Assembly (NCBI GenBank): GCA_018436095.1 | Contig: JAHDMJ010000001.1 | Coordinates: 186,001-250,000, forward strand | Length of the DNA: 64,000 nucleotides | Origin: Clostridia bacterium | GTDB taxonomy: Bacteria; Bacillota; Peptococcia; DRI-13; UBA5745 | Reading direction: 5' to 3' | Part shown: piece by piece, positions 1 through 64,000 of the stretch | How positions within the stretch are numbered: position 1 is the first letter of the stretch | How the letters are laid out: every line of letters begins with the position of its first letter | Made by a program: the position numbers and the translations under genes | The notes under the pieces: generated by a model | Databases searched by the model: none | Told to the model about the DNA's origin: nothing | Seen by the model: the letters and a program-made list of their open reading frames with translations, nothing else

Positions 1-30
1 CTGCGCCTTGGCGATTTAGTGCCACTAGCG

Positions 31-48
31 CAGGCGGCCTGATTTTTT
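31..48 (+). terminator. Weak terminator-like hairpin at window edge
   Basis: A short CAGG-CGG-CCTG stem is followed by ATTTTTT, and a larger CTGCGC/GCGCAG pairing surrounds it at 1-33. It could end a gene lying to the left of the window. The stem is short, so this is tentative. Confidence 0.3.
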
Positions 49-101
49 ATTGCCTTTTTTAACGAGAAAAAATAATAAGCACATGATTGGAGGCAATCTT
101 A

Positions 102-1661
102 ATGGCAGCAAAAATTTTTTTATTGATCCTTTTCTTTGTAGTCACTATCGCCATCGGCATCTACTGCCGCAAACATACCACCGACGTCAACAGCTTTATC
201 CTGGGGGGCCGTTCTGTAGGTCCCTGGCTTACGGCTTTCGCTTACGGCACATCCTACTTTTCCGCCGTGGTCTTCGTGGGTTATGCCGGTCAATTCGGCT
301 GGAAATACGGCTTGTCCGCCACCTGGATCGGCTTGGGCAACGCCTTTATCGGCAGCCTGCTGGCCTGGGTAGTCCTGGGCCGCCGCACCAGAATCATGTC
401 CAACCATTTAGAAGCCGCCACTATGCCGGAGTTTTTCGGCAAACGCTACAACAGCCAGGCGCTTAAGATCGTCTCCTCCGCCATCATCTTCGTTTTTTTG
501 GTGCCCTACACCGCTTCCATCTACAACGGCTTATCGAGGCTCTTTGCCTTGGCCTTTGACCTGCCTTATTGGGTTTGTGTTTTGGGCATGGCTGTATTGA
601 CGGGCCTGTATGTTATTCTGGGGGGCTACATGGCCACCGCCATCAATGACTTTTTCCAGGGCATTATCATGCTGGCGGGTATTGTGGCCGTCATTGCTTC
701 CGTCCTTAACGGTCAGGGCGGTTTCTTTGCCGCCGTTAATTCCCTGGCCCAATTAAAAAGCGATATTCCCATAACCTTAGGCCAGTCCGGAGCCTTCACT
801 TCCTTTTTCGGACCTGATCCGGTCAATCTTTTAGGCGTCATCATTCTTACCTCTCTGGGCACCTGGGGCCTGCCTCAGATGGTTCACAAATTTTATACCA
901 TTAAGAGTGAAAAATCCGTGGCTGCCGGTACGGTTATCTCCACTATTTTCGCCTTGGTGATCGCCGGCGGCTGCTACTTTCTGGGGGGCTTTGCCCGTTT
1001 ATTCGACAATGCCGCCATTTACAACAGCCAAGGCAAGATAATGTACGACAGCATCATTCCTTACATGCTATCGGGTCTGCCGGATATCCTGATCGGCATC
1101 GTCATTATCCTGGTGCTTTCGGCTTCCATGTCCACTTTATCCGCCCTGGTGCTGACTTCCAGCTCCACCATGACCCTGGACTTTCTTAAAGGCCTCTTCC
1201 TGAAAAACATGACGGAAAAGAATCAGGTTTTGATCATGCGGCTCCTGATTGTTTTCTTCATTGCCTTGTCTGTGATTTTCGCCCTCAATCCGCCGGATTT
1301 CATCGCTCAGTTGATGGGAATTTCCTGGGGCGCCCTGGCCGGCTCCTTCCTGGCTCCCTTCCTTTACGGCCTTTACGGCAAATGGGTCACCCGCAAAGCA
1401 GTTTGGGCCAGCTTTATTACCGGCGTGGGCATTACACTGGCCAACCTCTTCTTCCCCTTTGTCGGCAGCCCCATCAATGCCGGCGCTCTGGCCATGGTGG
1501 CCGGCCTCATCGTCGTTCCCCTGGTCAGCCTCTTCACTCAGAATCCCTACTGCTCCACCATTGACGCCACTTTCTCCTGCTATGAAGAAGAAGTCGTGGT
1601 GCCCAAGCGGGTAGCCTTGTCCAACGGCGCTGCCGGAAAAAAGGAGACCTTCGAGGCCTGA
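102..1661 (+). CDS. Sodium:solute symporter (SSS family)
   Basis: Integral membrane cotransporter of about 519 residues that would use the sodium gradient to import a small solute such as an amino acid or organic acid; the substrate cannot be read from sequence. The protein is almost entirely hydrophobic helices, about 13 by eye. It has the N-terminal FILGGR(S)VGPW segment and the GGYMATAINDFFQGIIM segment typical of the PutP/PanF-like SSS fold. An upstream TTG at 87 would extend it by five residues, but that codon lies inside the ribosome binding site (TTGGAGG, 88-92), so ATG 102 is chosen. It is monocistronic, followed head-on by spoIIID. A sodium symporter fits the sodium-type V-ATPase in the same window, but this link is inference. 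Confidence 0.85.
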   Translation: MAAKIFLLILFFVVTIAIGIYCRKHTTDVNSFILGGRSVGPWLTAFAYGTSYFSAVVFVGYAGQFGWKYGLSATWIGLGNAFIGSLLAWVVLGRRTRIMSNHLEAATMPEFFGKRYNSQALKIVSSAIIFVFLVPYTASIYNGLSRLFALAFDLPYWVCVLGMAVLTGLYVILGGYMATAINDFFQGIIMLAGIVAVIASVLNGQGGFFAAVNSLAQLKSDIPITLGQSGAFTSFFGPDPVNLLGVIILTSLGTWGLPQMVHKFYTIKSEKSVAAGTVISTIFALVIAGGCYFLGGFARLFDNAAIYNSQGKIMYDSIIPYMLSGLPDILIGIVIILVLSASMSTLSALVLTSSSTMTLDFLKGLFLKNMTEKNQVLIMRLLIVFFIALSVIFALNPPDFIAQLMGISWGALAGSFLAPFLYGLYGKWVTRKAVWASFITGVGITLANLFFPFVGSPINAGALAMVAGLIVVPLVSLFTQNPYCSTIDATFSCYEEEVVVPKRVALSNGAAGKKETFEA

Positions 1662-1702
1662 CCTGTCGGGCTCCTTTTTAGGGCTAACCAGCCGGCAGCA
1701 AA

Positions 1703-1957
1703 TCAGCATTTGGCTTTGGCGTACTTTTTCTTCGTCGCCTCGCCGCCTCGCAAATGACGCTCTGCCTTGTTTTGCTCCAGCACGACTTTGGCTTTGGCCG
1801 CCAGATCCTTGTTGATGGACGGTAACCTTTCCGTAAGGTCTTTGTGGATCGTTGATTTTGATACACTGAAGATCTGCGCAGTCTGACGTACGGTGGCCTC
1901 TGTATCCAACATATAATTACAGACGTCCAATACCCGTTTCCTTATATAATCCTGCAT
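1703..1957 (-). CDS. spoIIID: Sporulation transcription factor SpoIIID
   Basis: Small DNA-binding protein (84 residues) that in Bacillus and Clostridia adjusts the sigma-E regulon and sigma-K expression in the mother cell. The whole chain matches the family: an N-terminal MQDYIRKRV start, a helix-turn-helix with the hallmark SVSKSTIHKDLTERLP (about residues 31-46), and a basic C-terminal region with HLRGGEATKKKY. Length is slightly short of the usual 90-95 because the acidic tail is missing. It is on the same strand as spoIIQ, spoIID and murA, its usual neighbours, but those are now 12-40 kb away. Its upstream gene is the DUF1805 gene. Confidence 0.95.
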   Translation of the reverse strand: MQDYIRKRVLDVCNYMLDTEATVRQTAQIFSVSKSTIHKDLTERLPSINKDLAAKAKVVLEQNKAERHLRGGEATKKKYAKAKC

Positions 1958-2084
1958 TCTGTCATCCCCCCGACCCTGCCCAATTTTCCTTACATCTTAT
2001 GTGGCCTTGCAGGTATGTAGAACCCAAAAGAGGGGATTTCTGGGAATGCTTTACAACCACACCGCAGGGTTATAAAAAGGATAA

Positions 2085-2159
2085 TACAAAAAACCGGTTT
2101 TTCTGTCTGTGGATAGCACGCCGCAAGGGTAGCATATCACAGCACAGCAAAGCCGGTTT
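2085..2159 (-). terminator. Probable terminator after DUF1805 gene
   Basis: On the minus strand AAACCGG (2159-2153) pairs with CCGGTTT (2097-2091). Inner matches CTGTG/CACAG and GATA/TATC extend this into a long imperfect hairpin, followed by a T-rich run (2093-2088). It would separate the tct operon from spoIIID. The rest of 1958-2237 shows no convincing gene. Confidence 0.45.
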
Positions 2160-2237
2160 CTTTATATATTGGTGCAAGGGCGGAGGCTCCTTTATAAAAC
2201 AGGCCTCTTGTGCATGGCCCTTTTGTGAATGGCCCGC

Positions 2238-2588
2238 TTAGGCTGTTATGGAAATACCGCAATCTGCCGCCTTGTTTTTATGCGCAAACATGGCGGCCAA
2301 AGCCTGGCTGCCCGGCATACCCGTCCGGATACCGATAGCTTCAGCCTTTTTCGTAGCCTCTTTTACTTCCAGGCTCAACAAGTCTTCTAAAACCTTGACC
2401 CCCTCCATACGGGCGGCAACGATTTGCCGCTCGGGGTGCAGCCTGTCCAAGGCATCAATATTCAGTACCCCGCACATCAGATAACCTACCGGGGGAATCA
2501 CGATAGCCATCAGCTTAGTCTGAGGAAGCTGTACTTCTACACCCAGGGCCGTGCCTTCCGAAAATTTTAGAGGAATTATGCTAATCAT
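2238..2588 (-). CDS. DUF1805 (YunC-like) protein
   Basis: Soluble protein of 116 residues. The segment VGYLMCGVLNIDALDRL followed by AARMEGVKVLEDLL and GIRTGMPGSQAL is the pattern of the DUF1805/YunC family, whose biochemical function is not established. The start ATG overlaps the stop of tctA (ATGA, 2588-2585), with GGAGGTG placed 7 bases upstream, so it is translationally coupled to the tripartite transporter. That coupling suggests a role tied to the transported carboxylate, for example its metabolism or sensing; this is inference from position only. Confidence 0.75.
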   Translation of the reverse strand: MISIIPLKFSEGTALGVEVQLPQTKLMAIVIPPVGYLMCGVLNIDALDRLHPERQIVAARMEGVKVLEDLLSLEVKEATKKAEAIGIRTGMPGSQALAAMFAHKNKAADCGISITA

Positions 2589-4081
2589 AAGCTGGCACCT
2601 CCTTGCGATTCTTTGGAAGCTTTATATTGATTGCGCAAGGCGAAGAAAACAGAAGCGGCGGCAATGGCCAAAAAGACGACGCTGATAGCGCTGTGGAAAA
2701 AGATGCGCCAATCGCCGCCGGAACGGATTAAAGCTGCCCGGAAGCTGTTTTCCGCCAAGCTGCCCAGTACGATGGATAAAGCAATCGGCGCCAAAGGGAA
2801 ATCCATTTGTTCAAGGATATAGCCGGCAATTCCAAAAATCACCGCAATTTTCATATGGGCCAAAGAACTCTCGGCGGCATAGGCGCCGATCATAGAAAAT
2901 ATAGCGATAATCGGAATTAAGGTGGTTTTTTTCATGATGGCAATCTTGGCAATAGCCTTGGCCAAAAATAAACCGGTAAGAAGCATAACGATATTTCCCA
3001 CTATGGTGCTGACAAATATTGAGTTGATGATTCCCGGGTTGTTGCGAAAGAGCAATGGTCCTGGCTGCAAACCCTGAATGGTCAGAGCGCCCAGCAAAAC
3101 GGCGGTAACGGCATCGCCGGGCACCCCCAGAGTCAGCATGGGAATTAGCGCGCCGCCGGTAACGGCATTATTGGCGGATTCGGAGGCTGCCACTCCCTCA
3201 ATGATTCCTTTTCCGAAAAGCTCCGGAGTTTTGGAAGTGCGTTTACATTCGCTGTAAGCCACAAAAGAGGCAATATTTGCGCCGGCTCCGGGCAAAGCGC
3301 CGATAAAAGTACCGATCAGGCTGGATTTAAGAAGCACCCATTTTAATTGGCGCAAATCAGGCCAGCGGGGCAATATTCGTCCCACATTATCATGGATGGC
3401 ATCATCATCGTCAACACCTGCTTTAAATAAGCGCAGCAGTTCGGACAAGGCAAAAAGGCCAATAATAGCAGGCAGCAGGGGAAAGCCGATCATTAGGCTG
3501 CGGACGCCGAAGGTGAAGCGAGGATAAGCCACGATGACGTCGAAGCCTACCGTATTGATCACCAGACCGATTAACCCGGCGATGACTCCCTTCAATAAAT
3601 ATTTTCCGGAGACGGAAAAGATAATGGTCAATCCGAAGATTGCCAAAGCAAAATACTCGGCAGAGCTGAATTTGATCGCAAAATTTGAGATGAGTGGGGA
3701 CAGGAAAATCAAGAAAATGCAACTGATCTGACCGCCGATAAAGGAGGCGCTGGTGGCGATGCCTAGGGCCCTGCCCCCTTGCCCTTTTTGCATAAGGGGG
3801 TAGCCATCCAGGGAAGTAGCGGCAGCAGCCGGGGTGCCCGGCGTCCTCAACAGGATAGCGGTTATCGAGCCGCCGTATATGCCCCCCACATAAATACCGA
3901 TGAGCATGATTAAAGCCGTGGAGGCTTCCAGGCTAAAAGTGAAGGGCAGCAGCAGAGAAATAGCCAGCGTAGCCGTTAAGCCGGGAATAGCGCCCACAAT
4001 TATTCCCAAAACAACACCAAGGATCAGCAACACCAGATTGTGTATCTGAAAAACCGTCATTAAGCCATCAAGAAAACCCAT
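2585..4081 (-). CDS. tctA: Tripartite tricarboxylate transporter TctA
   Basis: Large membrane subunit (498 residues, about 11-12 hydrophobic segments) of a solute-binding-protein-dependent secondary transporter of the TTT family. Family marks include GAIPGLTATLAI near residue 35, the GIYVGGIYGGSITAILLRTPGTPAAAATSLDGYPL region, and a matching GALPGAGANIASFVAY in the second half, reflecting the internal duplication. ATG 4081 is preferred over TTG 4087 because GAGGTG lies 7 bases upstream. It follows tctB by 11 bases and overlaps the DUF1805 start. Substrate is not predictable; relatives carry citrate, tartrate or other carboxylates. Confidence 0.93.
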   Translation of the reverse strand: MGFLDGLMTVFQIHNLVLLILGVVLGIIVGAIPGLTATLAISLLLPFTFSLEASTALIMLIGIYVGGIYGGSITAILLRTPGTPAAAATSLDGYPLMQKGQGGRALGIATSASFIGGQISCIFLIFLSPLISNFAIKFSSAEYFALAIFGLTIIFSVSGKYLLKGVIAGLIGLVINTVGFDVIVAYPRFTFGVRSLMIGFPLLPAIIGLFALSELLRLFKAGVDDDDAIHDNVGRILPRWPDLRQLKWVLLKSSLIGTFIGALPGAGANIASFVAYSECKRTSKTPELFGKGIIEGVAASESANNAVTGGALIPMLTLGVPGDAVTAVLLGALTIQGLQPGPLLFRNNPGIINSIFVSTIVGNIVMLLTGLFLAKAIAKIAIMKKTTLIPIIAIFSMIGAYAAESSLAHMKIAVIFGIAGYILEQMDFPLAPIALSIVLGSLAENSFRAALIRSGGDWRIFFHSAISVVFLAIAAASVFFALRNQYKASKESQGGASL

Positions 4082-4092
4082 ATACAATCACC

Positions 4093-4635
4093 TCACAATA
4101 ACCAGGTTGCAGGAATAATACCTGCCGGCAAGCGCACAGACAAGCCTTTACTGAAAACCATATAAATGAAGGCTGTTAAAGCCAGAGCCTGAACAATGCG
4201 GAACCCTATTTGTTTTGGATTTTTTGTGGGCTCCAGAATATAGGTAATGACAAGAAAGTAAGCAGTGATGCTGATGATAAAACCCAAGGGCTGGAACAGA
4301 AAGAGAAAGATCATGGTAGCCAGCATAGCCGCCAGTACTCTTTTGTTGCCCGGGGTAAGGCTTGCCCATTTTTTTGTCAGGGAGCCTTGATTCCCTGAAA
4401 CCGCTTCCTGATTTTCTTTCTGCCCTTTAGGGATGTGTTTATAGCCAACGTACATTAAAACCAGAGAAAGAACCGCCAGCAGGCCTAAAACAATTCTGGG
4501 CCAAAGGGCAGGGCCGGCCACCGTATCGGGAGGCACATAAAAGTTCCGGCTTTCATTTAAGAGAAGTAAGCAAATCAAAAACAGCAAGCCGCCAAAAATC
4601 ATATCTCGTTTGCCCATTTTTATCATGTAAGACAT
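4093..4635 (-). CDS. tctB: Tripartite tricarboxylate transporter TctB
   Basis: Small membrane subunit of the TTT transporter, 180 residues with four hydrophobic segments (about residues 13-28, 46-62, 102-135 and 148-175). Sequence conservation in TctB is low; the call rests on size, topology and position between tctC and tctA. The start is uncertain among ATG 4635, 4626 and 4617, none with a strong ribosome binding site. A charged cytoplasmic loop (KGQKENQEAVSG region) separates the first and second helix pairs. Confidence 0.8.
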   Translation of the reverse strand: MSYMIKMGKRDMIFGGLLFLICLLLLNESRNFYVPPDTVAGPALWPRIVLGLLAVLSLVLMYVGYKHIPKGQKENQEAVSGNQGSLTKKWASLTPGNKRVLAAMLATMIFLFLFQPLGFIISITAYFLVITYILEPTKNPKQIGFRIVQALALTAFIYMVFSKGLSVRLPAGIIPATWLL

Positions 4636-4676
4636 CCCAAATCAGAGGAATCTTGGGCTATCTATGCTCCTTTCTC

Positions 4677-5738
4677 TTAAATTAAGCCTAAATTAACCAT
4701 TGTCTGCTTCACCACAGGGGCTAGATTTTCCAAATATTTTACGGTTTCTTCTGCATCCATATAAATAGGGTCCGCCTTAGCGTCGCCAGCCCATTTTTGG
4801 AACTCCGGATTGTCAAAGGCTTTTTTGCCGGCCTGGCGCAAAAAATCTACGATTTCCGGAGGTGTATCCTTATGCACGGCTAAAATACGGAACCCGGCAA
4901 TAATTACATTGGGATAACCCATTTCTTTAAATGTGGGGATATCGGGAAATTCCGGCATCCGTTCTTCCGCCATAGTGCCGAGAATTTTCATTGCGCCGCT
5001 TTCCAGGTGAGGCAAAGCCACGGTCAAGGAGGTGGTCACGGCGTCACAATGTTTGCCCAAGAGCTCCGTCATTAACTCCGAGCTGCCGTTGGAAGGTACG
5101 AAAACCACGCAATCTTTGATGCCGGCCGCATCGGCCATCATGCCGGCGGCATGAAGCCAAAAGCCGTTGACGCCGATTTGCAGCGTCTTGCCGGCGGCCT
5201 TGGCAGCCAGGGCTGCCTGGCGAAAATCCTCAAAGGTTTCCCAGCCGGAATCCGCATTGACCACCAGATTAACGCCTTGTAGGGTAAATAAATTAATGAT
5301 GGCGAAGTCCTTGTAGGAATCTTCAGTAATGCCTTTTATTTCGTTGGAAAGGATATCGTAATTTAGCATGGCCATGGTATAGCCGTCGGCAGGCATACCT
5401 AAAGCCTGATTGATGCCGATGGAACCGTCACCGCCGGTAACATTCAATACATTGATATCCGTGCCGATTTCTTTGGACAGATAGCTAAGATAGGAACGGA
5501 AGGTAATATCGGAGCTGCCTCCGGCAGTCCAGGGGCAAATAGCCGTAATGGAACCTTTCGGATAGTCAAGAGAGGGAGCCGGCTCCGGTTCAGTAGCAGA
5601 GCCGCCGGGATTGACCGCTTCCGTTGCTTCCGAAGCAGTCCCTTGGCTCGATGCGGGACTTTGGCCACAGCCGGCCAGAGCAATACAAAGAAGCAGGATC
5701 ATCGATGCAGACAGAATTTTTATAAGTTCTTTCCTCAT
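4677..5738 (-). CDS. tctC: TctC-type solute-binding lipoprotein
   Basis: Extracytoplasmic binding protein (353 residues) that captures the carboxylate for TctAB. The N-terminus is a lipoprotein signal: positive MRKELIK, a hydrophobic stretch, then lipobox LAGC with Cys24 as the lipidated residue, as expected in a Gram-positive envelope. The mature domain begins after a Ser/Glu/Pro-rich linker and shows the Bug/TctC pattern (YPKGSITAICPWTAGGSSD, then GIGINQAL, then PDIPTFKEMGYP). ATG 5738 is chosen over 5753 because GAGGAGGGT precedes it by 4 bases. It lies 12 bases downstream of the small ribbon-helix-helix gene, so they are probably one transcript. Confidence 0.92.
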   Translation of the reverse strand: MRKELIKILSASMILLLCIALAGCGQSPASSQGTASEATEAVNPGGSATEPEPAPSLDYPKGSITAICPWTAGGSSDITFRSYLSYLSKEIGTDINVLNVTGGDGSIGINQALGMPADGYTMAMLNYDILSNEIKGITEDSYKDFAIINLFTLQGVNLVVNADSGWETFEDFRQAALAAKAAGKTLQIGVNGFWLHAAGMMADAAGIKDCVVFVPSNGSSELMTELLGKHCDAVTTSLTVALPHLESGAMKILGTMAEERMPEFPDIPTFKEMGYPNVIIAGFRILAVHKDTPPEIVDFLRQAGKKAFDNPEFQKWAGDAKADPIYMDAEETVKYLENLAPVVKQTMVNLGLI

Positions 5739-5749
5739 GTTTACCCTCC

Positions 5750-5962
5750 TCAATATTGTTGCGATTTTTCCGTTTCGTTTTCCCCGGGGTTGGCGGGCTT
5801 ATTTTGGCCAGATTGCTCTTTTTGCTTCCTCACCATTGCCAGACCTACAGTCAATACGTAGTGGATAAGCTTAGTTTTACTTTTTTGGGCAAATTTTTCT
5901 TTCTTGAGAATGTTCAACCCTTCTTCAATATCCGAGGTAACAAAAAGTGTAAATCTTGCCAT
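5750..5962 (-). CDS. Small ribbon-helix-helix-like protein, first gene of tct operon
   Basis: A 70-residue basic protein. Residues 4-8 (FTLFV) could form the beta strand, and two amphipathic helices follow (IEEGLNILKKEKF and SKTKLIHYVLTVGLAMV), the layout of MetJ/Arc/CopG-type repressors. The C-terminal 20 residues are polar and probably disordered. AAAGGAGGT sits upstream of ATG 5962. Its place at the head of the tct operon, opposite another ribbon-helix-helix gene, suggests local regulation. The fold is inferred from pattern only. Confidence 0.6.
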   Translation of the reverse strand: MARFTLFVTSDIEEGLNILKKEKFAQKSKTKLIHYVLTVGLAMVRKQKEQSGQNKPANPGENETEKSQQY

Positions 5963-6061
5963 AGCCGTTAGAAACCTCCTTTACTTTTGAATTTTAGTGT
6001 CCTTAAGCTTAAAACCCGGTCCGGCATTCCGGTGAATAGGTGAAGTGGTGAACTATAAGTT

Positions 6062-6147
6062 ATTATATCGCATCACTGATGAACCGGTCAAGTAGATGCA
6101 GGGTTTTTCTTTACATCTTTACATCAGTTCATCACTGATGGTATAAT
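6062..6147. promoter_or_regulatory. Twin divergent promoters with palindromic operators
   Basis: Two sigma-A-type promoters point away from each other. Minus strand (tct operon): -35 TTGACC (6091-6086), 18-base spacer, -10 TATAAT (6067-6062). Plus strand (6167 gene): -35 TTTACA (6118-6123), 18-base spacer, -10 TATAAT (6142-6147). Each spacer contains the same palindrome CATCACTGATG (6071-6081 and 6130-6140), arms CATCA/TGATG. A repressor bound there would block both promoters. The likely ligands are the flanking ribbon-helix-helix proteins; that last step is inference. Confidence 0.75.
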
Positions 6148-6166
6148 TATTAACGAGGTGATAAAT

Positions 6167-6355
6167 ATGCCAACAGAAAAACCAAGGTATACCATCACCG
6201 TTAGTGATGGCCTGCTGAAGGAAATCGACGACTACAGGTACGAAAATCGTTTTCCCACCCGAACCCAGGCTACTCTTGAGCTGATTCGCATTGGCCTGGA
6301 AACATTGAAAAAGGAATCTGCCGGAGAAAAATCCGATGATTCATCTGACCAATAG
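6167..6355 (+). CDS. Ribbon-helix-helix transcriptional regulator
   Basis: A 62-residue protein with the CopG/Arc-type pattern: strand PRYTITVSDGLL (about residues 6-17), helix 1 LLKEIDDYRYEN, the turn FPTRTQATLELIRIGLE (about 31-47) as helix 2, and a charged acidic tail. GTG 6158 in the same frame is part of the ribosome binding site GAGGTG, so ATG 6167 is the start. Palindrome 6130-6140 sits inside its own promoter spacer, so autorepression and repression of the divergent tct operon are likely. Confidence 0.8.
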   Translation: MPTEKPRYTITVSDGLLKEIDDYRYENRFPTRTQATLELIRIGLETLKKESAGEKSDDSSDQ

Positions 6356-6388
6356 CTCAGAAGCAGAGTAAAGGTATCTGACAAAAAA

Positions 6389-6440
6389 AACAGACATCCG
6401 TTTATTGGCCTTCTTTGGTGCCGGGGGATGTCTGTTTTTT
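6389..6440. terminator. Bidirectional terminator
   Basis: AACAGACATCC (6389-6399) pairs with GGATGTCTGTT (6426-6436), followed on the plus strand by a T run and preceded by an A run. It can stop transcription of the plus-strand 6167 gene and of the minus-strand DUF4130 gene that ends at 6463. Confidence 0.85.
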
Positions 6441-6462
6441 CTATTCTGCTTTATAACGGGAG

Positions 6463-7428
6463 TTAAAATAATTCTTGCATTTCCGTCATGTTTTCCCAGT
6501 AGCGTTTCGGCATATGGGTCATCCGGCACCTGGGGTTGTAACGGGCCTCAATGGCAACGGTATGATAAAACTTTTTCCACAAATCCCGATAGCGGGTCTC
6601 CGTCTCGTCAGCTTCAGGAAAGGGCAGCTCTTCCAAGGGAACGATACGGCGGCGGCCCTTTTGGCAGATCAGCGCCGCTTTATGGGTCTTGTCATAAATC
6701 AGAAAATTCTCCTGGGAAAAGCGGGCGCAAAAGTGGCCGGCAATATAGGGTAAAACAAAGTTTTTCGGCGTAATGGAGGCAGCCAGCACCCCTTCATAAT
6801 CAGAGAAACGTACAAAGCCTTTGAGCAAGTGGGCTTCTCCCATGAGATGCTTCTCCGCCTTTAAAAGGGGCGCCACGTCGGGATGGCCCAGCATCCGCAG
6901 GGCCTTGCTGCCCTCCCGGTAAGCCAGCAGCAGAAAGCGCAGAATCAACAGCTCCTTTTGCTGCAAGCAGCTAAGAAATACGTTTTCCACCAAAGCCAAA
7001 GCGTCCTTCGATATCTTAACCGGTATGGAGCTGCGGACCCGGGCTGCCTTGTCCTGGTCGGTGATGATAGACTTAACCTGAAACAAAGTGGGCTGAGCTT
7101 CTTTGGCCGGCAGGATAGCCGTGGGCAGCTCCCGGAAATAAACGCTTTCATAAACGCAACAGAAAAAACCGGCTAAGCCGCCATCATAATGATAAACGAT
7201 GTCGCTGGGCAAGGCCAAAGGCTTAGGCTGGACTTGAGGCCTGCGGGAGGATTGGCTGCCCCGAAAGCTTTGGCTTTGGGCTTCAGTCCGCTCCGAAGCC
7301 CCCTCCTGATAGGAAGCACCAGCCTGGCAGGAGGCTCCTGCCTGATTAAAAGCCGCTCCCCGGCATGACCGGCAATTGCGGCTGCCCGGGCTCTTGGGAC
7401 AGATTCCCCCTGTATATGGGCACTTCAT
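6463..7428 (-). CDS. DUF4130 probable DNA-metabolism protein
   Basis: Protein of 321 residues matching the family found beside a radical-SAM DNA repair/modification candidate (TIGR03915/DUF4130 pair). After a Cys-rich start (CPYTGGICPKSPGSRNCRSC) and a Gln/Ser-rich linker with SYQEGAS-like repeats, the conserved part begins at about residue 70 (IVYHYDGGLAGFFCCVYESV) and ends with YNPRCRMTHMPKRYWENM. ATG 7428 overlaps the stop of the radical-SAM gene (ATGA), so the pair is translationally coupled. The N-terminal Cys cluster may bind metal; function beyond the genomic association is unknown. Confidence 0.8.
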   Translation of the reverse strand: MKCPYTGGICPKSPGSRNCRSCRGAAFNQAGASCQAGASYQEGASERTEAQSQSFRGSQSSRRPQVQPKPLALPSDIVYHYDGGLAGFFCCVYESVYFRELPTAILPAKEAQPTLFQVKSIITDQDKAARVRSSIPVKISKDALALVENVFLSCLQQKELLILRFLLLAYREGSKALRMLGHPDVAPLLKAEKHLMGEAHLLKGFVRFSDYEGVLAASITPKNFVLPYIAGHFCARFSQENFLIYDKTHKAALICQKGRRRIVPLEELPFPEADETETRYRDLWKKFYHTVAIEARYNPRCRMTHMPKRYWENMTEMQELF

Positions 7429-8939
7429 AGGTTTTGAGCCAGACACAGCACCGCCTCCTCCACCCCTTCCTCCAAAGAGCACACATCGCCGGCGCCGGGC
7501 AGAGCTTGGACCTGGCTTTTCTTCGCCTTGATCTTAGCGTCTATTGGCGTCCTGGTTGGGCTGTCTGCACTGACGCTATAGCCATAGGGAACAGCCGGCC
7601 CGGCCAGATCCCTCTCCCCATTTTCCATCTGCCAACTTGCCGATTCCGCACCTGCGCCTCCAAAACCAGGCTCCAGCAGGTCTTGACCTGTAAGGGAGGG
7701 TGCTGCCTGCCCAAAGAGGCTGAGCTGCTCCCGGCCTACGGAATAAATCCCCGGATCAATTAAAGCTCTGACGGTAGTCTCTTTGCCAATGCGCAAGCCC
7801 AGGGGATAATCGGCAGTAATAATAAAGTATTGGGCCCGTTTCAGGACTACTCCAATCTTCTTTAGCTCCGCCATGCCCAGCCGTCCGGTGCGGCGGGCAA
7901 TCACAATGCGGCGGGCACTGGTGGGGCCGATGCCCGGTACCCGCAAGAGCTCCGCTTGGCTGGCCTTATTGATATCCACGGGGAAAAATTCCATATGATG
8001 AATAGCCCAATTGCACTTGGGATCCAGATAAGGATTGAAATTCGGCGTCTCTTCGCTAAGGATCTCATCGGCGGCAAACTGGTACTGCCGCATAAGGAAA
8101 TCTGCCTGGTAAAGCCGGTGCTCCCGCAAAAGGGGCGGCTTCGTATCCAGGGAGGGCAGCAGAGAGTTTTCTGCCACAGGTATATAAGCGGAGTAAAACA
8201 CCCGTTTCAGCTCATAGCGCTGATATAAGTTTGAGGCCAGGGTAAGAATGCGGTAATCCGTCTCCGGCGTAGCCCCAACGATCATCTGAGTGGCTTGTCC
8301 TGCGGAAGCAAAACGGGGGGCATTCTTATACACCACGATTTCCTGACGGTTTTCCTGGAGGCCCTGCCGAATCTGGCCCATAGGAATCAATATGCCCTTC
8401 TTCGTCTTATTGGGAGCCAGCTTCTGCAGGCTGGCTTCGCTGGGCAGCTCAATATTTACACTGAGACGGTCCGCTAAAAGCCCCAGCCGGTGAATCAGCT
8501 CCCGGGAGGTGCCGGGAATGGTCTTGGCATGGATGTAGCCGTAAAAGTGGTATTTATGGCGGAGGATCTCTAAGGCCCGGATCATCCGCTCCGTAGTATA
8601 GTCGGGGTCTTTTAATATGCCGCTGGATAAAAAAAGCCCTTCGATATAATTGCGGCGGTAAAACTGAACCGTCAGGTCAGCCAGCTCCTCCGGGGTAAAG
8701 GTAGCCCGGGGCACGTCATTGCTGCTGCGATTAACGCAATACTGGCAATCATAAATACAGCTATTGGTCATCAAGACCTTTAGCAAAGAAATACAGCGGC
8801 CATCGGCAGAAAAAGAATGGCAGCAGCCGGCGGCCAGAGCGCTGCCCAGACCCTTATTCCCCGGCCTTTCAGCACCGGAAGAAGTGCAAGCCACATCATA
8901 CTTGGCCCCTTCAGTCAATATCGTTAATTTCTCCATCAT
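7425..8939 (-). CDS. Radical-SAM DNA modification/repair candidate
   Basis: Protein of about 504 residues with the radical-SAM cluster CIYDCQYC (Cys61, 65 and 68 counted from ATG 8939), which would hold a [4Fe-4S] cluster for S-adenosylmethionine cleavage. At about residues 325-355 is a helix-hairpin-helix, ASQAELLRVPGIGPTSARRI, a non-specific DNA-binding motif. This combination is the signature of the TIGR03916 family that pairs with DUF4130. The C-terminal 90 residues are low complexity. Start is ambiguous: TTG 8945 has GGTGAG 5 bases upstream, while ATG 8939 has it 11 bases upstream. The LexA-like repressor gene lies just upstream on the same strand. Confidence 0.87.
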   Translation of the reverse strand: MMEKLTILTEGAKYDVACTSSGAERPGNKGLGSALAAGCCHSFSADGRCISLLKVLMTNSCIYDCQYCVNRSSNDVPRATFTPEELADLTVQFYRRNYIEGLFLSSGILKDPDYTTERMIRALEILRHKYHFYGYIHAKTIPGTSRELIHRLGLLADRLSVNIELPSEASLQKLAPNKTKKGILIPMGQIRQGLQENRQEIVVYKNAPRFASAGQATQMIVGATPETDYRILTLASNLYQRYELKRVFYSAYIPVAENSLLPSLDTKPPLLREHRLYQADFLMRQYQFAADEILSEETPNFNPYLDPKCNWAIHHMEFFPVDINKASQAELLRVPGIGPTSARRIVIARRTGRLGMAELKKIGVVLKRAQYFIITADYPLGLRIGKETTVRALIDPGIYSVGREQLSLFGQAAPSLTGQDLLEPGFGGAGAESASWQMENGERDLAGPAVPYGYSVSADSPTRTPIDAKIKAKKSQVQALPGAGDVCSLEEGVEEAVLCLAQNL

Positions 8940-9002
8940 ATCCAAGGAAACTCACCGACCCTCAATCTATACCGCTTATAAATTCATATCATCGGCCGCC
9001 GC

Positions 9003-9677
9003 CTACCAGCGGGCCTTCGTCTCCACAACCTTGCCGATAACGTATAGCTTCTCCAAATCCGCCCCGGCTAAAATCAACGTCTCATAGGCGGGGTTGAAAG
9101 CCTGCAAAACAACGGCATCGCCTTTTCTATGGAAGCGCTTAATCGTACCATCCCCATCGCCGTAAACCACCACGCCCAAGTCCCCATCCTCCAAAGCCGG
9201 CTGCTTCCTGACCAAAGCCAAATCTCCTTCATGGATTCTGGGCTCCATGGAATCACCCTGCACCACTAAATAAAAATACTGGGCTGGGTCCTTCACCGCC
9301 GCCGTCTCCTGGCCCCAATCCTCTTCCTGGGCCGGCAAGCCATAACCGGCCTTCACCGCTCCCAATATGGGGATCAGCTTCTGTTCCTCAGGATAAAAAG
9401 GCTGCACACCAGCCGGTCTGCCCCAGCGGCGGCGGAGAATGTCCTTGGCCGAACGGTCCTCAGGCCCCGGTCCGGGCTTACGGCTCTCTTCATCCAGCAG
9501 GTGCTGAGGCGGGACGGCCAGTACCTGAGCCAGCCTCACCAGCATATCCGGATCCGGCGAAGAATGGCCGGCTTCCCACTTGCCCACAGCCTGCTGGGAC
9601 AGCCCCAGCCGGGCAGCCAAAGCTGCTTGAGTCAAGCCTCTTTCTTTCCGTAAAGCTTTTAACCTCCGGCTGAACAT
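9003..9677 (-). CDS. LexA-like XRE/S24 autocleaving repressor
   Basis: Two-domain repressor of 224 residues. Residues 2-60 form an XRE-type helix-turn-helix (GLTQAALAARLGLSQQAVGKWEAG). Residues 100-224 are an S24 peptidase domain with the self-cleavage site Ala110-Gly111, nucleophile Ser143 (GDSMEP) and general-base Lys180 (DGTIKRF). All three are intact, so RecA-stimulated self-cleavage as in LexA/CI proteins is expected. ATG 9677 has AAAGGTGG upstream; GTG 9689 is the alternative. A palindrome and repeated TTACAAC boxes lie in its promoter. Placement ahead of the radical-SAM/DUF4130 pair suggests damage-controlled DNA metabolism genes. Confidence 0.85.
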   Translation of the reverse strand: MFSRRLKALRKERGLTQAALAARLGLSQQAVGKWEAGHSSPDPDMLVRLAQVLAVPPQHLLDEESRKPGPGPEDRSAKDILRRRWGRPAGVQPFYPEEQKLIPILGAVKAGYGLPAQEEDWGQETAAVKDPAQYFYLVVQGDSMEPRIHEGDLALVRKQPALEDGDLGVVVYGDGDGTIKRFHRKGDAVVLQAFNPAYETLILAGADLEKLYVIGKVVETKARW

Positions 9678-9706
9678 GACCTCATCCACCTTTCTTTATA
9701 ACGCCT

Positions 9707-9745
9707 CGTTACAACCAATTTTACAACTAAAAGTTGTTTTTGTAA
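9707..9745 (-). promoter_or_regulatory. Candidate operator of the LexA-like repressor
   Basis: A perfect 15-bp palindrome ACAACT-AAA-AGTTGT lies at 9723-9737. TTACAAC occurs twice (9709-9715 and 9721-9727) and a GTAAA half-site follows. This is the only strong dyad in the 9678-9788 upstream region, so it is the best candidate for autoregulatory binding. Binding itself is inferred. Confidence 0.5.
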
Positions 9746-9788
9746 AGAGAATTCTCCCCGTATCCAACGAAGCTACTGAAAAATAGGC

Positions 9789-9918
9789 AAAAATGCAAGT
9801 TTAAAGTGTTAGAGAACTACTTTCCTCCAGTGTTCAACCGATTCGCCACTATATTTAGTATATAATCCGGCAAAGCGGTACTGCTCTGAAAAGGAGCACA
9901 CTTTAAACCTGCAATTTT
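9789..9918. repeat. 130-bp imperfect inverted-repeat element (MITE-like)
   Basis: Outer arms at 9789-9809 and 9898-9918 match over about 19 of 21 bases (core GTTTAAAGTGT against ACACTTTAAAC). A second imperfect dyad lies inside around TATATTTAGTATATA (9852-9866), with ACCG/CGGT and GCC/GGC matches. The whole segment can fold as one long hairpin. It has no convincing coding content. I see no clear target-site duplication, so it could be a miniature element or a structured intergenic repeat. Confidence 0.5.
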
Positions 9919-9974
9919 GGATAAACAGCTGGGACATGGCCGACTTTTTCAGTGCCCTCCTAAAAACGCAAACT

Positions 9975-11543
9975 TTATACATTCTCAGTAGCCTCAGCAC
10001 CCAACCACCGTCCCTTCGTCTCGTCCGTAAGCAGACGGCGGTTTGCTATCAAGATGGCCCCGCCAACGATAAATAACAGCAGAAGACTGATAATGCCGAT
10101 AGAGGAACGTCCGGTCAAGCTGGCGAAGAAGGCATACAGCCCGGGCCCTACCACAGCGGCAAATTTGCCGAAGATGTCGAAGAATCCAAAAAATTCGTTG
10201 GAGCGCTCTGGCGGAATAATCTTACCGAAATAAGAGCGGGACAGGGCCTGAATGCCGCCTTGAGACGTGCCCACCAGGGCGGAAAGCAGCCAAAACAGCA
10301 GGGTGGAAAGTTGGAGTGCCTCGTCATAGCTTTGGGAGAGGGAGGAGTCGGAAAGAAACTTTCCGGTATTTTGCAGCATAGCCTCAAAATCTTGATTTTT
10401 GTCTAGCTGATAATCCTGGCCAATCTCCCGGGCCAGGGCAAGGAACTTCTCCTCTCTGCCGGCGGAGGATAAAATGGATTTGCCTTCAAGATTGAGGCGG
10501 AGCATGGCAGCGGCGGGAAGATTCCCTTGGTTTTCGCTTAAGACTTCGCCATAGCGTTGTTCATAGGCGGCCTGGTGAGGCTCAAGCTGAAAGCCCATAA
10601 AAAAGCCTACGAAACAGACGACGCTGTAAATGGCAATGCCGGCGCAGAGCATATTGACGGTACCGATTTTTGCCGAAAGCTTGCTGTAGCCAATGGAGCA
10701 GGGAAAGGCAATCAACTGGGTCAGCAGCAGGGCCAGGATCATTTTCGTGCTGTCCAGCCCCAGGGTGCTGCCATAGGAGGTGGCCATATGAATGATGGTG
10801 CCTACGCCGTCGATGTAAAAAAAATAAGCAAGAATAAATACCCGCATTTGCTTTGTGGAAATAATATCCCGGAAAGTTTTAAAGAGGCTTTTAAAAGCAT
10901 GGCGGATCAAATTGGCAGGGGGGATTTCCACGTAATGAACCTGGTTTACGTTTTTTAAAAAAGGGATCGAAAAGACCAGCCACCAGAGGGTGGTAAGCAC
11001 AACGGAAATTTTTACCGCCAAGACGCCGTCAATACCAAAGCTTTCGCCGAAGGTGATCAGCCCAATGGAAATGAGGAAGGGAATGGTGCTGCCGCCGATG
11101 TAACCAAAGCCATAGCCATAGGCGGAAACTCTGTCCATACGCTCCGGTGTGGCGACGTCGGTGAGAAAGCTGTCGTAAAAAAGATTGCTGCCGGCAAAGC
11201 CGATATAGGACAACATGTAGCCCAAAAGCATCACGTTCATATTGTCGGTAAAGGCCAGAAGCAGGGTAGACAAGGCGCCCGTAAACAAAAACCCGGTAAA
11301 AAGCCGTTTCTTCATGCCCCTGAAATCCCCGATGGCCCCCAAGAGCGGCGCTGAAACCGCAATTAAAAAGGTAGCGGCCGAGGTGGCATAGCCCCACCAG
11401 ACATCGCCGGAAGCCCCGGCGCTTTTGGCCACATTGGAGAAGTAGATGGGAAAAACGGCGGCCATGATGATTGTGGCATAAACCGAATTTGCCCAGTCAT
11501 AAAGAATCCAGCTTTTTTCTGTTTTACTGAACTTATTTTTCAT
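9975..11543 (-). CDS. MFS transporter, UMF1/Atg22-like
   Basis: Membrane protein of 522 residues with about 12 hydrophobic helices. The start SWILYDWANSVYATIIMAAVFPIYF is the hallmark of the UMF1/Atg22-like branch of the major facilitator superfamily; FYDSFLTDVATPERMDRVSAYGYGFGYIGG is the conserved loop after helix 4. A soluble insertion of about 90 residues lies in the middle (about 285-390). These proteins are proposed effluxers of amino acids or other metabolites; the substrate here is unknown. The gene is transcribed alone, just before the 11577-11612 terminator region. Confidence 0.85.
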   Translation of the reverse strand: MKNKFSKTEKSWILYDWANSVYATIIMAAVFPIYFSNVAKSAGASGDVWWGYATSAATFLIAVSAPLLGAIGDFRGMKKRLFTGFLFTGALSTLLLAFTDNMNVMLLGYMLSYIGFAGSNLFYDSFLTDVATPERMDRVSAYGYGFGYIGGSTIPFLISIGLITFGESFGIDGVLAVKISVVLTTLWWLVFSIPFLKNVNQVHYVEIPPANLIRHAFKSLFKTFRDIISTKQMRVFILAYFFYIDGVGTIIHMATSYGSTLGLDSTKMILALLLTQLIAFPCSIGYSKLSAKIGTVNMLCAGIAIYSVVCFVGFFMGFQLEPHQAAYEQRYGEVLSENQGNLPAAAMLRLNLEGKSILSSAGREEKFLALAREIGQDYQLDKNQDFEAMLQNTGKFLSDSSLSQSYDEALQLSTLLFWLLSALVGTSQGGIQALSRSYFGKIIPPERSNEFFGFFDIFGKFAAVVGPGLYAFFASLTGRSSIGIISLLLLFIVGGAILIANRRLLTDETKGRWLGAEATENV

Positions 11544-11576
11544 GTTTTTCTCCCTGCCCAGCCTTGATTAATCCAT

Positions 11577-11612
11577 TAAAAACGGCACAGACTTTCGGCT
11601 GCGCCGTTTTTT
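11577..11612. terminator. Strong bidirectional terminator
   Basis: AACGGC-A-CAG (11581-11590) pairs with CTG-C-GCCGTT (11599-11608), with T runs on both strands. On the minus strand it ends the korAB operon, whose last stop is at 11634. Confidence 0.85.
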
Positions 11613-11633
11613 CTATTTCCCGGGAAAACCTCA

Positions 11634-12485
11634 CTAAATCATCTCTTGCATATACTTGTCGACGAGAGCAAGGTCGTTGCGCCGCATCGCCAAAATCTGC
11701 CCCTCTCTCAATGAGCGGTGCTTTTCGTGGTAAGTAGGCTGCTCCTTTTCGTACAATACGCCGATGGGAATGCGCTCACCAAACTCCATAGCTCTCTCCA
11801 TGGCTAGCAGGCGGTTGCCTGCATCATGGCTGTCATCCAATTCATAAACCCGTTTATTATACCAGGAGAAGGTGTTGACTTTGTTGAAGCTGACGCAGGG
11901 CTGCAAAATATCCACCATGGCATAGCCTTTAAACAAAATAGCCCGCTTCATCATCTCTTCCAGGTGCTGGGGCCGGCCGCTGAAGCTGCGGGCCACAAAG
12001 CCCGCTCCGCCGGCAATGGCCATGAGAAGTGGGTTGAAAGGAATATTGATGCTGCCGTCTACCTGTACGCCGGTTACGGCGCCTTCGTCGGCGGTGGGGG
12101 ATGCCTGTCCCTTGGTCAGACCATAGACCTGATTATTATGGATGAAATGGGCAATGTCGATATTGCGGCGCAGGTTGTGGATAAAATGGTTGCCGCCTTC
12201 ACCATAGCCGTCACCGTCTCCCGTATGGAGGATGACGGTCAGTTTTTGGTTGGCAATCTTTGCGGCCACAGCAGCCGACTCTCCCCGGCCGTGGAGACCG
12301 CAAAAGCTGTTGGTCCTGATATATTGAGGCATTTTGGCGGCTTGTCCGATACCGCCTACCACCAGCACGTCCTGGGGGTTCAGATCCAATTCTTCCAGTG
12401 TGTTTTTGAGAGAGCTCAATATGCCCAGGTTTCCGCAGCCCGGGCACCAGGCTGTTTCATAAGTGTTAAATTCATACTGGCCCAT
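11634..12485 (-). CDS. 2-oxoacid:ferredoxin oxidoreductase, beta subunit
   Basis: Thiamine-diphosphate subunit (283 residues) of an oxygen-sensitive 2-oxoacid:ferredoxin oxidoreductase that oxidises pyruvate or 2-oxoglutarate to the acyl-CoA. It shows CPGCGN at residues 15-20 (cluster/TPP region), the FCGLHGRGESAAVAAKIA loop, and the TPP-magnesium motif GDGDGYGEGG ending in HNNQVYGLT. ATG 12485 overlaps the alpha-subunit stop (TGATG), so the two are translationally coupled. No separate ferredoxin-like delta gene is adjacent. The 2-oxoglutarate type is more likely than the pyruvate type because of the two-subunit layout, but this is not proven. Confidence 0.9.
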   Translation of the reverse strand: MGQYEFNTYETAWCPGCGNLGILSSLKNTLEELDLNPQDVLVVGGIGQAAKMPQYIRTNSFCGLHGRGESAAVAAKIANQKLTVILHTGDGDGYGEGGNHFIHNLRRNIDIAHFIHNNQVYGLTKGQASPTADEGAVTGVQVDGSINIPFNPLLMAIAGGAGFVARSFSGRPQHLEEMMKRAILFKGYAMVDILQPCVSFNKVNTFSWYNKRVYELDDSHDAGNRLLAMERAMEFGERIPIGVLYEKEQPTYHEKHRSLREGQILAMRRNDLALVDKYMQEMI

Positions 12486-14152
12486 CAAAATCCCTCCTTT
12501 GCAATGCGGTCCGCAATCTCCTCGCCGCTGAGCTGCCTGCCGTCATATCTCAATATTCCGGCATCGGTTTTAATGCCGGTAACTTCGCTAATCAGTGCTG
12601 CAAGCTGGCCGGTATAATTCTGTTCAACATGAATGAGATGCTTGGCCGACGGGGCCATTTTCTTGAGAAGCTTTTGGGGCAGAGGCCAGATGTCGCCGAA
12701 AACCAATGCACCGTAACGCTTGCCGCCTTTTTGGTTGAGCAGCTCTACAGCTTCCTCCAGGGGACCGTACATGGAACCCCAGCCCAGCAGCAATACCTCC
12801 GGGGCCGAATCACCCAGCACTTCGGGCTCCAGAAGCTCTTCTTCCAGCAGTGCCATCTTCCCCATACGCTTGTTCATCATACGGGTGCGCATTTCGCTGC
12901 CCTCAGCAATATGCCCATATTCGTCATGCTCGTCGCTGTCGGCGGCCACCAGATCCTTGCTCATGCCGGGAAGCTTCCGGGGGGAAATGCCGTTTTCCGT
13001 AAAACGATAACGGGCGTAATCTCCGGCAGGCCCCTCTTCCGGCTGGTACAGGGCGATCCTGCGGGGATCCAGCACCGGAATGGTGGCCGTAGAGTCAGCC
13101 AGGTACTGGTCGCTGAGCAGAATCACCGGGATTTGATATTTTTCCGCCATATTGAAAGCGCGAACAGTTTGATAAAAAGCATCCTCATGGTGACGCAGGG
13201 CGATCACCATACGGGGTATCTCCCCCTGGGAAGCGGAAATAACAAATTTCAAGTCGCTTTGCTCGGTACGGGTAGGCAAGCCGGTGGAAGGACCGGGCCG
13301 CTGCACATTTGCCACCACAAGGGGGAGTTCCGCCATACCGGCAAAACCAAGGGCCTCCACCTTCAGGCTGAAGCCGCCGCCGGAGGTGCCGGTCATTGCC
13401 CGGGCCCCGGCATAGGAGGCGCCGAGAGCCATGTTGATTCCCGCGATTTCATCCTCGGCTTGCTCCACAACGATTCCTGCTTCGCCGGATTTTGCGGCCA
13501 GGTATTCCATAATAGAAGTGGAGGGCGACATGGGGTATGCCGAATAAAACTGTACCCCTGCTGTCAGGGCCCCCATTGCCAGGGTCTGGTTGCCGGAAAC
13601 CAGCATCTGATCGGAGGCTTCTCCGGCCGTATGCTCAAATTTCTGGGGCACCGCGTTATACCCTGCCTGGGCTGCTTTGACATTGATATCAACGTGTTCC
13701 TCTTTCACCGATTTCCGGAAAATACTGTAGGCCTCCTCGGTGCTCATAGGGATGCCGAACAGCTTTAGGGCTGCGCCGACAGCCACACTGCCGGCCACAC
13801 GGGCGTTGCCCAGCTCCTGGGCTATAGCCGCCATATCCAATTTAATAGCGAATTCATCATCTGTCTTGATGGCGCTGTCGCAGAGGATAAATCCGCCGGG
13901 CCGCAAATTCTCCCGGTGGATGGCTATGGTTTCTTCGTTGAGGGCGATAATGCCATCCAGACTTTCGCTGTGGCAGCGGGGGGCCCCGGCGCCAAAACGA
14001 ATACGGGAAAAGTTATGGCCGCCTCGAATACGGGACATCAAATCGCGCATGGTAAAGACGCCGCAACCCGATTGTTTGATCAAACGTTCCAATATTGCCG
14101 CAGTAGTGTCCACGCCCTGGCCTGCGGCGCCGCCAATCAGTAGATTGTACAT
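12485..14152 (-). CDS. 2-oxoacid:acceptor oxidoreductase, fused gamma-alpha subunit
   Basis: Protein of 555 residues fusing two subunits. The gamma domain (about 1-175) starts with LLIGGAAGQGVDTTAAIL and has RDLMSRIRGGHNFSRIR. The alpha (pyrimidine-binding) domain (about 190-540) begins at GNQTLAMGALTAGVQFYSAYPMSPSTSIMEYLA, with VVEQAEDEIAGINMALGASYAGARAMTGTSGGGFSL. This fusion is typical of two-subunit KorAB-type enzymes in anaerobes. It is first in a two-gene operon with the beta subunit. It would supply reduced ferredoxin and acyl-CoA, or work in reverse for carboxylation. Confidence 0.9.
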   Translation of the reverse strand: MYNLLIGGAAGQGVDTTAAILERLIKQSGCGVFTMRDLMSRIRGGHNFSRIRFGAGAPRCHSESLDGIIALNEETIAIHRENLRPGGFILCDSAIKTDDEFAIKLDMAAIAQELGNARVAGSVAVGAALKLFGIPMSTEEAYSIFRKSVKEEHVDINVKAAQAGYNAVPQKFEHTAGEASDQMLVSGNQTLAMGALTAGVQFYSAYPMSPSTSIMEYLAAKSGEAGIVVEQAEDEIAGINMALGASYAGARAMTGTSGGGFSLKVEALGFAGMAELPLVVANVQRPGPSTGLPTRTEQSDLKFVISASQGEIPRMVIALRHHEDAFYQTVRAFNMAEKYQIPVILLSDQYLADSTATIPVLDPRRIALYQPEEGPAGDYARYRFTENGISPRKLPGMSKDLVAADSDEHDEYGHIAEGSEMRTRMMNKRMGKMALLEEELLEPEVLGDSAPEVLLLGWGSMYGPLEEAVELLNQKGGKRYGALVFGDIWPLPQKLLKKMAPSAKHLIHVEQNYTGQLAALISEVTGIKTDAGILRYDGRQLSGEEIADRIAKEGF

Positions 14153-14265
14153 ATGCCCTCCTTATCTTCCAGTCATAGAAGCTGAAATGCTTTTTAAAAA
14201 TTATATCAGAAATACCATTATTTATAAAGCATTTAATAATTATTCTGAATAAATGTTGTCTCAAA

Positions 14266-14304
14266 CAAAAAGGGCGCTGAAAACGTCGAATGTTCTCATC
14301 GCCC
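14266..14304 (-). terminator. Terminator after spoIIQ
   Basis: On the minus strand GGGCG (14304-14300), TGA and AAC pair with GTT, TCA and CGCCC (to 14272), followed by TTTTTG. It lies 120 bases past the spoIIQ stop. The remainder of 14153-14424 holds no convincing gene. Confidence 0.7.
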
Positions 14305-14424
14305 AGAAAAAGAGAATAAGTAAACAACCTGTAAGTTAATGTCGGAAGGTCACTTGGAGAGAAGACCATGGCGTCCATAGCGAAGGTTCGTCTTTACACA
14401 AAGCCCACCCCTTGTTTGCAGATC

Positions 14425-15438
14425 CTATTGCAAATACTCCATGGGGTTCATCCGTTCCCCTTTATACCATAGTTCCCAATGCAAGTGGGGGTCTGAGGGC
14501 TCCGTTAATCCCGGAGCGGCAATTTTGCCAATGGCCTGGTCCTGCTCCAGGCTTTGCCCCGACTCTACGTATATCTGGTCCAATTGACTGTATACCGTAG
14601 TCCAGCCGCCGGCGTGTTCCACTACAATGCGGTATTTTTCATCTTCAGTGTAAGTAATTTCCGTAACCCGGCCGGCAGCGGTGAGATAAACCTCTTCCCC
14701 TTCCTCTGCCGACAGGTCAACACCGCCATGGAAGCGGTAGTCCTGATGGAAAGGGGAATAGCTGAGGCCGTACTTGCGCTGGGTCTGAGGCTCTGCCAGA
14801 GGCGGGCTTAACTGCAGCTCTCTCTCCGGCCCGGCTGTGTCTCCAGGGGTATTTCCCGCCGCCGGGTCTGTGGCTTCCCGGGGCTCTTCCCGTAACTGAG
14901 TCTGGCTGTCCACCTCCCGGTCCATCGCTTCCCAGCCGCCATACATGGCTTCGTAATCTACAGGAGGAAACTCAGTGTCCTCAGCGTTAGTTGCGTCCGC
15001 CGACTGGCTTTGCCCTGTTGGCTGGGTCGGCGTTGGCGGCGCCATGACAGGGGCTGATTGGCCGCTGCTTTTTGGCTTGGTGGCAGTGGAATTGCCATTG
15101 CTGGACCGGTTGCCTGTGCTGCTGCCTGCACCTGCTTCGGGGCTGCCGGCTTTATCTGTGGCGTCAGGGCTCTCGCTGGACTGCTCCGCTTCTTCGCCTT
15201 CTGCATCTTGAGGCTGTTGGCCGGCCTGGTCCTGGCCTTGCTCTTGGGTCCCGCCCTGGGGTTCTACCATAGCGCTGGCGGGAGCCGGCTCTTCCGGGCC
15301 CGTGACCTTCAGCGGATCTTTCAAGCCCGGCTGCAGCCAGCTATGCATCATAAATCCCCATACCATTGCGCCGACAAAGAGCACCGGGGCTGAATAGCCT
15401 AATATTCTGTTGATTTTTTCCTCACTGGGCTTACGCAT
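14425..15438 (-). CDS. spoIIQ: SpoIIQ-like M23 peptidase
   Basis: Forespore-side membrane protein (337 residues) expected to pair with SpoIIIAH across the engulfment septum. It has a short cytoplasmic N-terminus, one membrane helix (about residues 15-35), a 150-residue Gln/Ser/Pro-rich low-complexity linker, and a LytM/M23 domain (about 215-337). Zinc ligands are intact, as in clostridial SpoIIQ: His237 and Asp241 (HGGVD) and the HLH pair His318/His320, so endopeptidase activity is possible, unlike B. subtilis SpoIIQ. ATG 15438 has GAGGTG 6 bases upstream. The linker is much longer than usual. Identification as SpoIIQ, rather than another M23 protein, rests on topology and synteny. Confidence 0.82.
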   Translation of the reverse strand: MRKPSEEKINRILGYSAPVLFVGAMVWGFMMHSWLQPGLKDPLKVTGPEEPAPASAMVEPQGGTQEQGQDQAGQQPQDAEGEEAEQSSESPDATDKAGSPEAGAGSSTGNRSSNGNSTATKPKSSGQSAPVMAPPTPTQPTGQSQSADATNAEDTEFPPVDYEAMYGGWEAMDREVDSQTQLREEPREATDPAAGNTPGDTAGPERELQLSPPLAEPQTQRKYGLSYSPFHQDYRFHGGVDLSAEEGEEVYLTAAGRVTEITYTEDEKYRIVVEHAGGWTTVYSQLDQIYVESGQSLEQDQAIGKIAAPGLTEPSDPHLHWELWYKGERMNPMEYLQ

Positions 15439-15446
15439 TTGAATCA

Positions 15447-15478
15447 CCTCGCCATAAGGTTACCCAAATGAGGCGAGG
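15447..15478 (-). promoter_or_regulatory. Hairpin covering the spoIIQ ribosome binding site
   Basis: In the mRNA CCTCGCC (15478-15472) can pair perfectly with GGCGAGG (15453-15447) across an 18-base loop. The second arm contains most of the GAGGTG ribosome binding site of spoIIQ. This would lower translation initiation unless opened. Confidence 0.45.
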
Positions 15479-15805
15479 ATTAAACTTGGTGTTTATGCTT
15501 AATTTATTGGTACAATAATTAGCTTATTACTTGATAACTCTATCTTAAATACGGGGTTCAATATTATTAGCATGATTAAAAATATGTTTAATTTGCTTTT
15601 TGGATAGTTCTATTTTTTAGGCAATTGGTCCTATTCTACTTTGTAATATTCATGCTGAACAACAATCAATTAATTTTACAATGGATAGATAGGGCATCTT
15701 CAGAAACTCCGGAAAGCCCAACATTGTAGTGATTATAGACTACAACAACCACCAAATCCCTTAGAAGAAAAACGAAAATAACTACTATTATTGGCTTTAA
15801 GTAAC
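15479..15805. other. Gene-free junction between spoIIQ and island A
   Basis: A very A+T-rich stretch with no convincing reading frame, no tRNA and no clear repeat matching the other end of island A (22688-23338). It marks the change from G+C-rich core codon use to A+T-rich island genes. It may hold the spoIIQ promoter, but I could not identify a sigma-F box with confidence. Confidence 0.5.
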
Positions 15806-17710
15806 TTATTTCCTACTAAAGCTACCTAAGAAAAAACCTGCTATTTCTGGTGACTGTTTTATAAATAAATCCTCAACACCAATTTTTGAATAGAAATTTG
15901 TAAACTCACTCGTTATTTGCTGAAAATACCTCTCAGAAAGCCGATATGGCCGCAGATATTCTGCAAAAGAGTTCTTATCAGATGTTTTAAGATCAAATTG
16001 TATCATTTCATGAAACTTCCATTTAACACAAATCACTTGATCCTCGTTCTCAGGATGGGGGATAATTGAAATGTGTTCGCTATCCTTTTTAAATTTATCA
16101 TTATAGTTATTCTGTACCTCTCCCTTAATATAGCTAACAATATAGTCAACTTTCTGAGGGCGAAACAACTGGCACGCAGGCAATATACAAATTAAAAATT
16201 CCAAAGACCCATCGGACTTCTTTTTATATAATATATCTCCTTGAAAAAATTTATTTTCCAATTTGCAAACGCATGTTTCTTTAATCCTTCCGATTTCATC
16301 GTGCTCTATAGATAATGCAATTTCAGAAGGAGTCTTCCTATTTTGATAATGATTCATTTGTAGCGCAGATAACAAATGACTGATTGACACATCTACAGTT
16401 TCATCGCTAATCAACATTAAAAATAATGACGCCGCTTTTTTTAATGTATTTTTTACAATTTCGTTTTTTGTTTTCAGTATCCCTTCTTCAATTTCTTTTT
16501 TAATACTTGGAGTTTTACTCTGCAGTTCTTTTCTTTTAGCCTTTAAATCAAAATCATTCCACCATTTACTTTCTATTTCCTGCCGATTGAAACACAATGC
16601 CTTTTCAACCATTTTACTGCAGAAGCTATTTAAACTATTGCTCCAATTCGACGGAGACGGATCTATTTCTGACAACCATTGTTTCATATCTGCAACAGGA
16701 AATTGTCCTAAAAGTTCAAATACCTTTTTATTCTCCTTATCACTTCTAGCTTGCATTATAATCTTTGCTTTAGTTAATTTGTCCTGAAGCTTTTCATCTG
16801 CAATTTGACTAAGATCAATTAGTTTATGAATTCGATGCTCATAAAGATTTTCAACTATGCTGAAATCACATTGGATCTCTTCATGTACATTATTTGTTAC
16901 TAAGTTTCTAATCAATTCGGTATTATCATTATATTGAACTCCAGAACTCTCCATTTGCATTAATAAGATAGAATCAAACGGGTGAGAAAATTTATTGAGT
17001 AAATAGCCGGTCTTTTCTTCTAATTTTAAAAGCATATCAAAAAAGGCTATTGGAAAGAATCCAAAGTATTTCAATAACGTCTCCAAATAAGCTTCAAGCA
17101 GTGAGCCTGCATCAAAATCAGACTTTTTACAAATTAATACTATTGAATGATTCTTTAATCCATATACAAATTTTTTTCCATTATATTCCTCATCTATAAA
17201 TTTTGTTATAATTTCTTTTTTTATAAAATCATTTTTTGCACCTTCTGCATCTGATGTATATATAACTAAAAGCTTCATCTGATCTGAATATTCCGTTGCA
17301 CTTAATACATCTGCCGCAGTATATGAAATACCTGGCTCTCTCAAATCACTTAATTGCCAGTCAATAACAATCAGTCTTGAAGATTTTATACTCGCCTCTA
17401 TATAAGGTTTGTCCTCTACACCTGAGTATTTGACTGGCAATAGTTTAATTTGAGGGTAGGTTCTCTGCATTTTTTCAATGAGAAGTGACAGACTATCTAT
17501 CTCAATATTCGTATCAACTTCAGCACTCTCTATATCGCTTTTTATCACTCTACGTCTAGAACGACTAGGAATTTGAATATCATCTCTCTCAGGAGCTTCC
17601 CCAGCAAGTGATAGACCGAATTTATCATCTATGTATACAATAGTATTTAAATACTTCCTTAAAATCACTTTTAAATTCTCTCGACTTTCACTTATATTCT
17701 GTGTTGTCAT
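15806..17710 (-). CDS. Receiver-like protein, partner of the dual-ATPase kinase
   Basis: Protein of 634 residues. The first 170 look like a response-regulator receiver: acidic pair Asp28-Asp29 at the end of strand VYIDD, predicted phospho-acceptor Asp117 in LIVIDWQLSD, then LLVIYTS with the switch Thr/Ser. A basic, variable insertion (about residues 40-60) separates the acidic pair from the rest. The remaining 460 residues are mostly helical, with coiled-coil stretches (KSKTPSIKKEIEEGILKTK area), and resemble no output domain I know. ATG 17710 has GAGGTG 6 bases upstream and starts 1 base after the kinase stop, so expression is coupled. It may be the effector or adaptor of the island A system. 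Confidence 0.65.
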   Translation of the reverse strand: MTTQNISESRENLKVILRKYLNTIVYIDDKFGLSLAGEAPERDDIQIPSRSRRRVIKSDIESAEVDTNIEIDSLSLLIEKMQRTYPQIKLLPVKYSGVEDKPYIEASIKSSRLIVIDWQLSDLREPGISYTAADVLSATEYSDQMKLLVIYTSDAEGAKNDFIKKEIITKFIDEEYNGKKFVYGLKNHSIVLICKKSDFDAGSLLEAYLETLLKYFGFFPIAFFDMLLKLEEKTGYLLNKFSHPFDSILLMQMESSGVQYNDNTELIRNLVTNNVHEEIQCDFSIVENLYEHRIHKLIDLSQIADEKLQDKLTKAKIIMQARSDKENKKVFELLGQFPVADMKQWLSEIDPSPSNWSNSLNSFCSKMVEKALCFNRQEIESKWWNDFDLKAKRKELQSKTPSIKKEIEEGILKTKNEIVKNTLKKAASLFLMLISDETVDVSISHLLSALQMNHYQNRKTPSEIALSIEHDEIGRIKETCVCKLENKFFQGDILYKKKSDGSLEFLICILPACQLFRPQKVDYIVSYIKGEVQNNYNDKFKKDSEHISIIPHPENEDQVICVKWKFHEMIQFDLKTSDKNSFAEYLRPYRLSERYFQQITSEFTNFYSKIGVEDLFIKQSPEIAGFFLGSFSRK

Positions 17711-17711
17711 A

Positions 17712-20700
17712 TCACTCACCTCGTTCAATCAATGTTTCAATTTGAGAAAATCTTATTCGCAAACAAGCTCCATCCAGAATCTTGAAGTTATCTGATTGCA
17801 CTGCATCAATAGAAAAGCCCTGCGATTCTACAACTTTTTTTGCTATTGTTAATCCCAATCCTCGTCCATCAGATTTCAAAGAGAAAAACGGATCAAAAAT
17901 CTTCTTTAAAAACTTTGTCGGTATACCTGGCCCTGAATCCTCTATATATAAAGAATTTCTCTCTTTCACAAAATGAAACATAATTATTCGCTCTTCTCTA
18001 TCGGTTAACCAATAAATAGAGTTATAAATAATGTTAGATAAGACCGGATATATTTTTGAAAGTGAGAGCTCTATAATAACATCCTCAGGTATTTTGTTCA
18101 TAAATCTTATTTTATTGCTAATTATCCGGCTTTCGAAAAAGTTATAGAGATCATTAATCATTTTTTTAAGCAAAATGGGCTTCTTATATAAACTTCTACT
18201 TCTGTACATTGGCGAAAGCTGATTCTGCCTTTCTGATATTGCTCGAAATCCAACCTCAATTTGTTTCAACAGGTATTTACCTTCTGAATTAAGAGGTTCA
18301 TATCTCATTTGTTTTATTGCGTCAAATACATTCGTAAATAATTGGTTAAACTCATGATTTACAATTTCAGCTGACAAACCAAGATTAGCTAATTCTGAAT
18401 ATACTTCAATTTGATTTGTTAGTTCAATATTCTTTTCTTTCAGCGATCCAATTAACTCTTCAGTTTCTTGTCCATAATTACTTTGCATATAACTGATAAG
18501 CAACTTTATTTTTTTATTCAAATGATCGAATTGATACTCAATTGCGTTTATAGCAGATATATAGTGATCTTCAGCTTGTTTATTACATTTAGAAAGTTCT
18601 TCATATAACTTGCGACCTTCAGAAGCAAAATAGGAAGGTTTATTATCTAATAGATATTCACATTTATTTTGCAGAATAGCGATATCCTTTAAAAGGTCAT
18701 TCGTATTTTTTTTATATAATTTATCTATTGAATTAACAGCAATATTTTTCATATCGTTCTTAATTGAGGCTATAATTTCTATAGAAGGTATTGTCTCTTT
18801 TTCTCTTTGCGAATAATAATTATGCAGTTCTTCTGAAAAGGCATACAGCTTATTTTTGAAGCCATTTATATCTTCAAGCAGATCTTTAATATATCTTTCA
18901 GGAGATACAGACAGGTTCAATTCTATTTCTCTTAAATGATTATTAATAAGGTTTGCTATTTGGTTTTGTTCCTTCTGAGCGAAAGCTTCTAATTTAGCTT
19001 GTGTATCTGTCACAAAATCCTGTATGGAAGCATTATGTATTTCAATGTTCTCCAATAATTCTTCTTTAATATCAGATTTATATCTTGGATTAACAGTAAT
19101 CATGTGATTTTTTGATTGAATAATCAGTCGCCTTATGCATAGTAATTCATCTGCCATTTGAACTGAGATTTCATTTAGTTCAGAATACTTAATATCTGGA
19201 TAGATTTTATACTTCTTCATAAAGGAGGTAATATTATCAATTATATTGTTTTTAGCTCTAATGAATAAGTTTTCAGAATTTTTATATTGTATAGTTAAAT
19301 CCTTAATATATTGAAGCACTTGTTTTTTTTCTTCTTTTTCAGCCCTGGTTCGACGCTCTTCTTGTTCAGCCTTTTCATTATTATAATTTACATAACTTAA
19401 ACGCAATCTTTTTGAATCAGAAGTAGCACTAGTTACATACTCTTTTGCAATTCGTATTAATAGATTTTGTAATGTAGTTAAAAAATAAAAGTACTGCTCA
19501 TTTTCAATCAATCCTTCTCGACTTGACTTATCCTCTAATAGCGGATTATTTTCAGAAGATATATCAATTCTACCAAACATATTTCTATGACTAAACAGAT
19601 ATTCGCCAGCAGATAAAGTACGCCTTTTCTCCATTCCTAAGAAATCATTTTCAACCTCACCATAAGGAAGGATACGAACATTATCTCGATATACTGCAAC
19701 ACCACCACTTACTGACATTTTTCTTTTAATTTGATCATATTCTTCGGGTGTAAGACCACTATTTTTACGCATAAGTTCAACATGACAAAATTTTATGTTA
19801 AATCTGCCACAATCAGATTTTTTCCAATCTTTAATTCCTGCGGTCACTTCTAAACCTGCTTTTAACTCTTTATTACATTCATTTAGCAATTTTTCATCTG
19901 CATTACGTGCATCAAGCTTCCCATAGAATTTACCATGTTCTATATATCCCTCAATTTTTAAGTCGAAATTTTTAAAATCTTGCTCATTATAGTCATAATT
20001 AAATTCTTTAATAGTATTATTATAAAAAACTTCAACAACAAAATCATTATCAACATTTTGAAAATCAGAAATGAAAGATGCTAACCTGTCATAGTTTTTG
20101 CCATCCATGGTATCAGTATTAGTGTCTCTATTTAGTGGAGACAGATAACTATCCCAATTTTCAGTAAGGCTAGATATAAAAATTACAGTCCCTTGGGATT
20201 TATAATTCTCAATAAATCTACATACATCTGTTATAACTGAAATTGGAAAAGTAAGTTCTTCTATTTGATTAGATATAATATCTCTTAATTTACTATATTG
20301 TTTATCTTGCCATGCAGAATGAATTAAATTCTGCTTCTGATATTGAATAAGAGCTGTAAGCCTGTTATTTAAATCATTAATATCAAAATCATATGATGTC
20401 GGAATAATAACATCTTCTATCATTAACAAGGGATTATCAAATATATTCCAGTTAAGGAATAACATATTCCACTTACTATTCGCTTTTTTTGAAATTATAA
20501 TCGTTTGTTGACCTAGTTTTGCAACTGCAAGACGCCCGATTCCTTTCTCACCCATAAGGGTCCTTCCTTTTGGCGTTTTTTCATATTTACTTATTTTTTT
20601 AGACTCAGTACCTAATATAAGCCATTTATTCTCGAAATCAAAAGCATTCATACCACATCCTGTATCATATATTAGAATATATGGATTCTTTTCGGCAGTG

Positions 20701-20837
20701 TTAAATTCAACTCGCAGTATTTCTGCATCTGCGTCGTAAGAATTTTTCATAATCTCCGATAATGCGGTTATACTATCTCTGATCTGTTTTTTGCCAAGTA
20801 ATTCAATTGCCCTAGCCTTAGTTTTAAAACTACCCAT
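17712..20837 (-). CDS. Dual GHKL ATPase: Hsp90/MORC-like N-terminus plus histidine-kinase C-terminus
   Basis: Protein of 1041 residues with two Bergerat-fold ATPase domains. The N-terminal one (about 15-480) has N-box Glu28/Asn32 (SEIMKNSYDADA), G1 Asp58 (YDTGCGM) and G2 GEKGIGR (96-102), as in Hsp90/MutL/MORC proteins. The middle (about 490-800) is long coiled coil. The C-terminal part has an H-box with His828 (IVNHEFNQLF), a second G1 Asp967 (IEDSGPGIP), an F-box IFDPFF and G2 GRGLGL (991-996), as in sensor histidine kinases. No membrane segment or classical sensor domain is seen; the N-terminal ATPase may itself sense DNA or ligand. It sits one base before the receiver-like gene and near dcm and vsr. 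MORC-like ATPases in restriction operons are a known theme. Confidence 0.78.
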   Translation of the reverse strand: MGSFKTKARAIELLGKKQIRDSITALSEIMKNSYDADAEILRVEFNTAEKNPYILIYDTGCGMNAFDFENKWLILGTESKKISKYEKTPKGRTLMGEKGIGRLAVAKLGQQTIIISKKANSKWNMLFLNWNIFDNPLLMIEDVIIPTSYDFDINDLNNRLTALIQYQKQNLIHSAWQDKQYSKLRDIISNQIEELTFPISVITDVCRFIENYKSQGTVIFISSLTENWDSYLSPLNRDTNTDTMDGKNYDRLASFISDFQNVDNDFVVEVFYNNTIKEFNYDYNEQDFKNFDLKIEGYIEHGKFYGKLDARNADEKLLNECNKELKAGLEVTAGIKDWKKSDCGRFNIKFCHVELMRKNSGLTPEEYDQIKRKMSVSGGVAVYRDNVRILPYGEVENDFLGMEKRRTLSAGEYLFSHRNMFGRIDISSENNPLLEDKSSREGLIENEQYFYFLTTLQNLLIRIAKEYVTSATSDSKRLRLSYVNYNNEKAEQEERRTRAEKEEKKQVLQYIKDLTIQYKNSENLFIRAKNNIIDNITSFMKKYKIYPDIKYSELNEISVQMADELLCIRRLIIQSKNHMITVNPRYKSDIKEELLENIEIHNASIQDFVTDTQAKLEAFAQKEQNQIANLINNHLREIELNLSVSPERYIKDLLEDINGFKNKLYAFSEELHNYYSQREKETIPSIEIIASIKNDMKNIAVNSIDKLYKKNTNDLLKDIAILQNKCEYLLDNKPSYFASEGRKLYEELSKCNKQAEDHYISAINAIEYQFDHLNKKIKLLISYMQSNYGQETEELIGSLKEKNIELTNQIEVYSELANLGLSAEIVNHEFNQLFTNVFDAIKQMRYEPLNSEGKYLLKQIEVGFRAISERQNQLSPMYRSRSLYKKPILLKKMINDLYNFFESRIISNKIRFMNKIPEDVIIELSLSKIYPVLSNIIYNSIYWLTDREERIIMFHFVKERNSLYIEDSGPGIPTKFLKKIFDPFFSLKSDGRGLGLTIAKKVVESQGFSIDAVQSDNFKILDGACLRIRFSQIETLIERGE

Positions 20838-20868
20838 ACTGACTCCTCCTGATCATTGAGGTGATAAT

Positions 20869-21219
20869 ATGATGCGTAATATACCAAAATTCCTTTGTTT
20901 CTTATGTATGAAATGGCAATCAGTACCCTTATCTAATTGCTACCACGCATTTAATGAAGATATTACTCATCTATATTGTTCTACATGCAATAGCTGGATT
21001 CCTGTAAAAAACACTAGTTTGTTTACAGGGAAACAATATATTATTAAGCATTGTCATTATCCCTCGATTATTAATAATGATTGTTCTCAATTGAATATAG
21101 TCTTCCAGGGGAATAATCTGGATGCACTCCAAAGGGTTTGCGATAATTACAATAATACTCCCTTCTACTCTTTTGAAAATGCATATTTAGATTATTGGCA
21201 GTACATTAATAATTCTTGA
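20869..21219 (+). CDS. Small zinc-ribbon protein, divergent in island A
   Basis: Protein of 116 residues on the opposite strand to its neighbours. Cys10-x2-Cys13 and Cys37-x2-Cys40 form a plausible zinc ribbon; further Cys/His follow (HCHYP). The rest is polar, with a Tyr/Asn-rich C-terminus. GAGGTG lies 5 bases before ATG 20869, so I take it as a real gene although I know no family. It shares its upstream region (31 bases) with the dual-ATPase gene, and its end overlaps the 3' end of dcm by 14 bases. It could be a small regulator or DNA-binding component; that is inference. Confidence 0.6.
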   Translation: MMRNIPKFLCFLCMKWQSVPLSNCYHAFNEDITHLYCSTCNSWIPVKNTSLFTGKQYIIKHCHYPSIINNDCSQLNIVFQGNNLDALQRVCDNYNNTPFYSFENAYLDYWQYINNS

Positions 21220-22252
21220 CCATTGCTTTACGCCGCAGTTGTACAATATAACGGCCTAAAGCGTGTGCCATTTGCACAGGCACAGCATTTCCTACTTGGC
21301 GACATATTGATTGCGGGGCACCATAAAAAATGTAATCATCATCAAAACCTTGAAGCTTAGCAGCCTCCCTCATTGTAATAGCACGATCCTGTTCAGGATG
21401 CCCATATCGACCATTTGATATACTGCAGCATTTCGCAGTAAGAGTTGGAGCAACTCCATCCCACCTCATCCTTCCATAAACGTCAGTGTGTCCTGTATAA
21501 TCACCTCGATGACAATCTAGTATTAGCCTATCAGGCCAATCCGTTCTACTCCCCCCTGAGTGCGGAGTATTTATCAAACGTTCTAAATTTATCGCTGAAA
21601 GTTTAGCTGCTTGGTGATTAGGCAGGATCGGGTGGGTTCCACCGGCAACAATATGAGGATAATTACCAATTGCTTGCCGGACACTAGTAAACGCTAAGAG
21701 GTTTTTACCATGTGTCTTTTCAGGAAGCCCTGGCTGTATGTACCTGGAAGCAATTAAGATAAATCGACGTCTATTTTGCGGGACACCATAATGTTTTGCA
21801 TTTACTGTACCATAGTGATAGTAATAGCTGTTTCTTTGCAAGATCTCTATGAATCTTGCAAAAACATCAGCTCCTTTTGTCTCCAATCCAGGAACATTTT
21901 CCAATAACACAAATCCCGGTTTAACTTCGTCAATAATCCTACCGAATGAATCTAATAATGTTCTATCATTATGTACTGTCAGACTTTTGCGTTGGCTGCT
22001 AAATGGTTGGCACGGAGCACATCCAGCCAATAGTAGATTTTGTTTATTCCACCTAAGATTCGGGTAAATTTCATTAAGCGTTTTTTTATTTATATTTCTG
22101 ACATCGCTACATATAAACTGCGCACGATGATTTTCCTCATATGTACGTCGATAATCTTCAACTATATCAAATCCGGCTAAAACCCGAATCCCAGCTAATT
22201 CTAATCCCTTAGAAAGTCCGCCTCCACCACAAAAAAAATCAAATGCTATCAT
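21206..22252 (-). CDS. dcm: DNA (cytosine-5) methyltransferase
   Basis: Complete C5 methylase (348 residues) that transfers a methyl group from SAM to cytosine in a short recognition site. Motifs in order: I (FDFFCGGGGLSKGLELAG, residues 4-21), IV with catalytic Cys81 (APCQPFS), VI (LLENV, 116-120), VIII (QNRRRFILIA), IX (REAAKLQGF) and X (QVGNAVP). Between VIII and IX lies a target-recognition region of about 100 residues whose specificity cannot be read. The vsr gene lies 6 bases upstream on the same strand, the usual pairing. No classical separate restriction enzyme gene is beside it. Confidence 0.93.
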   Translation of the reverse strand: MIAFDFFCGGGGLSKGLELAGIRVLAGFDIVEDYRRTYEENHRAQFICSDVRNINKKTLNEIYPNLRWNKQNLLLAGCAPCQPFSSQRKSLTVHNDRTLLDSFGRIIDEVKPGFVLLENVPGLETKGADVFARFIEILQRNSYYYHYGTVNAKHYGVPQNRRRFILIASRYIQPGLPEKTHGKNLLAFTSVRQAIGNYPHIVAGGTHPILPNHQAAKLSAINLERLINTPHSGGSRTDWPDRLILDCHRGDYTGHTDVYGRMRWDGVAPTLTAKCCSISNGRYGHPEQDRAITMREAAKLQGFDDDYIFYGAPQSICRQVGNAVPVQMAHALGRYIVQLRRKAMVKNY

Positions 22253-22258
22253 TCAAAT

Positions 22259-22687
22259 TCATCCCTGCTCTTCTATGTTTAATAATTGATTATATAATTC
22301 ACAAAGCCTTTTTTCTTTAATAAAGGGTTTCAGTTCACACTCCCAAATAATAATAACTCTCCAACCTTGACTTTTTAGTTCAGTTATATTTTTCAGATCA
22401 CGTTTTTTATTGTTAGTAAGTTTCTCTCTCCAGAAGTCTTTATTATTGAGTGGCCAAGAAAATTTTGGACACCCTTCATGCACATGCCAGAAGCAGCCAT
22501 TTACAAAAATCACGGTTTTATACTTTGCCATCACAATATCAGGGCATCCCGGAAGACTCTTTATATTTTTTCTGTAACGGAATCCTTTACTAAATAGAAA
22601 TTTCCGCACACATTCTTCTGGTTTAGTTCCTTTATTCTTGACTTTTGACATATTATAACTACGGATTTCTTTCGAATGAACATCCAT
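22259..22687 (-). CDS. vsr: Very short patch repair endonuclease
   Basis: Endonuclease of 142 residues that nicks beside T:G mismatches arising by deamination of 5-methylcytosine. Conserved features are EIRSYNMSKVKNKGTKPE (recognition and Glu region, residues 7-24), LPGCPDIV with catalytic Asp50, VNGCFWHVHEGCP with His68 and probable zinc ligands, and RVIIIWECEL. It is first in the vsr-dcm pair and protects or complements the methylase. In restriction clusters with MORC-like ATPases, Vsr-type nucleases have also been proposed as the cutting component. Confidence 0.93.
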   Translation of the reverse strand: MDVHSKEIRSYNMSKVKNKGTKPEECVRKFLFSKGFRYRKNIKSLPGCPDIVMAKYKTVIFVNGCFWHVHEGCPKFSWPLNNKDFWREKLTNNKKRDLKNITELKSQGWRVIIIWECELKPFIKEKRLCELYNQLLNIEEQG

Positions 22688-22877
22688 GAGATCACCTCAT
22701 ATACTATAGCTTTCTCCTAATATATTGTATTTGGGATATCATAACAAATTGTGCCGATATTTCATAGCATTATTATCCAAATCATTTGTGAAGTACCGTG
22801 ATTTATTTATATAAATACATTATCCAATAATAATCCAACTCATTAACGATATCAATGATACCCTTAGCCATGATATT

Positions 22878-22909
22878 AAAAAAGAACCAGGCATGGAAGC
22901 CATTGCCTG
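22878..22909 (-). terminator. Terminator at the edge of the TOTE remnant
   Basis: CAGGCAATGG pairs with CCATGCCTG on the minus strand (22909-22888), followed by TTCTTTTTT. It lies just past the truncated reading frame ending at 22946 and is in the right direction for it. Confidence 0.7.
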
Positions 22910-22945
22910 ATTGTGATCGCGCAACCGCAATTGGGATACTTATTT

Positions 22946-23212
22946 TCATGCAAATACGTCCTCTCTGCCTCTGAATAATGACATGAACAAGTTGATTTTA
23001 TCTTGTGGTGGGCTGGCATTTGTTACTTGCCCAAAGGGATAAAGCTCTTCTGAGAAGAGATTGTCTGCTTCATCCTTGTGTTGCGCCACATCGCTAAATT
23101 TTGGCAACACTGATCCCAGCTGCTCTTTGTAACTCTCAATTTCGTTCCTCAGCAGCTTGTTTTCGTCCAGCAGCCTTTGATATTTTTCGTAAAGTTCTTC
23201 GTAGCCAATCAT
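22946..23212 (-). pseudogene. N-terminal remnant of a TOTE-type primase-helicase
   Basis: About 88 residues remain. They start with a coiled coil (YEELYEKYQRLLDENKLL) and end with PPQDKINLFMSLFRGREDVFA. The last segment is the characteristic start of the archaeo-eukaryotic primase domain of TOTE conflict-system proteins (KI-LF-SLFRGREDV-A). A stop codon follows immediately where hundreds of residues of primase, helicase and nuclease should continue, and the next bases do not resume the family in any frame I could read. It is a fossil of a second defence system in island A. Confidence 0.7.
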
Positions 23213-23338
23213 AACATGTACCACTTGCCCTGCATTCTACAACTATTGCTATTAATATATCATAGACTTGGGCATTCCGACAGATTCTGTATTTTTTTCT
23301 ATCATCCCCTATTCTTCCCAATCCTTCCTATTGCCAAC

Positions 23339-25492
23339 CTACCTCGCGCTCATCTTCGCCACATAAGCCCCCACATAATACCGCTTCAAAATATCCTGCC
23401 AACTCACTCCCTTATTGGCCAAATCATTGGCCCCATACTGGCACATGCCCACGCCGTGGCCATAGCCTTTGCTGATAACTTCCAATCCCTCGGCAGTCAG
23501 CCTGGCCTGGAAATTGGCAGAAGGCAACCCCAAAGCGCTTCTCAACTGAGTGCCGGTAAACTCCTGCCCCAAAATAGAGGCCGACAGCACCCGGCCGCTG
23601 TCCGTGCGGCCTGTTACCTGGCACATATTGCTGCCGCTTAGCGAAGCCCCTGCCGGTATGGCCGATAACGTAGTTCCCAAAAGCCGGTCCGCATCCTGGA
23701 ATTTGACTAGCGTTACCTTTTCCGTATGGGGATCCTGGTGGCCGCTGCATTCCACAGCCTGCAGATAAGGTACGCTTCTGCCCCAGACGTTGACGGCCGC
23801 TTCCGTTTTTTCGCCGCCGCAGGAGGCATGATAAAGGGGGTCGGTGACTTCTCCTTCATAGAGGAGAATTACCCCCAAGGTTTCCCCCACCGCCTGGCGG
23901 ATTTTCCCTTCATATTCATCAAATTGGCTGCCCCAGCGTTTGCGCCGCTCTTGCTCGCCTATCCAAGCCTGATTGATATTATGATCGTTGGTCACATTGG
24001 CGGCAGGCTGGATTTCGGCCAAGGCTGGACTAGCCCCTTTGACCATTCTGCTTACACCATAAGTCCTGGCCGCTACAGCCTGGGCCTTTAATGCTTCCAA
24101 GCCAAAGGAAGCCGGCATTTCACCCGCTACAACACCCACTACGTATTCTTCCAGATCCATTTCCATTAGCTGCTGGCTTTGGTATTCGTAGAGTTTGATT
24201 TTAACCCCGCTATTAAAGGATTGCCAGGCTGCCGGCAATTGGTTCAGGTTCTGCAGGCCTCTGGGCTTTTCTTCTCCTTTAGATAGCATGCGGCCCCAAA
24301 GGGCTTTCCAATAAGAGGTCAAGCCTCCCTTGCTCTCCACAGCCTGGCCTTGGCCTCCTTTTTGTCCTTCTTCCTGTCCAGACCCGGCCCCCACTGGAGC
24401 CCCAGTCTCTACCGCATATTCCGGCAATCTTGATTCCAAAAGCCCGATAGTTTCCAACCCGGTAAAGAGATAGGGCACGAATACCCATAAGGCCAAGGCT
24501 ACCAGGACACAGCGGACAAAGGCAAACCTGGGCCGGCTGGCAAATCCCCTGCCTCCGCCTCGGGCCCGCCGGGAACTTCTTGTCCTCCGCATGCCGCCGC
24601 CGGCTTTCCCCGACCTAAAGCCAAGACCACCTTTACCTAAACCGCTACCTTTGCCTAAACCTCCATTTAATCCTCCACTTAATCCTCCACGGGCCAGGTG
24701 CCGGCCGCCCCCGCTGCTATTGCGGCTTGCCATCAGGCTCTTGCTTCTGGTTGCATTAGCTCTTAACGCAGCGCTGCGGCTCAACTCCCGTTCAGAAATC
24801 AAAGTACTTCGCTGCCCCGAAGCAACTTTCTGATCTGAAACAAGCCTTTGATTTAAGGCATTTCTTTGATCTGAAGCAACCTTTTGTCCCAAAAACGCCC
24901 GTTGCTCCGTTGCTCCTCGTTGCTCCGAAGGGGTTCCCCGGCTTATAATAATGTTTTGAGCGGCTGCGCCCCTTTGTCCTAAGTCAGCCTGCCGCCCGAA
25001 AGTCCCCTCCCGTTTTAACGCTGCATTGCCCATTAAAGCAGTATCCTGCCTCAACGGGACTTCTCGGGACAAATTGCTATCTCGTGTTAAAGCAGTATGC
25101 CGCGGCAAGACCCTGCTTCGCAGCAAAGCATCGTTGGGTGACGCTATCTTGCTTCGCGGCAAATCACCGGCACTGCCGCCGGTCAAGGTTCGGCTATCTT
25201 TGTAGCTCTGCCCCGCCAGACCCCGGCTCATTTCCGGCCCCCCTAGCCTTCCTTTGCCTCCGGGCCGTCCCATTGCCGGGTCCATCTTGCCCCCGGCTTC
25301 CCACTCAGCCTGCCCTTCTTCTCCAGCTTCTCCTCTGCTCCAGACAAGGCCGGACCGACTGGCGGAACGGTTAAACCAAGACGCTACCCTCCGGCAAAAA
25401 CGCCGCCAGGCCCAGATGAATTGGGTGCGACTCCGTAATAAAAAAGGAGACCTGGCATTAGGTCTCCTGAAAGATGTCTTGCGTATACCCAT
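23339..25492 (-). CDS. spoIID: SpoIID with very long basic N-terminal extension
   Basis: Stage II sporulation protein D, a septal peptidoglycan lytic transglycosylase of the SpoIIDMP engulfment machine. The catalytic SpoIID domain occupies about residues 431-716 (YVVGVVAGEMPASFGLEALKAQAVAARTY and the end GYGHGVGMCQYGA). One membrane helix is at about 321-341. Before it lies a 320-residue Arg/Ser/Gln/Gly-rich tail with irregular QR/QK repeats and Gly-Leu-Gly runs, whereas SpoIID is normally about 340 residues in total. ATG 25492 has AAGGGGGGAG upstream. If the tail is translated it faces the mother-cell cytoplasm. A terminator-like hairpin sits in codons 9-16. Confidence 0.85.
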   Translation of the reverse strand: MGIRKTSFRRPNARSPFLLRSRTQFIWAWRRFCRRVASWFNRSASRSGLVWSRGEAGEEGQAEWEAGGKMDPAMGRPGGKGRLGGPEMSRGLAGQSYKDSRTLTGGSAGDLPRSKIASPNDALLRSRVLPRHTALTRDSNLSREVPLRQDTALMGNAALKREGTFGRQADLGQRGAAAQNIIISRGTPSEQRGATEQRAFLGQKVASDQRNALNQRLVSDQKVASGQRSTLISERELSRSAALRANATRSKSLMASRNSSGGGRHLARGGLSGGLNGGLGKGSGLGKGGLGFRSGKAGGGMRRTRSSRRARGGGRGFASRPRFAFVRCVLVALALWVFVPYLFTGLETIGLLESRLPEYAVETGAPVGAGSGQEEGQKGGQGQAVESKGGLTSYWKALWGRMLSKGEEKPRGLQNLNQLPAAWQSFNSGVKIKLYEYQSQQLMEMDLEEYVVGVVAGEMPASFGLEALKAQAVAARTYGVSRMVKGASPALAEIQPAANVTNDHNINQAWIGEQERRKRWGSQFDEYEGKIRQAVGETLGVILLYEGEVTDPLYHASCGGEKTEAAVNVWGRSVPYLQAVECSGHQDPHTEKVTLVKFQDADRLLGTTLSAIPAGASLSGSNMCQVTGRTDSGRVLSASILGQEFTGTQLRSALGLPSANFQARLTAEGLEVISKGYGHGVGMCQYGANDLANKGVSWQDILKRYYVGAYVAKMSAR
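25439..25468 (-). terminator. Terminator-like hairpin inside spoIID codons 9-16
   Basis: On the minus strand AGGAGACCT (25468-25460) and AGGTCTCCT (25453-25445) are perfect inverted repeats with a 6-base loop, followed at once by TTTTT. It has every feature of an intrinsic terminator but lies about 25 bases into the spoIID reading frame. It may be an attenuator, or a sign that the true start is downstream. Confidence 0.6.
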
Positions 25493-25516
25493 CGGGCTCC
25501 CCCCTTCGCCATAATC

Positions 25517-25545
25517 ATCCATATGCGAAAGGGACGAGTTTTATA
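25517..25545 (-). promoter_or_regulatory. Possible sigma-E promoter of spoIID
   Basis: On the minus strand TTATAAA lies 14 bases before CATATGGAT (25525-25517), resembling the sigma-E pattern of an ATA-centred -35 and CATA at -10. Transcription would begin near 25509, giving a short leader to ATG 25492. The match is partial. Confidence 0.3.
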
Positions 25546-25553
25546 ACGCATGA

Positions 25554-25582
25554 AAGAAAATTTCGAGTGTAGAAATTTTCTT
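25554..25582. repeat. Perfect 11-bp inverted repeat at the spoIID-side edge of island B
   Basis: AAGAAAATTTC (25554-25564) and GAAATTTTCTT (25572-25582) face each other across 7 bases. The right arm lies inside the direct repeat that recurs at the murA side. It may be the recombination or structural site of the element. Confidence 0.6.
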
Positions 25583-25599
25583 CCCACTGTGCGTTTCAA
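25570..25599. repeat. Left copy of 30-bp direct repeat flanking island B
   Basis: Matches 41418-41447 at 27 of 30 positions; shared blocks are TAGAAATTTTC, TCCC, CTGTGC and TTTCAA in the same orientation. The two copies lie on the spoIID side and murA side of the A+T-rich block, so they are candidate attL/attR or an old target duplication. Confidence 0.6.
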
Positions 25600-25698
25600 C
25601 GAGGCGCTTGAATAGTGATGATCGATTAAACTGCAAAGCGGTGGTAAATGCCGCAGACCGCCTCGTTATACGGAATAATGTCAAACAGCATTATTCCG
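25598..25698. repeat. Nested inverted repeats at island edge
   Basis: AACGAGGCG (25598-25606) pairs with CGCCTCGTT (25660-25668). A second hairpin CGGAATAATG/CATTATTCCG (25671-25680 and 25689-25698) follows immediately. No reading frame is evident. They may be folded transcription ends for the 25718 gene or remains of a mobile element end. Confidence 0.5.
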
Positions 25699-25717
25699 CT
25701 CGATTTCCAATGACGTT

Positions 25718-26734
25718 CTATCCTTGCTGTAATGCGTCTTCAAGGTATTCTGCGGATAATAAATCCTCACGTCGCACGTATACTGGCCCCTGCGGTGAAT
25801 TTTTGCTTTCGCGCAGCTTTATTTTTCTTTGCAGCTTCTCCGCAGGTGCTTTGAACTCAACGAGATATTTGCCGGAATCCTCATATGGACGAATTTCCTT
25901 TATTTCGGCGATATAAGTGACTGCACTTTCTGGCGCAACCTGATACGCCGCAATATATTGTATTCTTGCTTTCATCGCTGCGCCGATACGAATGGCGTAC
26001 CAACAGTTTTCACCGATAAACGTCTCCTGGAATCCCTGCTCTTGTGCCGGCACAATAATTGTATCACAGCTTGCCCGACGAGCAAGCCGTCTGGCATGAC
26101 CGTCGTCCGTCCCAGCAGTTTCCTCCACCTCAGGAATATCTGCGTCACTGTCATAAAGAGTATCATATTGATAGGCGAAGCTGTCGCCGGATTTATATGT
26201 TCTGAGTTCCAGAACCGAAATGTTGGCGTTTATTTTCTGCAGAACCTTGTAAAGCTCCGGGCGGGCTTCGTCTATGATGACAATCGCCCTGAAGTCGTCA
26301 TACACAGCCCGGTCGAGATAGGCGTCAATATTTCGCGCATCCGACATATGGCATCCCTGATTCAGCCGTTCCTTAAAAACTGGGTTCTCCAGAATATATT
26401 TCATAAGAAGGTTCCTGATTTGGGTTTGTGAATCCTCAAAATTAATGGAGAATTTCAAAAGCTGTATGCCGATATGCTTAAAGGGATCGTGACTGACGAT
26501 TTCGTTTTCAATTAGATAGAGGACCGGAGAAGAAGGGACTGTCATATCGATCAAGAAGCCGTCGGGTATAATACTAAATTCGCTCCCCCGTAACTTCTTT
26601 TTAATATCCAAATAGATGGTTTGCTCGCCAAATATCCTATCGGCAAGCGCAACAACCTGTGCTTCAAAATGCTCCTCTTTAGTAAACTGATGGGGATGAT
26701 ACAGCATTTCGCCAATCAGAATATTCAAATACAT
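25718..26734 (-). CDS. Putative PD-(D/E)XK-like nuclease, island B
   Basis: Protein of 338 residues that I do not recognise as a named family. Residues 50-80 (SEFSIIPDGFLIDM ... VLYLIENEI) match the Asp58...Glu76-x-Glu78 layout of PD-(D/E)XK nucleases, though with Glu where Lys is common. After it, HDPFKHIGIQLLKF gives the helix with Gln. The C-terminal third is basic and contains VRREDLLSAEYLEDALQQG. AAGGAGGGC precedes ATG 26734 very closely; ATG 26761 is a weaker alternative. It is the last minus-strand gene of island B next to spoIID. Confidence 0.5.
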   Translation of the reverse strand: MYLNILIGEMLYHPHQFTKEEHFEAQVVALADRIFGEQTIYLDIKKKLRGSEFSIIPDGFLIDMTVPSSPVLYLIENEIVSHDPFKHIGIQLLKFSINFEDSQTQIRNLLMKYILENPVFKERLNQGCHMSDARNIDAYLDRAVYDDFRAIVIIDEARPELYKVLQKINANISVLELRTYKSGDSFAYQYDTLYDSDADIPEVEETAGTDDGHARRLARRASCDTIIVPAQEQGFQETFIGENCWYAIRIGAAMKARIQYIAAYQVAPESAVTYIAEIKEIRPYEDSGKYLVEFKAPAEKLQRKIKLRESKNSPQGPVYVRREDLLSAEYLEDALQQG

Positions 26735-26756
26735 GCCCTCCTTTTTTGCACTACCG

Positions 26757-26885
26757 CACAAAGTACAGCTTCTGCTCGCCGTTCTTTGTCAGGTACACAT
26801 GTAATATCCCTCGCCCTCCAGCTTCAGGTAGCGGATGCCATCAATCTCAAACTGTCAGATGGCGTTAGGGCTGGTGCTTGAATTG
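26757..26885 (-). pseudogene. Short gene remnant with frameshift
   Basis: On the minus strand one frame reads FEIDGIRYLKLEGEGYYM and, after a one-base shift, YLTKNGEQKLYFVR then stop. The continuity across the shift suggests the 3' end of a decayed gene. Family unknown. Confidence 0.35.
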
Positions 26886-26894
26886 TAGTTTCAA

Positions 26895-27596
26895 TCAGAA
26901 CACCTGCTCAATACTCTGCACTTCTACATCGGCAGCGTCCTGCTGCAATTCTATTTGCGTTTTCAGTATACTCTTAAAAAACTGACGCCTGCAGTTTATA
27001 TATGCTTCTTCCTTTAGCTTAATATTCTTTACATGGGATATCTGGGGAAAGCTCATATACAAGGTATCTGCTATCTTTTCCCCTTCAAATAAGCGGCACT
27101 GCCCTCTCTTTTCGGTGAGTTGGCGTATCAGGATGCTGCTGATATCCAGTTCGCTCGGCACCGCCAATAACAAAGAGCCACCCTTGACGATTGGATAGTC
27201 AATTCGACAGGCCACCATTGATGAAAGACCGGGATTTATAATAATGTCCACAGCGCAAAGATCTGTGCTTCCAATATTGATAACTTCAATGCATTGTGAT
27301 TTATCAGTTACAATTATGCCGTTTGCATACCAAATAAACTCAGGATGATCGTCAATAGATTTCGCATTACGATAGATGCGGACATCAACAAGCCATTGTT
27401 CTGTAATCATCATCAAATTCAAACATAAATGAATCACATAGACTATAAGAGGCAGCAGCACGACAGAATACGTAGCCTGAACCCACCCCTCCCCCGATGA
27501 TGTGCCAATAATTGCGACAATGATCGCAACTGCAACAAGCAATATAAATACCTTTTGGCTCTCATTGTCTTTGGCCTTTCTCGTAAGTCTTTTCAT
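26895..27596 (-). CDS. Membrane protein of unknown function, island B
   Basis: Protein of 233 residues with a positive N-terminus and two membrane helices (VFILLVAVAIIVAIIG at about 17-33 and YSVVLLPLIVYVIHLCLNLM at about 44-64), then a 165-residue soluble domain rich in beta-like segments. GAGGGAG lies 5 bases before ATG 27596. The upstream zinc-ribbon gene ends 19 bases earlier, so they are probably co-transcribed. I see no known family. Two helices followed by a soluble domain would suit a membrane-acting effector or sensor, but that is speculation. Confidence 0.6.
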   Translation of the reverse strand: MKRLTRKAKDNESQKVFILLVAVAIIVAIIGTSSGEGWVQATYSVVLLPLIVYVIHLCLNLMMITEQWLVDVRIYRNAKSIDDHPEFIWYANGIIVTDKSQCIEVINIGSTDLCAVDIIINPGLSSMVACRIDYPIVKGGSLLLAVPSELDISSILIRQLTEKRGQCRLFEGEKIADTLYMSFPQISHVKNIKLKEEAYINCRRQFFKSILKTQIELQQDAADVEVQSIEQVF

Positions 27597-27614
27597 AAAT
27601 CTCCCTCGCGCAAA

Positions 27615-28289
27615 CTACTCCCCCTGTAAATAAAGCTGTCTGATGTCCTTTGCAAGCGGAGCAGTATTCTCAATCTCAAGACGCCGATACAGATATTTTT
27701 CCATGCCGCGGTCATGCCACAGTTCACCAATAATCTCATGGGGATCGTCGACCACATAATTTCTGCCCTGTAACGCACCGCAATGCTCACATGTATTGGC
27801 CATATATTTTGAATTGGTCGGCCGGCTGTACCGCATTTGAATTGTCGGTATTTGTTTCGATAGCAGTTCGTCTATGTAACTTAAATCGCCCAGGCCAGCC
27901 GTAGGGCCACCCATGCTGAAAATCTCATCCAATTCTGCAAGATCATAATCCAGATAGTAGGAGTATACCGGCGTTTTCTTCCCGCATTTATAGCATTCTT
28001 TATCCCAGCGATAGATATTGAGTCCATAGATCTCCAAATACTTCAACACCAGGTCGGGCAGCTTGAGTGTCGATTTGCAGGTCGGATAATTGGAGCATCC
28101 AGCGAACATGCCATATTTGCCGTCCCTGACCTTATAGTGACCGTTGCATTGATTGCACGGAACCCGGATTACCTGATCCGCAGGCGCAGGAGCAGCTCTC
28201 GGTGTCGGCGCAGGCGTAGGGGGGCTCAGGGTCTGAGGTTTCTGTACGTCATGCTCTTTTTTTCCGAATAGCTTACCGAACAGTCCCAT
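27615..28289 (-). CDS. Topoisomerase-type zinc-finger protein, island B
   Basis: Protein of 224 residues. After a Pro/Ala linker there is a C4 finger (VPCNQCNGHYKVRDGKYGMFAGCSNYPTCK, about residues 45-74) of the type found at the C-terminus of DNA topoisomerase I and in some restriction proteins. A second Cys pair (CYKCGK, about 100) and a third (CEHCGA, about 165) follow. It probably binds nucleic acid. AGGAGG is 7 bases before ATG 28289, and the gene begins 12 bases after the stop of the broken helicase. It likely belonged to the same operon as that helicase and the PLD gene. Confidence 0.65.
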   Translation of the reverse strand: MGLFGKLFGKKEHDVQKPQTLSPPTPAPTPRAAPAPADQVIRVPCNQCNGHYKVRDGKYGMFAGCSNYPTCKSTLKLPDLVLKYLEIYGLNIYRWDKECYKCGKKTPVYSYYLDYDLAELDEIFSMGGPTAGLGDLSYIDELLSKQIPTIQMRYSRPTNSKYMANTCEHCGALQGRNYVVDDPHEIIGELWHDRGMEKYLYRRLEIENTAPLAKDIRQLYLQGE

Positions 28290-28300
28290 CTCTATTCCTC

Positions 28301-28729
28301 CTACACAAACTTCATTTCAATACCGCGATCCCGCAGCAGCAGCTTGGCGTTAGCCATATCGGTGATGTCAGCAAAGCACCTCTGCACGGTGAAGTAAGCG
28401 TCGAGTACCTCTTGCCACTGGCCGATCAGGTGGGTGGGGACGGTGAGCAGGACGAGCTCCTTACCCTCAACCTATTTTTGCACCACGATGAGCAACGCCT
28501 CAAAGGTTTTGCCAAGGACGCCCTCGTCACAGAGGATAACGCCTCTAAGGTAGGGTGAGCGCAGGGCAAACAGCACCGCCGCAATCCGGTATGGAAAGAC
28601 CTCCATGCTGGAGGAAGCCAGGACGGGGAGCAGCTTGTCGGTGCCGGAGACGGCATCGAGCTGCCGGGCAATATAATAAGCGTGGAAGGATGAAACCAGC
28701 GACATTGGCACCCCTCTCCGCAGCAGCAC
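28301..28729 (-). pseudogene. Remnant of SNF2/RapA-type helicase
   Basis: One frame reads a helicase start: SFHAYYIARQL, then FPYRIAAVLFALRSPYLRGVILCDE, and a Walker A region altered to GVLGKT where the family has DEVGLGKT. A TAG stop follows FEALLIVVQK (28473-28471). The same frame continues past it with VPTHLIGQWQEVL, the next helicase motif, then ends at 28301 without the remaining several hundred residues. A nonsense codon, a scrambled ATP site and a truncation show it is dead. The PLD remnant upstream suggests a PLD-helicase system. Confidence 0.7.
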
Positions 28730-28988
28730 GATTATGAAAATTATACCATGCCCTTATTTTATTTTCAAAAATATATGTACAAGCGGTCGGTGTCAAGTTC
28801 TTGTAGGAAAAAAAATAAATTGAGTCGCAGAATAAGTGCAGGGTAGAATAAGAACTGTCATCAAAGAGCAGTCAGCGAGAAAAGGAATAGATGGCAGAAA
28901 AAGCAGGCGTCTTTTTGCCCAGGTTACCCATTGGGTACCGGCAACATAGCGCAATCTGGCGCAGACGAGCATTAGTGCAGAGTTGCCA

Positions 28989-29264
28989 TCAGGAAAAGGC
29001 GCCGACAACTCTTGTACGGCAGTGAATCTCAAGATTAAGTTGTTCGATAACGTTGTTGGTGCGACTGCTCACAGACTTAATGAAATTCTCATGGTAAAAG
29101 CGCGTGATCAACTGGGATGTAAGACCTCTCCCCGCGGAATCTGCAAGGTATCTTGTCATGGATTCCTGGACGAAGGGGCTAATGATTCTGATTCGCTGCT
29201 TTGCATTCTCGAAAGCGCCGATAATCGCATCCCGATGATTCTTATCTAATAATTCAATCGCCAT
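28989..29264 (-). pseudogene. Truncated phospholipase-D-like nuclease gene
   Basis: About 91 residues. The sequence LLDKNHRDAIIGAF, IRIISPFV and LITRFYHENFIKSVSS fits the start of PLD-like DNA-processing proteins that normally continue to the HKD motifs. Here the family pattern is lost after about residue 75 and the frame stops, so no catalytic HKD motif is present. AAGGAGGTG precedes ATG 29264. The stretch 28730-28988 between it and the helicase remnant has no recognisable gene and may be degraded sequence of the same locus. Confidence 0.5.
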
Positions 29265-29291
29265 CACGCACCTCCTTCACTCATTTTCGTG

Positions 29292-30752
29292 TTAACGTAG
29301 CCGAATGAACTCATTTTTCCCGTGGTCAACACCTACGCAACAGACGACGGCGGGGTCAATACAGAATTCCTCGGCCAGGATATGTATATCAACCATATTC
29401 AAGACAAATTGCTGATCAACTACTCTGCCGTGCTCAATTTCCATCTCTTTAATTCGGTGACATATTTGTGTTCTCATATGATATGGTACGGTGTTGAATT
29501 GGCGAACCATATCGGCATCGCTCATTATACTACCGGACAAAGCACGATAGCTTTCTGCATAGTCATGGAATCTTGCTCGTGAAATATCTTTGAAAAAGAT
29601 GCGCTTCCCTTTGGTTGCCTTGCCTTTTGACTTCGCTGCACTTTTCACCCCCCAAAATTTCCGTACATCCTCAAATTGCACATCGATATTTGATAGTAAC
29701 GCCTTAATGATGTTCTGTCCTGAATCATCGTAGAAATAAAAAGTGCATCTCTCAACTTTAGAATCATTTATGATTTTAAACAGATGTCTGTCGTTATACG
29801 GGGACAGCCCCAGTATTATGAGTTCGCCATCAATATCACGTAGTGGCTGAATCGGGTAAGGTTCTTCGAACTTCAAATCAGGATTATCGCATTTCAGAAT
29901 AATTGATTCTCTCATCCGGGCGACAAGCACATTTCTGTTGCCCTTCCAGGTTTCAACATCGTCATGTATGGTCGGATTATCTTTATATCCGATTGCCATT
30001 TTTTCAACTGCAGAATTCGCCAATTCGCCTTCCTGCATTGAATACTGCTTATAATCGCCGCTGTAGGTTGTAAGGGCGGTCGAATATAGGTGGGCGTAAT
30101 CCTCATCAATGACAGCATCTTTATAAGGATGATCTGACAACTTATTTCTAAAAGAGTCAGGATTATAAACGGCGCTTCTTGTTACAAAATCCCCATGAAG
30201 ATGAAGAACTGGAACACCGGCCGCAGCTTCGATGTTGGTATCATAATTAGTCGTAAAAATGCTATCAAATTCCTTGAGCCAAGAAACAAACTCAGGGCTA
30301 AACTTGTCGCTGAGTGTATTGATCTTTCCGTTATCATAAATTGCATTCAGAAAACAGCACTTTAAGGCTTCGCGCACAGCATAACGCTCTGGATTAACAA
30401 TCCCAATACTATGGCACAACAGGTCATGGATAAGGTAATAATCCTCGAAACCGACCTGTGTTATACGGAGCGATTTTTTATCCCCATACTTGTTTTTGAA
30501 TTCCTTCAACGATTCCCGCTCGGTGGTACTGTTTGTATATCTATCGTATCCGCCCTTGATGATTCTTGGAATCTCCAAGAAAAGATAACCGATATAGCAT
30601 TTCGCCTCAATGGGGTCATCGGTTATGATGTGTTTTGGGAAATTAGAATCTTTGAAACATTTAAGTGTCCGGAGAATGATTGCAGCATTGCAGCAGTCAT
30701 ACCCCCCATGTTGAATGTTTATCCCATTACCTGCAAGAAGATATCGTTTCAT
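29292..30752 (-). CDS. SIR2-like domain protein, island B
   Basis: Protein of 486 residues with a SIR2-type Rossmann fold: N-terminal YLLAGNGINIQ (NAD-binding glycine loop), FTTNYDTNIE at about residue 165, and HLHGDF at about 183 holding the catalytic-type His. Bacterial SIR2-like proteins of this kind act in anti-phage systems as NADases or as bound partners of other enzymes. The C-terminal 150 residues are helical with a Lys-rich stretch (KSAAKSKGKATKGKR). No TIR (ThsB) gene is adjacent, so it is not a Thoeris locus. The PD-(D/E)XK gene ends 24 bases upstream, making a likely two-gene unit. Confidence 0.75.
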   Translation of the reverse strand: MKRYLLAGNGINIQHGGYDCCNAAIILRTLKCFKDSNFPKHIITDDPIEAKCYIGYLFLEIPRIIKGGYDRYTNSTTERESLKEFKNKYGDKKSLRITQVGFEDYYLIHDLLCHSIGIVNPERYAVREALKCCFLNAIYDNGKINTLSDKFSPEFVSWLKEFDSIFTTNYDTNIEAAAGVPVLHLHGDFVTRSAVYNPDSFRNKLSDHPYKDAVIDEDYAHLYSTALTTYSGDYKQYSMQEGELANSAVEKMAIGYKDNPTIHDDVETWKGNRNVLVARMRESIILKCDNPDLKFEEPYPIQPLRDIDGELIILGLSPYNDRHLFKIINDSKVERCTFYFYDDSGQNIIKALLSNIDVQFEDVRKFWGVKSAAKSKGKATKGKRIFFKDISRARFHDYAESYRALSGSIMSDADMVRQFNTVPYHMRTQICHRIKEMEIEHGRVVDQQFVLNMVDIHILAEEFCIDPAVVCCVGVDHGKNEFIRLR

Positions 30753-30776
30753 TAAAGCTGCATATACCTCCTGTGC

Positions 30777-31406
30777 TTAGGTTTCAGAAAATACTGTCAA
30801 CACCGCATACATAAATGCACCGTTCTTCGTTTCTACCCTGCTGTAGTCACGCCATTCGATATGGTAGCTGCCGGAGAGGACGAGGGGATTTCCCCGACCT
30901 TTTGTAGAGCCCTCATTCATGCTTGCGCCCCAGGACATGGCCCCTTCCTTGATGGCGCCATTATGAACGCTGAACGCCGAATATCCGGCAGTATCATTCT
31001 TTGGCACATTCCAGTAATACGGGTCGTTTGTCAGCCAGATGACGTATCCTTCCCGGTAGCCCATGATGTGCTCACGGAAAGCCTCAATACGGCATATGTC
31101 TTTCACAAAATCATATTTGCCGACGTCCTGTGCACCGTGATTTTTAAGGTTATACGGCTCGCCGCTGACCACTGCACTGAATAGCTTTGTTTTGTATTTT
31201 AACTCTATCGGGTAGATGTCGTTTCCGAGCTGGACGAGAATGTCTATGTATTTCGTTGGGTCATCCGGCGGTGGGTACTCCAGCCGAACGGCTGCATCGG
31301 GGCATTGCGTTTGTATCTCCCACGCGAGGGCGAACTGAAAATCCGCTTCTGAGTGAAACACAGCCCGTTTCACCCGGAGCGCTTCTATGATGTTGATGAC
31401 CTCCAC
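30777..31406 (-). CDS. PD-(D/E)XK nuclease-like protein paired with SIR2
   Basis: Protein of 209 residues. The core is Glu20 helix (SEADFQFALAWEI), Asp55 (KYIDILVQL) and Glu68-Leu-Lys70 (YPIELKYKTK), the canonical PD-(D/E)XK order. The second half is rich in Gly/Trp and ends with a typical beta strand. GTG 31406 is the start, with AAGGAGGG 5 bases before it. It lies directly upstream of the SIR2-like gene on the same strand. It could be the DNA-degrading effector or an independent nuclease; its direct role is not known. Confidence 0.65.
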   Translation of the reverse strand: MEVINIIEALRVKRAVFHSEADFQFALAWEIQTQCPDAAVRLEYPPPDDPTKYIDILVQLGNDIYPIELKYKTKLFSAVVSGEPYNLKNHGAQDVGKYDFVKDICRIEAFREHIMGYREGYVIWLTNDPYYWNVPKNDTAGYSAFSVHNGAIKEGAMSWGASMNEGSTKGRGNPLVLSGSYHIEWRDYSRVETKNGAFMYAVLTVFSET

Positions 31407-31509
31407 TCAATCCCTCCTTTTAACCAGTTATAATTTCTTCAACGAAAGGATGTTCTCCCTCAGAAAATTTTTCAAGCAACCTACTTGATATAGCGGTCAC
31501 ACAAGATAA

Positions 31510-32121
31510 CTATTTCTCTATGATTGCCATGCGAAACTTCTTGACGACGTCCAGCCTGTATGCCGGATTAATCCATATGCTGAATTCACAGGCAATGTCC
31601 GGGTGGGCAAAAGTGCCGCCATTTTTACCTTGCTTCTATGTAATCCCTACCGCACCTGTATTGGCGATCCACTGCTTAAGCGTCAGTGTAAAGAGCTGGA
31701 TTTCATTCTTTCGATTAGCGCCATGCATTCTTCATCTATGAATTTAGGAGTGCTCTCCTTCTCCCACAGACGGAGGAATTCAATTGTCCCATAGCTGCGC
31801 AACCAGCTTTGAATCACATAGCTTGGAGCATCAACATCTTTCTGCTATTTCAGTCAGCGATATGTAGGTGTCGTCTGGAGAAACGATCTGAATATGTTTT
31901 GCAATCATGACTTCTCCGACTGATGAGCGGCGAAATCCGGGCACAAAACTTGTATTCATCTCCTCAAGCATCCTTTGGGAAAGCCTATCCGCAACATCCT
32001 GCTCCATAAGATTCTTTGAGACTAAGTGCTTGAACATTTTTTCCCTTGATATGCAATATGTCCAAATCGCTTCCGCACACTTTTCTTCCTCAGTCATCGC
32101 GCTCATCTCCCGTTCAAACAA
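31510..32121 (-). pseudogene. Broken KilA-N domain gene
   Basis: The first open stretch (to 31831) ends in DDTYISLTEIA, the start of the KilA-N fold. After a shift of frame comes APSYVIQSWLRSYGTIEFLRLWE. After another shift TLKQWIANTGAVGI, a TAG stop, and GGTFAHPDIACEFSIWINP, ending at TAG 31512-31510. Together these make an entire KilA-N domain spread over two frames with a nonsense codon, so the gene is inactive. KilA-N proteins occur in phages and in abortive-infection-like islands. The segment before the domain (about 70 residues, helical) is not recognised. Confidence 0.7.
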
Positions 32122-32160
32122 AACCTGAATATATTTATATTATACTTTGTTCGAGAGAGT

Positions 32161-32175
32161 TTGAATAGTGATGAT
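32161..32175. repeat. 15-bp repeat shared with island edge
   Basis: TTGAATAGTGATGAT occurs here, touching the end of the serine-recombinase remnant, and identically at 25608-25622 at the left edge of island B. It may be a core site or the common 3' flank of recombinase-borne elements. Confidence 0.45.
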
Positions 32176-32803
32176 TAGAGAGAGGAAAAGCGCTGGGTAT
32201 GTTTGTACTCGAAAGAGATAGCGCCAGCATGGTCAATTTGGATTTGGTCCAGTACATTTCTGACATGCTCTGGGTCAAAATTATTCATACCGAGTTCTGT
32301 ACATATTAACTGAAGTATATCCTTCTCTGCAATTGATGGGGACTGCGTGCAGCTTCTGCGTTTCACACGGTTGGCGCAGCCATACTACTTCTCCGGAGGC
32401 ACGTGTAATCCGGCGATAATTCACACCGAACTCCGAGTAAACTAAAAGATCACTCAGTACATTCTTGGAATTGTACCGGGTGGCCTTACGCTGTGTGCTT
32501 CCGTCATTATTAAGTTCTTGGTTTGAGCGCACCGCTTTTTCAAATTGCACTGCAATATACAGTTCTAAGCTAATAATGAGCGGAACATATTTTGAACTGG
32601 ACAACAGCTTATCAATCGCGGCTCGCCCTCAACACTTATTCCCTGATGGCGGGGATACCCCGACTCTCCAGCATTCTTGCTAATCCTCCAAGGCTATTGC
32701 CGTTAAGGTATTCTCTAAAAATCATCTGAATAACTTGCGCTTGTGCTTGGTCAATAGTAACCTTGCCATCATTATCTACAGCAAAACCATAGGGAATTTT
32801 CAT
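32175..32803 (-). pseudogene. Decayed serine recombinase
   Basis: Pieces in three frames reconstruct a recombinase of the large-serine type without catalytic N-terminus. They are KIPYGFAVDNDG ... IFREYLNGNSLGGLARMLES (32803 to about 32640), then RKATRYNSKNVLSDLL and NYRRITRASGEVVW (about 32500-32380), then RCANRVKRRSCTQSPSIAEKD to the end at 32175. The zinc-ribbon segment (NYRRITR...VWRCANRV) is diagnostic. TAAGGAGG precedes ATG 32803. Stops and frame changes make it inactive. It may be the remains of the enzyme that brought part of island B. Confidence 0.75.
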
Positions 32804-33149
32804 CGAAGATATCCTCCTTAAACATTGTTATTTGTGAGTTCATTAGCTGAAATATTCTCCTTGCGATCTAAAACCCGCATTAAATCATGTTATAAATTGA
32901 ATTGTAGAAGGGGTAAGCCTTTACTTTTTATAATTTCAAGGGTAAAGCTTATACAAAACCGCCATTTAAGGGCAAAAAAAGACAAACCCACTTTTAACTA
33001 AGTTAAAAAAGTAGGTTTGTCTACTTGAGAAGTTAGGTAAATATAGATGCCAATTACTTTAGGTCTAAATTAATATTCAATCCCGTTATATGGATTATGC
33101 GCAGTTCATAGCTTAGTAGAATTAGTTAGTAATAAACATTATTAGGAAG
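32804..33149 (-). other. Gene-free stretch with terminator of the KAP gene
   Basis: No convincing gene. On the minus strand GACAAACC-T-ACTTTT (33021 downward) pairs with AAAAGT-G-GGTTTGTC (to 32981), followed by seven T (32980-32974): a strong terminator 120 bases beyond the KAP NTPase stop. The rest is A+T-rich and may include the promoter for the recombinase remnant. Confidence 0.75.
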
Positions 33150-35396
33150 TCAATATTCTAATTGATCCCATGCTATACTCTCAACTGATTCTCCTTTTCC
33201 CCATAATTCTAACAATTTCTGGGCTTTCCCTTGAGATATACTATCCTTTTCTTTAACACACGGTGACATGTATAGAACAAATGCGGCAAGTTTTTCTTTG
33301 ATGTGCTGCGGTAACAAATTGAATGCATCAGTTCCCTTGCAGTTTTCAATCGCAATAGTAGCTGCTTCCAAAGACAATTTCTTTTCAAAATTATATGGAG
33401 AAAAACTCCATCCAATACCACCATGTCCACTTATCGTTCTCCATTCTGATGCATACCCAGCTAGGTAGTAACACTTGTTTATGTCAGATTGGTTTAATTC
33501 AAATGAGATATATTTATCATATCCTGATGGATCAAAACATTCCCACAGATATGCAGCCTTGAAAAAGCTATTTATTCTTATCAACGGAGCTGTTTTAGTT
33601 ATTTCGATTATTCTCTGTACATATGTAGCTTCTATCTGTAAAAGATCATCCAGCATTAAAAGCTGTTTATCCTCTCTTAATGATTTACCTGCTAAACGGC
33701 CATGGTTCAATTCCTCTCTGTTGATTAAAGTTGCAATGCCCGGCAAATTGCTTGCATCCATATTTGATATACCAGTTTTTAAAACCTCAAAGCGCCTGCG
33801 AGGATTTCCAATACTTGAAAGGAATCTTCCAATACAGTTTTCAATTAGATCATCTGCTGATTGGTTTGATATTCCGTTCGAACCCTCTTTTCTGCTCTTT
33901 CCAAGTGTTTGTATTAATGCAGATATAATGATACATAGTCTGTCTTGCGGAAGATTCTTTTCTTGTCCGCGGAGTTCTGTTAGGAAGTCAATGAACTTGT
34001 CTCCCAAAATAAATAGCTCGATATATTTATCTATCATTTCATGATCTGCGGTGTAAAGAATACTTTTAAGAGTATCTGTACAAATAGGAATTTCTGAGAT
34101 CGAAAGGTTAAAATAAAAGTTGAATCTCTCTTTACTGGCAATTCTGCGATTGGTCCGCAGAAAATCCGGATCATTATTTTCAGTGCTCCTCCCAACGCGC
34201 CATGCAAATTGAGGAAATAGAGTCGTAATGCAATCGAGCATATATTCAGATTTCCCGGGAGAGATAATTTCAAATTGCTTTAGGTATTTAGTTTGGTTTT
34301 CTTTCTGCTTTACGCCGGTTATTCCTTCGAATGGATTTACCCCACTCAATACAAGCTCACTGTTCTTTATAATCCAATAGTAAATTGATCCATGGAAAAC
34401 CTGCAATGCCGTGATTGCCAATAAATCGGTCCAATCAAGTTCTATAGAGGCCAACCCAAGTTTCATTTGAAAAGTATTTAAAAGTCGCTTCGAAGCTCGT
34501 ATACTATCGATGCACGGATTTATTATATTCCAAAAAATATTATTCCAGTGTTCTTGTTCAAATTTATATTCTGACTGAGCGCAATCAGACAATATAGTAT
34601 TCAGGTCTGAAAAAAATGTCTGATTTAGTTTTTCTTTTGATGCGAAAGGAATTTCAAAGGGAACTTGGATAATCTTCTCCAGATATTCTCCACCATTGCA
34701 TTTTTGAACCTCTTCTAATGCTCGAGTCACCACATCATAATCAAAAGACAAGAGGTATATAACATTCGGGAAGCTGGCAACCGCGTTGACCAGTTGAAAA
34801 ATCATCTGAATTTGACTATTACTTGAACGATCAATATCATCAATAACAATAATTATTTTTCGTTCTTGCTTACTCAAAGCTTCTACTATTTTATTTTTTA
34901 TTTGCCCGATATTTTGCTTTCTTTTTTGGCTGATTTGCACAAGTGTCTTTCCCGAAAGCTTCCCAATTAGTTGGAACAATTGCGCGTATTTTCCTACAAC
35001 AGGAATCCAACTGGTAAATTCTAGAGCATCGGAATATTCTTCAATGGAATTACCTATTACAGAAAGATTTGAATCTTTTATTTGAACATGCATTTCATTG
35101 CTTAGTGAGGAAAAAAATTGCTGGATCAATTGATTTGTATCTGAGTAGTTCCAAGGATTAAACTGAACAATAACAGGCCTCTCGGTTTCTGGCATCGACG
35201 TTGAAATTTTTGCGATTTCTTGTAACGTCATATTAAGTATCGAGGTCTTTCCTGATCCCCACTTACCATATAAGCCAATGGTGAATGTTTCCTTTGTGGT
35301 AAAATTTAAAACAGTCTTTGCTAGCTCTGCTGAAAAGGCATACCTATTTAGACGGTCTTGAGAACTATCGGTAATTGGCTTATCGCTTTCATACAT
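33150..35396 (-). CDS. KAP-family P-loop NTPase
   Basis: Protein of about 748 residues. Walker A is at residues 44-51 (GKWGSGKT), the KAP marker FNPW at 79-82, and Walker B with Asp186-Asp187 (IIIVIDDIDR). A moderately hydrophobic stretch (about 128-146, SWIPVVGKYAQLFQLIG) lies inside the P-loop domain, where other KAP proteins carry membrane helices. The C-terminal 450 residues are helical, without a known motif. The family includes PifA, the F-plasmid protein that excludes phage T7, so a single-gene membrane-linked exclusion role is plausible. ATG 35396 is preferred for spacing to GGAG; ATG 35402 is possible. Confidence 0.8.
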   Translation of the reverse strand: MYESDKPITDSSQDRLNRYAFSAELAKTVLNFTTKETFTIGLYGKWGSGKTSILNMTLQEIAKISTSMPETERPVIVQFNPWNYSDTNQLIQQFFSSLSNEMHVQIKDSNLSVIGNSIEEYSDALEFTSWIPVVGKYAQLFQLIGKLSGKTLVQISQKRKQNIGQIKNKIVEALSKQERKIIIVIDDIDRSSNSQIQMIFQLVNAVASFPNVIYLLSFDYDVVTRALEEVQKCNGGEYLEKIIQVPFEIPFASKEKLNQTFFSDLNTILSDCAQSEYKFEQEHWNNIFWNIINPCIDSIRASKRLLNTFQMKLGLASIELDWTDLLAITALQVFHGSIYYWIIKNSELVLSGVNPFEGITGVKQKENQTKYLKQFEIISPGKSEYMLDCITTLFPQFAWRVGRSTENNDPDFLRTNRRIASKERFNFYFNLSISEIPICTDTLKSILYTADHEMIDKYIELFILGDKFIDFLTELRGQEKNLPQDRLCIIISALIQTLGKSRKEGSNGISNQSADDLIENCIGRFLSSIGNPRRRFEVLKTGISNMDASNLPGIATLINREELNHGRLAGKSLREDKQLLMLDDLLQIEATYVQRIIEITKTAPLIRINSFFKAAYLWECFDPSGYDKYISFELNQSDINKCYYLAGYASEWRTISGHGGIGWSFSPYNFEKKLSLEAATIAIENCKGTDAFNLLPQHIKEKLAAFVLYMSPCVKEKDSISQGKAQKLLELWGKGESVESIAWDQLEY

Positions 35397-35608
35397 AAGC
35401 ATATCTCCAATCTTCAGTACCTTTAGAGCACATAAAAATACAAACTACAGTAAGTTGAGCCGTGCATTGATTACCATTACACGCAACAGCTCAAACCTCC
35501 AATAATTGCTATAACATTCAGTTACATGAACTGCCGATTATTAGCCCAGCGGGTATATGGAGAATGTGAAGTCTAGTAAAAAATAGTAAGTTTTCTTTCC
35601 AGTATTAG

Positions 35609-38600
35609 TCATTCGACTATCAACCCAGAGCGATGGATATACTCTAACATCTCGCCCTCATTAATTATTAGCGCAAACCTATAATCTTTCCTCAGCACAA
35701 TATTTGTTCCAGCACGAGGACTGGGTAAAGTCGCTCTGCCGCCATCTACAGAAACCAAATTATATTTTTTTAATAAGCTTGAATTATAAGACAGAGAATA
35801 TTGGTATAAATAAGCATGGGAATCTGGGTGCTTTGTTGCCCATTCTTCATGAAATGGGCTGCGTTCTTCAAAATCACTTGAGACAATTTTTATATTTGGA
35901 TTTGGTCGAAATATTCTTTCGTAGTTTCCATTAATATACCAATCTTCTTTTGTGCTATTTTCTACCTGCGATATTGCATCAGATAGTAAATCAACTCTCT
36001 TTTCACCCTTAAAGGAACTTGCGTTCATTGGGTAAACAATCATCTCGCATAGTAAAAGTAATTCCTCAAAATAACGCTTTCCATTGGAAATATCTGAAAT
36101 GAATATGGATGCCTTAATCATATTGACCAAGCCACTCCTACCACCTTGCGATAAAAGAAAGTCGATAGCCTGTTGCTTGGTTTTAGGGTTCCCTAGTAGC
36201 ACAGCGGTAATTAAAGGAAAAAACTCATTTACTTTACTCCAAAATGACTCAGGATAATGATTATTTTTTAAAATGGTAAATAACTTCTTTAGATCTCTAT
36301 CATTTTCTAACTCGAAATTTATTAAACAATTCCAAGTTTCTATAGAATTATAATTCACCCCATCAATTTTGCACTCGTAATAATCGTCTAAGTTTTCCAA
36401 AGTTATATCGTTTTTAGGTAAGTTTTCTTCTGGATCTTTACTATTCTCAGTTTCCTTGTCCACATTTTCCGTTTTAATATTATAAATTTGTTCTTCATTT
36501 AAAAGAGAGCTTGAAGGAATAAATTCAAGCAAAACCTCCTTAAAAAAGGATAAATCAGCACCTCTATCGGTGGTATCAGACATAATCTTTAGCATATCAT
36601 ATATTCGCACTGCAAATGTTTCCAGTTGATCTTCGCTGTACCAATTATTTATTGCAAATAAACGAAGACAGTTTGGTAACACATATTTAACTAAATCCTC
36701 TTTTCTGAAGGCTGGCCGGCAGATAGAATTGTTCAGTCCTTTTAAAAGCAGCTGGTGGTTTTTATCCGTATTAAAATAAGCGTACATAGCTGCAAACATA
36801 TATTCAACATTTGAGTCATCATCATAATAAGATAATTGTTTGCTCGACTTTTCGTAGATATTGTTTAAAATAGCTTCATTCGCAACCTGTTTAAAGCGAT
36901 TGAGGTTTATATTGAAAATACTATAAAAAATAGTGAGCATATTTACGACGCTATCATACTTAAATAATAAATGAAAAGCTTTCTTTATGTCATCTAATGC
37001 GAAAGGGAACGTCGCTAAGATAGCTCCTATTAATTTTGAATTCTTATATTTGAACCAATTATAAGTTGAAAAATTATATTGCTGCACAACAGAAACAATT
37101 TTCTGCAAAATATTGCCTAGAGAATCATTTGATATAGCTATATTTTTAATTTCTATGCCAAATTTGTAGTTTGGAGTATATATAATTTCATTTTCTTTAA
37201 GTAGAATAGCTATATACTGGTTAACTTCTATGTTTCTATCCCATGTTGGTAAATTGTTTTGATTGACTTCATTAAATCTTTTTTTTATTTCTTCACCACA
37301 GTAATCTTTGTGTGTCACTAGGTTATAAAAAACAATAGTGTTTAATAAAATTTTTTCTTCAGCATGGTCTTCAATTCTAGCAATAATACTATTTTTTAAA
37401 CTATTTACTTCTGTTTTTTGAGAAATGAATATATGAATATACTCGTTTCTCAGAAGCTGATAGCATAGAAGTTCCAAATGTTCAATCTTAATTTCGTTGA
37501 TTATTGTACATAAGAATGGAATATTATACTCGATCAAAAAATTATAGAAAGATAAAGCTTGCTGACAGCTTTCATCTGCAATTGACATAAAATCAGTGTT
37601 TGGGTTTATTTTTAATTTCTTAATACAGTCATCATATACCTCGGAACAAATATCTTCTTCCTCAAAAAACATCTTAAAATACAACATATCATATGTAGAA
37701 TTAAACTTTATTTTTTCCAACTCTTCTTCCGTATAAGAAAAATGTTTAATAATATCGTCAAATATATTGATATTGGTTTTTTTATGAAATAACACTATCA
37801 GCTTAGAAAATATTTTGGGATTGTTCAGATCAACCTTACCAACGCCAAGATTATCAAGAAGTATAAAGATATTCTCTTTTGTCTGATTTGCTAAAGCGTT
37901 GATAAACTCATCTTGCTCAAAAGGATTCACACCCCCAACCCCATAGTCACTTCTTGTACCAATATAGCTATCTTTGTATCTAGCCCAATAATCTGAACCT
38001 AAATAAGCTTCAAAGAATCTTAGAGCAAGATTTTGTAAAATGTTTTTATTTGCCTTGCTTTCTTTTAGTCCATATTTTAGAAACAGTCTTAAAATAAAAT
38101 CTTTATCATTTAGCAACTGAAGCTCTCTTAAAATACTGGGACGTTTAGGAAAGTCTTCTAATACTTTTTTACACAGAAAATACTCATGAAACCTTCTATG
38201 CTTGAAAGAGAATATCATTTGATCCTGGTGATCCGCTTTTTCAAAAAACAATTCACTAAAACAATATATAATATTGTTAATGTCACCATAGGTTAATCTG
38301 TCAAATCTACTCTGTATTAATGATTGTAATTCTGGAAGCTTGATATTAAGCAAATTCGATGTTCTCATATGATACGCAATATCAGTGAACAATTCTTTAA
38401 TATTTTGCGCTTTGGGCTCAGGTAGGTTTATCTCATTTAATTTATTGAACTTATTTATAAAGTAATTGATACTTTGCTCACACAAATCAATTTTTGTTGT
38501 TGCATCATCAACTCTTTCTATAATATCCCAGAAAAGACTAATAGAAAGAATATCATCAAGATCGCCAGTCAAAAAATTATTTTCAACTCTTAATTTTCGC

Positions 38601-39715
38601 AGCTTTTCGATTTTATTTTCATCATTTTTTGCTTTAAAATAGTTTCCAATATGCTCTGAGGTTAATGGTAACAGTTCTATTCTTTCTATATTAGAAAAAC
38701 ATCTATATATAAATGCCAGATTAAATGAGCTTTTTCTTGATGAAAATACAATTCCATGTGTATTTTCCTTATTTTTTACTGTCTCAATATAACTTAGGAC
38801 ACTATCAATAAAATTTACTGAAACTTCATCTAATCCATCAAGAAAATATAAATACTTGAATACATTCGTTGTTTTATCAATTCTATAATCTCTTAATCGC
38901 TGCCGTAAAATATCTTCCAGGTTACCATTAATACACTCCCTCAATCTTATGAATATAGGGAAAATAGCTGTTTCATTTGTCGCATTTGAATAATTCTTTA
39001 AAAATTTATCTTTATAGTGAGAGAAGAATTTCTTCATCATTAATGTTTTACCAGATCCGGCATCACCGAGGACTATGGCACAACATCTTTTTTGCAAAAG
39101 GCTTATTACATCATCATAGCCAGCATAATTTCTAATCGGCAAAGAAATAAATTCCTCCGAATTTAAGAAAGTTTTATCCTCAATAGAAATAGAACTATCT
39201 AAAAAGTCCAGTTCTCTGCTCTCTGAAAAATAAAAAGTAGAAATATCATTGTATTTGGGCTCATTTAGTTTAAGTTCTAAACTGTCTTGGGTTATCCATT
39301 TTATTGTTATACCGTTTTTATTAGCATCTCTTTGTATTTTAAATCGGTCACTTTTGTTTGTAAGATCTGAAAGCTCCGCATCCGTAACATCAGGTTTAAC
39401 GTTGGCATTGGAATAAATATAGATAACATCTAACTCGCCTTTATAGATTTGATATGCAATATCCAAAGATTTTTTTACTTCTCTATAAAATATTTTAGAG
39501 TTAGTCGTTGTTTCTATATATTTACATTGAAATCCATAGTATTTGCCATTGTGAGGTACTGGTTTTGCTTCCAACCCAGGGTTATTGTAATTTGCTTGTA
39601 AATCATATCCACCGATAGATAGTTCCCTGCAAAATAAATGTTTACACATATTCTGGAAAGCTGTTTGTTTATCAGCATTTTTAAGATTAAATATATTCCA
39701 ATTGATATCTTGCAT
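35609..39715 (-). CDS. NACHT (NLR-like) ATPase with N-terminal Mrr-like nuclease
   Basis: Protein of 1368 residues. The N-terminal 150 form a PD-(D/E)XK domain with Glu49 (GLEAKPV) and the Gln63-x-Lys65 signature (GFQCKY), as in Mrr-type nucleases. A NACHT module follows: Walker A 217-224 (GDAGSGKT), Walker B with Asp293/Asp296-Glu297 (FLDGLDEV), and the SSRKSSF sensor segment. The C-terminal 900 residues are alpha-helical repeats that would be the ligand sensor. This is the effector-NACHT-sensor layout of bacterial NLR-related anti-phage proteins. ATG 39715 has GGAGG 5 bases upstream. It is very A+T-rich compared with the core genome. It stands alone; no partner gene is coupled. Confidence 0.85.
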   Translation of the reverse strand: MQDINWNIFNLKNADKQTAFQNMCKHLFCRELSIGGYDLQANYNNPGLEAKPVPHNGKYYGFQCKYIETTTNSKIFYREVKKSLDIAYQIYKGELDVIYIYSNANVKPDVTDAELSDLTNKSDRFKIQRDANKNGITIKWITQDSLELKLNEPKYNDISTFYFSESRELDFLDSSISIEDKTFLNSEEFISLPIRNYAGYDDVISLLQKRCCAIVLGDAGSGKTLMMKKFFSHYKDKFLKNYSNATNETAIFPIFIRLRECINGNLEDILRQRLRDYRIDKTTNVFKYLYFLDGLDEVSVNFIDSVLSYIETVKNKENTHGIVFSSRKSSFNLAFIYRCFSNIERIELLPLTSEHIGNYFKAKNDENKIEKLRKLRVENNFLTGDLDDILSISLFWDIIERVDDATTKIDLCEQSINYFINKFNKLNEINLPEPKAQNIKELFTDIAYHMRTSNLLNIKLPELQSLIQSRFDRLTYGDINNIIYCFSELFFEKADHQDQMIFSFKHRRFHEYFLCKKVLEDFPKRPSILRELQLLNDKDFILRLFLKYGLKESKANKNILQNLALRFFEAYLGSDYWARYKDSYIGTRSDYGVGGVNPFEQDEFINALANQTKENIFILLDNLGVGKVDLNNPKIFSKLIVLFHKKTNINIFDDIIKHFSYTEEELEKIKFNSTYDMLYFKMFFEEEDICSEVYDDCIKKLKINPNTDFMSIADESCQQALSFYNFLIEYNIPFLCTIINEIKIEHLELLCYQLLRNEYIHIFISQKTEVNSLKNSIIARIEDHAEEKILLNTIVFYNLVTHKDYCGEEIKKRFNEVNQNNLPTWDRNIEVNQYIAILLKENEIIYTPNYKFGIEIKNIAISNDSLGNILQKIVSVVQQYNFSTYNWFKYKNSKLIGAILATFPFALDDIKKAFHLLFKYDSVVNMLTIFYSIFNINLNRFKQVANEAILNNIYEKSSKQLSYYDDDSNVEYMFAAMYAYFNTDKNHQLLLKGLNNSICRPAFRKEDLVKYVLPNCLRLFAINNWYSEDQLETFAVRIYDMLKIMSDTTDRGADLSFFKEVLLEFIPSSSLLNEEQIYNIKTENVDKETENSKDPEENLPKNDITLENLDDYYECKIDGVNYNSIETWNCLINFELENDRDLKKLFTILKNNHYPESFWSKVNEFFPLITAVLLGNPKTKQQAIDFLLSQGGRSGLVNMIKASIFISDISNGKRYFEELLLLCEMIVYPMNASSFKGEKRVDLLSDAISQVENSTKEDWYINGNYERIFRPNPNIKIVSSDFEERSPFHEEWATKHPDSHAYLYQYSLSYNSSLLKKYNLVSVDGGRATLPSPRAGTNIVLRKDYRFALIINEGEMLEYIHRSGLIVE

Positions 39716-40021
39716 AAGGACCTCCATATTGGTTTTACTTATCATCGAACTTCACATTATAGACATAACTGAAATGCATTAGCATCTATAAAAGCCTATA
39801 CACACAAAACATTTCTTCGTTATAAATGTATTATTTGATAAACTATTCCATTTTCCTCCATAACTTGACGATTTTACTCCCTAACTATAATTTTTTAGAC
39901 ATAGTTTGCTGTTTTGCTTGGAATGATTGCGTCTGCATCTTCATTCTAATTGCAACCTCAAGCTGTGTTTTTTTCTGCTTCAAAAATTGCAGAAGTACAA
40001 AATATACGAGGGGGTAGTTCA

Positions 40022-40324
40022 ATGAACAGGAAATTCAGTAAGGAAGAAAAATATCAATTGGTTGCAAGATATCATGACGGCGGTTCTGTATCTGATATTT
40101 GTACGGAATCAGGAGTTGCCAGAAGTACATTCTATACTTGGCTGAAACCCTATAAAACTACATATACCGATGCCGAATATGTAGTGAGTGCGGCTGAGTT
40201 TGTAAAAATGAAACAGCGTATGGAAAAACTTGAGAGGAAATTAGAAGTATTACAGAAGGTTAACTGTACAGTATCCTCTCAAGGAAAAGCTGCGAGAGCT
40301 TTCATTGCTTTATGGCCAATATAG
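40022..40324 (+). CDS. IS3-family OrfA (helix-turn-helix)
   Basis: Protein of 100 residues: helix-turn-helix (EEKYQLVARYHDGGSVSDICTESGVARSTFYTW) followed by a leucine-zipper-like coiled coil (MKQRMEKLERKLEVLQKV), the usual OrfA layout that binds the element ends. After about residue 80 (CTVSS) the frame leaves the family pattern and ends in an unrelated tail, because the expected continuation is in the frame of orfB. ATG 40022 follows GAGGGGG. Confidence 0.8.
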   Translation: MNRKFSKEEKYQLVARYHDGGSVSDICTESGVARSTFYTWLKPYKTTYTDAEYVVSAAEFVKMKQRMEKLERKLEVLQKVNCTVSSQGKAARAFIALWPI

Positions 40325-41153
40325 CGTGCATGTGCTCTGTGAGGTTCTTGACGTTCCGAGAGGCACATTTTACAACCACATCTTTCGCAACAAGAGAGAT
40401 AACAGCAGTTATCAGATCCGTCGAACCCAGCTAAGTGAACAGATCAAGGAAATATATGAAGAGAGCAACCAGATATTTGGGGCCAGAAAAATTAAAGCTG
40501 TTTTAGCAAACCAAGGTGAGGCCGTCAGCGATAAAATGGTTGCCGAGTTGATGCAGGAAATGAATCTATATAGCATCCGAACGGGAGCCAAAAAGAACTA
40601 CGTTCGCTTTAACTATGAAAAGAAAAGGGACTCACTAAAAATGAATTTTACTGTACATGCTCCCAATCAGGTATGGGTCAGTGACGTGACCTGCTTCAAA
40701 CTTGATGATAAATTCCAATATATCTGTGTAATCATTGATTTGTATTCCCGGAGAGTCATTGCCTATAAGATTTCACAGAAGCACAGCACGCAATTAATCG
40801 CTTCCACATTCAAGTTGGCGTATGCAGAGCGTAAGCCGGAGGATGGGTTAATTTTTCATAGTGATCGGGGACTGCAATATACGTCGCATGCCTTCCAAAA
40901 GTTATTAAAGACCTTCCATATAAAACAATCGTTTTCACCATCGGGCAGGCCCCATCACAATGCTGTCATGGAATCGTTCTTCTCATCTATGAAAAAAGAG
41001 GAGCTTTATCGTACTAACTACCATTCAATAGGTGAATTCAAGCAGCGTATCAAGAGATACATAGAGTTTTATAATATAGAGCGTCCACATGCTACGCTGG
41101 GCTATAAGACACCGAACACCTATGAACGCTTATTTTATGAGCGGAAAAAATAA
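40305..41153 (+). CDS. IS3-family OrfB transposase (DDE)
   Basis: Catalytic part of the transposase, 282 residues when counted from TTG 40305. The HTH_21-like segment IFGARKIKAVL is followed by an rve integrase core with the DDE triad: Asp in WVSDVTCFK, Asp in FHSDRGLQYTS, Glu in NAVMESFFSSMKKE, ending with NIERPHATLGYKTPNTY. Its frame is +1 relative to orfA, and codons upstream of 40305 already read PLKEKLRELSLLYGQY, the normal start. Production would thus need a +1/-2 shift or separate initiation, while IS3 elements normally use -1. Confidence 0.88.
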   Translation: MLYGQYSVHVLCEVLDVPRGTFYNHIFRNKRDNSSYQIRRTQLSEQIKEIYEESNQIFGARKIKAVLANQGEAVSDKMVAELMQEMNLYSIRTGAKKNYVRFNYEKKRDSLKMNFTVHAPNQVWVSDVTCFKLDDKFQYICVIIDLYSRRVIAYKISQKHSTQLIASTFKLAYAERKPEDGLIFHSDRGLQYTSHAFQKLLKTFHIKQSFSPSGRPHHNAVMESFFSSMKKEELYRTNYHSIGEFKQRIKRYIEFYNIERPHATLGYKTPNTYERLFYERKK

Positions 41154-41359
41154 AAAACAAATTAGAATTTGGGGTTCGAAAGTTGTATTTTTTTGCTTTT
41201 AGGTGCTTAAATTTGAACTTTTGCATTAATCACTCTAGCAAAGTGTAGGAATTAAAAAACAGCGAAACCTTTATAAATAAAGGACTTCGATGCAAAAAAG
41301 AAAGTTGATATCTGGACATTCCAAAAAGAATATTCAAAAACATCAACCGTCGTTCATTT

Positions 41360-41413
41360 TGGCGGAAGAGGTGGGATTCGAACCCACGTGCCCTTGCGCA
41401 CAACTGCATTTCA
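41360..41413 (-). tRNA. 3' fragment of tRNA-Ser(UGA), anticodon to CCA
   Basis: On the minus strand 54 bases read TGAAATGCAG (anticodon UGA onward and 3' anticodon stem), then a long variable arm GTGC/GCAC, a T arm GTGGG-TTCGAAT-CCCAC, an acceptor strand CTCTTCC, a discriminator G and encoded CCA. The 5' half (acceptor, D arm, 5' anticodon stem) is absent, so it is not a functional tRNA gene. This is the typical identity block carried by elements that integrate at a tRNA anticodon loop. It lies just inside the right direct repeat of island B. Confidence 0.85.
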
Positions 41414-41417
41414 GTTA

Positions 41418-41447
41418 TAGAAATTTTCATCCCGCTGTGCTTTTCAA
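41418..41447. repeat. Right copy of 30-bp direct repeat flanking island B
   Basis: Counterpart of 25570-25599 (27 of 30 identical, same orientation). It starts 4 bases from the tRNA-Ser fragment and ends 26 bases before the murA stop. Differences are at positions 12, 17 and 24 of the repeat. Confidence 0.6.
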
Positions 41448-41473
41448 TCTTACTTTCTATTGCTTATCGCCGT

Positions 41474-42724
41474 TTACCGCCGTATCTTGGCCCCCACCTG
41501 CTGCAATTTCTCCACCAGGTTGTCGTAGCCCCGGTCGATCAGGCTGATATTGCCCACCTCCGTGGTGCCCTCCGCCGCCAAGGCCGCAATCACCAAAGCC
41601 ATGCCGGCCCGCAGATCGGTCGACTTCACCGCCGCTCCCTGCAGGTGGCTGGGCCCCTCCACTACGGCGCTGCGGCCGTTGATCCGGATATCCGCCCCCA
41701 TACGGCGCAGCTCTTCGGCATGCATGAAGCGATTCTCAAATACCGTTTCCGTGATGACGCTGGCCCCCTGGGCCTTGGTCATCAGTGCCATAAACTGCGC
41801 CTGCATATCCGTGGGAAAGCCGGGATAAGGCAAAGTCTTAATATCCACGGCCTGCAAAGGCCCCGCGGTCTTGATCTGGAGACTGCTTTCTCCCTCGTAG
41901 ATAAAGCAGCCCACCTCTTCCAATTTGGCGATGACCGGCTTTAAATGGTCGGGAATCACGTTTTCCACAATCAGATCGCCGCCGGTAATGGCGGCGGCAA
42001 TCAGATAGCTGCCGGCTTCGATCCTATCGGGAATCACCTGATGCTCACAACCCGTCAGCTCCGGCACGCCCTCAATCTTGATAATTTTGGTGCCGGCCCC
42101 CCGGACCCGGCCCCCCATGGCATTAAGAAAATTAGCCAGATCCACGATTTCCGGCTCTTCCGCTGTATTTTCCAATATCGTGGTGCCTTTAGCCAAAGCT
42201 GCCGCCATCATCAGGTTTTCCGTAGCTCCTACGCTGGGAAAATCCAGATAAATCCGGGCTCCTTTGAGCCCGGCGGTTTCCGCCAGCACATAGCCGTGCT
42301 CTTTTCTGATGGTAGCCCCCATGGCTTCAAAGCCTTTTAAATGAAGGTCGATGGGCCGGGTGCCGATAGCGCAGCCGCCGGGCATGGAAACCTTGGCTTT
42401 GCCGGTGCGGGCCAGCAAAGGGCCCATTACTAAAATAGAAGCCCGCATTTTGCGCACCATATCATCCGAGGCTTCGCAGCGGGACAAATTCGAGGCGTCA
42501 ACATAAAGATCCTTATCCAAAAAGGAGACCTTGGCTCCCAGACTTTCTAAAACCTGGCTGATCACTTCCACATCGGCCAGCTTAGGCACGTCGATGATGC
42601 GGCAGGGCGTGGAGCTTAGTAATGTAGCGGTAATCACTGGCAAAACGGCGTTTTTCGCACCGCTTACCGTAATGCTTCCTTTTAAACGATGTCCGCCTTC
42701 AATTATGATTTTATCCTCAGACAT
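41474..42724 (-). CDS. murA: UDP-N-acetylglucosamine 1-carboxyvinyltransferase
   Basis: First committed step of peptidoglycan synthesis: transfer of enolpyruvate from PEP to UDP-GlcNAc in the cytoplasm. The 416-residue chain is of normal length, with Lys24-Asn25 (SGAKNAVLP), the catalytic Cys118 in the loop [11 protein letters not shown], which is the fosfomycin target, and the C-terminal [16 protein letters not shown] lies 6 bases before ATG 42724. In many Bacillota murA precedes spoIID; here island B is between them. The V-ATPase operon diverges upstream. Confidence 0.96.
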
Positions 42725-43134
42725 CCCGTTCCTCCTAAATGTCCATAATATCGCCTATACGATAGTTTAACTATCCTTTTAAATATACTTTAGTTTCACC
42801 GAAAACCATTATTTTTAAACGAAGTCTTAATTTCTTTCACCGGTTTCTGCGCCGCCAACAATTGGCAGGCAGCCTTATAAAACAGGGCCGCACACACATC
42901 CGCTATAGATTTTTCTAGCCTCAGTTAGTGCTTTTAACGCATAATAGAGGTATTATAACATAAGTACGCTTAACAGTCTAATACAACCTCAGTTCATCTG
43001 TCAACGCTTAAATTTCCATTATTTTCAATTTATTTTTGCCTAATTATCCCTCCATTTTTTCCTGGTTTTAGCCTGACGATTATCTTATACTTTGATTCTC
43101 GTTAAGAGACTATTAAGAAACACAGGAAAAACTC
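42725..43134. other. Gene-free region between murA and the V-ATPase operon
   Basis: About 400 A+T-rich bases with no convincing gene. It must hold the murA promoter on the minus strand; I could not choose one confidently. Short Bacillota-like -10 boxes are frequent here because of base composition. Confidence 0.5.
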
Positions 43135-43163
43135 TTGTATTCCCCGGGGGAAAAGAATATAAT
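43135..43163 (+). promoter_or_regulatory. Sigma-A-type promoter of the V-ATPase operon
   Basis: -35 TTGTAT (43135-43140), 17-base spacer containing CCCCGGGGG, -10 TATAAT (43158-43163). Transcription would start near 43170 and leave a leader of about 165 bases before ntpF. Confidence 0.7.
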
Positions 43164-43169
43164 AGTAAG

Positions 43170-43335
43170 TAAATGTTTTCACAAGCATAAAAAATGAGTG
43201 AAGTCTTTTTCCCTGTTTCTAACGAGGCATCGGTATCTGTTCATCGTCTGCTTACGGTATTCACCACCTGCCCCGGTGGGCGGTATCTATTGTCTCGTTA
43301 TCAATAAAAAATTCATGGACAAGGCAGGTGAGAAC
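43170..43335 (+). promoter_or_regulatory. Structured leader of the V-ATPase operon
   Basis: About 165 untranslated bases with several pairings: CCACC/GGTGG around 43263-43278, TAACGAG (43219-43225) with CTCGTTA further on, and three copies of CGGTAT. The long structured leader before a sodium-pump operon suggests RNA-level control, possibly a riboswitch. I cannot match it to a known class by eye. Confidence 0.35.
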
Positions 43336-43649
43336 ATGTCACTGGAAGCAATTAAGGTTATTGCGGTAGCTGAATCTGATGCAGAAAAGCAGCGGCTTGA
43401 GGCCTTGGCGGAAGCCAAGCGGATCGTCGCAGCAGCAGAAGCTGCCGGTAAGGATGAGGTGCAGAAGGCTAAAGATGCAGCAGACGCCCAGGTACTCAGC
43501 CTCTGTCAGGAGGCCGAAGCCCAGGGAAAAGCAGCGCTGGCCCAAGCCACTCAAGACATTCAGGCTAATTGCCGTACTCTGGAAACAGAAGCGGCAGCCA
43601 GACTGGATCAGGCGGTAGCAATTATTGTGGAAAGGGTAGTGAGCGGCTG

Positions 43650-43650
<1 letters not shown>
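43336..43650 (+). CDS. ntpF: V-type ATPase subunit G/H (peripheral stalk)
   Basis: Protein of 104 residues, nearly all one Ala/Glu/Gln-rich coiled coil (AEKQRLEALAEAKRIVAAAEAA), which with NtpE forms the peripheral stalk linking A3B3 to subunit I. ATG 43336 follows GGCAGGTGAG; the longer frame from 43198 lacks a coiled-coil start and lies in the leader. First gene of an operon in the exact order of E. hirae ntpFIKECGABD. Confidence 0.85.
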
Positions 43651-46102
<2,452 letters not shown>

Positions 46103-46148
46103 TGCCGGAGCACAGCCTGTCCAACCAATACGTAAGGGAGATGGTTCT

Positions 46149-46748
46149 ATGAACGGAATCGATAAAATCGCCGGCAAAATCGCCGCGGACGCCGGGAAGG
46201 AAATAGAATCCATTCTGGCCCAGGCCCAGTCGGAAGCTGCAGCCATTGCGGAAAAATACGCGGTGCAAGCCAAGGCTGAAAGCGATAAAATCCTGGCCTC
46301 CGGCCAGGAACAAGCAAAAGATATCCGCCGCCGGGCCGATTCTGCCGCCGATCAGGAGGCCAAGCAGCAGCTTTTAGCTACCAAGCAAAAGATGCTGACC
46401 CGGGCCTTTGATGAAGCGTTGCAAAAACTGCTGGCTCTGCCGGCAGAAGAATACGCCGCTCTTTTAGCCGGGCTGGCCGCCAAGGCCGCCTCCAGCGGCA
46501 GCGAAGAGATTATCCTGTCAGCAAAAGACAGGGAAGCTCTGGGCCAGAAAGTGCTGGCCGGCGCCAATCAGCTTTTGGAGAAAGCCGGCAAAAAAGCCGC
46601 CCTGACCCTATCTTCAGAAACAAGGCCCTTTATCGGCGGTTTATTGCTGAAATCCGGCGATGTGGAAGTAAACTGTACCCTGGACACCATCCTGCGCCTG
46701 TCAAAAGAGGATCTGGCTCTTGAGGTGGCGGCAGCGTTATTCGCGTAA
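46149..46748 (+). CDS. ntpE: V-type ATPase subunit E (peripheral stalk)
   Basis: Protein of 199 residues: N-terminal long coiled coil (AQSEAAAIAEKYAVQAKAES) and a globular C-terminus (ETRPFIGGLLLKSGDVEVNCTLDTIL) that contacts the A/B head. It pairs with NtpF. GGGAGATGG precedes ATG 46149. A short 46-base gap follows ntpK. Confidence 0.9.
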   Translation: MNGIDKIAGKIAADAGKEIESILAQAQSEAAAIAEKYAVQAKAESDKILASGQEQAKDIRRRADSAADQEAKQQLLATKQKMLTRAFDEALQKLLALPAEEYAALLAGLAAKAASSGSEEIILSAKDREALGQKVLAGANQLLEKAGKKAALTLSSETRPFIGGLLLKSGDVEVNCTLDTILRLSKEDLALEVAAALFA

Positions 46749-46783
46749 ACGCTGTTTGCGCAAAGCGGAAGGAAGTGCGTAAC

Positions 46784-47788
46784 TTGGCGAAACATAAGAT
46801 ACAGGATACCGATTATTTATATGCCAGCGCACGTATCAAAAGCATGGAAAAAAACTTGCTCTCCCGGGATAAGCTGGAGCGCATGAGCGAGGCCAAAACC
46901 CTGGAAGATGCCCTGAAGCTGCTGGACGAGGCTGGCTGGCGGTCAATCGCCAGCCCTACCATGGCAGCCGTGGAGGAGGTTTTGGCAAGCCGCCGCAGCG
47001 AAGCCTTTGCTTTGGTACGAAGCCTGGCGCCGGATAAGCGGCTGCCTGATGTATTTCTGATTAAGTATGATTATCATAATTTAAAAGTCTTGTTGAAAAG
47101 CGAGGCCACCGGTGAAAATGCCGACGCCTTATTGATTGACGCCGGAAGGCTTTCCTGCCGGCAGCTAAAAACCATGCTGGCCGAAGACAGCTTTGCCGCC
47201 ATGAACAAAAATATGGCCCAAAGCGTGGAAGAAGCCAGGGATGTTTTGGCCCGGACCCAGGATCCTCAGCTTTTAGACCTTATTCTAGATAAGGCCATGT
47301 TTGCCGACATGCTGGAAATGGCCGATTCTCTAGGTCTGCGTTACCTCCGCAACTACGTGGCCCTGATGATTGACAGCGTCAATCTGCGGCTGACCGTACG
47401 CTTGCGGCGGATGGGCAAGGGCCTGGAGGTATTGCGCTACGCCCTGATTCCCGGCGGCGATATTGCTGTCTCCCGGCTTTTAGGAGACGTAACGCCGGAT
47501 ATCATCGAAAACGTTTATCACACTTCTCCTTTGGCTGCGGCTGCGCAAGCCGGTGCCCAGGCCCTTCGGGGGGAGGCCTCTTTATCCGCTGTGGACTTGG
47601 CCTGCGACGACGTGCTGCTGAATTATTTGAAGAGCGCAAAATACGTAGCTTTCGGCGCCGAGCCTCTCATCGGCTATCTGGCGGCGGTGGAAGCGGAGTT
47701 GACGGCGGTGCGGACGGTAATCACCGGCCGGCTGGCAGGCCTGGCCCCGGAAATGATTACGGAAAGGCTGAGGGAAACTTATGTATAA
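46784..47788 (+). CDS. ntpC: V-type ATPase subunit C (rotor-linking d-like subunit)
   Basis: Protein of 334 residues, all helical, matching the V-type subunit C/d family (YLYASARIKSMEKNLL at the start, FLIKYDYHNLKVLLKSE in the middle). It sits on the proteolipid ring and couples it to the central stalk. TTG 46784 is preferred over GTG 46775, which lies within the ribosome binding site GGAAGGAAG. Confidence 0.88.
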   Translation: MAKHKIQDTDYLYASARIKSMEKNLLSRDKLERMSEAKTLEDALKLLDEAGWRSIASPTMAAVEEVLASRRSEAFALVRSLAPDKRLPDVFLIKYDYHNLKVLLKSEATGENADALLIDAGRLSCRQLKTMLAEDSFAAMNKNMAQSVEEARDVLARTQDPQLLDLILDKAMFADMLEMADSLGLRYLRNYVALMIDSVNLRLTVRLRRMGKGLEVLRYALIPGGDIAVSRLLGDVTPDIIENVYHTSPLAAAAQAGAQALRGEASLSAVDLACDDVLLNYLKSAKYVAFGAEPLIGYLAAVEAELTAVRTVITGRLAGLAPEMITERLRETYV

Positions 47789-48098
47789 GATTGCTGTTAT
47801 TGGCGACCGGGACAGTGCCCTCGGTTTTAAAGCCTTAGGTTTGGAGACGGTTTTTGCCGACACTGCTGAGGAAGCAAGGGCTGCAATTCACCGCCTGGCT
47901 GCGGAAGATTGCGCCGTGATTTATCTGACGGAGCAGTTGGCCCAAGAAATCCCCTGCGATATTGACCGCTACGCCAACGCTGTCCGGCCTGCCATCATCC
48001 TGATTCCCGGCAAAACCGGCTCTTTGGGCATTGGTATCGAAAATGTTAACAAGGCTGTGGAAAAAGCCGTGGGCTCCAATATATTAAAGAACGAATAG
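47781..48098 (+). CDS. ntpG: V-type ATPase subunit F (central stalk)
   Basis: Protein of 105 residues with the Rossmann-like subunit F fold: KIAVIGDRDSALGFKALGLET at the start and VIYLTEQLAQEI in the middle. It overlaps the ntpC end by 8 bases. It regulates and stabilises the DF central stalk. Confidence 0.92.
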   Translation: MYKIAVIGDRDSALGFKALGLETVFADTAEEARAAIHRLAAEDCAVIYLTEQLAQEIPCDIDRYANAVRPAIILIPGKTGSLGIGIENVNKAVEKAVGSNILKNE

Positions 48099-48113
48099 GT
48101 GGGTGATAACGAT

Positions 48114-49889
48114 ATGCAAACAGGCAAAATACTAAAGGTGGCCGGTCCGCTGATTACTGCCACAGGCCTGAAAGACGCCAATATGTTTGACGTGGTTCAG
48201 GTGGGCAGCCAAAAGCTGATCGGTGAAATCCTGGAGATGAGGGGCGATCAGGCCTCCATTCAGGTATATGAAGAAACTGCTGGTATCGGCCCCGGCGACG
48301 TGGTAGCCACCACCGGTTCTCCTCTGTCCGTGGAATTAGGCCCCGGCATGATCGAAACCATTTACGACGGCATCCAGAGGCCTTTGGAAGCCATCCGGGC
48401 AATCGCCGGCTCCAGCATCACCAGAGGCATCCAGGTGCCTCCCATCAGCTACACCAAGCTGTGGAAATTTGAACCCACAGTGCAGCCCGGCACCAAAGTG
48501 GTGGGCGGCGATATCATCGGCGAGGTTCAGGAAACCAGCATCATACGCCATAAAGTTATGATTCCCCCCAAAATGGCCGGCACCATCAAGGAGATTAAAG
48601 AAGGGGAGTTCACCGTCAAAGATACCGTCGGTATTTTAACTTTGGAAGACGGCTCCGAAACTCCTCTGACCATGATGCAAAAATGGCCGGTCCGGGTAGG
48701 CCGCCCTTATAAGGAAAAGCTGCCCCCCAACGTGCCCATGAATACGGGCCAGCGGGTTATCGACACCCTTTTCCCCATCGCTAAAGGCGGCACCGCTGCC
48801 GTTCCCGGCCCCTTCGGCTCCGGCAAGACCGTGGTTCAGCATCAGCTGGCCAAATGGTCCGACGTGGAAATCGTGGTTTATATCGGCTGCGGCGAGCGGG
48901 GCAATGAGATGACCGACGTACTGCGGGAATTCCCGGAGCTGAAAGACCCCCGTACCGGCGAGAGCCTGATGAAGCGTACTGTCTTGATTGCCAATACTTC
49001 CGATATGCCGGTGGCCGCCCGTGAGGCTTCCGTTTATACGGGCATCACCATTGCCGAATACTTCCGGGATATGGGCTATTCCGTAGCCGTTATCGCCGAC
49101 TCCACTTCCCGTTGGGCCGAGGCCTTGCGCGAGATGTCCGGCCGACTGGAAGAGATGCCCGGTGAGGAAGGCTATCCCGCCTACCTGTCCTCCCGTTTGG
49201 CCCAGTTTTATGAACGGGCCGGTTACGTCCGCTGCCTGGGCAGCGACGACCGCCGGGCTGCTTTAAGCGCCATCGGCGCCGTTTCACCTCCCGGCGGCGA
49301 TATCTCCGAGCCGGTTTCCCAGGCTACCTTGCGTATCGTTAAGGTCTTCTGGGGCCTGGACGCCAGCCTGGCCTATGCCCGTCATTTCCCCGCCATCAAC
49401 TGGCTGAACAGCTATTCGCTGTATGAAGACCGTCTGGCCGGCTGGTTTAACGAAAACGTCCATAAGGACTTTATGGCCCAGCGGGGCGAAACCATGCGGC
49501 TGCTGCAGCAGGAAAGCGAACTCAATGAAATCGTGCGCCTGGTAGGTATCGACGCCTTATCTCCCCAGGACCGCCTTACGATGGAAACGGCCAGAATGAT
49601 TCGTGAAGACTTCCTGCAGCAAAATGCTTTCGTGGATACGGATGCTTATACGCCCTTCGGCAAGCAGTTCGCTCTCCTCCGTCTAATTCTGGAATATTAC
49701 CGCCAGGGCAAGGTTGCTTTGGACGCCTGCGCCGATATGAACAAGCTCTTTAGCATTCCCGCCCGGGATAAAATCGGCCGGGCCAAAGACGTTGACGAAA
49801 GCGAATATGAGAAAGTCTTTGGCTTTATTATGGAAGAGATGACGGCTCAGATCGATGCTCTCATCGAAGCAGGAGGTGACGCCCAGTGA
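48114..49889 (+). CDS. ntpA: V-type ATPase catalytic subunit A
   Basis: Catalytic subunit of 591 residues. P-loop GPFGSGKTV near residue 230, the [10 protein letters not shown] segment with catalytic Glu (about 255-265), and the bulge/non-homologous region of V-type A subunits (about 110-185) are all present. ATG 48114 has AGGTGG upstream; GTG 48099 belongs to the ribosome binding site area. The stop overlaps ntpB (GTGA). Confidence 0.96.
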
Positions 49890-51262
49890 TTAAGGAATAT
49901 CGTACTATACAGGAAGTAGCCGGTCCGCTGATGCTGATCCGGGACGTAGAAAACGTCACCTACGACGAATTAGGAGAAATTCAGCTGCAAAGCGGTGAAA
50001 CCCGCCGCTGCCGGGTTCTGGAAATCAACGGCAGCAATGCTCTGGTTCAGCTTTTTGAAAGCTCCTCCGGCATCAACCTGGCCGGTTCCAAGGTGCGCTT
50101 TCTGGGTCACGGCATCGAGCTGGCTGTCTCCGGCGATATGCTGGGCCGGGTTTTCGACGGCATGGGCAACCCCATTGACGGCGGTCCGGAGATTCTGGCC
50201 GAAAAGAAAATGGACATCAACGGCCTGCCTACCAACCCCGCTGCCCGGGACTATCCCAATGAGTTTATCCAGACGGGTATTTCCGCCATCGACGGCTTAA
50301 ACACCCTGGTTCGCGGCCAGAAGCTGCCGGTATTCTCCGGCTCCGGTATGCCCCACGCCAATCTGGGCGCTCAGATTGCCCGCCAGGCCAAGGTGCTGTC
50401 CGAGGATTCCAAATTTGCCGTTGTGTTTGCCGCCGTGGGCATTACCTTTGAAGAAGCCGACTTCTTCATCTCCGACTTCAAACGTACCGGTGCTATTGAC
50501 CGTACCGTATTGTTCATGAACCTGGCCAACGATCCGGCCATCGAACGTATCGCCACCCCCCGTATGGCTTTGACTGCTGCGGAGTATCTGGCCTACGAAA
50601 AGAAGATGCAGGTGCTGGTCATCATCACCGATATTACCAACTACGCCGAAGCTCTGCGGGAGGTTTCCGCCGCCCGCAAAGAAGTACCGGGCCGCCGGGG
50701 CTATCCCGGTTATCTCTACACCGACTTGGCCACCATGTACGAAAGAGCCGGCCGCCGTTTGGACAACGATGGCTCCATCACCATGATCCCCATTCTGTCC
50801 ATGCCGGAAGATGACAAGACCCATCCCATTCCCGACCTTACCGGTTACATCACCGAAGGCCAGATCATCCTTTCCCGGGAGCTTTACCGCAAAGGCCTGA
50901 TGCCGCCCATCGACGTGCTGCCTTCTTTGTCCCGTCTCAAGGATAAGGGCATCGGCGCCGGCAAAACCAGGGAAGACCATGCCGGTACCATGAACCAGTT
51001 ATTTGCGGCTTACGCCAAAGGTAAGGACGCCAAAGAGCTGATGACCATTTTAGGTGAAGCGGCCCTGACGGACGTGGACAAAAAATACGCTCAATTTGCC
51101 GAGGCCTTTGAGAGGCGTTATGTTTCCCAGGGTTACGATACCAACCGCTCCATCGAGGAAACCCTGGATCTGGGCTGGGAGCTGCTGACCATCCTGCCCA
51201 AAAACGAGCTGAAGCGTATCAAGCCGGAGATTATTGAAAAATACTGGCCCATCAAAGATTAA
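49886..51262 (+). CDS. ntpB: V-type ATPase subunit B
   Basis: Non-catalytic nucleotide-site subunit of 458 residues that alternates with A in the head. It shows the F1-alpha/beta-like core without a canonical P-loop ([18 protein letters not shown] replaces it), and [23 protein letters not shown] with the conserved Arg finger region. GTG 49886 overlaps the ntpA stop and follows GGAGGTG. Confidence 0.96.
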
Positions 51263-51275
51263 GGAGGGGTTTTAA

Positions 51276-51983
51276 ATGGCACGCCTTAATGTAAACCCCA
51301 CCCGGATGGAGCAGACCCGGTTGAAACGGCGGCTGGCCACGGCCAAACGGGGCCATAAGCTGCTGAAGGATAAGCGGGATGAGCTGATGCGGCAGTTCCT
51401 GGAGATCGTCCGCCACAACCTGGAGCTCCGCAAAAAAGTGGAAAAGGCCCTGCAAAAAGCCCACCGCAGTTTCACCATTGCCAGCGCCGTCATGTCGCCG
51501 GAGATGCTGGAGGAAGCTTTAATGTATCCCAAGCAGAGCGTTTCCCTGGAGCTGTGCACCAAAAACATCATGTCCGTTAACGTGCCGGTCTACCAGTTCA
51601 AAATGAAAAGCGACGATCCCGCCGAGATTTTTCCCTACGGTTTTGCCACCACCTCCGGGGAGCTGGACGATGCGGTCCTGGCTTTATCCCAGACCCTCCA
51701 GGATCTGCTGGAGCTGGCTCAGTCGGAAAAAACCGCTCAGATGCTGGCCCAGGAAATCGAGAAAACCCGCCGCCGGGTCAACGCCCTGGAATACGTGATG
51801 ATTCCTCAGCTTGAGGAAACCATCAAGTACATCCGGATGAAGCTGGAGGAAAATGAACGGGGCAATACTTCCCGGCTCATGAAGGTAAAGGATATGATGC
51901 TGGAAGAGCAGCGTCAGAAAAACATCCGGCAGGACCAGGAGATCTACGAAGCCCACTGCCTCAGCTTTGAGGCGAAAAAATAG
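51276..51983 (+). CDS. ntpD: V-type ATPase subunit D (central stalk)
   Basis: Protein of 235 residues, long antiparallel coiled coil: [35 protein letters not shown] at the start and [21 protein letters not shown] near residue 165. It is the rotating shaft inside the A3B3 head. AAGGAGGGG precedes ATG 51276. Last gene of the operon; a terminator follows. E. hirae ntpH and ntpJ have no counterpart here. Confidence 0.95.
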
Positions 51984-52050
51984 TTCGGGAAATACCGGGC
52001 AAATAACCCGGCGCCTGCCAGATGATTTAACACCACCGCTAAAAAGACCA

Positions 52051-52084
52051 GGAGCTGTCTCAAATGAGACAGCTCCCTTTTATT
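52051..52084 (+). terminator. Terminator of the V-ATPase operon
   Basis: A perfect 12-bp stem GGAGCTGTCTCA/TGAGACAGCTCC with a two-base loop, followed by CTTTTATT. It lies 68 bases after the ntpD stop. Confidence 0.92.
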
Positions 52085-52693
52085 ACGCGGACACTTCAGC
52101 ACACCACTTTAGTACGTGGCCCCGGCTTGCAGCTTGGCTGGAGATCTGGCCGGGGCAGTGCCCCGGGGCAGTGGCCGGCAGCGCCCCCCGATTTTGTTCA
52201 ATTTTTTCGGTTGTGTGGAGGTCTTCGCCACAGCCTGTGCAAATTTTTCGCCTGTGTGGAGGTCTTCGCCACAGCCTGTGCAAATTTTTCGCTTGTGTGG
52301 AGGTCTTCACCACAGCCTGTGCAAATTTTTCGCTTGTGGGTAAATTTCCCCAGCTCTCTTTTTGAAAGAGTGCAATATTTTTGGTTCTATGCCAAATTAA
52401 GGCCGTTTTCCGCAAAAAATTGGGGATCTGTCAAATGTACCTACACACAACCGTAAATTTTGCTCATCTAGTTGCGGCCACTTACATACAACCGCAAATT
52501 TTGCACATTTCACTGCCGGGAAGCGCCGGACAACACCGCACAGCACAGGTCAGTGCCAAGATCGCCAGCAGCGCAGGTCAGCGCCAGGCGCCGCCGACGG
52601 CCCATCCGCGCCGGGCCGCGTTGGCCAGCTCCGGCCCCGCCCACAATCCCTCCGGCCCTTCCGTCCCCCAGACCTGCTATTCCCTACTTCTTC
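52085..52693. repeat. Noncoding repeat region with 41-bp tandem units
   Basis: No gene is supported. Three 41-bp units run head to tail (52212-52252, 52253-52293, 52294-52334) with a partial fourth. Each contains TGTGG/CCACA as a hairpin and the segment TGTGCAAATTTTTCGC. Two degenerate, inverted relatives of that segment follow (near 52443-52465 and 52485-52507: ACAACCGYAAATTTTGC). The period is not a multiple of three and all frames are broken, supporting a noncoding role. Confidence 0.8.
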
Positions 52694-53563
52694 TTAGCGG
52701 CGGCCTTTGGCCTTGCTCTGCCGGAAGGTCAGCTTGCCGATGGGCTTGGCCGGCTTGTCCTGCTTAGCCGGAGCCGCCTCCCCATCCTTGTTTCTGATAT
52801 ACGTATGCTTAACGCTGGGGTTATTGGTGGCCCGGTGCTCAATATCGAAAGCACCCAGGGATTTGACAAACTGGGTCAGCTTGGGGTAGCCGTAATTGCG
52901 GGAGTCGAAGTCCGGCTGCTGCTTATTGAGGACGCTGCCTACCATGCCCAGGAAAGCCCAGCCATCCTCTTCCGAGGTGTCTTCCACGATCTTTCGGATC
53001 ACCTTGACGATCTCCTCCCGGCTGGCGATGTTGGATTGGGCAGCGGCTTCCGCCAAAGCCAGATTTTTGCTCCCTTTGGCGCCGGCGCCGTTGCCGGCCT
53101 CCTCCTCATCTGCCCCCAATACTTCGCCGGAGACCAGCACTTCCAAATACTTAAAGACCTCGCAGGCGGAGATAAAGGGCTGGGGCGTCTTTTTCTCGCC
53201 CATGCCGATGACCTGCCGGCCTGCCTCCCGCAGCCGGGCCGCTAATCTGGTGAAGTCGCTGTCGCTGGAAACGATGCAGAAACTGTCCACATGGCCCGTA
53301 TATAGAATATCCATGGCGTCAATGATTAAAGCGGAGTCAGTGGCGTTTTTGCCGCTGGTGTAGCTGTATTGCTGCACCGGAGTAATGGAATACGTCAAAA
53401 GCAGGCTTTTCCAGCTGCCCATTTCCGGCTTGGTCCAATCGCTGTAAATCCTTTTATAAGTAGGTATGCCATACTTGGACAACTCATTCAAAATCGGCTT
53501 GATGTATTTATAGGATACATTGTCGGCGTCAATCAGCACGGCGATTCTTTTTTCAATATCCAT
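52694..53563 (-). CDS. NYN-domain (PIN-like) protein with OST-HTH/LOTUS domain
   Basis: Protein of 289 residues. The NYN nuclease domain (about 1-150) starts VLIDADNVS with the metal-binding Asp, and has ATDSALIIDAMDIL and SSDSDFTRLA with further acidic residues. A Gly/Ala linker leads to an OST-HTH/LOTUS-like domain (about 180-260, EEDGWAFLGMVGSVLNKQQPDFDSRNYGYPKLTQFVKSL). The tail is Lys/Pro-rich. LabA/NYN proteins of this layout are thought to process RNA. ATG 53563 has GGGAGGA upstream. Confidence 0.85.
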   Translation of the reverse strand: MDIEKRIAVLIDADNVSYKYIKPILNELSKYGIPTYKRIYSDWTKPEMGSWKSLLLTYSITPVQQYSYTSGKNATDSALIIDAMDILYTGHVDSFCIVSSDSDFTRLAARLREAGRQVIGMGEKKTPQPFISACEVFKYLEVLVSGEVLGADEEEAGNGAGAKGSKNLALAEAAAQSNIASREEIVKVIRKIVEDTSEEDGWAFLGMVGSVLNKQQPDFDSRNYGYPKLTQFVKSLGAFDIEHRATNNPSVKHTYIRNKDGEAAPAKQDKPAKPIGKLTFRQSKAKGRR

Positions 53564-53687
53564 AATTCCTCCCTCAGGCCATTGCAATTTTTATGCATTT
53601 CCATTAACCTAAATGATATAGCCTTTACACCGGAAATACAAGCCAAGAGTTTCGACTGATTATTTATTAATTTTTTGGAGGCAGATC

Positions 53688-54557
53688 ATGTTCTATGAAG
53701 GAACCGTTTACCGGCCCCCCAGCGAGGCTTACAGCCTGATTATCCAGCTTACCATCGGCTGTGCCCGCAACAACTGCACCTTTTGCTCCATGTATAAAGA
53801 TAAGAGCTTTCGTATCCGGCCTGTGGATGAGGTGCTCCAGGACTTTAATTACATAAAGGAAAGAAGCGGCCAGCCCGTAAAGCGGATCTTTCTGGCCGAC
53901 GGCGATGCTCTGATCGTCAAGACCGCCGATTTGCTGCAGGTGCTTAAGGCCGCTAAAACAATTTTCCCGGAATGTGAGCGTATCACCATTTATGGCGCTC
54001 CCGCCGACGTACTTGCCAAAAGCGTGGAGGAGCTAAGGTCTTTACAGCAGGCCGGTCTGGAAATGGTCTACATCGGCGCCGAATCCGGCGACGACCAGGT
54101 GCTGTTGGATGTGCAAAAGGGCGCTTCCGCTGCCGAAATTATTGAAGCGTGCCTCCGGTTGAAAGCCGCCGGTATCAAGGTCTCCCTGACCCTGATCTCC
54201 GGCCTGGGGGGCCAAAAGCGTTTGCGGGAGCATGCCGTCAACTCGGCTAAATTGGTCAGCGCCATCAAGCCGGAATACGTGGGTCTTTTGACGCTGATGC
54301 TCCATGAGGGTACGCCTTTGGCTGAAGCCATTGCCGAGGGCAGCTTTACGCTGTTGACTCCCCAGGAGGTCCTGGAGGAAACCTATCTGTTTCTGTCGGA
54401 GGCAGACAGCGAGGGCACCGTACTCCGCTCCAACCATGCCTCCAACTACGTCACCCTGGCCGGGACCCTTAACGCCGACCGGCAAAGACTGCTGGCCCAG
54501 CTGGAGGAAGCCCGCCGCCGGGGCAGCTTCCGGCCGGAAGGCTACCGGGGCTTTTGA
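53688..54557 (+). CDS. Radical-SAM protein, function unassigned
   Basis: Protein of 289 residues. The cluster motif is CARNNCTFC (C-x4-C-x2-C) near residue 30, followed by FLADGDALIV (GGE-like strand) and IGAESGDDQVLLDVQKG, the usual radical-SAM barrel. The C-terminus has NHASNYVTLAGTLNADR, conserved in an uncharacterised group of anaerobe proteins. It ends in a one-base overlap with the MGMT-like gene, so they are coupled. No biochemical role can be given. Confidence 0.8.
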   Translation: MFYEGTVYRPPSEAYSLIIQLTIGCARNNCTFCSMYKDKSFRIRPVDEVLQDFNYIKERSGQPVKRIFLADGDALIVKTADLLQVLKAAKTIFPECERITIYGAPADVLAKSVEELRSLQQAGLEMVYIGAESGDDQVLLDVQKGASAAEIIEACLRLKAAGIKVSLTLISGLGGQKRLREHAVNSAKLVSAIKPEYVGLLTLMLHEGTPLAEAIAEGSFTLLTPQEVLEETYLFLSEADSEGTVLRSNHASNYVTLAGTLNADRQRLLAQLEEARRRGSFRPEGYRGF

Positions 54558-54991
54558 TGATGAAGCCCAGTTCTGCCGCCAAAAACCCCAGCTATGCTGC
54601 CAAAAGCTCCGGCTCTGCCGCCAAAAACCCCGGCTCTGCCGGCAACACCGGTTTTTTCCGGCAAGTCTACGGCATAGTCGATAAAATCCCTGCCGGCAAA
54701 GTAGCTACCTATGGCCAGATCGCCGCTCTCATGGGCCGCCCCCTGGCTGCCAAGATGGTGGGCTTTGCTATGAGCCAGGCCCCGGCGGGCCTGCCTTGCC
54801 ACCGGGTGGTCAACCGCCTGGGCGAAATGGCTCCCCGGGACATCTTTGGCAGTCCCGCCTTCCAGCAAAAGCTGCTGGAGGATGAAGGCATTGCTTTTTT
54901 GCCAAACGGCCGCATCGACATGAAAAAGTGCCTGTGGGACCCGCCTATTCCAGCAGGGGATTGTACATCATCAGGCTGTGATTTTCCGTAA
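54557..54991 (+). CDS. MGMT-family alkyltransferase-like protein
   Basis: Protein of 144 residues holding only the C-terminal DNA-binding/active-site domain of O6-alkylguanine-DNA alkyltransferases: VYGIVDKIPAGKVATYGQIAALMGRP then LPCHRVVN with the acceptor Cys. Because the motif is PCHRV, alkyl transfer is possible, unlike ATL proteins that have Trp. The first 30 residues are a low-complexity Ala/Lys/Ser repeat (AAKNP, AAKSSGS, AAKNPGS). The end overlaps the 3' end of the convergent vanW pseudogene by 47 bases, which may have replaced the original tail. Confidence 0.82.
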   Translation: MMKPSSAAKNPSYAAKSSGSAAKNPGSAGNTGFFRQVYGIVDKIPAGKVATYGQIAALMGRPLAAKMVGFAMSQAPAGLPCHRVVNRLGEMAPRDIFGSPAFQQKLLEDEGIAFLPNGRIDMKKCLWDPPIPAGDCTSSGCDFP

Positions 54992-55754
54992 TATACTGAT
55001 CCTCCACCAGCCTGCCCTCCCCATCGAGTATCCTTCTGCGCAATACGTTATGCCGGCTGTAACCGCCCCAAAGCTCCTGCTCTATCCGGTGTTCCCCTTC
55101 ATATATCTCATATTTATATTTGTTTTCTACCGCCCCAGCCCAACAGCCCTCCAGATGGTCCGCCGTCACCCGGACAAACAATTGAAAGGGCTGGGCCGTA
55201 TCATTGCGGATCATCAGATCCAGGTAATTGTAATGGCAGGTGGCGCCGCTGCCAAAAGGCTGCCGGCGGTTGACGTCGGGAAACACATCATAGCTGTGGC
55301 GGTGACGTTCCACCACAGTCAAAGGCGTGTGGAGAGTCATCCAATAAATCAAGTTGGATAGCTGGCAAAGGCCGCCGCCGGTGCCCGGCTCAAAACCGCC
55401 GTTTTTTAAGACCATGCCCGGCAGATAGCCCTTTTTTCTGCTGGGCCTGCCGATCAGCCGCTAATAAGAAAAAGTTTCGCCGGGGTACAGGATGACTTGA
55501 TTAACCTTTTTTACAGCGATTTTCAGGTTGGTAATCTTATTGTACTGAAGGTACATCTCCACATCCTTTAGCTGCCGTAAAAGGGGGGTAGCATGACAAA
55601 ACCAGATCTGCTTCAGAATCTCCCCATTAGCTTGCCCGGCGAATTTATATTTGCCGGACCGCCAAATCAGACAGCGCCGGAGACAGTAATAAGCCGACCC
55701 CAGAATCAATCTTAATTTGCTGCGTTGTAGGCTTTTTTGTAGATTTTTTTCCAC
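54945..55754 (-). pseudogene. VanW-family protein interrupted by an in-frame TAG
   Basis: One continuous frame of about 269 codons. The first 97 residues end in YPGETFSY, then comes TAG (55463-55461), and the same frame continues with RLIGRPSRKKGYLPGM, GTGGGLCQLSNLIYWMTLHTPL and HRHSYDVFPDVNRRQPFGSG. The family has Trp at the stop position (FSYWRLIG), so a single TGG-to-TAG change explains it. VanW-like proteins are widespread in Bacillota with unclear envelope roles. No further damage is seen, implying a recent event, an error, or readthrough. Confidence 0.85.
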
Positions 55755-55894
55755 AGAGAGTACCTCGACTTTCCGGCTTCAATATGGTAAAATATAAGCA
55801 CTTGTTAAAGTTCTAAATATGGCATTTATAAATCCATGGTTGACTAGAATATAGCCGATAGAATGATTATACCACCAGGAGAGGAAGTCGGCTC

Positions 55895-58243
55895 ATGGAA
55901 TATCCCATGGTATTCGGCATATTGCTGGCAGCTACCGCCGGTAGTTCGGTGGCTTGCGGACTTTATGCTATTCAAAACAACATTAAGACGTCTATCAACA
56001 GAATATTTCTGGCTCTGGCCTGCGCCATGGTTTTTTGGTGCTTGGGCTTGGCCATTACCGCCGTTGCAGCAAATGAGGAAATCTCTGCATTAGGGCGGCG
56101 CCTGGCGCCTTTAGGCTGGGGCACGATATGCAGCATTTTGCTGCATTTTATTTTACGGTTAACCCAAAAGCATCATCTGCTGAAAAAATGGTGGCTTTAC
56201 CTCTTTCTTTATCTCCCCTCGGCAGTCTCCGTTTTTGCCTATACTTATCTGCCTCTTATTGGTTTAAATCAAGACCGGCTGATCCGCAACGAATTAGGCT
56301 GGCTTAATATCGCCAAAACCGACGGCTGGGACTGGTTTTATTATGGCTATTACCTCTCCTTCATCTCTCTTTCCTTGCTTATCCTCTATTCATGGGCAAA
56401 AAAGTCCCCCAGTGCCAGCATCAAGCAGCAAGTCAGATTATTGATCCTTTCTTCGCTGGCCGCTACCCTGCTGGGAAGCTGCACCGATGTTTTACCTATA
56501 TTCCTGGGAATCAGAATTCCGCAATTTTCGCCGGTTTTTATCTTGTTTATTATTGCGGCAGTCAGTTATTCCATAAAACATTATGGTTTTATGCAGCCTG
56601 AGCCGGGCAACCAAAATGAACTGATCCTTAATAAATCGGCCTATACCAACGTCTATCGGTATATCGGCCTTATTTTCGCTATTGGCAGCCTTCTTCATCT
56701 GGTGGTCCGCCTCTTATCGGATAAAGGCCCTCTCCCTTTGTCCGCTTATCTATTCAGCGGCTTTTTATTGGCCATAACATTTTTTATCTTTTTAATCAAG
56801 AAGATAAGCCTGGATGATTCTTTAAAAGAGATGCTGCTTGCCGTCAGTTTCTCTTTTATTATTCCTGCGGTGACCCTTTGGTTTTCTTATTCCGGCGGCG
56901 CCACCATCTGGGCCTTTATCTTTTTATTGCTCATCGTCTGTTTGCTTTTTAACCGGTATACCCTATTGATTACTGTAATTTTTTCTTCTCTTTTGGCTCA
57001 GTTGCTGATCTGGGCCGCCGTGCCCTCGGTGACCCTGGAAATCGGCGGCAAAGATTACCTGGTCCGCATCCTTTTGATCAGCCTGGCCGCTCTCTCCTCT
57101 TCCTACGTCAATAAGCTTTACGTCCAAAGATTAAAGGACAACGCTCATCAAATTCGTATACAGATGCTGGTTTCAGAGACTTCCCATGACTTCGTCTCCG
57201 CCAGTGAGCTAAACTTTAACGACAAGATTCGGGATATGCTCAAGCGCTGCGGCAGCTTTGTCCGCAGCGACAGGGCTTTCATGTCCCTCCTTGACCCCTG
57301 CACAAAACAAATCCGCCATTCCTTTGAATGGCGGAGGGAAGACGAAGACGCATGGCTTCAGCCGGCTGCCTTTGAACATATCAGCCCGGAGCTTTCGGCC
57401 CTGCTGTTAAAGTATTTTCAGACCTTCCCTATGCTGAATCTAGGCGATACGGCCCTTATGCCCTGGGCGGAAGATCTCAAAGAACAGCTAATCAGCCGGG
57501 GTATTGGAGCCTTCCTGGCTTTACCTATAAAAAAACAAGAGGCGGTCATCGGCTTCCTGATCTTTACCGCCGACCAGCCTTCAAAAGAATGGCAGACCGG
57601 TTCTTTTATCTACCTGAATATCATCACCAATATCATCACCGACGCCATAACAAAGATCGAGGCCGAAAGGGAAATCAACTTTATTGCTTACCACGATCAG
57701 CTTACCCTTTTGCCCAACCGTATTTTGCTGAAATCCAGGCTGGAAAAAGCAATCCGGAGGGCGGAGGCTCTAGGCAAAATGGTGGTGGTAGTCTTTTTGG
57801 ATCTTGATTCCTTCAAGTTTGTCAATGATACCATGGGCCACGAGCTAGGGGACCGGCTGCTCTTTGAAGCAGCCCAGCTATTGGCCAGGAACCTCCGCAG
57901 CAATGACACCATTGCCCGTTTTGGCGGCGATGAGTTTGTCATTTTACTGAATGACATAACCAGTAAAAAAGACGCGGCTATGCTGGCCGAAAAAATCATT
58001 GATACCCTGCGCAGTCCTTTCCTATTGAATGGCCGGAAATTCTTTATCTCCGCCAGCGCCGGAGTCGCCCTCTATCCCCAGGATGGCGCCGATTGTGATA
58101 CCCTGATTAAAAATGCGGATCTGGCCATGTACAGCGCAAAGCTCCGGGGCAAAAACCAATATGCCCTTTGCCCCGATCCGCCGCTAACGGCCTGCGAACC
58201 GGCTGCAGCTACCGGCAACTCCGGTCAGCCCTTCAATTGCTAA
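55895..58243 (+). CDS. Membrane diguanylate cyclase with GAF domain
   Basis: Protein of 782 residues. The N-terminal half has two helix bundles: about 7 helices in residues 1-230 like the 7TM input domain of sensor kinases, and another set at about 245-405. A GAF domain (about 430-590) follows, then a GGDEF domain (about 610-770) with LDLDSFKFVNDTMGHELGDRLL and an intact GGDEF near residue 678. The product-inhibition site RSND lies 5 residues before it. It should make cyclic di-GMP in response to a membrane or intracellular signal. AGGAGAGG precedes ATG 55895. It overlaps the end of the convergent PLP-enzyme gene by 11 bases. Confidence 0.92.
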   Translation: MEYPMVFGILLAATAGSSVACGLYAIQNNIKTSINRIFLALACAMVFWCLGLAITAVAANEEISALGRRLAPLGWGTICSILLHFILRLTQKHHLLKKWWLYLFLYLPSAVSVFAYTYLPLIGLNQDRLIRNELGWLNIAKTDGWDWFYYGYYLSFISLSLLILYSWAKKSPSASIKQQVRLLILSSLAATLLGSCTDVLPIFLGIRIPQFSPVFILFIIAAVSYSIKHYGFMQPEPGNQNELILNKSAYTNVYRYIGLIFAIGSLLHLVVRLLSDKGPLPLSAYLFSGFLLAITFFIFLIKKISLDDSLKEMLLAVSFSFIIPAVTLWFSYSGGATIWAFIFLLLIVCLLFNRYTLLITVIFSSLLAQLLIWAAVPSVTLEIGGKDYLVRILLISLAALSSSYVNKLYVQRLKDNAHQIRIQMLVSETSHDFVSASELNFNDKIRDMLKRCGSFVRSDRAFMSLLDPCTKQIRHSFEWRREDEDAWLQPAAFEHISPELSALLLKYFQTFPMLNLGDTALMPWAEDLKEQLISRGIGAFLALPIKKQEAVIGFLIFTADQPSKEWQTGSFIYLNIITNIITDAITKIEAEREINFIAYHDQLTLLPNRILLKSRLEKAIRRAEALGKMVVVVFLDLDSFKFVNDTMGHELGDRLLFEAAQLLARNLRSNDTIARFGGDEFVILLNDITSKKDAAMLAEKIIDTLRSPFLLNGRKFFISASAGVALYPQDGADCDTLIKNADLAMYSAKLRGKNQYALCPDPPLTACEPAAATGNSGQPFNC

Positions 58244-59372
58244 AAGCCTGCTGCAGATCGGCAATCAGGTCCTCCGCAGCCTCCAGTCCTACCGCCAGCC
58301 GCAAAAGCCTTTCATTGATGCCTTTTGCCTCCCGCTCCTCCTTAGGTACATCGGCATGGGTTTGCAGCATAGGATAAGTAATCAGGGATTCCACGCCGCC
58401 CAGGCTTTCGGCATACTGGATTAAAGCCACCCTGGATAATATCCGCTCCGCCGTCTCCGCTTTGTCCACCTCAAAAGAAATCATAGCCCCAAAGCCTGTG
58501 GCCTGCTTTTGCGAAAGCTGGTAATCAGGATGGGAGGGCAAGCCCACATAATGCACGGCCTTTACTTGTTTTTGAGTCAGCAGCCAGCGGGCAAGCTGCA
58601 GAGCGCTTTGCTGCTGCCGCTCCATCCGGACAGGCAGCGTTTTAATCCCCCGGATCAGCAGCCAGCTATCAAAAGGAGCGAGACAGGCCCCCGTTGTTTT
58701 GTAGAAAAAACGCAGCCGCTCCGATAAATCCTTATCCCCTACCACCAAAAAACCGGCCAGAGTATCATTATGGCCGCCCAGGAATTTCGTACCGCTATGC
58801 AGCACAATATCGGCGCCCAAGGCAAGAGGTTTTTGATAATAGGGTGTCAGGAAAGTATTATCCACAATCAATAGAAGCCCCCGCTCCTTGGCCAGCCGGG
58901 ACACTGCCCGGATATCCGTAACTTGCATCATTGGATTGGTAGGAGTCTCTACAAATACCGCCTTTGTCCCAGCCTTTATCCCCTTTTCAATTTGCGAAAT
59001 ATCCGAGGTATTGACGAAATCAAAGTCAATACCGTTTTTTTCGGAAATATGATGAAATAGCCGGTGGGAACCGCCGTAAAGATCATCAGAGGCAATAATA
59101 TGGTCGCCGGGAGAAAACAGCTCCATCAGCAGGGCCAGGGCTGCCATACCGCTGGAAAAAGCCATGGCGTCAATTCCCTGTTCAAGATTGGCCAGGGTCT
59201 TTTCCAAATGCTCCCTTGTGGGGTTTTGCAGCCTTGAGTAATCGTATCCCGTACTTTGACCTACACCGGGATGGGTAAAGGTGGCCGTCTGAAAAATCGG
59301 GACGCTGACCGCCCCTGTGCGGTCATATTTATCATCATTGCCGTGTATGCAAAGAGTGCTGAAATCCATCAT
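58233..59372 (-). CDS. PLP-dependent trans-sulfuration enzyme (cystathionine lyase/synthase type)
   Basis: Cys/Met metabolism PLP enzyme of 379 residues. It has YDYSRLQNPTREHLE, the FSSGMAALALL loop that cups the cofactor, ETPTNPMMQVTD, VDNTFLTPYYQKPL, and HSGTKFLGGH with the Schiff-base Lys near residue 197. These features cover cystathionine gamma-synthase, beta-lyase and gamma-lyase; the substrate cannot be settled by eye. The context (Rrf2 regulator, cysteine desulfurase, serine acetyltransferase) favours cysteine/methionine interconversion. It is divergent from the regulator gene and shares its 178-base control region. Confidence 0.9.
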   Translation of the reverse strand: MMDFSTLCIHGNDDKYDRTGAVSVPIFQTATFTHPGVGQSTGYDYSRLQNPTREHLEKTLANLEQGIDAMAFSSGMAALALLMELFSPGDHIIASDDLYGGSHRLFHHISEKNGIDFDFVNTSDISQIEKGIKAGTKAVFVETPTNPMMQVTDIRAVSRLAKERGLLLIVDNTFLTPYYQKPLALGADIVLHSGTKFLGGHNDTLAGFLVVGDKDLSERLRFFYKTTGACLAPFDSWLLIRGIKTLPVRMERQQQSALQLARWLLTQKQVKAVHYVGLPSHPDYQLSQKQATGFGAMISFEVDKAETAERILSRVALIQYAESLGGVESLITYPMLQTHADVPKEEREAKGINERLLRLAVGLEAAEDLIADLQQAFSN

Positions 59373-59442
59373 TTATACGCCTCATTTCCTACTTATTCTA
59401 TATGAATTAAATAATAAAGCATAAAGGGGCCTCTGTCAATAG

Positions 59443-59536
59443 CATATTAATCATATAGCCTTAATATGCGTTCAATAATGTCATTGACATAGCTGGAGTT
59501 TCGCTATATGATGACCATATCATATTAATTATGTAG
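59443..59536. promoter_or_regulatory. Control region between PLP enzyme and Rrf2 regulator
   Basis: Plus-strand promoter: -35 TTGACA (59484-59489), 17-base spacer, -10 TATGAT (59507-59512). Two related 16-mers, CATATTAATYATRTAG, lie at 59443-59458 (upstream) and 59521-59536 (over the transcription start). They are good candidates for the binding site of the Rrf2 protein, which would then control itself and the divergent gene. Confidence 0.6.
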
Positions 59537-59550
59537 GAATTGGTGAGGCT

Positions 59551-59967
59551 ATGAAAATATCGGCAAAGGGACGCTATGCCCTACGTTTAATGCTGGATCT
59601 GGCCCTAAATGATGAAGCAGGCTACGTTCCCATAAGAAGTATTTCCCAGCGGCAAGAAATCTCTTATAAATATTTGGAGCAGATTATTACCCTGCTCAAC
59701 CGGGCGGGCTTCGTCAAAAGCAGCCGGGGGGCCCAGGGCGGCTACAAGCTGGCCAAGCAGCCGGAAGAGTATACGGTAGGGATGATCTTGCGGCTGATTG
59801 AGGGCAATCTTGCTCCCGTGGCCTGTATGGAGAACGCTCCTAATCAATGTCCCCGATGTAGCAGCTGCGTTACCTTGGACATTTGGCAGCAGCTTGAAGA
59901 AGCTATTAGCGGCGTTATTGACCATATAACTCTCGCAGATTTAGTAAAAAGACAGCGGGAAAAATAA
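59551..59967 (+). CDS. Rrf2-family regulator (IscR/CymR type)
   Basis: Protein of 138 residues. Winged helix: MKISAKGRYALRLMLDLA at the start, then EISYKYLEQIITLLNRAGFVKSSRGAQGGYKLA. Cys92, Cys100, Cys103 and Cys106 are potential [2Fe-2S] ligands as in IscR; CymR proteins lack them, so Fe-S sensing is likely. It is first in a group with mnmA and a cysteine desulfurase, matching the role of Rrf2 proteins in Fe-S and cysteine homeostasis. Confidence 0.9.
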   Translation: MKISAKGRYALRLMLDLALNDEAGYVPIRSISQRQEISYKYLEQIITLLNRAGFVKSSRGAQGGYKLAKQPEEYTVGMILRLIEGNLAPVACMENAPNQCPRCSSCVTLDIWQQLEEAISGVIDHITLADLVKRQREK

Positions 59968-60034
59968 TCAGGAAGCCCCTGCGCCTTTGCTTTGCGGCGC
60001 TTTGGCAGCAGGGTTTTATTGGAGGAATCCTATA

Positions 60035-61111
60035 ATGGCAGAAAAAGTTATGGTAGCCATGAGCGGCGGCGTAGACAGCTCCGTCGCCGCCTGGCTGCTT
60101 ATGGAGCAGGGCTTCCAGCTTTGCGGTGCAACACTGAAGCTCTTTTCTAACGAAGATATCGGTCTTAAACAGCCCTCCCGGACCTGCTGTTCTCTTGCCG
60201 ATGTGGCAGACGCCAGAAGCGTGGCATATAAGCTGGGCTTTGAGCATTTTGTCTTTAATTTTGGCCTTAATTTTCATCAAGAGGTCATCCGCCGCTTTGC
60301 CCAGGCCTATGCCGAGGGCGAAACACCCAATCCCTGTATCGATTGCAACCGTTACATCAAATTCAATAAGCTGCTGGAGCGGGCTCTCCTGCTGAATAAA
60401 GATTACATCGCAACGGGACACTATGCCAATAGGGAATTTGACCGGAAAACCGGCCGCTGCCTTTTAAAAAAGGCCAAAGACCCCGCAAAGGATCAAACCT
60501 ACGTTCTTTATACCATGACCCAGGAACAATTAAAGCGAACTCTTTTTCCTCTGGGTTCCCTGACAAAAAATCAGGTGCGCCGGCTGGCGGAGGACCAGGG
60601 TCTGGTCAATGCTCAAAAGCCGGACAGCCAGGATATTTGTTTTGTGCAAGACGGTGACTACAGCGCCTTTTTGGAAAAGGTTCTTCATATTCCCTCTTCT
60701 CCCGGCCCCATCACCGATAGGGCCGGCAATCTGCTGGGAAGCCATAAAGGGATTATCCATTATACAGTGGGGCAGCGCAAGGGCCTGCAGCTTAACACCG
60801 ACCGGCCCCAATACGTCCTGGCCAAAGATGCTTTAGCCAATACCCTGGTGGTTGGCGATGAAAGTGAGCTATACAGTGAAGAGATGACGGTTAAAGACAT
60901 AAATCTCATCTCCCTGGAGCAGCTTACCAAGCCCATGGAGGCTACCGTTAAGCTCCGCCACAGCCAGCAGGAAGCCCCCGCCATCCTTTATCCTTTGCCG
61001 GGCAACCGGATTTCCGTCCGCTTCTCCGCTGCCCAGCGGGCCGTCACACCGGGACAAGCCGCCGTGTTTTATGATGGGGATACGGTTATCGGCGGCGGCA
61101 GGATTACTTAG
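60035..61111 (+). CDS. mnmA: tRNA-specific 2-thiouridylase MnmA
   Basis: Protein of 358 residues that thiolates U34 of tRNA-Lys/Glu/Gln. It has the PP-loop SGGVDSS (10-16), NPCIDCN with the first conserved Cys near residue 100, and SQDICFVQDGDY with the second catalytic Cys near 200, then a beta-barrel C-terminus. TTGGAGGAA lies before ATG 60035, so the upstream in-frame codons from 59987 are discarded. The sulfur donor is probably the cysteine desulfurase encoded next. Confidence 0.93.
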   Translation: MAEKVMVAMSGGVDSSVAAWLLMEQGFQLCGATLKLFSNEDIGLKQPSRTCCSLADVADARSVAYKLGFEHFVFNFGLNFHQEVIRRFAQAYAEGETPNPCIDCNRYIKFNKLLERALLLNKDYIATGHYANREFDRKTGRCLLKKAKDPAKDQTYVLYTMTQEQLKRTLFPLGSLTKNQVRRLAEDQGLVNAQKPDSQDICFVQDGDYSAFLEKVLHIPSSPGPITDRAGNLLGSHKGIIHYTVGQRKGLQLNTDRPQYVLAKDALANTLVVGDESELYSEEMTVKDINLISLEQLTKPMEATVKLRHSQQEAPAILYPLPGNRISVRFSAAQRAVTPGQAAVFYDGDTVIGGGRIT

Positions 61112-61155
61112 CCGTTTATATTGTTTTTTAAGCGAAAGCAAGTATAATTAGTCTC

Positions 61156-62310
61156 ATGACAAAGATCATTTATGCCGATAATGCGGCCACAACACAGCTT
61201 TCCCCCCAGGCTTTTGAAGCGATGACGCCTTTTTTAACGGCTGCCTATGGCAACCCTTCCGCGCCTTATTCCCTTGGCCGGGCTGCCAAGAAAGCTCTGG
61301 AAGGCGCCAGAGAAAAAGCGGCGGCGGCCATCGGAGCCAAACCGGAAGAAATCTATTTTACCAGCGGCGGCACGGAATCGGACAACTGGGCCATCAATGC
61401 TGTAGCCCGGCTGAAAAAAAGCGAAGGCCGCCATATCATATCCACTGCCGTGGAACATCCTGCAGTACTGCAGCCCCTTAAGCATCTTGAGGGCCAAGGC
61501 TATGAAGTGACCTACCTGCCTGTAGACCGGCAGGGCCATATCTGCCTGGCAGAGCTGCGGGCCGCAATCCGGCCGGATACTATTCTGATTACCGTCATGA
61601 CCGCCAACAATGAAACCGGTACCATTCTGCCGGTGGCTGCAATCGGCAGTCTGGCCCGCCAGGCCGGCCTGATATTTCATACTGACGCCGTCCAGGCTGC
61701 CGGCCATATACCTATTGATGTGACAGAGATGCAGGTGGACTTGCTCTCCCTCTCCGGCCACAAGTTCAGGGGCCCCAAGGGCACAGGCGTCCTTTATATC
61801 AAAAAAGGCCTGCCTCTGCCTCCCCATATCCGGGGCGGCGGCCAGGAGCTGGGCAGGCGTTCCGGCACAGAAAACGTGGCCGGAGCTCTTGGGCTGGCGG
61901 CAGCCCTGGCAGCAGCTGCGGACAATCTGCCGGCAAATACAAAAAAAATCACCGCTATGCGGGATCGTTTAATCGAGGGAGTATTAAAAATTCCGGCAGC
62001 AAGATTAACAGGAGATCCCGTTAACCGTCTGCCCGGTATTGCCTCTTTCATCTTTGAGGACGTGGAAGGTGAGCCTCTGATTCTGATGCTGGATCAAAAA
62101 GGCATCTGTGCCGCCTCCGGCTCCGCCTGCTCCTCCGATTCAATAGGGCCCTCCCATGTACTTCTGGCCATGGGCCTGCCTTATGAGCTTGCCTATGGAG
62201 CCCTCAGGCTTTCTCTCAGCGAAGACAATAGCGAAGAAGATATCGATACCATTCTGGCAACCCTGCCGCAAATTATAGAGCGGCTAAGATCTATAACGGC
62301 GAAAGATTAA
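61156..62310 (+). CDS. iscS: Cysteine desulfurase (NifS/IscS type)
   Basis: PLP enzyme of 384 residues that moves sulfur from cysteine to an enzyme persulfide. It shows IIYADNAATTQLSP, the Lys in LSGHKFRGPKG (near 203), the GRRSGTENV loop, and the catalytic Cys in SGSACSSD (near 325) in the short NifS-like loop. It follows mnmA by 44 bases in the same direction. No iscU gene follows, so its main role may be tRNA thiolation; this is inference. Confidence 0.92.
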   Translation: MTKIIYADNAATTQLSPQAFEAMTPFLTAAYGNPSAPYSLGRAAKKALEGAREKAAAAIGAKPEEIYFTSGGTESDNWAINAVARLKKSEGRHIISTAVEHPAVLQPLKHLEGQGYEVTYLPVDRQGHICLAELRAAIRPDTILITVMTANNETGTILPVAAIGSLARQAGLIFHTDAVQAAGHIPIDVTEMQVDLLSLSGHKFRGPKGTGVLYIKKGLPLPPHIRGGGQELGRRSGTENVAGALGLAAALAAAADNLPANTKKITAMRDRLIEGVLKIPAARLTGDPVNRLPGIASFIFEDVEGEPLILMLDQKGICAASGSACSSDSIGPSHVLLAMGLPYELAYGALRLSLSEDNSEEDIDTILATLPQIIERLRSITAKD

Positions 62311-62322
62311 GGAGCAATAGGA

Positions 62323-63369
62323 ATGAACCTGCAGCATGAGATTTATCAAGAGGCCCTGGCGGAGCTGGCAGCAGGACGCCGCTCTCTGGTTTTAACAAAG
62401 CTTAATCGCCGCTGTGCCGATGCACCGGCAAAAATTCTTTTTAAGGAAACCGGCCTCGCTTCTATAGCAGAAGACGAAAGCCCCCAGGGAAAATTGGCAG
62501 GGGACGCCTGGGCAAAAGGCCGCCTCCAATATAGCGAAGATAAAGAGGGCAATATCCTCATTGCCGAGCCCTACGTTCCCGAATCCCGCCTGATCATTTT
62601 GGGCGGCGGCCACATTGCCCTGCCTCTGGCCGAATTCGGCGCGAAATGCGGCTTTGCCGTTACTGTCACCGACGACCGTCCCGCCTTTGCCAATCACCAG
62701 CGTTTCCCCTTAGCTAGCAATGTGTTTTGCGAAAGCTTTGAACGCTGTTTTCCTTTGTTGCATATCGATAAATCCGCCTTTGTGGTCATTGTTACCCGGG
62801 GCCACCGCCATGATATGGATTGTTTGCGGCAGGTGCTTAAGCTGGACACAGCCTATACGGGCATGATCGGTTCCCGCAGGCGGGTGCAGGCCATCATGCG
62901 ACAGTTGGCCGATGAAGGCTATCCCGAAGAAAAACTAGCGGCGGTTTGCTCTCCCATCGGCCTGGATATCGGGGCGGTGACGCCGGAGGAAATCGCCATT
63001 TCCATCCTTTCCGAGGTAATCCGGTATAAGCGGAAATCCCCCAACGCCAATTGGGCTCAGTCGGATAAAGAGGTCCTTGCGGAGATGGAGAAAGCCGGCG
63101 CCGAACCCAGAGCTCTGGTGACCGTTATTGAGACGAAGGGCTCCGTCCCCAGGGAGGCCGGGGCTAAAATGGTTCTTTGGCCTCAGGGTAAAACCCTGGG
63201 CAGCATCGGCGGCGGCTGCAGCGAAAGCGAAGTTATTAAGCAGGCTTACGAGGTTATCCGCAATGGCGGCTATAAAATCATCGACATTGATATGACGGGA
63301 GACGCCGCGGAAAATGAAGGCATGGTCTGCGGCGGCATAATGAAAGTTATTGTTGAGCAGCTATTGTAA
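62323..63369 (+). CDS. XdhC/CoxI-family protein with permuted domain order
   Basis: Protein of 348 residues. A Rossmann XdhC_C-like domain comes first (about 80-220: LIILGGGHIALPLAEFGAKCGF, TRGHRHDMDCL, YTGMIGSRRRV, GLDIGAVTPEEIAISI). The CoxI/XdhC_N domain is second (about 245-345: ALVTVIETKGSVPREAGAKMVLWPQGKTLGSIGGGCSE). In most family members the CoxI part is N-terminal. XdhC proteins insert or sulfurate the molybdenum cofactor of hydroxylases using a desulfurase; the iscS-like gene 12 bases upstream fits. No molybdenum hydroxylase gene is in the window. Confidence 0.85.
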   Translation: MNLQHEIYQEALAELAAGRRSLVLTKLNRRCADAPAKILFKETGLASIAEDESPQGKLAGDAWAKGRLQYSEDKEGNILIAEPYVPESRLIILGGGHIALPLAEFGAKCGFAVTVTDDRPAFANHQRFPLASNVFCESFERCFPLLHIDKSAFVVIVTRGHRHDMDCLRQVLKLDTAYTGMIGSRRRVQAIMRQLADEGYPEEKLAAVCSPIGLDIGAVTPEEIAISILSEVIRYKRKSPNANWAQSDKEVLAEMEKAGAEPRALVTVIETKGSVPREAGAKMVLWPQGKTLGSIGGGCSESEVIKQAYEVIRNGGYKIIDIDMTGDAAENEGMVCGGIMKVIVEQLL

Positions 63370-63433
63370 ACTTTTGAGCTTAAACCACATAATCTAGGGA
63401 TATTGATTGAGGTTTTATTTTGAGGAGGGTTTT

Positions 63434-64000
63434 ATGGACAATGCAAAGTATGGCCACTTTAATGAATTAGTTGCCGGCGTTATTAATGAACTGGCCGAGA
63501 ATGCCGATGAGCATATGATTCACCCCAACCACCTGCCTGACAAAAATGAAGTGATCGAAATTATCGATATGCTGCGGGAAATACTTTTTCCCGGCTTTTA
63601 CCGGAAACTCAGCACCGCAAAGGCCGGCTTAAACTATTATATCGGCTTGCTGCTTTATGAGGTGCAAGATAAGCTGCAGCAGCAGCTCTGCCTGGCCCTG
63701 CTTCACGGCCATGCCGAAAGCAACGGCTGCACGGCGGAAATCGAGAAGCAGGCCCGGCAAATTACCCGCGACTTTATCGGCAAGCTGCCTGCCTTGAGGA
63801 AGACCCTGTATATGGATGTGGATGCCGCCTTAGACGGCGACCCGGCAGCCCGCAGCAAGCAGGAAATTATCTTTGCTTATCCCGGCATCTATGCCATCAC
63901 CGTATACCGCATAGCCCACGAATTCTTTCTCTTGGGCGTGCCCTTGATTCCCCGCATCATGACGGAATATGCCCACGGCTTAACCGGCATCGACATCCAT
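63434..64000 (+). CDS. cysE: Serine O-acetyltransferase, 5' part
   Basis: The first 189 codons of a gene that runs off the window. The N-terminal helical domain (FNELVAGVINELAENADEHM, PGFYRKLS) is followed by YPGIYAITVYRIAHEFFLLGVPLIPRIMTEYAHGLTGIDIH, the start of the hexapeptide left-handed helix with the active-site His region. It is the EpsC-like Bacillota type that has a long N-terminal domain. GAGGAGGGT precedes ATG 63434. It makes O-acetylserine for cysteine synthesis and completes the sulfur theme of this cluster. Confidence 0.88.
   Translation, partial: MDNAKYGHFNELVAGVINELAENADEHMIHPNHLPDKNEVIEIIDMLREILFPGFYRKLSTAKAGLNYYIGLLLYEVQDKLQQQLCLALLHGHAESNGCTAEIEKQARQITRDFIGKLPALRKTLYMDVDAALDGDPAARSKQEIIFAYPGIYAITVYRIAHEFFLLGVPLIPRIMTEYAHGLTGIDIH

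Follow-up and report, generated by a model that had tools for sequence, protein, structure and literature searches.

A probable two-protein ribbon-helix-helix switch at a tripartite tricarboxylate transporter operon, with related cassettes in Clostridia and phages

In the window (the whole 64,000-nucleotide stretch of DNA that was analyzed), two divergent genes for small ribbon-helix-helix (RHH)-like proteins, designated RHH-A and RHH-B, flank a control region that we consider likely to be a two-protein autoregulatory switch of the Mnt/Arc type (phage P22 immI), with a tripartite transporter operon in the place of the antirepressor. The preliminary description of this DNA had proposed a compact switch for a carboxylate transporter. 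That the switch is specific to such a transporter was not supported: numerous Clostridia, and phages too, carry the same two-gene, two-promoter cassette with different cargo.

Promoters, boxes and genes in the window

The features of the locus are listed below by coordinates, with the strand in parentheses where one applies.

2238 to 2588 (-): DUF1805 gene, probably the last gene of the operon (PF08827, E 2e-18; 4-bp overlap with the tctA stop)
2585 to 4087 (-): tctA (PF01970, E 2e-151)
4093 to 4635 (-): tctB (PF07331, E 7e-19)
4677 to 5738 (-): tctC, solute-binding lipoprotein of the tripartite tricarboxylate transporter (PF03401, E 6e-31)
5750 to 5962 (-): RHH-B, 70 aa, Arc-position gene, first gene of the tct operon (ORF, profile, model)
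6027 to 6056: probable third box, made of repeated GGTGAA-type half-sites close to where the P_B transcript is expected to begin (predicted from sequence)
6062 to 6091 (-): promoter P_B, driving RHH-B-tctCBA; TTGACC (6091-6086), 18 bp, TATAAT (6067-6062)
6071 to 6084 (-): operator-like box O_B, GTTCATCAGTGATG, in the P_B spacer (sequence; two substitutions in the sister species, at 6073 and 6076)
6118 to 6147 (+): promoter P_A; TTTACA (6118-6123), 18 bp, TATAAT (6142-6147)
6127 to 6140 (+): operator-like box O_A, GTTCATCACTGATG, in the P_A spacer (sequence)
6167 to 6355 (+): RHH-A, 62 aa, Mnt-position repressor-like gene (ORF, profile, model; alternative GTG start at 6158)
6385 to 6440: terminator hairpin on which the RHH-A and DUF4130 genes converge (fold -26.3 kcal/mol, z -5.4), its arms ending in A and T runs

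P_A and P_B diverge and face outward between the leftward gene 5750-5962 and the rightward gene 6167-6355. Both are near-consensus promoters of the sigma-70 type (11 of 12 matches each), and they were the top-scoring two among 8 promoter-like sites in 5000-8000, compared with an average of 2.6 sites in shuffles. As the preliminary description had stated, their spacers are of equal length (18 bases) and each holds the 11-mer CATCACTGATG, which was present with zero mismatches at 6071-6081 and 6130-6140. The element common to both spacers is longer than was noted there. Read on each promoter's own strand, it is the 14-bp inverted repeat GTTCATCASTGATG (6084-6071 on the minus strand and 6127-6140 on the plus strand), forming an inverted 14-mer pair with palindromic cores. 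The mirror-image layout that had been claimed holds for the 18-bp spacers but not for the position of the palindrome center, whose distance to the -10 is 7 bp on the plus side and 9 bp on the minus side.

The sister species (locus L009, the same contig and place as G004) kept 30 of the 30 bases of P_A and 28 of the 30 bases of P_B, a total of 58/60 in the two promoter boxes versus 75/114 in the remaining intergenic region (third box excluded). The probable third box kept 26/30 bases, and extra boxes at a comparable position were present in many relatives. The gap between the -35 hexamers is 26 bp in the window and 18 bp in the sister species; over 37 loci it varied from 8 to 152 bp, which argues against phased looping between the two boxes, and looping was rejected.

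Short palindromes are common, and with up to 2 mismatches the 11-mer occurred 24 times in the window versus 12.9 expected, as might be the case if the palindromes had arisen by chance in AT-rich promoters. This explanation is hardly credible and was rejected on the exact copies, the shuffle tests and the sister-species conservation: two exact copies stand in two promoter spacers, are kept between species and are paralleled in tens of loci. In the 3.7-Mb genome the exact 11-mer was found at 6 places, of which 2 are these spacers and the other 4 are inside ORFs. Because those four copies are intragenic, the idea of a wider regulon, with additional targets wherever the box recurs exactly, was rejected. 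Their location also argues against the palindromes being operators of an unrelated global regulator with the RHH genes as bystanders, as does the variation of the boxes between lineages together with the RHH proteins; no support was found for this reading, which we consider very improbable. Judged by their sequence, the palindromes appear operator-like, in agreement with the role first proposed for them.

Profiles and predicted models indicated that both outward genes probably encode small RHH-like proteins, as had been suggested. RHH-A has the order of elements of the RHH superfamily, a short N-terminal strand followed by two helices, with the strand unassigned in the monomer model (helices 14-27 and 32-56, pLDDT 85). 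The RHH-A family profile matched the NikR N-domain (E 7.1e-6), and a Foldseek search with the model gave NikR and RHH antitoxins as best matches (prob 0.99 but E only 0.09). The RHH-B model has helices at 10-23 and 29-51 (pLDDT 79.6), and its best PDB structure match, CopG, was weak (prob 0.41, E 1.8). In both models the N-terminus is unassigned and two helices follow, as would be expected for an RHH monomer in which the strand forms only in the dimer. Window RHH-B matched the profile of the other RHH-B proteins (prob 95.7%), and the RHH-A and RHH-B profiles were related to each other (prob 95.4%). Taken singly, neither window protein matched a Pfam family, and Pfam and NCBIfam searches with them gave weak NikR hits at most. 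Pfam RHH_1 was matched at E <= 0.1 by 3 of 30 RHH-B family members, and window RHH-B had no Pfam match.

The predicted promoter and the gene order support the earlier view that one of the two promoters drives the tct operon. The minus-strand operon does include tct, but its first gene is the RHH gene 5750-5962; tctC is second, starting 11 nt after the RHH-B stop (TGA). Genes for all three parts of a tripartite tricarboxylate transporter, tctC, tctB and tctA, were present. The neighbors of the RHH genes encode TctC, TctB, TctA, DUF1805 and DUF4130/TIGR03915 proteins and no toxin, and a toxin-antitoxin module was rejected. Beyond the hairpin, 6463-8945 holds a putative DNA repair gene (DUF4130/TIGR03915) and, upstream of it, a 506-aa ORF that is presumably its radical-SAM partner.

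On this arrangement, P_A would yield RHH-A, and P_B would yield RHH-B together with TctC, TctB, TctA and the DUF1805 protein. RHH-A, and probably also RHH-B, would bind the palindromic boxes of both promoters. Since these boxes lie between -35 and -10, bound protein and RNA polymerase would compete; a bound protein would exclude the polymerase, and each protein would limit expression of both its own and the partner gene. Because the same box stands in both promoters, one protein could shut both, and the two proteins could act on each other's genes, whether through mutual antagonism or heterodimers. The expectation is that both promoters would be repressed mainly by RHH-A, with RHH-B as the cotranscribed feedback partner, and the transporter operon would be on when P_B wins. 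Both proteins are too small to include a ligand domain, which makes direct carboxylate sensing unlikely; a change of protein level is the more likely trigger.

Distribution of the cassette and covariation of boxes and proteins

The scan of bacterial and archaeal genomes yielded 34 RHH-A relatives: 32 clostridial, and two distant ones from Desulfobacterales and Devosia. Two divergent RHH genes around one control region were found in the relatives as well as in the window, with a divergent RHH-B gene in 26 of the 32 clostridial loci (L009-L040), a truncated copy in L017 and none recognized in 5/32. The RHH-B of L017 (L017:6001) is cut to 32 aa, and RHH-A and the boxes remain. RHH-A matches at E <= 1e-6 were obtained in 9 of 398 sampled genomes of the phylum, several of them weak, which indicates a patchy distribution; L064 was a clear cassette among the low-scoring genome matches. 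Phage and viral records with RHH-A relatives comprised the Clostridioides phage phiCD27 together with a related plasmid record from C. difficile and nine contigs of IMG/VR, and RHH-B used as a query against the viral contigs gave no match. In the plasmid record (L049:761-5093), the RHH-A/RHH-B pair is surrounded by several HTH regulators and three genes for KilAC antirepressors. A local search of 10 other tctC loci from this genus and its relatives (L072-L081) gave no RHH-A or RHH-B match, and the idea that RHH genes are a general feature of tct operons was rejected on these loci.

The loci compared were the window, 32 genome loci, phiCD27 and eight viral contigs (42 in total). Left out were L041, L042, L046 and L047 (distant RHH), L043 and L052 (one contig, whose RHH-A and promoters match those of L024 exactly), L053 and L055 (on contigs already represented by L044 and L045), and L060-L069. 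Both promoters scored at least 10 in 35/42 loci versus 0/2100 dinucleotide shuffles; the seven loci below this score were L010, L013, L017, L025, L032, L039 and L051. The longest word common to the A and B spacers of a locus had a mean length of 8.8 and reached at least 7 in 33/35 loci, compared with a mean of 4.1, and at least 7 in 1.3%, for shuffled spacers.

The boxes match within a locus and differ between lineages. The box types are given here by lineage with RHH-A residues 9 and 11, which we take, from CopG-type strands, to be the predicted DNA-reading positions.

GTTCA/GAAC: T-I
GTGTATCASTGATACAC: C-T
GGTTCACTGAACC: T-S
CACCASTGGTG/GTGGTGAAC: T-T
CATCASTGATG (window genus): T-T

The word TGTATCASTGATACA is the operator word of one lineage other than that of the window. 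Operator words tracked RHH-A residues 9 and 11, with 0 of 2000 label permutations as strong (kinship ignored). Distance correlations, also with kinship ignored, were rho 0.67 between RHH-A and RHH-B, 0.65 between RHH-A and operator, and 0.78 between RHH-B and operator (0/2000 permutations each), and were computed over those 28 of the 42 loci that had scorable promoters and, in the table, both protein sequences. On the tree, which has 62 columns and is poorly resolved, the residue classes nearly coincide with clades and the label changes 4 times, so the independent evidence amounts to about five lineages and not 35 loci.

These data also bear on which protein would bind which box. Window RHH-B is divergent, with 15-32% identity to the other RHH-Bs (sister species excepted). 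It is the odd one out in the reading strand, having F at an aligned reading position that is mostly V, A, S or T in the others, and it is without the FY[DN] motif of the family; it may not share the predicted operator. It is conceivable, though on balance doubtful, that RHH-A is the only protein that binds the boxes and that RHH-B, having lost DNA binding or never had it, acts as an anti-repressor through mixed dimers with RHH-A, which the relatedness of the two profiles makes thinkable. Against this, over the 28 loci the distances of RHH-B followed those of the operators no less closely than the distances of RHH-A did, and RHH-B retains Arg at the aligned first reading position. In P22, Arc and Mnt bind different boxes. 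The same could apply here, with one RHH protein at the spacer palindromes and the other at the half-sites in 6027-6056, and the partly conserved box outside the spacers would fit such a division. The match between the spacer boxes of both promoters within each locus argues against it, and we consider separate boxes rather unlikely. The preferred reading is still that RHH-A, and probably RHH-B, act at the boxes shared by both promoters.

Genes behind RHH-B and possible mobility of the cassette

The gene after RHH-B varied by locus, and tctCBA was found there only in this genus (the window and the sister species). In phiCD27 and the viral contig L051, an ANT-domain antirepressor gene lies behind the divergent RHH-B gene, 16 nt after its stop or abutting it. 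L016 and L019 carry a sugar-type solute-binding protein gene 37 nt behind RHH-B, L031 an ABC ATPase gene at 11 nt, and L040 a gene for a BspA-type surface protein at 40 nt. Many other loci had no gene start close behind RHH-B.

One viral contig (L057:1365-3399) encodes a transposase of the ISL3 family (PF01610). The start of its gene overlaps the stop of RHH-A, and RHH-B is divergent. The RHH pair and the transposase are enclosed by perfect 64-bp inverted repeats, forming a transposon that is apparently controlled by the same two-RHH switch. A search of the viral contigs for further copies of this transposase returned only L057 itself. Transposase fragments lie behind RHH-A in L014, in L034 and, by a weaker match, in L017, and a terminal-repeat-like motif was present beyond RHH-B in L012, L014, L030 and L034. 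A search for this motif out to 5 kb from the window RHH-A found none.

We tentatively suggest, as a reading that is about as open to doubt as to belief, that the two-RHH genes form a plug-in mobile cassette that moves among phages, an ISL3-type transposon and host operons. It would govern whatever lies behind RHH-B, be it an antirepressor or an ABC or Tct transporter, and the operators and both proteins would change together, insulating the copies from one another.

Comparison with known systems

In the open-access literature, covered by titles and the starts of abstracts and with subscription journals mostly outside, no description was found of a two-RHH switch paired with a transporter operon, nor of a two-RHH cassette that occurs so broadly, in Clostridia, in phages and in an ISL3 element, with operators specific to each lineage. 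Should binding be confirmed, the family would supply RHH-operator pairs from about five lineages that have diverged in nature and have compact promoters. Such pairs could help to decipher the RHH recognition code and could serve as orthogonal genetic switches. The window would then be a case of a phage-type lysis/lysogeny control module recruited to the control of nutrient uptake.

Autorepression by small RHH proteins is well known. The window proteins resemble CopG/NikR-type RHH regulators in predicted fold, with an N-terminal strand-helix-helix; unlike NikR, they are without a metal-binding domain and are paired with a divergent partner gene.

TctD/TctE is a two-component system that controls tct transport operons. 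PMC4513871 ties this regulator to a tripartite tricarboxylate transporter. TctD/TctE differs from the window switch in being two-component and in consisting of unrelated proteins.

The kind of switch proposed here is already known from P22. The immI region has a divergent layout, and the Arc operator lies between the -35 and -10 of P_ant. According to PMC11016777, Mnt is a repressor of both arc and ant, and Arc inhibits mnt and also has a moderating effect on ant; the immI gene order is mnt-arc-ant in PMC8022706. Like the window, immI has two small RHH repressor genes and a third gene behind the Arc-position gene. The window differs in having tctCBA in place of ant and one palindrome common to both promoters. 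The Arc and Mnt families were absent from the Pfam matches at E <= 0.1 for 36 RHH-A and 30 RHH-B sequences. An antirepressor gene cotranscribed with the Arc-position gene was found in phiCD27 and L051; in the window, tctC follows RHH-B.

The phage phiCD27 also resembles the window in its proteins and its box. Its orf47, annotated only as a transcriptional repressor, is an RHH-A homologue (65% identity), its orf48 is a divergent RHH-B homologue, and its spacer box CACCACTGGTG resembles the window 11-mer. The cargo gene orf49 sets phiCD27 apart, as it encodes an antirepressor and not a transporter.

Follow-up and report, generated by a model that had tools for sequence, protein, structure and literature searches.

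A predicted HEF_HK histidine kinase with a MORC-like input module and a co-evolving receiver partner in a low-GC island of a Clostridia bacterium

The closest described relatives of the locus presented here are the HEF_HK systems, whose HEF_HK and Response_reg_2 domains were defined computationally by Bellieny-Rabelo 2021 (PMC8011034). According to that study, the kinase and receiver genes are linked in 91.6% and have a C5 methyltransferase and Vsr in their neighbourhood; the group 1 architecture is the commonest type (174 of 222 proteins) and the only one reported for the Firmicutes members; and HATPase_c_3 was proposed as the sensor, with the family as a branch-off of paraMORC (PMC8011034). 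The family is widespread and strongly methyltransferase-linked, and in the literature searched we found no function-tested member, and no experimental work either on HEF_HK systems or on comparable kinases next to methylases or phosphorothioation genes. Bacterial MORC/paraMORC ATPases of restriction-modification (R-M) systems share with our locus the N-terminal GHKL plus transducer and the C5 methyltransferase and Vsr neighbours (Iyer 2008, PMC2292703), whereas our locus adds a histidine kinase core with a receiver partner, and its island is without a superfamily II helicase gene. In the Shedu protein VcSduA, which has an N-terminal GHKL module, mutation of the ATPase or of the nuclease abolishes the phage-defence activity (PMC12137116). 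VcSduA shows that a defence effector can be gated by a GHKL input module and is a precedent for such a module in phage defence; the likeness would lie in an N-terminal GHKL clamp as the regulatory input of a defence protein. The output there is a fused PD-(D/E)xK nuclease, while our locus has a kinase core and encodes the receiver as a protein of its own. Moreover in Detocs, a two-component phage defence, phosphorelay logic works in a defence setting, and this is its likeness to our locus as far as the general description of Detocs goes; we know of no MORC-type sensor module and no linked methyltransferase in it.

In the window, i.e. the whole stretch of 64,000 nucleotides that was analysed, the kinase (Table 1) has all three group 1 domains (PF13589, PF19191 and PF02518) in the right order, it is soluble, and a Response_reg_2 gene with an invariant acceptor Asp lies directly downstream, with the C5 methyltransferase and Vsr as neighbours. 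It differs from the described group 1 systems in its divergent Firmicutes sequence and in an extra Cys-rich ORF between the methyltransferase and the kinase. Since this type of system was described in 2021, the locus is a well-supported new member and not a new invention, and the view of a preliminary description of this DNA that the arrangement is unusual does not hold within its family, where it is that of the commonest HEF_HK type (PMC8011034). What is new here is the match to the MORC fold, the co-evolution of the pair while methyltransferases exchange, the conserved, divergent Cys-rich ORF, and the history of a hotspot from which a TOTE system was most likely displaced.

Table 1. Features of the HEF_HK locus and its surroundings, in positions of the window
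Feature	Position	Strand	Details
HEF_HK histidine-kinase-like protein	17712..20837	-	1041 aa; HATPase_c_3, coiled coil, HEF_HK, HATPase_c
MORC-like ATPase module, residues 7-479	19401..20819	-	MORC3 5ix2 match; pLDDT mostly 70-96
HATPase_c_3 core, residues 24-135	20433-20768	-	Pfam E 8.1e-18
Long helical/coiled-coil linker, residues 478-790	18468..19406	-	model secondary structure, pLDDT 50-87
HEF_HK (DHp-like) domain, residues 818-880	18198..18386	-	Pfam PF19191 E 6.9e-13
Predicted phospho-acceptor His828 codon	18354-18356	-	inside HEF_HK domain; 82/82 sequences
C-terminal HATPase_c (CA) domain, residues 928-1014	17796..18056	-	Pfam E 1.9e-15
Response_reg_2 partner	15806..17710	-	634 aa from ATG at 17710; PF19192 E 7.4e-8; RBS GAGGTGAG
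Receiver domain, residues 20-178; acceptor Asp117	17360-17362 (Asp117)	-	Pfam; 82/82
Cys-rich ORF	20869..21219	+	116 aa, CxxC pairs; RBS-like GAGGTGATAATATG / GAGGTGATA
C5-cytosine DNA methyltransferase	21206..22252	-	348 aa; PF00145 E 1.6e-54; APCQPFS, LENVPG, QNRRRF motifs
Vsr very-short-patch endonuclease	22259..22687	-	142 aa; PF03852 E 5.9e-32; TIGR00632 E 8.2e-42
Low-GC foreign island with kinase, receiver, methyltransferase, Vsr, Cys-rich ORF	15490..22874		7.4 kb; spoIIQ-like to spoIID
TOTE conflict system gene, broken 5' remnant	22876..23224	-	adjoins spoIID; homology to intact TOTE protein of sister genome G368

The preliminary description had read the kinase as one protein with two Bergerat/GHKL ATPase sites, an H-box with a phospho-acceptor His828 ahead of the second site, and no transmembrane, PAS or GAF sensor. 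Its ORF coordinates, strand and residue numbers are all exact in the sequence, and each of these features is borne out: the matches to HATPase_c_3, HEF_HK and HATPase_c all exceed the curated Pfam cut-offs and are far beyond chance, the Pfam scan of the kinase finds neither PAS nor GAF, and no transmembrane segment is seen, the highest 19-residue Kyte-Doolittle mean being 1.31. A membrane sensor kinase was rejected for the lack of a transmembrane segment. The N-terminal ATP site carries DTGCGM at 58-63, beginning with Asp58, and GEKGIGR at 96-102; the H-box is NHEFNQL at 827-833; and the C-terminal site carries NIIYNS at 935-940, DSGPGI at 967-972, beginning with Asp967, and GRGLGL at 991-996. 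A chance match of these boxes is ruled out by the E-values together with the conservation. Moreover the A3 profile picks up ThkA (E 1.7e-19) as well as MutL/PMS2 (E about 1e-5), the latter with the N-terminus.

The structure of the full chain was predicted as a monomer by AlphaFold2 from 60 sequences (mean pLDDT 79.3, pTM 0.54), and the model consists of an N-terminal alpha/beta module (1-470, mostly of high confidence), long helices (478-790) and a CA domain (886-1035). Foldseek gives MORC3 as the top match (E 3.7e-10), and by VIA-align the model region 7-479 aligns to MORC3 5ix2 with Z 19.7 (337 aligned, rmsd 4.3), followed by SMCHD1 (Z 18.5) and MORC4 (Z 17.4); the N-terminal GHKL plus transducer (S5) fold of the MORC/paraMORC class is thus present. 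Hsp90-family chains come close behind MORC3, namely Trap1 (Z 17.8) and Hsc82 (Z 17.3). As MORC3 scores highest in the fold comparison, the input module is best named MORC-like, and an Hsp90-type chaperone was rejected for the N-terminus on these scores and on the R-M context. In fact the N-terminal module had been described as a chaperone-like clamp used as input, of which a clamp-type GHKL at the input position stands, while its nearest fold is that of MORC and the Hsp90 family scores lower. At the other end, the C-terminal 230 residues match complete DHp+CA kinase cores (4gcz Z 20.2, 2c2a Z 18.0); for the CA domain, the ThkA catalytic domain aligns with Z 19.0 over 145 residues (rmsd 2.2). 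With this DHp and CA fold and with H, N, G1, F and G2 boxes, the protein has the fold and the sequence boxes of a histidine kinase. DHp helix 1 is the long helix 734-844 including His828, helix 2 is 851-874, and the CA domain comes after; the pLDDT near 820-830, the surroundings of His828 included, is low, about 50. Access of His828 to the C-terminal ATP site was therefore judged through homology and not through monomer geometry.

Relatives of the kinase were drawn from 84,980 species genomes. A scan of the genome contigs with the single kinase sequence gave nothing, and an alignment query then yielded 80 loci; the loci were picked by two peptide patterns, both taken from the N-terminal half of an alignment of four sequences. 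In the N-terminal site, Asp58, G60, G62, G96, K98, G99, I100, G101 and R102 are invariant in the alignment of full-length sequences (82/82), where the columns within the two patterns are biased by the search. The C-terminal residues are unselected in this collection because both patterns lie in the N-terminal half, and here His828, N935, N939, G969, G991, G993 and G995 are again found in all 82 sequences, so that the lack of conservation of His828, which the preliminary description had named as a possible refutation, is not what we see. The residue after it, 829, is Glu in 75 and Asp in 7 of the 82, as expected of the H-box of HEF_HK group 1. The column of Asp967 has Asp in 77 sequences, the window kinase among them, and Asn in 5, and this replacement of the G1 Asp means that kinase activity may be altered in some copies. 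Both ATPase domains are found in all of 47 relatives scanned and HEF_HK in 46. The window kinase is 41-44% identical to that of three other loci (L010, L019 and L029) and about 25% to the proteobacterial members, by which sequence comparison it belongs to a divergent Firmicutes branch. Among 398 genomes sampled from the phylum, HEF_HK was found in the window's genome only, and none was found in the eight remaining genomes of its family.

The preliminary description had missed the receiver partner, as well as the island and the methyltransferase and Vsr genes on it. A single base lies between the stop codon of the kinase (17712-17714) and the receiver gene, whose ATG is at 17710. In the receiver-protein alignment D28 and D117 are invariant (82/82), and Asp29 and T152 are each conserved in 79 of 82; the N-terminus folds as a receiver with Z about 10. 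The model of this protein is mediocre (pLDDT 68.9, pTM 0.43), which limits the null result for the C-terminus in the Foldseek and VIA-align comparison, where matches such as PorX fall on the receiver domain only. For the C-terminal part of about 450 residues, profile searches of PDB sequences, Pfam and NCBIfam found no output domain. The best conserved positions there are G491, C508, P511, C513, L591, Y595, R609 (Lys in the window) and G611, and no nuclease motif is seen among the most conserved C-terminal columns. The window protein is 10-16% identical to most of its proteobacterial counterparts. When it was searched against plasmids by tblastn no match was obtained, and orthologues there were later found by profile; tblastn had missed them because they are 15-19% identical.

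Our results further revealed how constant this pair is across loci. Of the 80 genome loci, 78 have the receiver gene right behind the kinase gene, mostly with an overlap of a few bases; of the two others, one is fragmented (L020) and one lies at the end of a contig (L061). A C5 methyltransferase is a neighbour in 77 loci and Vsr in 33, and HNH or Mrr-type nuclease families recur near about 25 of 81 loci, with HNH_2, HNH and AspBHI/Mrr confirmed by one example each. Judged as a type II R-M system, the island in the window holds methyltransferase and Vsr, and no nuclease-like ORF other than Vsr was seen in it. The distance matrices of kinase and receiver correlate with r 0.84-0.91 in every pairing of their halves, whereas the methyltransferase distance correlates with that of kinase or receiver at r 0.43-0.53 (permuted maxima 0.14-0.31). 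From this difference kinase and receiver are taken as the constant core and the methyltransferases as exchangeable, which narrows the models for the system. PADLOC has no model for the kinase-receiver pair, and the promoter and terminator scans of the window stayed at shuffle level.

The small Cys-rich ORF lies between methyltransferase and kinase on the opposite strand, and 31 bases separate its start from the kinase start. A counterpart in the same place and orientation is found in Eubacterium (L019:6610-6957, minus strand; phmmer E 1.4e-8, 28% identity). Neither copy has a Pfam match, and the ORF has no match in plasmids and phages. In this branch of the Firmicutes it may serve as a regulator or form a fifth component, for which two copies are thin evidence.

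As for the surroundings, GC is about 28-40% across the gene set (about 30% for the island) against 50-58% outside. DNA homology to the sister genome G368 ends at 15489, before the spoIIQ-like gene, and restarts at 22875, before spoIID. In the sister genome the same spot encodes proteins of the AEP-TOTE/helicase/PLD, Schlafen AlbA_2, HNH and KilA-N types, and the spoIID-spoIIQ interval is therefore a defence hotspot, in which the genes of the island lie. The TOTE gene there is intact (L117:10938-13856; PF22548 E 3.2e-102), and the remnant in the window is 77% identical to its protein in residues 1-90 and 81% in residues 179-205. Most likely, as these alignments suggest, the island replaced one of the conflict systems at this spot and TOTE was displaced.

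Considering all this, the protein is probably a cytoplasmic MORC-type HEF_HK kinase, in which a DNA-clamp input would drive a His-Asp phosphorelay and so control a restriction or defence output. The N-terminal MORC-like ATPase would be the input: it would dimerise on ATP and most likely clamp DNA or a complex bound to DNA; through the long coiled coil this state would be relayed to the DHp/CA kinase core; the C-terminal ATPase core would phosphorylate His828, from which the phosphoryl would move to Asp117 of the downstream-encoded partner; and the phosphorylated partner would activate the restriction or defence output, with the linked C5 methyltransferase presumably marking self DNA and Vsr repairing deamination or nicking DNA. 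We count for this reading the TOTE, Schlafen, HNH and KilA-N content of the spot in the sister genome, the low-GC island and the kinase-receiver co-evolution, and against it the receiver C-terminus without a recognised domain and Vsr as the sole linked nuclease in the window. If the N-terminal module is a DNA clamp in control of the kinase, MORC-type DNA entrapment, as in eukaryotic silencing, would be joined with bacterial phosphorelay and with self/non-self recognition. More tentatively, the system could be a restriction-type immunity, where the MORC clamp senses DNA methylation and signals by the His-Asp phosphorelay to a stand-alone effector, the pair serving interchangeable methyltransferases; self/non-self would then be passed on by phosphorylation and not by a nuclease reading its own site.

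The C5 methyltransferase at 77 of the 80 loci could also mean that the pair is a control circuit for the expression of the neighbouring methyltransferase/Vsr unit, with no DNA restriction of its own. Transcription is the usual target of two-component logic, control of R-M systems was proposed by the 2021 authors (PMC8011034), and a purely transcriptional methyltransferase regulator would look similar from gene order alone. We nevertheless hold this to be unlikely, for a DNA-binding output domain is not recognisable in the receiver protein, and the free exchange of methyltransferases beside a constant pair fits mark-reading better than promoter tuning. R-M systems can behave as addiction modules, and the foreign composition and the narrow occurrence in its own phylum would suit an island that plays no part in phage defence and is a selfish or stability module, i.e. 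a modification system that punishes its own loss; the sister genome, however, has other conflict systems at the site, so that selection on this site resembles defence turnover, and such a module seems very improbable. Lastly, R-M systems that have Vsr and C5 methyltransferases include MORC/paraMORC ATPases (PMC2292703), the BbrUII/HgiDII family of restriction enzymes is matched by the N-terminus of the kinase (E 7.7e-18), and HNH or Mrr-type nuclease genes recur near some of the loci; the protein might then be a paraMORC restriction ATPase working with Vsr or an HNH nuclease, its kinase core a structural ATPase relic and His828 structural. This is rather doubtful, since a relic would not keep His828 and Asp117 both at 82/82 in co-evolving proteins, and the kinase half is kept without the N-terminal ATPase in 34 of 222 relatives (PMC8011034).

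Several variant loci were also observed. In Eubacterium plexicaudatum (L020:6998-11973) Vsr is intact, but several ORFs stand in place of the kinase and receiver genes, which resembles a decaying copy. A relative of the kinase gene is present in 561 of 5,426 E. coli genomes, and in the one E. coli locus inspected (strain PC-NDM34, adjoining ssrA, L118:9130-12598) a 572-aa kinase half with HEF_HK plus HATPase_c follows IS1 and adjoins the receiver gene, without N-terminal ATPase and without methyltransferase. Four plasmid loci (L005 to L008) encode shorter proteins with N-terminal HATPase_c_3 and C-terminal HATPase_c, in which the Pfam scan found no HEF_HK match for L005-L007; for the partner in L007 the receiver match is weak and stays below the cut-off (E 0.0036). 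All four are beside DNA modification genes, namely a class I SAM methyltransferase (L005), phosphorothioation-like genes (L006), an N6 methylase plus HNH (L007) and a site-specific methyltransferase (L008), and they possibly point to a broader class in which modification systems are coupled to GHKL-kinase modules.
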